Made by a program: the position numbers and the translations under genes. From assembly GCA_015039365.1 (NCBI GenBank), contig WION01000396.1:1-48631 (forward strand): 48,631 nucleotides of DNA, written 5' to 3'. This DNA comes from Amanita rubescens (Eukaryota; Basidiomycota; Agaricomycetes; Agaricales; Amanitaceae). Within the stretch, counting starts at the first letter, position 1, and every line of letters begins with the position of its first letter. This document shows, in pieces, positions 1-48,631 of this stretch. The notes beneath the pieces were generated by a model, which ran no database searches, had not been told where the DNA came from, and saw only the letters and a program-made list of their open reading frames with translations.

Positions 1-1030
1 GCTGCTGATCAATCTGCGAGGCCTTCTCGTCAAATTCGTCCCGCAATACCACCTCGACTAGTTCGGGTCCTCCCCTCTATGTTCCGCGCTTTGTGAAGCC
101 ACACCCGTGACAGTCAAAAGATGCATCCCCACGAAATTAGACGTGTGTATCTCTGTGAATTCGATGAGAAATAGAAGAGCCACAGGATTTGAGTAGCGTT
201 TCCTATGATTCTCCAGGTTCTGGTGTAGGAGAAGGTAATGGGAGGTCAACCGCGGTCATTTCAGCATTTTTTTTTCCGTCATCTCATCATATTATTCCGT
301 AAATGAAGAAGAACGGTTGACGTGACTGCTCTTGCCATTTTTTCCTTCGCTTCTTTGTTCCTGTTATGCTTTGCGCACTCCAATGACACCCGGTAAATGA
401 CATCTGCTGGGTTTAGGGGATATATGCGCTTGCTTTTGCCTATGGGATGTTTCTTGTCCGAGGTGGTGCTCACTGGGAGAGGCTGGACGAGGTACTTGAA
501 AAAGCGAGCGGAGGGATGATGAAGCGCTGGAGATGGGCGTAGTTTGGGCGTAGCGGAGTTGCCGTAGCAGTCCAGGTACTACAACGGCGGAGGGTTCTGC
601 TGTAAGATGGTGTCGGGCTCTCATTTCCAATGCCGCTGAAACTGTAGGTGCGGGAACGGGTGCAAGCGGGGCCAGCCTGTACAGATGACCTGGGTCAAGG
701 CTCGTGAGTCTGACGCGCATCCTAGCGGCATCGGAGGAGGAATCCGGATTCCGCATGAGGATTGGCCAGCGCTCAGGCTGAGCACAGCTGACGAGAACTC
801 TAGGGAGAGGTAGCTGAAAGAGAAGAATCCACTGCTTGATTCATAGTGGAAAGAGGCCGGTGGGCGAGGACATTTTGCCAGGCGAGACAGCGAAGGGCGA
901 TGTAAAGACGGTTTCCTTGCTTGACAATGCAGAAGCGAAAAAGTGAACAATACGCCACTGATGTTCCGGAAGCGACATCGATAGAAGTCCATAATGAATC
1001 GTCTTGCGGCCCTTCGGCCTTCACTTTCCT
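1..1030. other. Left-edge region, possible minus-strand exon
   Basis: No gene is certain here. The best candidate is an open stretch on the minus strand from about 578 down to a stop at 279. It ends in a basic, helix-like segment (IYPLNPADVIYRVSLECAKH) and could be the last exon of a gene whose upstream exons lie towards 1075. An acceptor-like TTGTAG sits just before the open stretch. I do not recognise the family. CpG frequency here is normal, unlike the NLR gene that follows. Confidence 0.2.
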
Positions 1031-1498
1031 GAACCTTCCATCGCCAGTTGAGCGCTCTGAGTTTGTTCTCGGCATGCATCCAACAGCTCTACATCTCCGA
1101 GTCCCTTGACCCTCCTAGGCTCACCCTGAATCCTTGACCATAATCGCTTTCAAGACCAACTGATGGCACCCCTCGGATGATGGCACCGTGACTAGCGAGT
1201 CGCAGCAATTGTGATGCCGTGATTCTACTATGGCCGCTACAGCATTGCTTACTATACTCGAGTCTAGGATAAGTATGGGCCAGGTATGATGAACCACTGT
1301 CGCTAGGCTAGCTTGCTCACCGAAGCAGGAGTCTGGCCGAAAGCCCAAGTTTACCACGAGGTTCCATGCGACATGTGACATGTTACAGAGTCACTTCTTT
1401 CTTCTTGACCACCATATACTAATAGCTCAGGCACATCGTGACAAGACATCATTTTCAAGTACAATTCTCAATTCCATATATCATAGACATTGATTGCC

Positions 1499-4400
1499 AT
1501 GTCGGCAGAGGATCCACCTCAGGTAGTGAATACTGGTATCTTTGCTGGATACCAGAATGTTGTTGTTATGGATAGTCAATATAAAGAGGTATTGCATTTC
1601 AGCATTTGGTGACGTGGATTTTGTCAATAATGATGACTCATAGATCAACTACTATCTTGCAGACTATTCCAATATTGATCTACCTCCTTTACCTCCTATC
1701 AAACATTCTAGTACTTTCTTTACAGGCCAAGATAAGTACTTGCAGAAGCTGAAGGATTACTTTGCCCCCAATATGGGAGGCCAAAGAAATTTTGTCCTTT
1801 TGCATGGTTTAGGTGGCATTGGAAAGACACAGATTTGCCTTAAATTCATTGAAGAAAACCCTGATTTGTGAGTAGTTTACACATTAGTATAGTAATTCAA
1901 TATAACAGACCTATTCAAGGTTCTCTGACATATTCTGGATTGATTCTTCTTCACAGAAAAGTATTGAATTTGCACTCACACAGATATCTTTAACCTACAG
2001 TACTTCACTAAATGGTAGACCCTCACCCAGATCTGCTCTTGATTGGATCTCCCAAACACCCAACTTTTTGATGGTGTATGATGGAGCAGATGAACATTAC
2101 TCAGTAGTTGAGAACTTCCTCCCACCAGGAAATGGAGGAAATGTTCTGATAACAAGTAGGAATATTGGATTGAAGAGGTTGAGCAACAACTCAACAGAGA
2201 TTCATGGCATGGAAGATAAAGATGCTATGTCCTTGCTTTTGAAGTCAGCCATGCTTGATGACACAGACAATGATATCTATAATCTGGCCCAGCAGCTTGT
2301 TTTGCAATTGGATGGAATCCCTCTTGCCATTGACCAAGCAGGAGCATACATGCATTTCTGTGAGTGCAGCATTGATAGCTATTTGGGGTTGTATGCAAGA
2401 TACAAGAATGAGTTAATGAGGGATACACCAGGATTTAAGGGTGCTTCAGATTATGGGACATCTACATATGGGACATGGGACATTTCTATGAAAAACATGG
2501 AGATTATGACTGCAAGCAAAGTTGGGGGAGAAGCTGAGGCAGCACACAGTGCAATCAGGCTATTAAGGATTTTTGCCTTTTTGAATCATGAGAACATACC
2601 TGAAGAATTATTCAAGAATGCTGCAAAAAATTACATACAGAGAAATGTTGAAGTAAAAAAGTCTGATTTTTTGTTATCAATAAGCCAACTGAGCAATCAG
2701 ACTTTATTCCTAAGTGAAGATGGGGAATGGGATAGAATGCAGTTTCTGAATGGAATAAAAGTTTTACACTCTTTTTCTTTGGTCAAAACTGTTAACCACT
2801 TGTATTCAATGCACATTCTGGTTAACACCTGGAGTAGGAGTTGTGTGCCAAAAACAGATGTTGAGAAATACTATTGCAGTGCAAGAGCACTGCTATCCTG
2901 TTCAATAGTCTTCAACTGGGAAATTGACAACTATGAATTCTGCAAATTACTTGCTCCACACATTAGGTCAAATTGCTTCCATGGATTGGAATTAAAATTG
3001 AACAGCAAGTACTATGATGATGAATATGAGCAATTTGCACTAGTATTCCATCACATTGGGAGCTGGGATGAGCAGGAAAAATTGTTACATGTTATAATTC
3101 ATCAAAGAACAACAAAGCTTGGATCAGATGACCCATCCACTCTCACCAGCATGGACAATTTGGCATCAACATACAGGAATCAGGGAAGGTGGGATGAGGC
3201 AGGGAAGCTTCAAATGGATGTGATGAATTCAAGAAAAACAAAGCTTGGATCAGACCACCCAGACACTCTCACCAGCATGGCCAATTTGGCATCAACATAC
3301 AGGAATCAGGGAAGGTGGGATGAAGCAGAGAAGCTTGAGATGGATGTGATGAATGCATTCAAAACAAAATTTGGATCAGACCACACATCCACTCTCACCA
3401 GCATGGCAAATTTGGCATCAACATACTGGAATCAGGGAAGGTGGGATGAAGCAGAGAAGCTTGACATGGATGTGATGAATGCAAGAAAAACAAAGCTTGG
3501 ATCAGACCACCCAGACACTCTCACCAGCATGGCCAATTTGGCATCAACATACTGTAATCAGGGAAGGTGGGATGAAGCAGAGAAGCTTCAGATGGGTGTG
3601 ATGAATGCAAGAAAAACAAAGCTTGGATCAGACCACCCAGACACTCTCACCAGCATGGCAAATTTAGCATCAACATACAGGAATCAGGGAAGGTGGGATG
3701 AGGGAGAGGAGCTTGATATGGATGTGGTGGATGCATTCAAAACAAAGCTTGGATCAGACCACCCAGACACTCTCACCAGCATGGCCAATTTGGCATCAAC
3801 GTACTGGAGTCAGGGAAGGTGGGATGAGGCAGAGAAGCTTGAGATGTGATGAATACAACAAAAACAAAGCTTGGATCAGACCACCCAGACACTCTCACCA
3901 GCATGGCCAATTTGGCATCAACATACTGGAATCAGGGAAGGTGGGATGAGGCAGAGAAGCTTGAGATGAATGTGATGAATGCAAGAAAAACAAAGCTTGG
4001 ATCAGACCACCCAGACACTCTCACCAGCATGGCCAATTTGGCATCAACATACTGGAATCAGGGAAGGTGGGATGAAGCAGAAAAGCTTCAGATGGATGTG
4101 ATGAATGCAAGAAAAACAAAATTTGGATCAGACCACCCAGACACTCTCACCAACATGGCCAATTTGGCATCAACATACTGGAGTCAGGGAAGGTGGGATG
4201 AAGCAGAGAAGCTTGAGATGAATGTGATGAATGCAAGAAAAACAAAGCTTGGATCAGACCACCCATCCACTCTCACCAACATGGCCAATTTGGCATCAAG
4301 ATACAAGAATCAGGGAAGGTGGGATGAGGCAGAGAAGCTTGAGATGGATGTGATGAATGCAAGAAAAACAAGGCTTGGATCAGACCACCCAGACACTCTC

Positions 4401-6126
4401 ACCAGCATGGCCAATTTGGCATCAACATATTGGAGTCAGGGAAGGTGGGATGAGGCAGAGAAGCTTGAGATGGATGTGATGAATGCAAGAAAAACAAAGC
4501 TTGGATCAGACCACCCAGACACTCTCATCAGCATGGCCAATTTGGCATCAACATACTGGAATCAGGGAAGGTGGGATGAAGCACAGAAGCTTCAGATGGA
4601 TGTGATGAATGTAAGAAAAGCACAGCTTGGATCAGACCACCCAGACACTCTCACCAGCATGGCCAATTTGGCATCAACATACTGGAGTCAGGGAAGGTGT
4701 GATGAGGCAGAGAAGCTTCAGATGGATGTGATGAATTCAAGAAAAACAAAGCTTGGATCAGACCACCCAGACACTCTCACCGGCATGGCCAATTTGGCAT
4801 CAACATACTGGAATCAGGGAAGGTGGGATGAAGCAGAGAAGCTTCAGATGGATGTGATGAACACAAGAAAAACAAAGCTTGGATCAGACCACCCAGACAC
4901 TCTCACCAGCATGGCCAATTTGGCATCAACATACTGGAATCAGGGAAGGTGGGATGAGGCAGAGAAGCTTCAGATGGATGTGATGAATGCAAGAAAAACA
5001 AAGCTTGGATCAGACCACCCAGATGCTCTCACCAGCATGGCCAATTTGGCATCAACATACTGGAGTCAGGGAAGGTGGGATGAAGCAGAGAAGCTTGAGA
5101 TGGATGTGATGAATGCAACAAAAACAAAGCTTGGATCAGACCACCCAGACACTCTCACCAGCATGGCCAATTTGGCATCAACATACTGGAGTCAGGGAAG
5201 GTGGGATGAAGCAGAGAGGCTTCAGATGGATGTGATGAATGCATTCAAAACAAGGCTTGGATCAGACCACCCAGACACTCAACATACAAGAATCAGGGAA
5301 GGTGGGATGAGGCAGAGAAGCTTGAGATGGATGTGATGAATGTATTCAAAACAGAGCTTGGATCAGACCACCCAGACACTCTCACCAGCATGGCCAATTT
5401 GGCATCAACATACAGGAATCAGGAAAGGTGGGATGAGGCAGAGAAGCTTGAGATGGATGTGATGAATACATTCAAAACAAAGCTTGGATCAGACCACCCA
5501 GACACTCTCACCAGCATGGCCAATTTGGCAGTGACATATATGGATCAAGGAGGGCCAAACTTTGAGGCAGAGACACTGGAGTTGGATATGATAAGTGCCC
5601 CAAAAGTGAAGTCTGAATCAGACCATCTGGAAGCAACTGTCACTACTAATACATGTATCACTAACCAACCCTCTTCCAATAAGGATCTTCAGACAGTTCA
5701 GCAGGATGATAGCCAACCTGAAAATATGGTAAGTTAAGTAAGCTGACCTTGGCTTTTGTCTTATCACTTCTTTTGCTTAGCCAATCAAGCCCCTTAACCA
5801 GCTAGAGATCCAACAAGCTGAAGAGCAAGAGCCCATAGTAGGTGACATGGACATTTGCCTAACTTTTGCTAGATCTGGCTTTTGCATAGATCTCCAGTAC
5901 CCATGACCATTTCAAGGAGGTTCCACATCAGGTGCAAGAGCAGAGTCAGGATGTGGTGCCCATGGTATTCTACCCTTGCACACCAATTCCCACTTTACAT
6001 CTAACTTTGTGTTCTTTGATGTAGCCTTCCAGTTCTGGTGAACAACAACTTGAGCACATTGCAATGCAAACTAAGAATCAGTTTATGGAGGGACTCAAGG
6101 GCATATGGAGAAAACTGAAGTGTTGA
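1499..6126 (+). pseudogene. NB-ARC/TPR NLR-like protein, copy 1, two frameshifts
   Basis: This is a STAND-family NTPase joined to tetratricopeptide repeats, the architecture of fungal NLR-like intracellular sensors. Exons by splice signals and comparison with copy 2: 1499-1588, 1644-1867, 1920-5728, 5781-5837, 5890-5964 and 6025-6126, with introns of 52-60 nt. The N-terminus before the NTPase is short and shows no known effector domain. Walker A is GLGGIGKT (1806-1829), followed by Walker B FLMVYDGAD, the NVLITSRN segment, the GLPL-like IPLAIDQAGAYM, a winged-helix-like region, and 20 TPRs of 42 aa. A 4-nt deletion near 3845 and a 25-nt deletion near 5287 each break the frame. Adding 29 nt to the exon total gives exactly 1462 codons, which supports the model. 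The reading frame is otherwise open, so the lesions are recent, assembly errors, or variation within the repeats. The predicted C-terminus ends LKC. Confidence 0.85.
3118..5560 (+). repeat. Array of 20 tetratricopeptide repeats, 126-bp period
   Basis: Twenty near-identical 42-codon units of the TPR_10/TPR_12 (kinesin light chain-like) type begin with LGSDHPDTLTSMANLAST and continue YWNQGRWDEAEKLEMDVMN. Variation is concentrated at a few positions: W/R/C/K and N/S after STY, E/Q/D before M, A/S/T/V and R/F/T before the K-T-K end, and D/S in HPDTL. The rest is almost invariant even at the DNA level. That pattern indicates repeated unequal exchange or gene conversion. The last units (from about 5530) degenerate. 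Both frameshifts of the gene lie inside this array. Confidence 0.95.
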
Positions 6127-6182
6127 GTACTGTACACCTAGCTTAGCTATTTTCAATATGAGAGCACAATACCTAGTACACC

Positions 6183-6880
6183 TCAAAACTTCGGCCTCAG
6201 AATCACTGGTGCCTCAACCACCACCAGCCTCTTCCCATGCTATCGGAGCATGATCTCTACAGCTGACAAATACATATATCTCCAGCCTATTTCAGGGACC
6301 GTCGCGTCCAATAAGATCAGCATTTCCTCGTATGTGGTTCCATGAACATCCTTGAACCGATAAGTAGTATGACCCCTTTCGAGACGGAAACAAGCCAATT
6401 CACCTTAAAGTCAATATACAAAACGGGATACTGTCGAAAGTGCTTCGAAACGAGCTCGCCATGGTCAGTAATGGCCGTCCCTGCAAACTGGCTGGTAGTT
6501 ATATCTCCGGTGTTTGCCAGGCCACGTTTCAGAGGTTGCTGCGGCAGGAACTCCCTGAAAGGCTCTGCATTAGCAAAATGCAGATATCCGATCAGAAATA
6601 AAACTCAAACCAGAGTATATATTAGCTCTTTCCACAATGTCTCGGGCCCAGAACGAGGTGGTGGCTTCCGCGGTCGCGTAGGAAGGCCTCAATGGCGAGT
6701 GATTTATCCACAAATGTGGCATTTTCATGGCCAAAGAGCTAGGGCCTGAGTAGATCCCCTCTTGAACTACAACGCGTCGGTCATCTCCTTTAGTACTGAC
6801 GTTGTTGAAATCGCGGCGCGGTGGCGGTGACGTCACGCCAAAGGTGACGCGATCCGTTGAAGGTCAACCTCCCAGTAACC
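6183..6880. other. Intergenic, nothing recognised
   Basis: CpG becomes normal again at about 6190, just after the NLR locus. Short open frames on both strands lack motifs and codon bias. The last 100 bp before 6881 presumably hold the HNH gene promoter; no clear TATA box was seen. Confidence 0.5.
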
Positions 6881-8232
6881 ATGTCTTCCCCTGTTGAAGT
6901 CGAAGTTGCCGAAGCCCATGTTGCATTAGTTCTTCTGCAGGACAGAAATTCGGTCTTCTATCTCGAAATCCCATTGGATATCATCAATAATTTATGTTTG
7001 AAGCCCCTCAAGTATCTCCTCTACCTTGGTTGGTGCATCCTCGGCGCTGAAGGCGTACTGGCTCTTGAACCTGACGGTGATGAGATTGATACCGATGAAG
7101 ACCTGGATGAAGATGTATACCACTATGTTACATATGATGAGCTAGGTATGTTTCTTTCATGATGCCATTGTTGTCATGCATAGTACACGCACGACACTTA
7201 TGACATTCTATCTGTTCAACGAAGATCTCGCCAGTATTATCGACCCCGAGGTCATTAAGACCAGGACGAACGTGCCTTCAGAAACTACGGAAATGCGTAA
7301 CGATTTTTCCACCGATTTGCTGGAGCGTGATGTTTGTTGCGTGTGGACAGGAACTGATCCGTTTATTGGAGATGGTTTTCATATCATTCCATATAAGCGT
7401 GGTTCCGAAGTATGTTTCATAATCTTCTGCTGGGAATATGTCTCATCGTCCGGCTACTATTTCAGTGGCTTCAGCAGATCATAGAGAATCGACCGAAAGA
7501 CGACGAGAATGTGAAGGAACTGAATGAGATTAATGATATTCGCAATGGCGTCTTCGCGAACTCTGGCATACATCGCGCATTTGATCGACGCCGTGCAGCC
7601 ATTCTCAAAGTTTGTCATATTTTTCCGTCTGCTTGTCTTGTCCTATGTCCCACCAATCCTCTCAGACTCCAAACTCTATTCTTCAAACTGAAGACGTTCC
7701 TCCACGCCACCTCCGAGAACATATCTCGGAAAAAGTCAGTTATCCGCCCCGTTGCCGTTACACGCTGCAATGGCTGGTAACCCCGAACGCAAACACGATG
7801 TCATCTATTCCAAACAATAGCGATGCCACTTTCAGGAAACGTACACCGAAGCGGGACTACCCATCGGGCATTTTACTCCACTACATCTACGGTGCTGCAG
7901 CTATCAAAAACTGGGGGCGTGGTACGGATGTCCTTCTGAAAGTCGCAAAACCTGCTTGTCCACGGGTACCTGTCCAAGCACAAGCAGGGCCACAGAGAAC
8001 AATAAACGACAGGACCACTGCAATTAGGAAGCGTGAGGCGGCTGATCGTCGTAGATCTGGAGCTGGAGGGGGGTTGGTGGAATCGGAGGACCAGGAGACA
8101 TGGGATGAATATGATATGATGCTATTTCTTCGGGCAAATACCAAGGCTGCAAAAGAACGCCGTCTTAAGAAAGCCAGCGAGGATGCCGCTCGTATTGAGC
8201 AGTGGAGGGGAGGTGTGTCGCAGGGGGTCTGA
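6881..8232 (+). CDS. HNH endonuclease-domain (HNH_2) protein
   Basis: This is one of the HNH_2-domain proteins common in basidiomycete genomes; the substrate is unknown. Proposed exons are 6881-7145, 7225-7409, 7466-7609 and 7666-8232, giving about 386 aa in one unbroken frame. The HNH core spans the second and third exons: RNDFSTDLLERDVCCVWTG, then HIIPYKRGSE with the first histidine, then NGVFANSGIHRAF with the asparagine and last histidine. The segment TPNSILQTEDVPPRH follows the third intron, as in other family members. The acidic EIDTDEDLDED precedes the domain. The first intron is the least certain: the acceptor at 7224 keeps frame, whereas the nearer TAG at 7183 does not. An in-frame ATG at 6857 is an alternative start. 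The C-terminus is basic and may bind DNA. Confidence 0.82.
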
Positions 8233-8906
8233 TTGTACTAGTAGTAACGGTCCCATCACTGCTCTTGAAGGAACAGCTGACTTGTTGGCATCATGTCAAG
8301 CATTGAAGGCAGATTCTACCCGTTGCAGCCGAGATTCTTTTTTCTAGAGACTGGCAGGACGGTTCGCAGGGATCTCACACGGATCAATACTTACCACCGA
8401 GAAGAATAAAGATGTCAGGGAAAATCTAAGATTCGATTTATTATAGTATTCGGATGGATGGATGTCTTATTTAGTCAATATCTGATTGTGATACTATAAT
8501 ATCGTGTGTGTGCGGAAACATTTACTTATCATTGAATGAGGCTGAGAAAGTGCATCATCAATTGTTACTTGAAGGCTTTGTGATTGACTTTTTTGTGTGG
8601 TTGTTATTTATGTCCCTTTGGGTACGGTCTTTGTTCTATTTCTTTCCCTGGCCAACGCTGGTTCGGTGTCCCAGTTACATGAGGACTCGAACGTGGGACA
8701 ATAGCTATAGGCGGCCATCGACACGAGGAGTATAAAAAGCCCTGCGATGAAAGGGAAAAGTCCTGTTTTTAGTCAAATCCGTGTTGGAGACAAGAAAGCA
8801 TTTAGTACCATATTGGCAACGATGGAGCGCAAGCCCTGGCGTGAGAGGAATGTCAGTCTCGCGCGACGTCATCTCGATTCTCTGTAGTCTGTTCAAGGCC
8901 GCTCTA
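8233..8906. other. Intergenic between HNH gene and palindrome
   Basis: No gene seen. Short open frames have no support. The homology to the right arm of the palindrome begins at about 8907 with the block CTCAGAGCCGCATCACTCAA. Confidence 0.5.
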
Positions 8907-11468
8907 GCTCAGAGCCGCATCACTCAATCCCGGTGAGTATGTCCTCCCACCTCGACCATTCCACCACAACATCGCTCTCTACGTGACTTGTGTGGCCCAA
9001 CTGACTTCCCGCCCACGTCAAAAGATTTACCACTCAGCGCTTTGTTCATACCACGCGTCGGTGATGTCATTTTTGGCAACTTGCTCTCTGGCGGTTCCCC
9101 CTCTGGCAAGGAACACTCACAAGACTTAATTGCCTATAGTAATGAGTATGTTCTTGCACCACTTTCAAAGTCTCACTGCTCATGCCATTCACCATCCAGC
9201 CAACATGATGATTTTGCACTCCACCGCTCACCGATCCCGGCGCTGCGCCGCTCGCCACCCCCAGCACCATCGCTATGTCATCAACAACCGGCGCATTCCT
9301 CCACTACATGCTAGTACCCGCCGTTCATGCCAATTGCTCTTCTGTCTGCTCGGATCTTACTCGCCAGGGTCCCCTTTTATTTCCCAGGGTCTTATATGCA
9401 CATCCCTATCCTTGGTCCTTTTGAAATGCCTGCATCTCGGGACAGGAGTTTGGATGGGAGTAGATTATATTCGTTTTCGTGAGCCAGATATGCTATGGTC
9501 TTGTTTACGTATAACAATTTTGAAAGCATACAGAATCATGAAACGAGGTGGCAGGCCCATATCATTTCAGTGTATCACCATTCGCTGAAAGAAACCTGAA
9601 TCGCCGCGAATACAACTCGTAACTGTGATATCCTCGTTTACGGATGTCTATAACATTACCCTATCCTGCTGATCAATTCCTCGTTTGAAAGCGAAGCTTA
9701 CTTTGGACAGCGAAGCAAACGGCATTCGATGAACTTCAACTATCAGTACACTGAAGCCAGATGGATGACGAACGTCTCGTTTCCTTGCGTGGTTCGGTTC
9801 GCGTGATGCATATGCCTACTCCACGCCACTTAGTAAGAACATCTTGTTTCGGCAAAGGTCAATACGCAGGCTGCGATGAGTGGGTGATGATTAACAAATA
9901 CAACAGTAGCCATCGAATAAATCACTGACATAAAATTTAATCATCTTCTTGATGGCGCTCGTACGTTTCGTTTGATGTTTCAGACTTGCGGGATAGTACT
10001 ACGCTGGCGACCCACAAGCTTTCCCGCCGCCTAGCCTGCTCCCTTCCTTCTCGCTCGAAGCTCAGGTAACGGTATCTGCAATGATCGTCGAGTATTCCCC
10101 GCATGATCTTGAGCTACGTGAATGGAGAATGGGTCCTCAGTTAGCTGCGAATACGCAATGATCGCCATCGGAGACGGTAAGCGTTGGGCGCCGGCTGGAT
10201 AAGTAAAACTTTCCTCGACTATTTTGCCTAACGTTTCGGTTCTAGCCAAGCGTACACTTGCATAAAAACGCCTTCATTAATAGGCTCAGAACGGGCCCAG
10301 AACGGCGCGAGAGAACGTGCCGCCAGAGGATAGTACCAAGCTGGGTATTTTAGTCTGGGTCCCGGCATGGCCCATAGTGGGATCAGGGGAAAGTGGGGTA
10401 TGACGAATGCGCAATACTGGGGGGGGGGATCGACATTGCTACCAAATCAGGGCGGTCAGATTCGACAGAGGGCAAAGAGGATAGATGCGTACCGCCAACC
10501 TCCGAGCGTTGGCACTGTGCAGGACGTTTTCCAACTCATACATTGGCCAAAGGACAGATCACCACTGTTGATCGCGATTACGACTGTGTCGGACAACCAC
10601 CATTAGCAAAATCCCATCCGAGTGGGTAGAATAGGCCCGGGATCGTAAGATTGGCATGATGTTTTACATGTCGTTTCTCATACGACCGCCGACCGGCGCT
10701 GCAAAGCAGGTTAGTAGGGACGCTGAATTGAAGATGGCGATCCATACTGTACGTCATATGTCAGCCTTGGCACATAGTATTTTTTCCGTTTAGTCTTGGA
10801 CACAACTTCCTTGATGCTTCCTGATTGAGAGACAGACGACGGGGATGAAAGCAACAGAGGTGATGAAACACGTGGCGTGAGGAAGTCACTACGAAGGCAT
10901 ACCCCCCCTCGTTTTCCAATCCACTGGCACGCTCGGAATCAGCCTGCCACGTATCGCTTGGAATACGCTTTGGTCGCACAGTTTGCAGCAAGTCCTTCGG
11001 ACGAAACCTTCCTGATGACATTGCTAAATGAAGTAATTGACCAAATACGTACAACTTGGCTTAGGTTCCAGGGGTCCCTGCCTCGTGCTTGTTCTTCCGC
11101 CAAACACACCAGCCATTCCTATCGCAGTGCTCTCAACTGAACATGTCAGTGTTTCATTTGCACGCCGCTGTCTGGGAGGCTCCTGGCTGACCAGTGACCA
11201 CCCTCATTTCAGAGCCCGACACGCAGTGCGGCCGAGTTACCTAGACTTGCACGTACTACTGGTGAGCTTCAGAAGCTGCTGTTGCTTCACGACTGATGGC
11301 AGTGCCACCATTCACTGTTCCCTACCAGCTGGTTCCTCCGACAACCAAGTTGAACTCGGAGTCTTGGACACACTTTCTCCTAGATTCACATCACTTCCCA
11401 CTTCTCTCCTGAGCTCATTATTACATCTGCACCATACTACAATAAACACTCTACACAAAGCACTGGTG
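8907..11468. other. Outer part of left arm, no gene assigned
   Basis: CpG-containing sequence conserved in the right arm (26843-29280). Open frames such as the one at 9130-9588 are not kept in both arms and show no motif. A short minus-strand frame at 10031-10249 has a partly similar counterpart on the plus strand at 28011-28232 (LTEDP, IHVAQDHAGNT, LRARRKGA), so it may be a decayed exon of an unknown gene. The last 100 bp before 11469 are likely the GTPase promoter. Confidence 0.45.
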
Positions 11469-14400
11469 ATGGAAGATACTCATACAACTAGCATGCTTCT
11501 ATCAAGTAGGCAAATATATGCATTTCTATCCCCTCCCAAAATTTGACTAGTGTATTTGGATATAGATGACTCAGAGAAACATGTCAAAATGCTCAAAGAT
11601 CAATACCTATGTCCCCATTTTCGTATCCTTATCATAGGAAGGGCCAATGCTGGCAAAACAACCATCCTTGAGAAGCTTTGTGGTGTAGCAAGGGGAGCAA
11701 AGCCTATCATATATGACAAAGATGGTAAGCCTGCCTCAAATTTCTGCTTTTACATTCTTAGTTCTTTGTAGGTAAAGAGCTTTTACCCACTGGGTCTCAT
11801 TTGATTTCATCAATTGAGGTAAGTTGACTTGTGACATCTCAACATACTTTATTCATATCCAGTTACATATCACCAGAGAGGCCTTCATGATATTGAGCAT
11901 CAAATTACATTTGATGGAAGTAATTTTATCTTCCATGACTCTCAAGGTTTTGAATCTGGTGCAACTGAGGAATTGGAGATTGTTTGGGACTTCATTGAAA
12001 AGAGGTCTGGAGAAACTGAGATAAAGAATCAGTTGCATGCAATTTGGTATATTCCTTGTGCTTTTAACATCACATTCCTGATCTGCCTTATTGTATGTAG
12101 GTACTGCATCCCCATGGATGGCCCTCGTCCCATTCTACCTGCAGAGCTTGCATTTTTTACAAAAGGGACTGGCAAAGGTAAATATTTATTGCTCAAATTG
12201 AGGTCTTTACCCTCCCCCACTCATTCCTTATGGATTCCTTGCATTCCGCGTGGAGGTTCCATGGAATCCACGTGGATTCCTTGCAATTTCAAGATGGTCC
12301 AAATGGCCCAGAACACACTAAAAAAAGTCCATGGAATCCGTGTGGAATCCGTGTGGAATCCATGCATATTCCACGGAATCTCAGGAATTTGCCTGGAACA
12401 GGAGTGACAAGGAATCCACATGGACTCCATGGACTCCATGGATTCCAGGTACATTTCTGCCTGGTTTGCATAATGCTGACATACAAGGACTTTCAGCACA
12501 AGGAGTCCTCAGGAGTCCACATGGACTCCTGATTCCCATGGTCATGTGACAGGCCACTTGGTCTGTGCGCCAGCCCACAGGTATATAAGGAGAGGGCATG
12601 TACCACATATCCCCCACTGCTTCCCCCCCTTCCTTGAGGATGGGGGGGAGGGGAGTGATAAGATTAGATAGATAGATAGTGATTAGATATATGTACATCT
12701 CATAGGTAAGTAGGTAAGCTTAAGTAGCAGTATGATGATGTAGATAAGATAAGATCACAGATAAGATAATATGATTTCCTTTTATAGAATTTGTGACAAC
12801 ATGAGGTGTGTGACGCGTGACTGTGACAAAAAAGATGCACCTAGATTGTGTGATTCAGAATATACAAGAATGACAGTGCCAAACAAAGTCAAACATGAGA
12901 AACACTTTTTCACATCTGACAGAAAATTGAAAAAATCCAAAAAATTGTCAAAAATCCAAAAACATTATGTGATCACATCTCTGCAAGAATTGCAGTGCAA
13001 AACACAACCAAACACAAGATATTTTCAAAATACTGTTTTGGTGGGAATGGTGGCTGTTACAGTAATGGACTCCTACATTAGTACACAATCATGCTTGGCA
13101 GACAAGCCTCCTCATTCATCATGCCTATCCTTGCTTACTCTACCTTGATTACTTTGCTGACACATGCATTGTTACATATGTAGCTGTGGTCAGCGATCTG
13201 ATATGTAGTGGGGTGTACACACTTTACTGTATTTATTTCTGCAACACAATCAGGACCTAGCCTACTCCTTTGCAAATTTGTAGTTGTTTCCCCCATTTGA
13301 CTGGTGTGTTTGCAAAATGCTGTACCTACTAAGCTTCCACACTAGAGTGACCATCTGGCAAATGATACAATGAGACAGACTAGGGCTATGTAAGACTAGT
13401 ATGGATACATATATTGAAAGAACACCTCAAGTTTGCAATAGTGCCCCTTAGACAGTCAGACAGTCAGACAATAAGTGTATCAGCAGCTGACAGTGCCTTT
13501 TAGATAGTCAGACAATCAGACAACTTATGCAACAGTGTCTCTCAGATAGTCAGACAGTCAGACAATTAGTGTATCAGCATCCATCAGTGTCTCTTAGATG
13601 GTCATGCAGTCAGACAATTAATGTGTCAGCATCTATCAGACAATCAGAAAAGCAGAAAATCAGACAAGTTATGGAGTAGTGTATCTCAGATGATTAGGCA
13701 GTCAGACAACCAGTGTGTCAGACAGAACCAGATGCGATCAGACTTTTACTGTGTTAGCTGATGGTCATCCAGTAGGTCACTTCTGTACTACTGATAACTG
13801 AGATCCTTAAAGTCTGCTTAGATGCCCAGCCTTTTCAGCTAACAGATGTGGTTGCTGGAGGTATCCATAAGCTGGTAGGTGTGAGAGGGAGGTGGCAGGT
13901 GATTGCAAGTGGTTCCTTGTGATGGTAATGAGGTAGACATTGATAACTTGAATTGCTGGCATGTCAGCCACCATTGATCACTAGCTGTCAATATTCTGCT
14001 AACAACTGCTCACCAATGTATGTATCTCCAGATAGTCTGTGGCTTTTGAATGGTTAGCTGATACTGATCCAAGGACTATCTTGGTATTTGGACTCTATGC
14101 ATGTCCTAAGATAATAAATCTTATATAGGTTTGATCTTAGGAATTTTCTATATTTTTTGGAATTTTTTCCATATTTTTTAATGCATATATTGCTGCATGG
14201 AATCCACGGAGTCCACATGGATTCCAGACAATGTACCAGGAATTCAGGTGTAAATCATGTTTTTGCCTGTTGCCAGGAATGTGCCTGGACTGAGCATGGA
14301 ATCCACATGGACTCCATGGAATCCTGGTAGAATTTCCACAGAAATTTCCTTTTTGCAAGGAATCCATGTGGAATCCATGTGGATTCTGTATGGATTCCAT

Positions 14401-15045
14401 GGAGTCAGCCAGGATCCTGCCAGGAAGCGTGGGGGAGGGTAAAGTACTGCTCAAATTGGCTTCTACCTGCCCCAAAATCTATGATGCCAGTGTATTAACA
14501 AATTCATATACATAACCTTGCAGTTCCTTTGGTGGTTGTGTTTACCAAATTTGATGGTCAAATCATTAATGAATATGTTACCTTAATGAATCCATACATT
14601 GAAGATAAGTGGGAAATGGCTAGGAACAATGCTGAACATACTTTTCAAGAGGTTTACCTTCCCAAAGTCTTAGATGCCAAATATCCTCCTAAGGCATATG
14701 TGCGATTGGAAGGTGAGAAGGCAAGCATTCCATCTCTCTAGTAACATAAATAATATTGCTTGAAAAATAGACATGGATTTACCAGAGAAGCACTGTCCTG
14801 AATTAGCTCAACAGACTGCTGATGCAATTGATGATGAAAGCTTACATCATTTGTTTGTCTCAACACAGAAGAATAACCTTGATCTCTGTGTTAAGGCTGC
14901 ATTTCAGTGAGGTTCATATTAAAGCATTTCTTTTCATGCACTGACCATTCTCAGAGCAGTTATTGAGAAGAATAATATCATATGGGAAGACACTGCTATT
15001 GTTGTTCTTAGCAAATTTCCACATTACTGGGTATGCATAGTTTAA
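11469..15045 (+). CDS. TKFD-type P-loop GTPase, left-arm copy
   Basis: A small GTPase-fold protein of a family widespread in basidiomycetes; its cellular role is unknown. Exons: 11469-11505, 11551-11724, 11772-11818, 11877-12046, 12101-12177, 14524-14712, 14771-14906 and 14955 onward. G1 is GRANAGKT (11637-11660), G3 is DSQG (11937-11948) and G4 is TKFD (14544-14555). QLHAIWYCIPMDGPRP and PPKAYVRLEDMDLPEKHCPE are further family-like segments. Exon 1 supplies the A and exon 2 the TG of an internal Met codon. The last large exon reads to SKFPHYW. It can stop at TAA 15043-15045, or use the donor GTATGC directly after the TGG at 15028-15030 and run into the downstream array. The exons up to 15030 total 906 nt, exactly 302 codons. 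The 2.3-kb fifth intron holds a transposon. CpG is very rare. Confidence 0.85.
12201..14448 (+). mobile_element. Non-autonomous TIR DNA transposon in a GTPase intron
   Basis: The ends are AGGTCTTTACCCTCCCCCAC on the left and, on the right, the near reverse complement GGGGGAGGGTAAAGTACT. They are flanked by the 10-bp direct repeat GCTCAAATTG at 12191-12200 and 14449-14458. The right-arm GTPase intron is uninterrupted at this point, so this is an empty/filled site pair. No transposase-like frame exists inside. Subterminal zones (12225-12530 and 14195-14410) are packed with GGAATCC, GGATTCC and GGAGTCC words in both orientations. A target duplication of 9-11 bp is compatible with a Mutator-like or KDZ-like origin; the superfamily cannot be fixed from this sequence. 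Confidence 0.88.
13440..13740. repeat. GTCAGACA minisatellite inside the transposon
   Basis: Imperfect tandem copies of CAGTCAGACA, alternating with GTGTATCAGCATC-like words. The same words occur at 20160-20390 in the related element of the spacer, showing that the two elements belong to one family. Confidence 0.8.
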
Positions 15046-17998
15046 TAAATATCTGCACAATGTAGAAAAACTGAATTGAGAACAGTTCCGCAGGCAGGCA
15101 GGTGTCTTTTTATATGACATAATAAACATTCACAAAAATATGCAACAGCATGCAAGTAACACTGTGATTTATTTGCATGTGCCCTAATTAGCCTTGTGCT
15201 AGATGTCTGTCACAGAAATGAAAGAAATTCAGGTGTATTCTATCATCATAGTGTTTGTACAAAGTGTAACAATTGGATGACAGTGGGTGAGCAAAATTCA
15301 ATCACTCATGTAGACACATATGGTGCCTTGTCTCATGACCATCAGTTTGTGAGTGATGCTTCACTTCATTACTTAAACATTTTATCCCATGAGCAACAGG
15401 AAGTGAGTGTACCACTTAATTCCTGACAGGGAGTCCCATGGCTCGTGATGTGACCAACAGACAGTGAGTAAATCTACTCATTTAAACAATGTTGTCATGC
15501 TACATTCTACAATTAAAAGGCAGTCAGTGTCACAATATTTTCCTGACCTCGGAACTCACACTGCATCACATTCTATCACATCAAGAAAGTGAGTGACATT
15601 AACATTTTTTTAACATCTACCCTGATCGAATGAGCAACAGAATGTTTGTGACATTATACTTATATTTGAACAAATCTGGTTTAATTACATCTTAACAATA
15701 GCGAGTAAGTGACAGTGTCTGTCCAACTACTGATATTCATTCTAAGCACTCAATACAGGTGGTGAGTGAAGACCTACATTGTCTTCTGGGCAGTCTCTTC
15801 ACACTGAGTACATGAACAATAGAAAGTGAGTGGTGACACTGTTCACTCCTATGCAAGGAGAATTAATCATGTCCTTATGTCACAGTCAGTAAGTAATCCC
15901 ATCATGCACTTTGGCAGGCATCTTATAACAGCTTGTGGTAACATGAACAACAGTATGTGAGTGAACTTGCACCTTTGTCTAAAACAAACTCTCAGGAAAT
16001 ATTAATCATGCAATCAGTCTGTGGGTAACATTGGGTATTTGTCTGAAAGAAAGCTTCATCACCCCTTCTTCCTACAATGGACAGAATGCAAGTGACATTT
16101 ATTCTCTAGAAGGCAACCTCAACACATCATGATAATTTTCCATAACTAATAGCGTGTGATTAACATTGCACTATTTTCTGAAAGCAGTCTTATGACATTT
16201 GTTTCTATGTCTAACAGAGTGTGGGTGATATAAACACTTCTCTAATGGCAATCATCACAGCTCATTTCTTATGGTCTACAGCATGTCAGTGGTATTACAT
16301 TTTTTCTGATACTTAACATCATTATATTCTTCCTATGGTTAACAGGAAGTGAGTGACATTTAACAGTTGTCTGGAACAAATATTCATTGTATTTCTTTAT
16401 GACCAACAGTTTGTCAGTTATGTTACACATTTTTCTGCAATCCAGTCTCATCACTGGTTTTCTATCACCAACAGGCGGTGAGTGAATATTTTGAAATTTT
16501 GATGGCAGTCTCATCACACAATTTGACATCCCCAATAGTTTGTGAGTGATATTTCATATTTATTTTCTGAAAGGTGATGACATATTACACTGTTGTCTCC
16601 AACAGGGAGTTCAGTCTGCACAGTTTTTTGAATGGTTGTCACTTATCACATTGTTTTCTATTGCCTTCAGTATGTAAGTGAACATATTGCTAGTAAGAGG
16701 TGACTTTACCACATCCTTTACCACCACCAGTTTGTCAGTGATGCTATACATTTTTCTGGAAAATTGTTTCATCACCTTGTCCTACAATCAACAGAGTGTG
16801 AGTGACAATGAGCATCTTCCAGAAAAGTAGTCTCAGAATGCAACAAACAGGGAGTGAGTATCATCATGCAAAATTCTCAAGGGAGTCTTATCACCTAGCA
16901 ATCACATGATCACTTCTTCTATGATCAACAGGCTGTAAGGGAATTACACATTTTCTAAAAAGCAATTTTATTACATATTTTTCTTTGATAAATAGCATCG
17001 TGTCAGTGCACTTGCATGATTTTCCTCAACTTAGGAAGCCTTATCATGTGTTTTTTCTTGGCCAACAGGAAGTGAGTTCTGTGTATTGTGCATTTCTCTG
17101 AAATACATATTCTCCTATTTCCAACAGGTGAGTGTGATTCTGCACTTTGAATGGCAGACTAGTTTATCACATCTTCTCCTAGCATGACAGACAGCGAGTG
17201 TGTGACATTGCACATCTCATGAATTCAATTTCATAGCACATTCTCATCCCCAACAGCATGTGTGTGATATTTTACCTTTGTTCTACAGTCAATTACAATT
17301 TGTCCATCTCCAACAGCAAGTAAGTGATGTTTAAAGGGAAGGAAGTCACATCACATCTTGTACAATTCACAGTTTGTGAGTGATATTGTGCAATTTTCAG
17401 TGTGGAGATTCCCATGACCAATAGGGAGTGAGTGAGACTGAACATCTTTATGCTATGGAAATCCATGATATTTCTAATGACAACAGAAAGTGAGTGGTAC
17501 AAAAACTTTTGAACATGAGCCTCATTACATTCCAATCCATCAATGCTTGATGTATCATTTGAATGTAACAGGAAGTGAGCAGCATGATACAATTGTCTTT
17601 CTGTGCTTTCCCCCTTTTTACTGCTGCCCATAGATTGTGAGATTGCATTTTAGTTTGTCTAATTCCTAAACTTCTGTGTCTTCCCAGGTGAGTGATATCA
17701 ACATAGGATTTATTAATACTGTGACATTTATCTATATGCTAGTTTGTAAGTCTGGTTCTACATTTGAAACCTGATTCTTTCTTATACATAATATGAAAGG
17801 GACCACTTTTATCTTTGTTTGGAGATGTTCCAAACAAATTTTCAATAACTGTATGCATTACTCTTACCCTTGTGATAAATAACTGATATCAGGACAATTT
17901 GAAGCCCACAGCCTGCCAAGTTTTAATTTGTAAAAGTTGCTTCTCTTCACTAACTCTCTTCATGCTAATGCATTCAAGCAATGAATATTATTGCTAAG
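15031..17998 (+). other. Left-arm array of single-codon microexon-like junctions
   Basis: This is a chain of intron-like units (roughly 42-82 nt) separated by very short slots. Each slot lies between a 3' splice site (consensus CAACAG, variants AATAG, ACCAG) and a 5' splice site (GTGAGT, GTAAGT, GTCAGT, twice GCAAGT). The first clear slot is CAT 15149-15151, then TGG 15284, TTT 15346, GAA 15400, ACA 15461, GCA 15520 and so on to TTT 17743-17745. I count 41 junctions: 37 of 3 nt, one of 6 (16996-17001), one of 9 (17191-17199), and two of 0 (AG directly on GT at 17127/17128 and 17687/17688). None of the slots is a stop codon in the GTPase phase. The units are plainly related to one another, so tandem duplication built the array. 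No constant branch-site word was seen. Splicing is inferred, not shown. Confidence 0.75.
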
Positions 17999-18169
17999 CT
18001 ATCATTTTGGATTGGCAAACCATTCCGGGAATCAGTCATGGAGGCTTTTGAGAAATTTGAGAGAGAGGGCTATGTGCAGAAACTGAAAATGGCCATTACT
18101 TTGCAGGCCGTAGATTTGAGCAAGGAAGACTTAGTTGTATTTATGTGCCAGTATGTGACCCACATTTGA
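17999..18169 (+). CDS. Conserved exon after the left array
   Basis: The open frame LSFWIGKPFRESVMEAFEKF continues to a stop at 18167-18169. It is conserved in the right arm at 22047-22211 with a few replacements. It has an ATG at 17981 but lacks the look of a free-standing gene. The acceptor-like GCTAAG ending at 17998 would join it in phase 0 to the preceding array. A pyrimidine-rich stretch with CTAAC and CTAAT branch-like words lies upstream. The segment is amphipathic and charged (KFEREGYVQKLKM). I do not recognise the family; it is most simply the C-terminal exon of the extended GTPase gene. Confidence 0.5.
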   Translation, partial: LSFWIGKPFRESVMEAFEKFEREGYVQKLKMAITLQAVDLSKEDLVVFMCQYVTHI

Positions 18170-18840
18170 TGGTAAGTCCTTCAGTTTCAATTCATAAAAT
18201 ACCCATGCACATTTGAGGCAGGATGTCATTCCACACTCCAAGTTGGCAGTGCTTCCACATGAAACTTATTTGATTTATGTGGATATAGTTCATCTTTTGT
18301 CACTACTGTTTTCCTCCATTGTACTCATAATGCCCCAGTTTCTTACTTCTGCTGTCCAAATTCCTTCCATAGAAGTATCTTTATTATGCAGAATCTGATT
18401 TTATCATGATGCAATGTTTGTGTAGTAGTGTAGCCAAGTCATGGGCTGCATGGCACAGTTTCAACAAGAGACTAGAGTGAAAGGATGAATGCAGAGTCAG
18501 AAAATGCTTTGACCATTAATGTTGCAATGAAAAGGGAAAAACTGGCATTGACAATATCAGTATTGTAAAGGTCAGATCTTACTACAATACACTGGTGCTG
18601 GTCCAGAACAGGTTTTCAAAAATCATTCCCTTGGGAACATGTGCAGCACAGCCTATGGCAAAAGCCTAGAATTAGAAATCCAACTGTGACCAGTGGAAGT
18701 GCAGGAGTCATGAGGGCCACATCTCATGTTGGTTGCACTGGGAAGACCCACAAACTCAACAAAAAGACACATGTGTACCCAAATATCATGGATATACCAA
18801 GTCAGCACCTGCAACAGAAAGTGTTCCTAGACCTGTTGCG

Positions 18841-21322
18841 AGGTCTTTACTGTCCCCCCCCTATTCCGATCGGAGTCCGATCGGAGTCTGAGGAGTCCTA
18901 TAGGAGTCACATCGGAATTTATTACAAATAAGATTACATTAACATTACAAATTTTTTAACACTACATTTTTCAATCGGACTGGTATCGGATGAATAGGAA
19001 GCCTTCCGACGGACTCGAATAGGACATAGGACTCTAATAGGACTATTCCTATAGGACTCCGACAATTCTGTGCTTTTTAATGTAGTCTTTGTAGTCTCAT
19101 TTGTAATACTACCATTTGCCAAGAGTACTGTGTGACCGTGGGAAAATTTGGAAAAAAAAATGTGAAAAATGCAGAAAAATCATGTAATCAGATTAGTGTG
19201 TAAATGAACATGCCAAACAATGCCAAACTCAAGTTATTTGCAAAATACTGTTTTAAACGCTTCATGTTAAAAAATTGAATGGCTGCCAAAAATCTTGAAA
19301 AATCTGGAAAAATCATGCGATCAGATTAGTGTGGAAATTAACATGCCAAACAATGCCAAACTCAAGATATTTGCAAAATACTGTTTTAAACACTTCATGT
19401 TGAAAAATTGAAAGGCTGCTAAAAATCTTGAAAAATCTGGAAAAATCATGTGATCAAGATGGTGCAAGAATCATGCTCTAGAACAGAGCCAAACCCAAGA
19501 TATTTGTAATTTATTCTTCAGATATAATGGAGAGAAAATTGATAGGTTGCCAAAACATCTTGTGACTTTGTACAAGGGCCCCTGGTTATGTTGATAAGAC
19601 AATTGAACCACTGGGGGTGTGGGGTCAGAGAAACTTCAAACATATTAGGTAAAACAATAGAATATCATAGTCTTAGGTTTGAGGCAATTCTGGAACAGAG
19701 CATGGACAACCATAAAGTTATAGTACTAGTAAAGGTGAGACTGACTGATATTGGCCTAGGCACTGTACTTAACTTCAAATTACTAATAGTACCTGTGATT
19801 GGAGGTAGCTGATAATGATCCATAGTAGGGCACTCAGTGTGGCAGGTCACAGGTGCCAGATGTCACTGCCACTGTGATTGGAACTTGAAGTTGATACTAG
19901 CCTATTACATGTCACTGAGCCACCATTCTGTTACTAATAGTATTGACTCCCACATTATGCATGCCTGATTAGTTTTGGAAGTGACAGACCCACTTATGTA
20001 TCTCTACTTACTCATCATCAAATTATCTATCATTGTCCACACTCTGTTCAATTTCTATCATCACTGTTCTCTTAGTATTTGAGTTAACCATTGCTGAGTT
20101 AACTTTGCCACCGTATGCTTCTAGTGTGGAAGCTTAGTACATCAGCTAACACAGCAAAAGTCTGATCACAGACTTGTCTGATGTTATCTGATGCTTAAGT
20201 GTCTCTCACTGCTCAGATGGTTAGATAGTCTGAACGGACAAGTCAGACAACTTATGAAACACTGTCTGTCAGACAGTCAGATAATCTGTGTGTCAGCATC
20301 TGTCAGTGCCTATTAGATAGTCAGACAACCAGACAATTAGTGTGTTAGCATCTGTCAGTGCCTGTCAGATAGTCAGACAGTCAGACAATTATTAATATGC
20401 TTCTAACAACCACAGCTCACTGTGCCATACCATCCGACCAAATAACCAAGAACTCATCTCCACCTGCTTTCACCCCTTGACTTCAATACATACATAATCA
20501 CAAATCCCTCATATTTACATACCTATGACAAATTGACAATCATAGGTGATTGGTGGTGAGTCGTTGGTTGTTGCTGGCAACAAACATGTGGGATTGTGGA
20601 ACTAAAACTAGATCATCACTTCAACTGGCACTCTGCACTGCACCTCCAGCAGCCACTGCCATGTGCATGTTGCCAATGTCCTTGACCTCAGCAGCTACTC
20701 ACCACTCAAGTCACATTACTGAAACTGACTTTCACCACTGCCAGCCCTTTCTAACTGATCACACATACTACATTGACTCATCATCACCAGCCAGACACAC
20801 CCAAATTGTGTTGGGTTCAACTATGGCTTTGCAGGTGGTCACATGGAGTGGTGATACATTCCTTTACATTTACCTAGAATTTGGCTCAGATTTGTGTCCT
20901 AATTCTTGCATGACCTTGTGTGCATTTTTCAAGATCACACTTGCATCTGAAAAGTATTTTGCAAATATGTCAAGTTTGCCATTGTTTGGTTTTATAATTC
21001 TTATATAACCTGGATCACATGGATTTTCCGCATTTTTTCAGTATTTTTTTGAATTTATTCTGCAAGTTAAAGATACCTAATATAAATAAACATAAATAAA
21101 CAATACCAAACATGGTTCCCTATTTTTAAGGATTTTGGATTTCTTTTGCAAGTTAAGATGCCTAATATAAACAAACATAAACAAACAAAGCCAAACATGT
21201 TTCCTACCATTTTACCTTTTTTTACATTTTATCAGAAAGTGATCAGAGTCCTATAGGAGTCCTATAGGAGTCCTAGGAGTCTGTCGGAGTCTAATCGGAC
21301 TGGGGGGGGAGTGTAAAGTACT
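18841..21322 (+). mobile_element. Second non-autonomous TIR transposon, same family
   Basis: The left end AGGTCTTTACTGTCCCCCCC and the right end reading GGGGGGGGAGTGTAAAGTACT are near reverse complements. The direct repeat GACCTGTTGC flanks the element (18830-18839 and 21323-21332), with one extra G on the left. Internal words (the GTCAGACA minisatellite, the AAATACTGTTTT blocks) match the element at 12201-14448, and the orientation is the same. The subterminal repeats here are GGAGTCC/GGACTCC with CGATCGG, instead of GGAATCC/GGATTCC. No transposase frame was seen. Confidence 0.85.
20160..20395. repeat. GTCAGACA minisatellite in the second element
   Basis: Tandem imperfect copies of AGTCAGACA and GTGTCAGCATCTGTCAGTGC, homologous to the array at 13440-13740. 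Confidence 0.8.
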
Positions 21323-21574
21323 GACCTGTTGCCCAAAGTCCATGATAATTCATGAGCTCCACAATGGCCTGGGTCCAGATTGTATGCTTGAAGTGTATCA
21401 TTGTATGATCCTTTGTTACTAACAACCCTGTAAATGGTAGATAAGTCCTGATAATGTTTTATGTAGTAATTGCAGAGTGGGATTTGTTAATCAGAACTAT
21501 CTAGTTACACCAAACCCCAGCTGAAATCCTGATGCATGCCTTGGCTACAGTCCATGATCATGGTATAATCAGAG

Positions 21575-21832
21575 TGTAACGGTGATTATTTCATTATATT
21601 TCATTTTCTTTTCTTTTTCATTAAATTCAAGAAAGTTCCCATGCTTACCTAAGGATTCCGCGGGATGATAGCCTGGGAATAACGAGTCCTAGTATATATA
21701 CTGTTATGCATGTATGAGTCCCTTAGCCTTACAATTGTTTCTGTCATCCATAGACTCAATCTAGTCTCATTTTCCCTTCTGCGTTCAAGTCTCGAGTGTC
21801 TTAGTGATTGTGTCTGGGATCACCTCCTAACA
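21575..21832 (+). mobile_element. Solo LTR with 5-bp target duplication
   Basis: The 258-bp sequence begins TGTAACGGTG and ends CTCCTAACA, flanked by perfect CAGAG copies at 21570-21574 and 21833-21837. It is related to the 5' LTR at 47527-47763: both hold TATATA followed about 30 bp later by a CTTA-C-ATTGTTTCTG block and the GAGTGTCTTAGTG region. No internal retrotransposon sequence adjoins it, so it is the product of LTR-LTR recombination. Confidence 0.92.
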
Positions 21833-22046
21833 CAGAGCCTGCATACTTTTATGGAAGAAGTTTTGACAGCAAAAGTAAGAAACTTAAGTACAATGTGATG
21901 AAAATAGTAGTGGCAAAAGATGAAGCATATCCAGGTAAATCAAATGAGTTTCATACTGTGGAAGCACTGCCAACTTGGAGTGTGGAATGACATCCTGCCT
22001 CAAATGTGCATGGGTATTTTATTAATTGAAACTGAAGGACGTACCA

Positions 22047-22211
22047 TCAAATCACATGCTGGCACATAAATACAACTAAGTCTTCCTTGCTCAAATTTAT
22101 GGCCTGCAAAGTAATGGCCATTTTCAGTTTCTGCACATAGCCCTCTCTCTTAAATTTCTCAAAAGCCTTCATGACTGATTCCCGGAATGGTTTGCCAATC
22201 CAAAATGATAG
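22047..22211 (-). CDS. Conserved exon after the right array
   Basis: Counterpart of 17999-18169, reading LSFWIGKPFRESVMKAFEKF and ending MCQHVI before the stop. Replacements against the left copy are few and mostly conservative (E/K, E/K, V/I), and the frame is open in both, which suggests coding. The end of the exon is uncertain: the left copy has GTATGT and this copy GCATGT after MCQ, either of which could be a further donor. Confidence 0.5.
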   Translation of the reverse strand, partial: LSFWIGKPFRESVMKAFEKFKREGYVQKLKMAITLQAINLSKEDLVVFMCQHVI

Positions 22212-25200
22212 CTTAGCAATAATATTCATTGCTTGAATGCATTAGCATGAAGAGAGTTAGTGAAGAGAAGCAACTTTTACAAATTAAAACTTGGCAGGCT
22301 GTGGGCTTCAAATTGTCCTGATATCAGTTATTTACCACAAGGGTAAGAGTAATGCATACAGTTATTGAAAATTTGTTTGGAACATCTCCAAACAAAGACA
22401 AAAGTGGTCCCTTTTATTTTATAAAAATCAGATTTCAAATGCAGAAGTGGACTTCTGACTTACAAACTAGCATATAGATAAATGTCACAGTATTAATAAA
22501 TCTCATGCTGATATCACTCACCTGGGAAGACACAAAAGCTCAGGAATTAGACAAACTGAAAAGCAATCTTACAATCTATGGGTAGCAGTAAAAATGGGGA
22601 AAGCACAGAAAGACACTTGTATGCTGCTCACTTCCTGTTACACTCAAATGATACATCAAGCATTGATGGGTTGGAATATAATGAGGCTCATGCTCAAAAG
22701 TTTTAGTGCCACTCACTTTCTGTTGTCATTAGAAGTATCATGGATTTTGGTAACATAAAGATGTTCAGTCTCACTCACTCCCTGTTGGTCATGGGAATCC
22801 CCATACATAAATTGCACAATATCACTCACAAACTTTCAATTGTATAAGATGTGACTCAGATGTGACTTCCTTCCCTTAAATCATATCACTTACTTCCTGT
22901 TGGAGATGGACAAAATGTAATTAACTTTAGAACAAGGGTAAAATATCACACACATGCTGTTAATGATGAGAATGTGCTATAAAATTGAATTTTATGAGAT
23001 GTGCAATGCCACACACTTGCTGTTGGGCATGCTAGGAGAAGATGTGATGAACCAGCCTGCCATTCAAAGTGCAGAATGACACTCACTCCCTATTGATTAT
23101 GAAACAGATATAATGTGACTCCTGTTCACAAATGTGTTACAATATAACCCACTACCTTCTGAAGACAGGAAATGATGTGATGATACTGCCTTTTAATAGT
23201 AAGACTACTCACTGGCTGTTGTGCATTGCAGAATATACAATGAGGTTATTTTCCAGAATGATGTGCACTGCCACCCACAAACTGTTGGTGAAGGAAAAGA
23301 AATATATGAGGGTTTCAAGAAATTATATATGTATAATGTGACCCACAATTCCTTTCTGTTGGTTAGGAAAAATGTCAAAAAACTACACCTCAGGGGATTG
23401 TAATCTTATTCCACTCACTGTTGGCTGTTGGTCATAGGAAAATATGCCATAAGACTGTATTTCAGAGAAATGCACAATACACAGAACTCACTTCAGGCTG
23501 TTGGCCAAGAAAATAACACATGATGAGGCTTCCTTGAAGAAAATCATGCAAGTACACTAACTCCATGCTATTTGTTGAAGAAAGATTGTATGTAATAAAA
23601 TTGCTTTTTAGAAAATGTATAATTCCCTTACTGCCTGTTAGTCATAGAAGAAGTTATCATGTGATTGCTAGGTGATAAGACTCCCTTGAGAATTTTGCAT
23701 GATGATACTCACTCCCTGTTTATTACATTCTGAGATTGCTTTTCTGGAAGATGCTCTGCCACTCACACGCTGTTGATTGTAGGACAAGGCAATGAAACAG
23801 TTTTCCAGAAAAATGTACAGCATCACTGACAAACTGGTAGCAGCAAAGGATGCGGTAAAGTCACCTCTTACTAGCAATATGTTCACTTACATACTGTAGG
23901 CAGTAGAAAACAATGTGATAAGTGTGAAGACCAGAAAACTGTGCAGACTCACTCCCTGTTGATGATAACAGAGTAATATGTGATCAGGCTACCTTTCAGA
24001 AAATATGAAATGTCACTCACAAACTATTGGGGATGTGAAATTGTGTGATGAGACTGATAAAAAACTTCAAAACTGTTCACTCACTGCCTGTTGGTGATAG
24101 AAAAACCAGTGATGAAACTGAATTGCAGAAAATTGTAACTGACAAACTGTTGGCCACAGAGAAATACATACAATGAAGATTTGTTCCAGACAACTGTTAA
24201 ATGTCACTCACATACTGTTAACCAAAGGAAGAATATAATGAGGTTAAGTATCAGAAAGATCTGTAGTAATGTCACTGACATGCTGTTGACCATATGAATT
24301 GAGCTGTGATGATTGCAATCAGAGAAATGTCTATATCACTCACATCCTGTTAGACACAGAAACAAATGTCATAAGATTGCTTTCAGAAAATAGTGCAATG
24401 TCAATCACTTCCTATTTGTCATGGAAAATCGTCATGATGTGATGAGGTTGCCTTCTAGAGAGATAAATGACACTTGCATGCTGTCCATTGTGGGGAGAAG
24501 GGGTGATGAAGCTTTCTTTCAGACAAATGTCTAATGTTACCCACAGACTGGTTATATGATAAATATTTCCTCAGAGTTTGTTTCAGAAAAAGGTGCAAGT
24601 TCACTCACATACTGTTGTTCATGTGACCACAAGCTGTTATAAGATGCCTGCCAAAGTGCATGATGGGATTACTTACTGACTGTGTGACATAAGGACATAA
24701 TAAATTCTAGCATAGGAGTGGACAGTACTGTCACCACTCACTTTCTTTTGTTCATGTAGTCAGTGTGAAGAGACTGCCAAGAAGACAATGTAGGTCTCCA
24801 CTCACTGCCTGTTTTATTGAGTGCTTAGAATGAATATCAGTAGTTGGATGGACAGTCACTTACTCGCTATTGTTAAGATGTAATTAAACAAGATTTGTCC
24901 AAATATAAGTATAATGTCACAAACATTCTGTTGCTCATTGAATCAGGGTAGATGTTAAAAAAATGTTGGTGTCACTCACTTTCTTGATGTAATAGAATGT
25001 GATATAGTGTGAGCCCCAAAATTCAGGAAAATGTTGTGAGACTGACTGCCTTTTAATTGTAGAATATGGTGTGATAATACTGTTTAAAAGGTAGATTTAC
25101 TCACTGTCTGTTGGTCATATCATGAGCCATGGGACTAGTACCTGTCAGGAATTGAGTGGCACACTCACTTCCTGTTGATCATGGGACAAGACTTTTACAT

Positions 25201-25493
25201 AACTAAGAGAAGCATGACTCACAAACTGGTGGCCATGAGACAAGGCATGATATTTATGAGTGATTGTATTTTGCTCACCCACTGTCATCCAATCATTAAA
25301 CTTTGTACAAATGGTATGTGATAGAATACACCTGAATTTCTTTCATTTCTGTAACAGACATCTAGCACAAGGCTAATTAGGGCACATGCAAATAAATCAC
25401 AGTGTTACTTGCATGCTGTTGCATATTTTGTGAATGTTTAGCATGTCATATAAAATTGGACACCTGCCTGCCTGCGGAACTGTTCCCAATTCA
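22212..25493 (-). other. Right-arm array of single-codon microexon-like junctions
   Basis: Same organisation as the left array, read on the minus strand from CAT (25413-25415, GC donor) to TTT (22464-22466). I count 46 junctions. Most are single triplets; the exceptions are CATGGA, CCTGAA and CCAACA (6 nt), AAAGGAATT (9 nt) and one zero-length AG|GT site at about 22521. A GTA slot near 23152 can also be read as six. All are multiples of three and none is a stop. About two thirds of the alignable slots match the left arm. The extra units lie between the slots homologous to left 17069 and 17191, where the left arm appears to have lost sequence. Confidence 0.73.
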
Positions 25494-25520
25494 ATTCTTT
25501 CTACATTGCTGTGCAGATAT

Positions 25521-26842
25521 TTAACAAACTATGCATACCCAGTAATGTGGAAATTTGCTAAGAACAACAATAGCAGTGTCTTCCCATGTGAAATTATTAT
25601 TGATGACTGCTCTGAGAATGGTCAGTGCATGAAAAGAAATGCTTTAATATGAACCTCACTGAAATGCAGCCTTAACACAGAGATCAAGGTTGTTCTTCTG
25701 TGTTGAGACAAACAAATGATGTAAGCTTTCATCATCAATTGCATCAGCAGTCTGTTGAGCTAATTCAGGACAGTGCTTCTCTGGTAAATCCATGTCTATT
25801 TTTCAAGCAACATTATTTATGTTACTAGAGAGATGGAATGCTTGCCTTCTCACCTTCCAATCGCACATATGCCTTAGGAGGATATTTGGCATCTAAGACT
25901 TTGGGAAGATAAACCTTTTGAAAAGTGTGTTCAGCATTGTTCCTAGCCATTTCCCACTTATCTTCAATGTATGGATCCATTAAGGTAACATATTCATTGA
26001 TGATTTGACCATCAAATTTGGTAAACACAACTACCAAAGGAACTGCAAGGTTATATGAATTTGTTAACACACTGGCATCATAGATTTTGGGGCAGGTAGA
26101 AGCCAATTTGAGCAATAAATATTTACCTTTGCCAGTCCCTTTTGTAAAAAATGCAAGCTCTGCAGGTAGAATGGGCCGAGGGCCATCCATGGGGATGCAG
26201 TACCTACATTGTACAATAAGCCAGATCAGGAATGTGATGCTAAAAGCACAAGGAATATACCAAATTGCATGCAACTGATTCTTTATCTCAGTTTCTCCAG
26301 ACCTCTTTTCAATGAAGTCCCAAACAATCTCCAATTCCTCAGTTGCACCAGATTCAAAACCTTGAGAGTCATGGAAGATAAAATCACTTCCATCAAATGT
26401 AATTTGATGCTCAATATCATGAAGGCCTCTCTGGTGATATGTAACTGGATATGAATAAAGTATGTTGAGATGTCACAAGTCAACTTACCTCAATTGATGA
26501 AATCAAATGAGACCCAGTGGGTAAAAGCTTTTTACCTACAAAGAACTAAGAATTTTAAAGCAGAAATTTGAGGCAGGCTTACCATCCTTGTCATATATGA
26601 TAGGCTTTGTTCCCCTTGCTACACCACAAAGCTTCTCAAGGATGGTTGTTTTGCCAGCATTGGCCCTTCCTATAACAAGGATACGAAAATGGGGACATAG
26701 GTATTGATCTTTGAGCATTCTGACATGTTTCTCTGAGTCATCTATATCCAAATACATTAGTCAAATTTTGGGAAGGGAATAGAAATGCATATATTGGCCG
26801 CCTACTTGATAGAAGCATGCTAGTTGTATGAGTATCTTCCAT
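25521..26842 (-). CDS. TKFD-type P-loop GTPase, right-arm copy
   Basis: Near-identical to the left-arm copy, with the same exon order, G1 GRANAGKT, DSQG and TKFD. Its fifth intron is short because no transposon is present. Differences include MDPYIEDKW for MNPYIEDKW and FQKVYL for FQEVYL. The ATG equivalent to the left start lies at 26840-26842, but the acceptor of the first intron is changed from AG to AA. The same change creates an ATG at 26755-26757, at the codon that splicing would have made. Translation may therefore start there, losing 12 residues. The frame reaches SKFPHYW and a stop at 25521-25523, or continues through the GTATGC donor into the array. CpG is nearly absent. Confidence 0.83.
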
Positions 26843-29280
26843 CACCAGTGCTTTGTGGTAGAATGTTTATTGTAGTATGGTGCAGAAGTAATAATGAGCT
26901 CAGGAAAGAAGGAAAGTGATGTGAATCTAGAAAGCGTGTCCGAGACTCTGAGTTCAACTTGATTGAGGAACCAGCTGGTACTAGGGAACAGTGAATGGTG
27001 GCACTGCCATCAGTCGTGAAGCAACAGCAGTTTCTGGAGCTCACCAGTAGTACGTGTGCAGTCTAGGTAACTCGGCACTGGGCAGTGCTAACTTGAAGAT
27101 GGCGTGTCAGGCTCTGAAATGAGGGTGGTCAGCCCAGGCAGCGGCGTGCAAATGAAACACTGACATGTTCAGTTGAGAGCACTGCGATGGGAATGGCTGG
27201 TGCGTTTGGCGGAAGAACAAGCACGAGGCAGGGACCCCTGGAACCTAAGCCAAGTTGTACGTATTTGGTCAATTACTTCATTTAGCAATGTCGAAGGTTT
27301 CGTCCGAACCTCTGACTTGCTGCAAACTATGCGACCATTCTTTGCTGAAAAGCGTATTCCAGGCAATACGCAGGCTGATTCAGAGCGTGGATTGGAAAAC
27401 GAGGGGGTATGCCTTCGGAGTGACTTCCTCAGGCCGTGTTTCATTGTCTCCGCTGCTTTCATCCTATTCATCGTCTGTCTCTCAATCAGGAAGCATCAAG
27501 GAAGTTGTGTCCAAGACTAAACGGAAAAAAAAAATTATGTGCCAAGGTGGACATATGACGTACAGTATGGATCGCCATCTTCAATGTTCTTTGAATCAGC
27601 ATCCCTAGTACTAACCTGCTTTGCAGCGGCGCCGGTCGTACGAGAAACGAAACGTGCTTACGATCCCAGGCCTATTCTACCCACTCAGTTAAGATTTTGC
27701 TATTGGTAGCTCTCCGACACAGTCGTGATCGCGATCAATATTGGTGATCCAGCTAATATCGTCCAATGTAGTAGCAATGTCGACTCGTCATGCCTCACTT
27801 TCCCCTGATCCCACCATGAATCATGCCGGGACTCAGACTAAAATACCCAGTTTGGTATCTTCCAATGGCAGATTCTCTCGCGCCATTCTGAGCATATCCT
27901 ACGTGTATCGATCAGGGCATTCTATGACTTGTGCAAACGTACGCTTGGCTAGAACCGAAACGTAGGCAAAATAGACGAGAACAATCAGCGCCCAACGCTT
28001 ATCATCTCCGATGGTGTCATTGCACTCGAAGCTGACTGAGGACCCTTCCTCCATCCACATAGCTCAAGATCATGCGGGGAATACTGCGCGATCATTGGAG
28101 ATACCGTCACTTGAGCTTCGAGCGAGAAGGAAGGGAGCAGAGCAGGCTAGGCGGCGGGAAAGCTTGTGGGTCGCCAGCGTAGTACTATCCCACATGTCTC
28201 AAACATCTAACGAAACGTACGAGCGCCATTAAGAAATGATTTATGTCAGTGATCTACTCGTTGTATTTATTAATCATCATGCATCACCCACTCATCGCAG
28301 CCTGCGTATTGACCTTTGCCGAAACAAGATGTTCTTACTAAGTGGCGTGGAGTAGGCATATGCATCACGCGAACCAAACCACACAAGGAAACGAGACGTT
28401 CGTCATCCATCTGGCCTCAGTGTACTGATAGTTGAAGCTCATCGAATGCCGTTTGCTTCGCTGTCCAAAGTAAGTGTCGCTTTCAAACGGGTAATTGATC
28501 AGCAGGATAGGGTGATGTTATAGACATCCGTAACTGAGGATGTCACAGTTACGAGTTGTATTCGCACCAAGACGCGACGATTCAGATTTCTTGCAGCGAA
28601 TGGAGATACAGGCTATGCACTGAAATGATATGGGCCTGCCGCCTCGTTTCGTGATTCTGTATGCTTTCAAAATTGTTATACGTAAATAAGACCCGGCTCA
28701 CGAAAACGAATATAATCTACTCCCATCCAAACTCCTGTCCCGAGATGCAGGCATTTCAAAAGGACCAAGGACAGGGATGTGCATACAAGACCCGGGAAAT
28801 AAAAGGGTACGCTGGCGAGTACGATCCGAGCAGACAGAAGAGTAATTGGCATGAACGGGTACTAGCATGTAGTGGAGGAATGCGCCAGTTGTTGATGACA
28901 TAGCGATGGTGCTGGGCAAGGGGCTGGCGAGCGGCGCTGCGCTCGGTGAGCGGTGGAGTGCAAAATTATCGTGTTGGCTGGATGGTGAATGGCATGAGCA
29001 GTGAAACTTTGAAGGTGGTGCAAGTACATACTCATTACTATAGGCAATTTGGTCTTGTGAATGTTCCTTGCCAGAGGGGGAGCCGCCAGAGCGCAAGTTG
29101 CCAAAAATGACATCGCCGACGCGTGAACCGCTGAAGTGGCTGAGTGGTAAAATTTTTGACGTGGGCGGGCAGTCAGCAAGTCACGTAGAGAGCGATGTTG
29201 TGGTAGATGTGTGGGATATGGTCAGTAAAGAGGTAGGAGGACACGCTCACCGGAATTGAGTGGTGCGGCTCTGACTCTCT
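26843..29280. other. Outer part of right arm, no gene assigned
   Basis: Homologous to 8907-11468 in inverted order, with normal CpG. Frames such as 28698-29096 (minus) parallel the left-arm frame at 9130-9588 only in part and carry no motif. Promoter sequence of the right GTPase is expected just above 26843. Confidence 0.45.
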
Positions 29281-29658
29281 GAGCGAGAGGCCTTGCGTTG
29301 TTTGGCCAAATTGAAAGCGGAAATGGCCGAAAACTCCAGGGAGGTGCCACTAACGGTGAGGCAAGAGTTAGTTCCGCGTTTGAATTCACCCGTAACTCAA
29401 TGATGGCACAAATCAAAGTCCTTCGATGACGCGATATTCGTGCCCCCCACCTCCCTGTATATGGAGGAAGGCTCAGTCATCCCTGGCATGTACTCCGCCG
29501 GCATGCCTTCATATCTATCGTTCTCCGTCTGATTCCCTCACATTCACCTCCTTTGGGAGGAGACTCTAATATTATCACGTTATGTGGTGTAGCGTTGATG
29601 AGAATAATTTAATTTCCATTTTAGGCCTACTTTAGTAACCTGCAATCGCGAAAATCAG
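29281..29658. other. Intergenic upstream of F-box gene
   Basis: No gene seen. Presumed promoter region of the F-box gene. Confidence 0.4.
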
Positions 29659-30992
29659 ATGATTCATCACTGCCAATCTGCAGCCAACATGCACGTAGCT
29701 AGCGACTCCAAATTTCCCCCAGAGCTTCTCGACGAATTAATCGATCAACTCGACGAGACATCGACATTACTTTCCTGCGGCCTCGTCTCTAAACGTGCCC
29801 TTGTCAGATCCCGGCATCGTCTAATTTCCACCCTCGAGTTCCGGTCGGACAAGGATTTTGAACAGTTCTTGAACCTTGCCGGTGCGCCATGGACCAGCTT
29901 TACGTCCGCTGTCGAAGAGATACACCTCCAAGACTTGTTCTGTCGAAATTACGACTATGGCAATGAGAGAGACCCTAAAACAATCGCATCAAACCTCTGT
30001 AATGTCAAGACACTGAGCATATTCATACATTCGCTCTGGAAATATGGATGGAAACAAGTACCGCGCTTCGTCCTAGATGTGATCTTCGAATTGAAGATAC
30101 ACGATTTGCAGTTGGACGGCGTGGGCATGACGAAAGCCGAAGATGTGGTGGCGTTGTTCCGCCGGCTTTCACCAACTCTGAAAACGCTTGCCTTCCGGAG
30201 GCTGCGGTTTAAAGAAATAGAACATTCGGGCTTCTCGCGTCATCTATCCATATTTCGTCGTCCCCTCCACTTCAGAATACTCGACAACATCTCCCTCGCG
30301 TTTTTTAAACATGTACTTGATCCATTAGTTAACCCCGGCCTTGACGTTACCGTTCATACCTTCCATATACGGGACCCCGTTGCTCGGGCTGCGGATCCCT
30401 TGACCTGGCGATTTTTACAGCACATCGGTCATAGCGTCGAACAGCTTCTCATCACATTTATCAAGCCATATACTTTTGCCACGTTCGGTAAGCTCCCGTT
30501 TGTGTTCCAGATATATGACACCTTAGCGAGTAAACCCTGGTGACAGATGAATCAATCAAATATTTGGAGCCAACCCAAGTTCTGCAATGCATCAACCTTC
30601 GGACGCTGTTTATCGGATTTCCCAATTTCGCCTACGCAAGTCTCGTATCGGCTATGTGGAAGATGTTGTCCGCTCTTCCTTCGCCAAACCTTCTAGAGGA
30701 ATTTAAATTCAAGTTCATTCTATATGACAGTTCAGTACACGAATACTTGTCCAAGTTGGGATTTTTCGAGTCCCCAAATTGCCTCGATAAATTCCGGAGC
30801 CTGTTCCCAAATCTGAAGCTGATCAAGATTATATTGGGTATTTACAATCCAGAAAATACTGATATGTTTTTTGAAGCAGTGCGTCGGGTGAAGGGTTTAA
30901 AAGAGTTGGAAGAAATTGGTATTCTAAAACTTGTCACGTTCCACTTGAAAAATCACATCGCATGTCATTCTGTCCTAGAGACTTGTAGGTAA
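29659..30992 (+). CDS. F-box protein
   Basis: F-box proteins are substrate-recognition subunits of SCF ubiquitin ligases. Two exons, 29659-30487 and 30547-30992, are joined by a 59-nt GT-AG intron (GTAAGC to GTGACAG) and give about 424 aa. The N-terminal F-box reads FPPELLDELIDQLDETSTLL and continues SCGLVSKRALVRSRHRLIS, the form seen in large basidiomycete F-box families. The rest is a leucine-rich, LRR-like region (LCNVKTLSIF, LKIHDLQLDGVG, LKTLAFRRLRF, INLRTLFIGF, FPNLKLIKIILG) typical of such proteins. A second in-frame ATG at 29692 is closer to the F-box and may be the real start. CpG and codon use are normal for the surrounding genome. Confidence 0.82.
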
Positions 30993-31715
30993 TGTAAATT
31001 TGTACTAAGAGATAGATTGTATATGTAGAATGCACCCTGTCAGACAGAATGACATCGATGTGATGTCGTATCGCTTTGCGCGGTGGACTGACTGTAGGGT
31101 CGAGGTCCCACAGAGGAAGTTCATAACGGCCACGAGAGCGGGCGCACGCCGCACCATACTCTCTGCCCGGGGACAAGACGTCGACGATGTTCGCTGTGGA
31201 ATTTGGAAGCAAGCCATCTAATTAAGCAAGGTGCAACGTTAGAGTCCAAGAGCTACATGATGGCCAGAGGTATAGCAAAAGCGATATCTTGAATGATTCG
31301 ATAAACAAGAGAAAGTCGTCCATTGAATAGGTGTTGCGGGCAAATGTCGTCCGAGTCTTCTTAAGGATAAAGCAGAGGATACGGCCATAGGTGAGATTCC
31401 TGTTCGTCGGTTGCGGAAAGCATGGTCTGTAAAAGGAAATAGAAGCGGCAGCGGCTGAGCGTAGATGGTGGGAACGAGATCCGGAAGTTACCGACGAGAA
31501 ATGGTACACATCGCGCCGGCCACGTCGTACGACATCGGACATGTTGGACTAAATGGTGATCCATACGAGATTTTCAGAGTCTTACCATGACAAGTTGCAT
31601 GTATGCATCTCTTGGGCGTTATGGTAGACTATTCGTGGATTTCCGTCATGGTTCGTATGGCCGCCGATTCCCCGCGTGGGTACGGTTCCACAGTGGAGTC
31701 CGGAACAACTCTTCC
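30993..31715. other. Intergenic between F-box gene and peptidase
   Basis: No supported gene. Overlapping minus-strand frames (30934-31564) have no recognisable motif. The peptidase frame is open upstream to an ATG at 31587, so part of this stretch may be its 5' coding region. Confidence 0.4.
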
Positions 31716-34113
31716 ATGTACTACAACCAACTATCAGCCCTTCCCCAGCCTACATCGGCCCAATTCCTGTCACAATCGTCTCTACGCATCGTGTTCAGTG
31801 TCCGGGATCATGAACGAAATGTGAAACGCGTTGTCACCAAATCCGTGGCATTACCTCCTCCGACAATCTCGACCGCACTTGAAGATGTGCCGAATGATAT
31901 CGTCTTGTCGCTCGTATCCCCATCCCGATCTTTCCGGGCTATTCTCCGGGACGCTTCAAAGACCGGGGGCTCTGGTCGATTTGTAGAGATCTGGAACAAC
32001 GACCGGTTGGTAGCGTGTAGGGATGTGACTCGTGCACATGGCCAGTTTTACTCAGACGGTGCGTTTTCTCCCTTTATTTGCCTATCGCTGCTCAGCGCGA
32101 TGTAGAATTCATATCGTCAATCACATTTTCCCCGTCCGAAACTTCCCTACTCTACATCGCAGAGAAGAACCCACCATCTTCTTCAGATGATGCGTTTGCC
32201 AAATTCAGATACACGCCTTCGTTTGGTGAAGGTCTTCCAAGCTTCAAACGGCCCGGCGTGTTCATACTTCAGTGGTCAAGAGATGAAACCAAGCCGAAGC
32301 TATATCATCTATCGATTCCAACTGAGAACGTGGTTCACTTCGGCCAGGTCATATACCATACTGATACCGAACTCTATGCCACTGGGTATGAATCTTCGCC
32401 CGATGACCGCCTGTTAGGAATCAAATTTTGTTTTAATCGGCCCTTCGGTATCTGGCGAATAAGCGTTACCTCAGATACCAGCGATCTTGATGAATATTCC
32501 ACGAGGGAATGCACGGCGGACAAGTTGACGCCATCGCATCTCTCATGTCGGTCTCCACGCATATTTGTTTCGTCCGCTGGCACGAAACTGGTTTATCTAT
32601 CGAGCGAGACAGGGGGGCCACATGCGTCTACAAATTCTTTGAACGCTTTCGACCTTCCTTTATTATCCGATTCCCCATCGGCCCAATCTAAGACTCTAGT
32701 CCCAATCATACAAGACGCTGATCCCAAATCGTTCCCTGGCTTATACCCACCCTGGACTTTATCCTCATCATTCACTGTCAATCACCCCAACTGGAACGCA
32801 CCAAAGATCGTAGTTTCGTCGACATGGAGATCCCGAAATACAATTCTACTTATAGATACCCAAACAGGCCAGATCATCGACCTCACACCTGTAGACGAAT
32901 CGAACTGGAGCTGGACACTCTTAACAACTGATGACCAAGACAGGATCGTTTGCGTACGAAGCGCCCCCAACGTGCCGCACCAAGTTTTACTGGGTACCAT
33001 CTCTGCTACATGTTCCGTAGACTGGCGGGTTATACACGAGCCAACGCTCACCGAGGAGCTTAGAATTGCATTGTTATCCATCGAGACGAAGATCATACCT
33101 ACTCCCAACCGGGGCCCTGTAGAAACGGTCGTCATCCGCTCAAATTTTCCGAGCCAGGCGAGTCGATGTATTCTCGCCCCACACGGTGGTCCGCACAGCG
33201 GTACCACGACGGAATTCAACCCGATTACGTCGGCGTTCGCTCTGGAAGGGTGTAAGTTACCATTAATTCCTTGCACGTTCAATAATAATCATCGTTGATT
33301 CCCAAGACACCGTTGCTCTACCCAACTACACCGGTTCAATAGGGTATGGCCAATCCGCTATTCTCCGCTTGATTGGAAAGTGCGGTTCACTGGACGTTCA
33401 AGACTGCATTCAGACCTTGCATCATTTGGTTGAACTCGGTTACGCCCAGTTGGGCCGAGGAAAGGTGTTTTTCTTTGGTGGAAGCCACGGTGGATTTTTA
33501 GGCGCACACTGTATGCAACTTTTCGTTCTATCATTACGAAGGATAGATATACTGACAGGAATTTATATATATAGTGATTGGCCAGTTCCCGGATATATTC
33601 ACAGCAGCCGCTCTCCGTAACCCCGTCATTTCAGTTGGCGAAATATTGACCAGTGATATCCCTGACTGGGGTTACGCTGAATTTGGCCTTCAATACCCAG
33701 TCCCAATTGCTTCTTCTCCTCCTACTGTTTCATATTCCTCCTCACAAAGTGACGGCGTCATTTCTTCAGAGAACGCAACCGCAACTCAGCTAGGCATGGT
33801 TCCTGAAGTATACCAAAAGCTATATAATGCCTCACCGCTGCGCTTCGCTGATAAAGTCACGGCAGACGTTCTCCTCCTCATCGGGAAGGACGATCTTCGC
33901 GTCGCCCCTACTACTCAAGGATACGGATATTACCATACTCTTAAAGCTCTTCGGAATGGAAGAGGAACAGCCAAAGGGGGAAGTCGAGTGGATATGCTCG
34001 TGTTCGATGGCGAGTCTCATCCTCTGAATGGAGTAGAGTGTGAAAGAGTGTGTTGGGAAGCTTCGAGAGCCTGGTTTTTAGAGTCCACTGGGGAAAAATG
34101 GGATAGTGAATAG
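31716..34113 (+). CDS. Acylaminoacyl-peptidase (S9C prolyl oligopeptidase family)
   Basis: Removes N-acylated residues from short peptides; cytosolic in other eukaryotes. Exons 31716-32058, 32106-33251, 33307-33510 and 33575-34113 give about 743 aa, with introns of 47-64 nt that keep frame. The N-terminal half is the beta-propeller-like domain (FSVRDHERNVKRVV, ITFSPSETSLLYIAE). The C-terminal hydrolase domain has the nucleophile motif GGSHGGFLGAH, interrupted by intron 3 and continuing LIGQFPDIFTAAALRNPV. It also has the acid region LLIGKDDLRVAP and the catalytic histidine in GESHPLNG. The start at 31716 (MYYNQLSALPQPTSAQFL) is chosen because family members begin similarly; an in-frame ATG at 31587 would add 43 residues. 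All catalytic residues are present, so the gene looks functional. Confidence 0.93.
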
Positions 34114-35510
34114 GTACTAGTCACGTAAAAGAGAGGAGGCAACTTGCTGGTGTGCACCTTGGGCCACCTGCCTTGAACGGCAAAGATTTTAAGGAGGATG
34201 AGTGGCACCGTCAACATCGCTCGGTTGGACTATGGAGACGACTCGGCTGATGAAATGCGACCCAACTTTCTTTCAGCCGTGCGCCCTCCAAGCAAATCCG
34301 TGCATCAGTGACTGAAGGCGGTGTATGGGGTTCACGGTCGTTTTGATTTTTTTTTTTGTTTCAAAGATCCATCTGTGAAAATACATGATTGTGCCTAGTA
34401 CTAGTAGATTCACAGCCTACAGGTGTGCCTCTTCACTACGGTCGCGATCGACTAATGGGATGCCTAGGGACTTGCCGATAGTAGAACGATCCCGCATCTT
34501 ACGGGTAGTGGACCTTGGGATACTCCGCCAATTATCTCAATATTTGTGGGTTCCATCGCCAAAAATGGGTGATTTGTGAAACCGACCAACAAGGAGTGAG
34601 TACATAGGCGTTAGGCAAATTTAAGCATAATGATAAGTTTGAATTTCATCAAAACAGGGTTGGCGTGCGCAGTGTTTTCTTTAACTTGTAATACAATTCT
34701 TTTCCTCTTCGTATTGGCTACGGAATTTGTTCATGAAAATACAACATGCAAATATACCCAAAAAAGGGAAACTGAACGAAAAGAGGTGAGGGTTAATATT
34801 TATTATAAGAAATTGGTAAAGATCGACGGACAGGTAATGGACCCTGCCGAGCGAATGTCAAGCAAAGGAGCAGAGGCACACATCCTGTGACAAAGGCTTC
34901 AAGAAGGACCTGATGCACGTGTCGTAGCGCCACGCTCCCGTGATCCAAGCCTTTTGTTCGGCTAGCGCGCGCGGCACCGTCGCGATTTATTGGCAATAGT
35001 TTATTGCTTCCCCCCTTACCCCCCGTCCTCCCGTCCTCCCGTCATAACTATTCTTGGCTACTTTCTTACGTTTGTGGCCCTCGGTTCGTGCTAATCAACG
35101 TGAGTTGAAATGGCAGCTGGACAACGAAAAATCCAAGGCTAGGCACAAACTTCAAGCACCGGCGTTTTGGGCATCCCCTGATTCCCGAATACGAGTGGTG
35201 AGCGGTGAGGGCAACTTAACGTAACATTTTCAACTACGTAACGTGTAGGTTTTGAATGATGGAGCCAAGACAGAAGATCGAGTGACTTGGTGGAATGTAC
35301 CACAGGGCGGATCTCGTGCGCAAACAACGGAGCTTCCTGACTTGTCGAGTACGAGGTCAAGAAACGATATCAAGGCGTTCCTGTGTCCAATACGAGTCGT
35401 GAGCGGCTAGGGCGGCAAGATACAGAAACATACACGCTGGGGGTATTTAACCTGGCGCGTACGAAGCCAACCTCAGACTCACGTCCTCAGATACAAGTCT
35501 TACGATCGAA
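34114..35510. other. Intergenic, with a short promoter-proximal repeat
   Basis: No gene seen over about 1.4 kb. The block AATACGAGT-GTGAGCGG is present at about 35187-35207 and again at about 35388-35408, upstream of the secreted-protein gene. A TATTTAA box lies near 35443, about 70 bp before its ATG. Confidence 0.5.
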
Positions 35511-36035
35511 ATGCACTTCTCTTCGCTCATCCTCGCTCTCACCGCTGTTTCTGCTGCCTCGGCGGCCACAGTGGCTAAGAGAAGCTTTTTCTATCCGACT
35601 TTCCTGAACCTCAATGGTGCCACTGAGGCTTCGGACTATCTCACTTACGTTCTTGTCCCAACTATCTATGGTAAGGTGCTGGCTGTATATTCTTTCGCTC
35701 GACGCTTATTCGTGATTGTAGATTGTTTCACGGCTTGCAATGGTGTCTCCGGCTGCAAATTTGTCAACAGTAAGCCAATTCCTAACTGCAAAGATGTACG
35801 ACGCTGAGCTTCTTTTAGCTTACCACGATGTCAATGGCAAGGTCAGCTGTCTTTTACTTTTTTGTTCAAGTGGATGGGTTCTAACGGATTTGCACAGAAT
35901 GGCAGCCCCGATCTTACTTGCTCTATGTACAAGTCATGCCACTATTCTAACACTGCTATCAACAAAGGTGGTCAGACTCAACCCTCTGGACTTCTTGACT
36001 ATATCACCGAGAGCGACGGCTGGTGCAAGTATTAG
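35511..36035 (+). CDS. Small secreted cysteine-rich protein
   Basis: Four exons (35511-35670, 35722-35769, 35819-35841, 35898-36035) give about 122 aa. The N-terminus MHFSSLILALTAVSAASA is a clear signal peptide, followed by TVAKR, a possible Kex2-type cut. The mature part has a PAN-like cysteine arrangement: DCFTACNGVSGCKFVN, LTCSMYKSCHYSNT, and a final WCKY. It resembles the basidiomycete fruit-body-specific protein A type of small secreted protein, but that assignment is from memory of the cysteine pattern only. It is probably extracellular or cell-wall located; the function is unknown. Confidence 0.8.
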
Positions 36036-37566
36036 ATGAGATCGGAGGTGTCATGATGTTGTGTAGTGTTACGTACTTTGTACGTTCGTGAATCCGCTGT
36101 TGCCAATGACTTTGAATGTGTCCCAGTAAAACGGAGTGTTTTTTATGGCAGGACGTTGGACTTTGTGCCATGTTCGTACACGGTCTCAAAATCATGACTA
36201 AGGTGGCTAGCGCTATAGTATCCTATTCCACATCCGATGTTTCTTGTATATATCATGCAAAAACTAAATAACATTCCTGTTATCCGAGCCCAGATGTGGA
36301 ATGCTTTGCTGCTGTTCTCTTTAGCTATAGAATCAGCTTTGAAACCTGCATTCGTTTTACGATGTCCGACGTTGCTAGGGAGACTGGTTGACGTACCTGA
36401 TGACTATGCCTACCCACTCAGAGATGTCTCCTAGCCCCATTCTCTGAAATTGTCGAAAACGGAGCCGAATTGAACGCTGAGAAAGGAGGGCAATGGCAAG
36501 TCCTTTCTAATCCCTTTCTCAGTTGAATTGTGGTTGAAAGGGAGAACCCACCGGCCGAGTTATTCTTGACGTCATCGCTCAGCATAGAGGATAGAAGCGA
36601 AGCCAGCGGACATGCATGCTACAGGCTCGCAGCTCGTTTTCTACCGATCAATAGTCTCCGAAGACCGGGGCGAAGAATGCGAAGACGACCTCAGCAGGGC
36701 TGCTACCGAAGCTCGCCTTCGCGCCCAGGCCTTCTCGAGAGGGCGTAGTGTCCTTATCTGCATGCTCATCCAACATATCTAGTGTTTACCTACAACGGTT
36801 AACAATTTTATCAGACTGAAGATGGGGAGTCGATGGAACAACTCGAACACCTTGCTGTTTCATGGGTTCAGTCTAAGCCACATGCTTTCGGTCTGAATCG
36901 TTGCTCCTTCCGAACCATAGAACAAGGGCCGACACTCGTGCCCTGAATATTTAATAGAAGAGCCAGTCGTCTTGGGTAGATGCTTGACGTACCTTATGGT
37001 CATGCCCATTCAAACATCTCCTCAACTCCTAACCCCGACCCTCTAGGAAGCTAGGTGGCACAACAGTCTAACTCGTTACTGCTTTTGGGTGCAGGTGCCG
37101 GCGCAGTGGTGCGCCGCTGTGTCCAAGTCACCTACAAGGATGTGAAAGACTGCACCCTTGATGTCCTGTGGCAATGGTGCCATTGTCGGTCCTCTGAGTG
37201 ACGGACTTTACCACGAAGTAGAGCATAGAGACGGCACGGAAGGGTAGAGCCGATGACGTGTCAGGGCAGCTCAGCTGGTGCGGCTGGAGGATATGGCTTG
37301 TGCGGGTGGTGAAATTGGGCGGTACGTTGCAGAAAATGCGCAGGGGGCAGTGGATTTGTAGCCGGCAGTGGAGGTGGATCATTGAAGAGCACGCACTACA
37401 CCATAGTATTAGTACCAATCACCGTATCTCTCGTTTTCCGTCCTGTGTTAGCCTCACGGCCTACATAGCACAACCTTCGCCTGTAGTAAAGCCGCAGCTC
37501 CTGTCGATACGATGAGATTGAGGCGCTGGAAAGTCAGAGAGAGCGAGATGATCACGTAGTAGGTTC
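36036..37566. other. Intergenic, nothing recognised
   Basis: About 1.5 kb with no supported gene on either strand. The metal-binding N-terminal half expected for the following NAPE-PLD-like gene was sought here and not found. Confidence 0.5.
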
Positions 37567-39938
37567 TTGAACTTTATAAAGTCTACCGGCGTGGACCCCA
37601 AAGACACCCACATCATGGACTGGTGGCAGTCGAAACGAGTCGAAATCCAGATTCCACATGATACTCCCTCCGAGTCCTCCTCCGGAGAACCTTCCACGTC
37701 TACCTTGATGCTTGATGTAACGTGCACACCTTCTCAACACTTCACGGGACGGATACTGACGACTATCGTACTCTCTGGTGTTCCTGGGTCGTAGAAGCAC
37801 CCTCCACAACTCTCGACCCATCTCTAGTCCCTGCACCTGTCCTAGATGCGGGGAACGATGCGACACCCAATGATCAAGCCGAGGCTAACGGTGAAGGGGC
37901 CAGCCCAGCTGAAGGTGATGGGGAAGGGACAAGCCCAGCCACCTGATCCCGCGGTTTTGATATATAAAACCTTGTTACATCAGTGCTATGCACGATACAT
38001 AAAACCTGTTAATAACAGGCATGTCTGATACATAAAGCCATTGATACAACAGGCACACCTGGGACTTTACCTTTCCCAAATTGGGTAGAAAAGCGCATCG
38101 CTCTGTCCGCGCACCTCTGCCATATTTGGTCATGGCTCAATTTGGTCATTCCTGGAATTGATATGTCATTTCATTTGTTTCAAGTTGAGACCCATGTATT
38201 GAAGCTGTTATTCTTGAAATGTATTGTGAGTTGCCTAATCAATGCCTAGACCTGGATATGTCAAAAGAAAAATTTTGACGACATAACAACTTGGTCACGT
38301 GATCAGATCAAATCAATCATTAGTGGTGTTTGAGCCGTTCCAGGCATTGTTTATTGCGTCAACAGACTCTTCGGAAATGTTCAACGCCTGGTCACTGGGC
38401 GTCGGCCCTCGGGTGAGCCAAAAAAACATTTCGGCGACATATCAACGGTCACGTGATACAACGCCGAAACATCGCGCGCGCAAAATTATTATGTTCTAGG
38501 TCAAGATACTTAGGCTTCCCCTTACAATATATGTAGAGATAATGTCATATACAATAGTTGTGGTTCGATTGGAAGAACAAAAACAACAAGAGAAGATTGT
38601 ATCCAGTCTGAATCCTTGTGATAGACATATTTGTTAATGCAACTTTTGTTGCCATTCCCTACTTTCGTCTGACCGTTACTCAGAATGTCCTGTGCATGCC
38701 TTATAACAATCTCATATCATTTATACTATGTATTTATTTAATTTGTAATATTGAGCGATCCGTTTTTGTGGGCGGAACAAGCAGGACAGGCCAAACGATC
38801 TTTTGGCGTGGTCACGTGATTACCGTTATTTTTCAGGAATCCCGCAGATAGGGCCAAAGATGGCTCATGACAATCACATATCGATGTAAATAAGTAAATA
38901 TACGAGTTATCAACATTCAGTGATATATATTAGTGGGCAGAACGAGCAATACGGGCAAATGCGATGTTTTCGGCGCGGATCACATGACACTCGTCATTTT
39001 CAGCAAATAATGGTTTTATACGTGAGATGTGACGATTAGGCTTTGTTTAATCCATTTCCTATCAGGGTTCAATGTAGCAGTTTGGCCAGAAATGAGAACA
39101 GCTGAATTTGGTACACGAAAATGCAATGCTATATATGGAAAGCGACGCCTGGCGCGCGCGCCCTGCGGCCAGCGGGAGCATATATTCCCACAATCAAGTG
39201 GCCGTGGAGGCGAAATGCCCAAGTAGTATTGAGCTTCCCACGCCTGTTATATCAGCAGTTATGTATCAGACGTTGTGCTAATGTAACAGGCACTTTATGT
39301 ATCAGGATGGCCATATGGCCTGGCCCAGCTGAAGCTAACGACGAAGGGACCAGCCCAGCCCAGCCGAATAAATCCAACCCGATGGGAATGGTACCCCCCG
39401 CAATCGAACCCGAGGAAGATATCCCTCGAGGAGAAACCGTCAAAATATATTTTGCAGGCGACACTGGTTATCGCGCCGTTGTAGACGGCGAAGACGAAGA
39501 CAAGTTCCCTCATTGTCCCGCCTTCAGAGAGATCGGAGAAGTTTTTAGTGGTTTTGATTTTGCCATGATACCGATTGGGTGGGTAGACCGTAGCTGGTCC
39601 CTTTCGTTTCTTCCAACCTTGAACTAACGCCTTGGGTGAACTGTAGGGCGTATCGGCCCAGACAGGTCATGTCACCTATCCATTGCGCTCCTCAAGACAG
39701 CGTTCGTCTCTTTAAGGACATACGCGCACGTAAAGCGCTCGGCATGCACTGGGGGTAAGTTTACATTCCTCTCTTTTTTAGTTTTCGTCGACTTTTAACG
39801 CCTTGCAACAGAACGTGGATCTTGACAACCGAACCCGTCGACGAACCACCCAGACTTTCGCGTGCTGAATGCACCAAGCTCGGTATCCCTCATCGCGACT
39901 TTGACATTTGCCATATCGGCGAAACGTGGTTTTTCTGA
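37567..39938 (+). pseudogene. NAPE-PLD-like phospholipase D remnant, interrupted
   Basis: NAPE-PLD is a metallo-beta-lactamase-fold enzyme that releases N-acylethanolamines from membrane phospholipids. Pieces in order: DPKDTHIMDWWQSKRVEIQI, then VTCTPSQHFTGR (37600-37750), a frameshift near 37752, TDDYRTLWCSWVVEAP, a Ser-Pro-Gly-Glu-rich linker, a 1.35-kb insertion, then IYFAGDTGYRAVVDGEDEDK and DFAMIPIG. After an intron at about 39576-39644 come AYRPRQVMSPIHCAPQDSV and LGMHWG, and after a second intron WILTTEPVDEPPRL, ending at 39938. The N-terminal half with the HxHxDH metal site is missing. Truncation, frameshift and insertion make this a pseudogene, though the 3' half keeps open exons and good splice sites. 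Confidence 0.87.
37955..39306. mobile_element. MITE-like insertion with TGATACATAAA subterminal repeats
   Basis: The left end (about 37955-38022) and the reverse complement of the right end (about 39240-39306) share an imperfect inverted repeat of about 65 bp built from TGATACATAAA, CCTGTTACATCAG and AACAGGC words. No coding frame lies between. It separates the two halves of the NAPE-PLD-like gene within its Gly/Glu/Pro linker, whose repeated AGCCCAGC words hide any target-site duplication. Confidence 0.65.
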
Positions 39939-40269
39939 TGCATCCAATTTATTGTAATTTTAAGGAAATGAGTTAGTCTCTTATACCCTAATCAATTACT
40001 GGTAACTCGATCGCGGGCTTTACTGTGATGAATGCCACCAGCTTGGTCGCTTATACCTGATGTGTTGTACTCTTGTAGGTAGTAATGACCCGATGCTTCT
40101 GATGCCCTGCAACATGCCAATCATGATTACAATATCCGAGTCACTGATGAAATGAGTCAAAGTTACTCGTTGGGGACGAGACGATGAGGAAACATAGGGC
40201 ACTGAATCGGGAAACGGAGAGGAAATTAGCTTTCAGGAAGGACAGGGAATTCTCATATGACACGCCATC
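39939..40269. other. Intergenic, nothing recognised
   Basis: About 330 bp without a supported gene, ending at the LINE target site. Confidence 0.5.
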
Positions 40270-40325
40270 GATGTCGTTCAGGCATCGCTTCTTGATCTCA
40301 TACCACCACCTTCCTCTTTTGGAAC

Positions 40326-41876
40326 ATGGCTCAACGTCGCGGTAGACGTGGTGGTTCTCTTCCTCCTTTCTCCCGGGGGGGGCGTGGCCGTGGTGCTGCG
40401 CCTCCTTCCGATTCCCAAGAAGCTCAACATGCTATGGATACTGATGGGGATGGCCCTCCCCCGTCGTCACACTCTTCGCAGTGGGCATCTACCCAAGGCG
40501 ATGAGTTCCCCGAGGCCCCTCAGCCTTTCTCCTACGTCCAAGAGGCGTGTCTTGATTTCCGTACCGCCATCGATGGCATCCGCGCCGCCGATCTCTCCGA
40601 TTCTGTCCGTCAGTCCCTTTATGAGGTTATCGAACCCTTCGCCCTGGCAATAGGTGTGGAATCTTTTGTCATTGGGGGTCGAAAGGTTACTGTAACCCGA
40701 GCCGCGGGCACCCACTTTGAGGAGCTCCCTCCCCAGGGGGCCTCAACCTCTGCCCCACCTGCCCCCCCTGCCACGTCAGAACCGCCCCAACCCACGGGGA
40801 CCACGGGTATTCGGCCGACTGTCGCCGCTGCCCCCCTTACCATTCGGATCAACAAGAGACAGCTTCTCGGCCGCCCTCCCCCCCCGCCTCCCGTCAGGCG
40901 ATCCTACGCTAGCGCTGTTGGGGCCCCCCCAGCCAAGCCTACTCTTCCTGCTCCTTCAAGGCAAACCACCAATATCAAGTCCTGCACTCGTCAGGGTACC
41001 AAGGCTTCGGCTTTGGTGCTCCGCTTTAGGCCCAGCCCGACTGGCGGGCCCGTCATTCCCCCTCTCCCTGCCGTTCAGAATATACTGGTTGGTATATCCC
41101 CACCGCCCGTCCATGTGGGCTTTACGTTGCGTGGCGATCTCTTGGTGCGTTTCCCCCAAGCGATAGGCCCAGAGCTCAAGAAGGAGGTCGTTTCCCTCCT
41201 TTCCACTTTGCATGCTGGAGGTGTCGAACTCCTCAGCCGGGATACCACATCCCTTATCAAGTTCATGCATGTCCCCACACGTCGCCTGGATGGTGCTCCC
41301 GCCACTGCCGACTGGCTCCATTCTACTGTCGCTGCCCACCCCCGTTGGAAGGGGGTGCATTTTGTCCAGAAAGCCCACTTTGTTGTCCCTACGGGCAAGA
41401 CGATCGGTTTCACCGCCACCGTTGTGGTTGAGGTTGCTGACGATCGTGCATCATCGGTTGCACGTCGTCTTCTCCAGTCCGACGTTGTCTTTGACGGCGT
41501 CCCCTGTCGTGCCCGCCCTTGGGTTTTACGCAAGGCCTCTCGCCAGTGTGGCATCTGCCTACGGTGGGGCCATACCGCCCATGTCTGCTCGTCGCGCCTC
41601 GCTTGGTGCGCTCTCTGCGCCAACCCGCATAGTTCGGCCGTCCACTCGCAAGCTGTCCGCCAGGACTCCTCCTCCGACCGTATTAAGTGTGTCAACTGCC
41701 TTGGGCCCCATCCCGCCATCTCCCGGGATTGCCCCTTTTTCGTCTCTAGATTTGATGAACAAGCGCTTGCTCGCCTGCAAGCTGATCGCCTCAAACGGGT
41801 CCGCCAGGCTCGCTCTAGGCGCACAGAAAAGAAAGTTAACGCGAAATTCGCCGCCCGTTACGACGACCTGGATTAG
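40326..41876 (+). CDS. LINE ORF1 (gag-like) protein with zinc knuckles
   Basis: A 516-aa nucleic-acid-binding ORF1 product of a non-LTR retrotransposon. The N-terminus is rich in Arg-Gly (QRRGRRGGSLPPFSRGGRGR) and the next third is proline-rich and low in complexity. A folded region follows, with RFPQAIGPELKKEVVSLL and GVHFVQKAHFVVPTGKTIGF. Near the end lie a CCHC knuckle CGICLRWGHTAHVC, a second Cys/His group CALCANPHSSAVH, and a third CVNCLGPHPAISRDC, then a basic tail. The frame is intact. The start at 40326 is the first ATG after the element's 5' end. In intact LINEs an ORF2 with endonuclease and reverse transcriptase follows; here it is absent. Confidence 0.87.
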   Translation: MAQRRGRRGGSLPPFSRGGRGRGAAPPSDSQEAQHAMDTDGDGPPPSSHSSQWASTQGDEFPEAPQPFSYVQEACLDFRTAIDGIRAADLSDSVRQSLYEVIEPFALAIGVESFVIGGRKVTVTRAAGTHFEELPPQGASTSAPPAPPATSEPPQPTGTTGIRPTVAAAPLTIRINKRQLLGRPPPPPPVRRSYASAVGAPPAKPTLPAPSRQTTNIKSCTRQGTKASALVLRFRPSPTGGPVIPPLPAVQNILVGISPPPVHVGFTLRGDLLVRFPQAIGPELKKEVVSLLSTLHAGGVELLSRDTTSLIKFMHVPTRRLDGAPATADWLHSTVAAHPRWKGVHFVQKAHFVVPTGKTIGFTATVVVEVADDRASSVARRLLQSDVVFDGVPCRARPWVLRKASRQCGICLRWGHTAHVCSSRLAWCALCANPHSSAVHSQAVRQDSSSDRIKCVNCLGPHPAISRDCPFFVSRFDEQALARLQADRLKRVRQARSRRTEKKVNAKFAARYDDLD

Positions 41877-42080
41877 CCCAGGTCCCTCTTCCTTCCAAGG
41901 CCCAACGCTCCTCCCTCTTCTGTATGGTTGGACCAAGCGATCACTATGTGCGGTTGCCCTATGCGCCGACGTCGAGTTTAGTTTGAGTATTTACTTACGG
42001 GTTCTTTTCCTTACCACTTCCCTGAACGGAAGGTTTTTTCCCAGAGCATCTGTGTAGTGTACTTGGCAATACACGACTGT

Positions 42081-42100
42081 CCTTCCCCGCAAGGGGTGGG
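42081..42100 (+). other. 3' UTR hairpin of the LINE derivative
   Basis: CCCC-GCAA-GGGG (42085-42096) forms a 4-bp stem closed by a GNRA-type loop, with three further pairs beyond one mismatch. It lies just before the poly(A). Such 3' hairpins can be reverse-transcriptase recognition sites in stringent LINEs; that role is inferred. Confidence 0.5.
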
Positions 42101-42135
42101 ATATCTTCAAAAAAAAAAAAAAGACGTCGTTCAGG

Positions 42136-42757
42136 TGGGATTTGCACTTTTACCAATCTTAATCAATTCCAGGGCGTTCTGCGAGGATTGATGCATTCAA
42201 TGAGCCCCTGCAAATAATTATTCAGGCATCTGACATATCCGTGTTGAGTACACAGCTGTCGCACCAGGCTGGCGTCTCGAACTGGACTTAAGCAATGCAT
42301 AACACCGTAAGTAAGAACAACACAAGTAGTACTTCTTTGAAAGGAAAGGGCCACAAATCTAATGCGTATGCGTCATCTGAAAAGTTCCATTATTGTCTAA
42401 CACACTCTGAAGAAGGATTCGGCGCTAACCATTATCTTTGTTTCGACGCATTACCATCACAAGCGCTCAGTGACGCGCTTGACGCCAGAAATGTCCGATA
42501 TAGCCGGCGAGGCACGTATGTATAGGATACCCTTAATTGGTACCAGACCCCGGATCGCCTTCAAGCTAGCGAGATGGTGCCGGGTTTTCTCGGTGATGCC
42601 TGAAGTGCTGGCGCTGCAGAGGGAACCGGGCGATCAGGCGGGTAGATTGTCCTTGATGGGAGAAACAGCAAAAGAGTGGAGGCCGGGTAAAGGTTTCAAG
42701 TCGAAGGCATTTTGTAAAAAGATGGGCGGGAATCCAGGAAAGAAATAATACAGTCAA
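42136..42757. other. Intergenic, nothing recognised
   Basis: About 620 bp with short unsupported frames only. Confidence 0.5.
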
Positions 42758-43273
42758 CCTTCCATCGCTAGTTGAGCGCTAAGGCCTGAGGCCTGACAGT
42801 CAACGCACCTCTGAGTTTGCTCTCCACGTGCATCCAACAGGTCTACATCTCCGAGACGCCTGACCATCTCATTAATGTTCACCATCAATCCTTCACATGG
42901 TCGCTTTCAAGACCGACTGGTGGGAGGCGATATTGAAGACGGCGCGAGCACTGGCGAGAGTTGCAGCACTGGAAGTGTGATGCCGTGACATGGCCACACT
43001 CCTGCAGGCCAAAATACCGAGTCTAAGATAAGTATTCAAGTGACATGGGACGACCAAACGCTCTTGCTCACCGAAGCACCTTTCATGTCGATTGTTTGTT
43101 GTTTATCTACTGAGTCTATGCCGAGCTTTTTCCACGAAGTTCCATGTGACATGTGACATGTTACATCACATCTTTTCTTCTTGACCATCATATAGTTACA
43201 TCATCCTCATTTTGGTCTATTCCAAGCATATTTCCCAATTCCATATATAATTCTTTCATAGACCATCATCACC

Positions 43274-46200
43274 ATGTCAGATCCACCTCAGGTAGTAAAT
43301 ACTGGTGTATTTGCTGGATGCTGGAACTTTTATATTAGGAATGCCCAATTTATAGAGGTATTGAATTTCAGCATTTTTTCACCTAGATCTTGTCAATAAT
43401 GAAGACTCATAGATCAACTACTATCTTGAAGACCCCTCCAATGTTGATCTACTTCCTTTACCCCCTATCAAACATTCTAGTACTTTATTTACAGGCCAAG
43501 ATAAGTACTTGAAGAAGCTGAAGGATCACTTTCCCTCTAATATTGGAGGCCAAAGAAATTTTGTCCTTTTGCATGGTTTAGGTGGCATTGGCAAGACTCA
43601 GATTTGCCTGAAATTCATTGAAGAAAATCCTGATTTGTGAGCATTTACTCATTAGTATAGTAATTCAAGATAACTGACTATTCAAGGTTCTCTGACATAT
43701 TCTGGATTGATGCTTCTTCAGAGGAAAGTGTTGAATTTGTACTCACACAAATGTCCTCAACCTACAGTACTTCACCAGATGGTAGACCCTCAGCCAGATC
43801 TGCTCTTGATTGGATTTCTCAAAGGCCCAACTTTTTGATGGTGTATGATGGAGCAGATGGACATTACTCAGTAGTTGAGAACTTCCTTCCACCAGGAAAT
43901 GGAGGAAATGTTATGATGACAAGTAGGAATATTGGGTTGAAGAGGCTTGCATTGAGCAAGAACTCAATGGAGATTCATGAAATGGAAGATGAAGATGCTA
44001 TTTCCTTGCTTTTGAAGGCAGCCATGCTTCATGACACAGATGATGATATTGATAGTCTGGCCCAGCAGCTTGTGTTGCAATTGGACAGAATCCCTCTTGC
44101 CATTGACCAAGCAGGGGCATATATGCTTTCCTGTGGTTGCAGTATTGATGGTTATGTGGAATTGTACACAGGATACAAGAACAAGTTAATGAGGGATCCA
44201 GGATTTAAGGGTGCCTCAGATTATGGAACATCTACATATGGGACATGGGACATTTCCATGAAAAAAATGGAGGATATAGCTGCAAAGGATAACTCAGAGG
44301 AATCTCTTGGAGCACAAAGTGCCATCAAGCTCTTGAAGATCTTTGCTTTCTTAGATCATGCTAATATACCACAAGAATTATTCAAAAGTGCTGCTGAGAA
44401 CTACACAAAAAGACACATTGAGGATGATGTGTATCTTCCATCATCTTTGATCCTGCTGGATGATGCAACTGTATTCATGGGAAAAGATGGGGAGTGGGAC
44501 ATAATGAAGTTTCTATATGGCATCCAGGTTTTACTTTCATTCTCATTTTTGAGATGTCATAACCACTGGTATTCCATGCACCTACTAGTAAATGCCTGGA
44601 GTAGGAACTGCATACCAAAAACAGAAGTAACTGATTACTATTACAGAGCAAGAGCACTGTTGTCCTGTTCAATCACTCTTGACTGGGATGCTGATAATTA
44701 TGAATTCTGTCAATCACTGGCACCACACATTAGGTCAAACATGTTGCATGGATTGGAATTGAATTTGAACAGCAAGTACTATGATGATGAATATATAAGA
44801 TTTGCACTTGTATTTCATAATACTGGGAGCTGGGATGAGGAAGAACAATTGTTACATGTTTCAGTTGATCAAAGAAAGACAAGACTTGGATTGGACCACT
44901 TGCACACTCTTACCAGCATGGCTGAATTGGCATCAACATACTTGAATCAGGGAAGGTGGGATGAGGCAGAGAAACTTGAGATGGATGTAATGAATGCATA
45001 CAAAATAAAGCTTGGATCAGACCACAAAGACACTCTCACCATCATGGGCAATTTAGCATCAACATACAGGTACCAGGGAAGGTGGGATGAGGCAGAGAAG
45101 CTTGAGATGGATGTAATAAATGGATTCAAAACAAAGCTTGGTTCAGGCCACTCATACACTCTCACCAGCATGTCCAATTTGGCAGCAACATACAGGAATC
45201 AGGGAAGATGGGATGAGGCAGAGAAGCTTCAGATGGATGCGATGAATGGATTGAAAACAAAGCTTGGATCAGACCACCCAAGCACTCTCACCAGCATGGG
45301 CCATTTGGCAGACACATACAGGGTTCAGGGAAGGTTGAATGAGGCAGAAAAGCTTCAGATGGATGTGATGAATGCAACAGAGCAAAGCTGGGATCAGACC
45401 ACCCAGGCAGTCTCAGGAGCATGGCTAATTTGGCAGCAACACACTGTGATCAGGGAAGGTGGGATGAGGCAGAGAAGCTTCAGATGGATGTGATGAATGC
45501 AAGGAAAACCAAGTTTGGATCAGACCACCCAGAAACTCTTGGTAGCATGGGCCATTTGGCAGCAACATACAGGAGTCAGGGAAGATGGGATGAGGCAGAG
45601 AAACTTCAGATTATTGTGTTGAATGCAACAAAAACAAAGTTTGGATCTGACCACCCAGACACTCTTACCACCATGGCCCAATTGGCAGCAACATACTGCA
45701 ATCAGGGAAGGTGGGATGAGGCAGAGAAGCTTTGGATGGATGTGATGAATGCATTGAAAACAAAGCTTGGATCAGACCACCCTAACACCCTCACCAGCAT
45801 GGGCCATTTGGCAGCAACATACAGGAGCCAGGGAAGATGGGATGAGGCAGAAAAGCTTCAGATGGATGTGATGAATGCATTCAAAACAAAGCTTGGATCA
45901 GACCACCGATCCACTCTTGGCAGCATGGGCATTTTGGCAGCAACATACTGTAATCAGGGAAGGTGGGATGAGGCAGAGAAGCTTCAGATAGATGTGATGA
46001 ATGGATTCAAAACAAAGCTTGGATTGGACCATCCATCCACTCTCAGGAGCATGGCTAATTTGGCAGCAACATACAGGAGTCAAAGAAGGTGGGATGAGGC
46101 AGAGAAGCTTCAGATGGATGTGGTGAATGCATTGAAAGCAAAGCTTGGATCAGACCACCTAGAGACCCTCACCAGTATGTCCAATTTGGCATCAACATAC

Positions 46201-46856
46201 AGGAATCAGGGAAGATGGGATGAGGCAGAGAAGCTTCAGATAGATGTGATGAATGGATTCAAAACAAAGCTTGGATCAGACCACCAATCCACTCTTGGCA
46301 GCATGAAGCTGCTGACAGAGATGATGAATGCAAGAAAAGATAGGCTTGGGTTCAGCCACCCAGATACTCTTCCCAATATGATATCCAACTTGGAAGCAAC
46401 ATGTAGGAATGAAGGAAGGTTGAATGAAGCAGAGGAACTGGAGTTGGATTTGATAAATGCCAAAACAGTGAAGCCTAAATCAGACCATCTCAATGCAACT
46501 CTTGCTAGTACTGCTAACCAACCCTCTTCCAATCAAGTTCTTCAGACAGCTCAGCATGATCATAATCAATCTGAAAGCTTGGTAAATTAAGCAAGCTGAC
46601 CTTGGCTTTATATCTAACCACTTCTTTGCTTAGCCAAAGCCCCTTGACCAGCTAGAGATCCAGGAAGTTGAAGTGCAAGTCTCCATAGTAAGTGACATGC
46701 ACATTGACTTAAATTTTAATTGTCATACTAAATCTGGATTTTGCACAGATATCTGATGGATTTGGTGAACAACAACTTGAAGACCTTGCAATACAACCTA
46801 AGAATAAGTTTATTCAGGGACTCAAAGGCATATGGGGAAATCTGAAGTGTTGCTGA
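43274..46856 (+). pseudogene. NB-ARC/TPR NLR-like protein, copy 2, one frameshift
   Basis: Paralogue of the gene at 1499. Exons 43274-43357, 43413-43636, 43687-46581, 46634-46687 and 46749-46856; introns about 50-61 nt. Walker A GLGGIGKT lies at 43575-43598, then FLMVYDGAD, NVMMTSRN and IPLAIDQAGAYM, then about 13 TPRs that are more diverged from each other than those of copy 1. A 1-nt deletion near 45385 (GCAACAGAGCAAAGCTGGG against the consensus) shifts the frame. Adding one base makes the exon sum exactly 1122 codons. Only this lesion separates it from an intact gene of about 1121 aa, so a sequencing error or a recent null allele are both possible. The predicted C-terminus is LKCC, a possible lipidation site. 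CpG is nearly absent. Confidence 0.87.
44878..46420 (+). repeat. Array of about 13 tetratricopeptide repeats
   Basis: Units of 126 bp like those of copy 1 but more varied: ASTY/AATY, RNQ/RSQ/CNQ/RVQ, EM/QM/QI, NAFK/NGFK/NALK. The twelfth unit is internally shortened and the last is degenerate. The 1-nt frameshift lies between units 4 and 5. Confidence 0.92.
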
Positions 46857-46907
46857 GTATGCATAACTTAGTATTTTTTAACAGTATGGCAGTGTATCTA
46901 GTACACA

Positions 46908-47526
46908 TACATACATATGATATGGAAATGCCTAAAAGTGCAAAAGTGAATGTACAACTTTTCAACCATGCAGTTCTGGAAACCATGTGCCCACTGATAC
47001 ATAAGTCACTTCACTAACATCAGTACCCTCTCTAAGTCACAATCATAATGTAATGCCTCATAATGCAGTTTTCTATCTTGTTTCTTTCATTTCTTTATGT
47101 AAATACTATATATACAGATTTGAAATTATTGTCCAGTAGATTATTCAGTGTACCCTCATATAGCAAGTTCGTAATATATGATTCCTCTTAATTTGTACAT
47201 TGATTGGAATGTAAAATGCATGGTGCAAATTAATCTCAGGGGTGTTACAAATATGGTACCAACTCCTACATTATGGTTACATGACATGTCGGACATGCTT
47301 ACTTTTTCAATGTATATGCCTACCCCTTGCATTGCCCCCATTATGTTCACTACATACAGACTACCTTGTTCCCTTTGCTATACCCAAAGTTCCACTTCCC
47401 CCTATGCCCAACTCCTTGTCCACACACATATGATCCCTTGTGCTCCCTTGTTTCATCTATATATGCTATCACCCTTGTTCTACTCATGATACAGCTGTGT
47501 TTCCTCATATGTATTTAAGCCATTGT
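46908..47526. other. Intergenic, AT-rich, nothing recognised
   Basis: About 620 bp of AT-rich sequence between the NLR copy and the retrotransposon. Overlapping short frames have no motif. Confidence 0.5.
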
Positions 47527-47763
47527 TGTAACGACCTTGTTTATAGGTGTTAGGATGAGAGGTTGATGAATCGGATGGAAGCGAGGATTAAGTCAGCAGT
47601 CCGCGGAATAGTGATGGCGCAGCCACAGAGAAAGGTATATAAGGGTTGAGGGTTAGATACGTTCCTTAGTCTTACGATTGTTTCTGTTGTCCATAGAACC
47701 AATCTAGTTCTCATCCCCCATTTCCGAGTGTCTTAGTGGTTGTGTGTGGATAACCTCCTAACA
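47527..47763 (+). repeat. 5' LTR of the retrotransposon
   Basis: 237 bp, beginning TGTAACGACC and ending CCTCCTAACA (TG...CA). It contains a TATATAAG box at 47636-47643. The homologous solo LTR supports both boundaries. Confidence 0.88.
47636..47679 (+). promoter_or_regulatory. LTR core promoter and predicted RNA start
   Basis: TATATAAG at 47636-47643 is followed 31 bp downstream by TAGTCTTACGATT (47667-47679). This is the expected place for the transcript start and is the exact complement of the primer-binding region. Confidence 0.65.
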
Positions 47764-47764
47764 T

Positions 47765-47777
47765 AATCGTAAGACTA
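47765..47777 (+). promoter_or_regulatory. Predicted self-priming primer-binding site
   Basis: AATCGTAAGACTA, two bases inside the LTR end, is perfectly complementary over 13 nt to 47667-47679, the predicted 5' end of the element's own RNA. This is the Tf1-type arrangement, in which the RNA's 5' end primes reverse transcription in place of a tRNA. Confidence 0.65.
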
Positions 47778-48106
47778 CTTTACACTACCACACTCGCCTG
47801 CTCGTCGTCGTCCACGACGGACAGATACGAAATTCGACGACTGCTGCGCTTGATAGCGCTAGTAGCCTACTCCAGATACCTATACCTCCTCACGCTGCAC
47901 ATCGCGCGTATCCACCATCGCTTGATAAACCCGGACTCGAGGGTTAACGAGACAGGGCTAGGACTCCTCTAAACTCAGAGTTGGAGACCTGGTAAAACTA
48001 CGATACGTTCGAGTTTAGGCGTACCTATTCGATCCATAGGAGAAAACGAGCTAGAACCAAACACACAGTATCCAGAACTCCCTGTGTCCCTGTGAAGATA
48101 AGAAGA

Positions 48107-48631
48107 GATGCCTTACACACCGACGGAAGCGTTGATAGGAGCGTGCATAGGGTTATTGGCAGCGCTGATAGGATCGCTCGCCCCGGCCGCAGTACGAACG
48201 CTCTGGGAGGCGTTAACCCCAGGAGCCCAACGAAATGCGGGACACGGAGTGGCCAGAGCGATAGGAGAGATAAGGGAGGCGTTCAGAGAACCGCCCAAAC
48301 CGCCCAGACCTCAGATGAAGATCGATCTACCAGAAGCATATGAAGGCAAACCAGAAAAAATAGCGCACTGGTTAAGATCGATGAAGGCGTACTTTTCATT
48401 GACGGAAGTACTCAACAACAGTCAAATGATTGCGGTCGCCCTCCAAAGAATAAAGGGAGGAACGGCAAACCGAGCGGAGAACTGGGCGGGAGTCAAGTTA
48501 CAGGAATTCATGGATTTCGCAGACGAAGTACAAAGTACACCACGAGCGAACGAATACACATGGGCGCAATTAAGGACGGGAGTAGAAGCAAGGGAAGCAG
48601 TGATAGGAGTGGTGTCACCGATGGGAGAAGT
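48107..48631 (+). CDS. Retrotransposon Gag protein, N-terminal part
   Basis: 175 codons, open to the window edge, starting at the first ATG after an in-frame TAA (48098-48100). A hydrophobic, Ala/Leu-rich stretch (ALIGACIGLLAALIGSLAP) comes first. It is followed by the Ty3/gypsy capsid-type segment YEGKPEKIAHWLRSMKAYFS and IKGGTANRAENWAG, matching the usual G-x-P ... W-L ... Y-F ... L-x-G-x-A-x-x-W pattern of the retrotransposon gag domain. Capsid assembly is the expected role. The rest of gag and pol lie beyond the window. Confidence 0.82.

Follow-up and report, generated by a model that had tools for sequence, protein, structure and literature searches.

Runs of consecutive single-codon exons very likely encode a variable linker in a GTPase gene family of Amanita rubescens

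The window analysed here comprises positions 1 to 48,631 of contig WION01000396.1 in the Amanita rubescens assembly GCA_015039365.1. Two GTPase genes with arrays of very short exons were located in it, one on each strand. In the plus-strand gene, the coding blocks of the GTPase domain span 11589..15030 (+), i.e. 11589-11726, 11862-12176 (with an intron within), 14523-14711, 14770-14904 and 14956-15030. An insertion of ca. 2.3 kb lies inside the intron that precedes 14523; the minus-strand copy does not carry it. The last block ends in phase 0 at the TGG codon 15028-15030 (+), as the first-pass annotation of this DNA had stated; its final residues are ..FPHYW, and GTATGC adjoins it directly. 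The G1 (GRANAGKTT) and TKFD motifs are conserved columns in the family alignment, consistent with a small GTPase fold (MMR_HSR1-like). The relative P0022 aligned to Pfam PF01926 with E 0.00063 and 20.3 bits, under the cut-off of 21.9; no Pfam match was obtained for P0005, P0012 or P0037.

From 15031 (+) up to 17800 (+), where the next conserved exon starts, 41 exons were counted by hand. Their lengths are exactly 3 nt in 37 cases and 6, 12, 15 and 30 nt in one case each, for a predicted total of 174 nt (58 codons) separating FPHYW from GPLLSLFGD. Three of them were placed by spliced alignment to P0037, a 285-aa protein from a JGI contig of 1099 bp: FRRQ (12 nt, 15086-15097, +), H (15149-15151, +, with a GC donor) and MSVTEMKEIQ (30 nt, 15203-15232, +). 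P0037 fits the middle of the plus gene poorly (134/164 residues in 35 exons, 24 of them of 3 nt) because the plus gene differs there, and the slots of that part were therefore read by hand. This reading gave 36 single-codon exons, one 6-nt exon (16996-17001, +) and one 15-nt exon (17183-17197, +) within 15284..17745 (+), with the peptide WFETAKNRVKSYSNRSHEFAFGYFSGAHREHDRQRHQFGKEIF. The 15-nt exon was assigned by analogy with HAQQR of P0037 and could instead be the lone codon CGA at 17195-17197. The slot AAT (16085-16087, +) has a GC donor, and at 16606 (+) the hand-read slot is GGA in front of a poor donor (GTTCAG), where the automatic parse gave 8 nt. At 17128..17133 and 17688-17693 (+), AG is followed by GTGAGT with no codon between them, i.e. 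these slots have zero length.

The array is followed by a phase-0 exon at 17800..17850 (+; GPLLSLFGDVPNKFSIT) and a 25-nt exon at 17905..17929 (+; PTACQVLI(S)) that ends in phase 1, both placed by spliced alignment to P0037. The tail exon, 17979..18169 (+), contains NIIAKLSFWIGKPFRES and runs to the stop codon, as read from the sequence and its alignment to P0037. The first-pass annotation had put the downstream exon at 17999, a position that these three exons replace. Its count of 37 single triplets agrees with ours, as do its one slot of 6 nt and two of zero length; its slot of 9 nt was not recovered, the recount giving 12, 15 and 30 nt in its place. It had also taken the deviating slots as expected if the reading frame is under selection. 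Their lengths are indeed multiples of three, although the two zero-length slots add nothing to that argument.

The minus-strand gene is an inverted paralogue whose GTPase-domain blocks lie in 25539..26718 (-) and likewise end in ..FPHYW. A second array follows at 25538-22411. When P0037 was aligned to this gene from VVLSKFPHYW to its end, with GC donors allowed, 162/164 residues were identical over 51 exons, of which 40 are single codons. The array itself (22411..25538, -) comprises 47 exons between FPHYW and GPLLSLFGD; 40 are of exactly 3 nt and the rest are of 6, 6, 6, 9, 12, 15 and 30 nt, so that 68 residues are encoded in 3128 bp. The post-array exons, defined by sequence and by the P0037 alignment, are 22410-22360, 22305-22281 and 22231-22047 (-), the last including the stop codon. 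A blind parse of the array, made before P0037 had been seen, yielded 35 letters, and all 35 occur in order in P0037 (2000 shuffles: mean 17.1, maximum 22). A later parse, whose profiles were trained on other genes than those of the window, placed 45/46 letters in P0037 order (shuffles: maximum 25).

P0037 is known here from its protein sequence and the length of its JGI contig, which is probably a cDNA. Among the matches listed for this assembly (best candidates), there was no contiguous genomic copy of P0037 residues 148-217, and a retrocopy as its source was set aside on the same basis. The first 60 residues of P0037 match the plus gene (100%) and its array matches the minus gene; it must therefore represent another copy, an allele or a chimera. 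It was the sole transcript-like sequence found close to the window genes, and none like it was found for the plus gene. Of the 843 relatives found, 24 sequences, P0022 and rows of an alignment were read individually; among the 120 listed, A. rubescens models have 226-355 aa, with one of 407. Protein searches with the array region of P0037 matched only P0037 and P0121, and a search with the region of the virtual L049 gene gave one partial match, P0122. Among the JGI proteins so read, five (P0003, P0007, P0011, P0061 and P0066) run past FPHxW and lose homology before the tail, through mis-splicing, alternative splicing or assembly.

The pattern CAACAG-NNN-GTGAGT has 3050 exact matches genome-wide, compared with 4 for the backward pattern. 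For slot lengths of 2, 3, 4, 5, 6 and 9 nt, the exact counts were 30, 3050, 19, 12, 51 and 21; the backward control gave 7, 4, 4, 15, 5 and 11. Among the exact matches, TAA and TGA together fill two slots (both TGA, on C537 and C557), whereas TTT alone fills 249; no TAG was present among the 33 NAG slots. Altogether, 23 array chains were found, and in the fetched sequence 19 of them have the same GTPase exon on one side and the same tail exon on the other. All arrays with both flanks in view belong to one GTPase family. Eighteen arrays were anchored at both flanks, and in the parse any slot length from 0 to 15 was allowed; the nineteenth gene, L052, was left out because its post-array exon was unplaced. 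These anchored arrays have 33-83 slots each and introns with a median length of 62 nt (quartiles 59-65). Slot length was a multiple of three in 902/907 cases. No stop codon occurred among the 864 triplets, where 54-60 were expected: TAA is absent compared with 49 AAA, 71 CAA and 117 GAA, and TGA is absent compared with 20, 61 and 90 for its one-base neighbours (TAT, 25; TTT, 86). Stop counts in shifted triplets were also low (0-4) and were of no use as a control, since splice-site bases are fixed at those positions. The frame of the whole gene is kept in 14/18 anchored genes. The other four, including the plus window gene with its 8-nt slot at 16606, do not sum to a multiple of three; they and the 5/907 deviating slots were taken as parse errors. 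Slots avoid NNG and NNC codons, and for K, E and Q the ratio NAG:NAA was 17:237 in slots versus 553:586 in ordinary exons (Fisher p 6e-41). A codon ending in AG would place a rival 3' splice site 3 nt further downstream, which is a plausible cause of the avoidance of such codons.

We considered whether each array is instead one large intron in which the AG-NNN-GT points serve only as ratchets for recursive splicing, with no codon reaching the mRNA. Both flanks are in phase 0, and a direct junction of TGG/GT to AG/GGA (15030 to 17800) would also be in frame; the two zero-length AG/GT points are compatible with such ratchets, as is gene model P0072 from another locus, which has a short stretch only where the array would be. 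Neither the 3-nt spacing nor the missing stops are predicted by this explanation, however, and the slot residues are present in order in P0037. The first-pass annotation had named loss of the whole array in a single intron, leaving no slot behind, as an outcome that would speak against its proposal; for the minus gene P0037 contradicts that outcome, if it is a transcript. A single intron was accordingly rejected for that gene, and we regard it as very improbable overall. Equally improbable, in our estimation, is that P0037 and similar proteins stem from copies that lack introns, in other fungi or other individuals, and that the A. rubescens arrays are decaying, unspliced relics of such genes. 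In favor of this, P0037 is known here at the protein level, and several off-length slots lie in the arrays of C13 and C749 (13/30 of those of 2 nt and 5/19 of those of 4 nt), which are either decayed copies or assembly errors. Relics would nevertheless not keep frame, splice sites and the absence of stops over thousands of slots, and the contiguous copy is missing among the matches listed in this assembly. A repeat of no coding meaning was also considered, either a 65-bp satellite or an array of binding sites whose 3-bp spacer is constant. It would suit a 62-nt intron that recurs 352 times without a mismatch, in ladders of 65 bp at several loci. It was rejected as extremely improbable given the missing stop triplets with common one-base neighbours, the same two coding exons around 19/23 chains, intron lengths that drift between the window copies while slots do not, and P0037.

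The copies were then compared for the behavior of introns and codons. Between the plus and minus arrays of the window, changes were counted at 4/243 donor sites, 6/162 acceptor sites and 141/1455 sites of intron cores. Codon sites changed at about the same rate as the cores (20/171), so the peptide is not strongly conserved; splice sites changed less often than either. There were 35 indels confined to introns (1-11 nt) and two that touch codons (3 and 338 nt). Slot lengths, the genome-wide lack of stops, this comparison of paralogues and P0037 together bear out the first-pass proposal of chained single-codon exons under reading-frame selection. In L039, the most homogeneous array, introns of the units past the twelfth differ by 1.5-2.1% and codon sites by 42-76% (about 65%); codon identity does not track intron identity. 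In a cleaner pair, C23- (L029) differs from the window minus array at 5/114 positions in slots and 70/2064 in introns, with no clear excess. C13 (L018+L019) differs from C254 (L022) at 15/2612 positions in introns and 47/123 in slots, with 27/39 matched codons changed. Hypervariable alleles were set aside as an explanation for this last pair: many C13 slots read CTA, CAA, CA or CATT, unlike the parsed arrays (CTA, 2/864), and thus look like consensus errors in a near-identical repeat. This doubt extends in part to the homogeneous arrays L039 and L050; arrays with diverged introns, e.g. both in the window, are less exposed to it. The pair L021/L023 offered no usable array for comparison.

Taken together, these data make it very likely that the linker of a GTPase multigene family in A. 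rubescens is encoded by ca. 30-80 consecutive exons, nearly all of one codon and separated by introns of ca. 62 nt, and that splicing joins these exons one codon at a time into a single in-frame mRNA. The product would be a flexible linker that varies in both sequence and length and connects the GTPase domain to a helical tail. In the AlphaFold2 model of the relative P0005, residues 295-357 have pLDDT < 50 and lie between confident domains; a disordered linker between GTPase domain and helical tail is predicted for that protein. Because two splice sites 3 nt apart could hardly be bound at once, we propose that each intron is recognised by intron definition and that the introns are removed one by one, so that the upstream exon, as it grows, provides the exonic part of each following 5' splice site. 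Cassettes could be gained, lost or exchanged when near-identical introns recombine, or through skipping; as each is one whole phase-0 codon, such changes would be by whole residues and leave the frame unbroken. We tentatively suggest, at somewhat less than even chances, that near-identical introns act as recombination arms. At some 150 loci, unequal crossing-over and gene conversion, both inside a locus and from one locus to another, would then add, drop and swap single residues in frame, and an IRG-like GTPase family with a possible immune role would thereby acquire a hypervariable linker. The doubt about consensus errors carries over to this suggestion. If true, this would be a novel route by which protein diversity evolves one residue at a time.

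According to PMC4674806, exons of very small size are considered prone to skipping or poor recognition. In the minus gene, splicing would remove 48 introns to yield 68 residues, and about 4% of the array DNA is coding. If confirmed, the arrays would mark an extreme of gene fragmentation and provide a natural ladder on which intron definition and splicing order can be tested. They would also make single residues exchangeable, frame-safe units, and would mean that an entire protein region can be missed by standard annotation across a large gene family.

Searches of the open-access PMC literature listed no precedent for a gene with consecutive single-codon exons. Recursive splicing at ratchet points differs in that the minus-gene slots are codons kept in P0037. 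The genes called bicycle in aphids reportedly evolve rapidly, and microexons are said to be mentioned in their paper; they are reportedly putative gall effectors with exons longer than here and, unlike the present family, are not GTPases. The likeness to immunity-related GTPases (IRG, p47) is one of the host protein and does not extend to the exon array: the best Foldseek matches of P0005 were GM4951 and Irga6 (E about 1e-5, TM-scores about 0.33-0.39). Spliceosomes can include exons of 1-3 nt (PMC4674806), as shown by 3-nt microexons that occur in isolation and by a 1-nt exon in Arabidopsis APC11; those are single cases, whereas A. rubescens has dozens in a row. Fungal introner-like elements, as described in PMC9860276, are near-identical introns in many copies, without target-site duplications or terminal inverted repeats, that insert into many genes. 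The 352-copy intron resembles them in occurring near-identically at many sites, but the A. rubescens copies in the arrays occupy almost every boundary between codons in one segment of one gene family. The schistosome micro-exon genes (MEGs), according to PMC10526429, are 35 genes in which very short exons follow one another, most of them with lengths divisible by three, and which are hard for automatic annotation; they have 10-20 exons, mostly of 15 bp (6-81 bp in the body of that paper, 3-81 bp in its abstract), introns of 0.1-5 kb and secreted products. Measured against that account, the A. rubescens genes share a coding segment made mostly of consecutive short exons in multiples of three (902/907 slots), and they differ in their short introns (median 62 nt), in their 33-83 slots per array of nearly all 3 bp and in encoding an internal GTPase linker.

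In the plus-strand GTPase gene, short introns alternate with triplets from 15031 to 17799, with splice sites near CAACAG|NNN|GTGAGT. By hand count, this array contains 41 exons; 37 are exactly 3 nt long, the same number of single-triplet slots as in the first-pass annotation. A second array is located on the minus strand, in the inverted paralogue (GTPase, 26718-25539; array, 25538-22411; tail, 22410-22047). This array is read through by P0037, a JGI protein of 285 residues that spans the GTPase domain, the array and the tail; its contig was taken to be cDNA because it is only 1099 bp long. The last 164 residues of P0037 were aligned to the minus gene with the sole demand that introns run from GT or GC to AG. 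The result was 162/164 identical residues in 51 exons, 40 of them exactly 3 nt, and the coding stretch covers ca. 4 kb of the genome (26034-22050). A parse of the minus gene that predated sight of P0037 had 35 of 35 letters in the protein's order (shuffles, at most 22). A later parse, made after P0037 had been seen but using profiles from whose training the window genes were excluded, had 45 of 46. Residues 148-217 of P0037 were covered by none of the genome matches listed.

Array chains numbered 23 (20 genome regions plus the window), and 19 of these were flanked by a GTPase exon ending in FPHxW upstream and a tail exon downstream. The exons 3' of the array encode a HELFSMFGDK-like sequence, then PTDCQVLVS, then the tail. 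Of the four other chains, two are in locus L037, one is in L038 (a continuation of L037's second chain across a region boundary), and one is in L046, where the GTPase is found at C46:12651, just beyond the stretch examined. Upstream of L037's first chain, an 80-slot array, is a retrotransposon ORF (3-1298 of C3:124500-134400) that we take to be copia-like; the GTPase exon was absent from the stretch examined there.

Eighteen arrays had anchors at both ends and were parsed without fixing the slot length in advance; L052 was omitted, its next exon being unplaced. The median intron was 62 nt, and the donors were 896 GT and 11 GC. Slot lengths were 0 nt (14), 3 nt (864), 6 nt (13), 9 nt (2) and 12 nt (9), with five exceptions of 1, 2, 4, 4 and 8 nt; 14 of the 18 genes summed to a multiple of three. 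Selection on reading frame, as suggested in the first-pass annotation, is thus supported: slot length is divisible by three in 902 of 907 cases, and stops account for 0 of 864 single triplets (54-60 expected). Among NAA slots there were 49 AAA, 71 CAA, 117 GAA and no TAA; sense NGA codons numbered 20, 61 and 90, with no TGA. T-initial sense slots were common (TAT, 25; TTT, 86). The single-codon exons do form a genuine, coding chain and are very likely spliced in frame. Splicing may proceed step by step, and codons may be exchanged.

The exact pattern CAACAG-NNN-GTGAGT occurred 3050 times genome-wide (75.7 Mb), compared to 4 for the backward control (the reversed pattern). The corresponding counts were 30 and 7 for 2-nt slots, 19 and 4 for 4-nt, 12 and 15 for 5-nt, 51 and 5 for 6-nt, and 21 and 11 for 9-nt. 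Exact-pattern triplets included two that were TAA or TGA, 33 NAG (no TAG) and 249 TTT. Because the exact pattern catches 356 of the 907 parsed slots, the genome may hold ca. 7,800 slots, or ca. 155 loci at ca. 50 per array, alleles counted in. Arrays at C13:580538-584204 (L018, L019) and C749:2137-4150 have several 2- and 4-nt slots, and the former also has odd codons (CTA, CAA, CATT); such arrays may be copies in decay or reflect faults in the assembly.

When the window's two copies were compared, differences fell at 4/243 sites in donors, 6/162 in acceptors, 141/1455 in intron cores and 20/171 in codons. Thirty-five indels (1-11 nt) were confined to introns, and two (3 and 338 nt) touched codons. 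Usage in slots approached one codon per amino acid. Relative to ordinary exons (111 exon matches from the same genes), NNC codons made up 6/864 versus 1024/5763 and NNG codons 58/864 versus 1170/5763; for K/E/Q, there were 17 NAG and 237 NAA in slots versus 553 and 586. With a slot codon ending in AG, another 3' splice site would arise 3 nt further on. This risk may plausibly account for the avoidance of NAG; it leaves the remaining codon bias unexplained.

Within arrays, the mean identity of intron cores was 49-88% (shuffles, 43-47%) and dropped little with distance. One 62-nt intron was found letter-perfect 352 times (control, 0). In L039, past the twelfth unit, introns differed between units by 1.5-2.1% (lags 1-40), whereas codon sites differed by 42-76%, the lowest codon difference being at lag 18, a block duplication (22/52 codons identical). 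Introns and codons are therefore decoupled, the introns having spread or been homogenised independently of the codons. Assembly errors are possible in arrays that are near-identical.

Among the matches listed, the genes most closely related to those of the window lie in converging pairs ca. 8-12 kb apart on contigs C23, C67, C289 and C328, which are either segmental duplicates or two haplotypes. In the plus gene, the intron before the exon at 14523 contains (12177-14522) an insertion of ca. 2.3 kb with GCTCAAATT repeats at its ends; absent from the minus copy, it resembles a transposable element flanked by a target-site duplication. The GTPase pair is flanked by two plus-strand ORF groups (2068-5530 and 43751-46590), presumably NLR-like, with near-identical 126-bp (42-aa) repeats that we take to be TPR-like (17.3 copies, 92% matches; 11.0 copies, 83%). 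The plus-strand ORF at 40326-41876 has a cysteine-rich end, presumably zinc-knuckle-like, and resembles a retrotransposon gag.

Among the JGI proteins examined, the order GTPase domain, linker, tail was found in P0005, P0008, P0012, P0033 and P0037, and in the more distant P0088, P0103 and P0110; homology ended short of the tail in P0003, P0007, P0011, P0061 and P0066. Only P0037 closely fitted the A. rubescens loci compared (next was P0003, 91% over 46 aa). P0005 and P0008 agree at 261/265 residues of the GTPase domain and 86/91 of the tail, but the linker has 27/54 residues in common and 17 columns with gaps. In the AlphaFold2 model of P0005, pLDDT was mostly >80 in the GTPase domain (<50 in loop 71-79), <50 at 295-357, and 79-97 in the helices from ca. 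361 on. The related GTPases P0110 and P0112 have low-complexity linkers (YHHREEEEYHHHHH.. and EELREELERNNEEE.., respectively) at the same place, and perhaps similar arrays exist outside this group. The best fold matches of P0005 were immunity-related GTPases, at low TM-scores.
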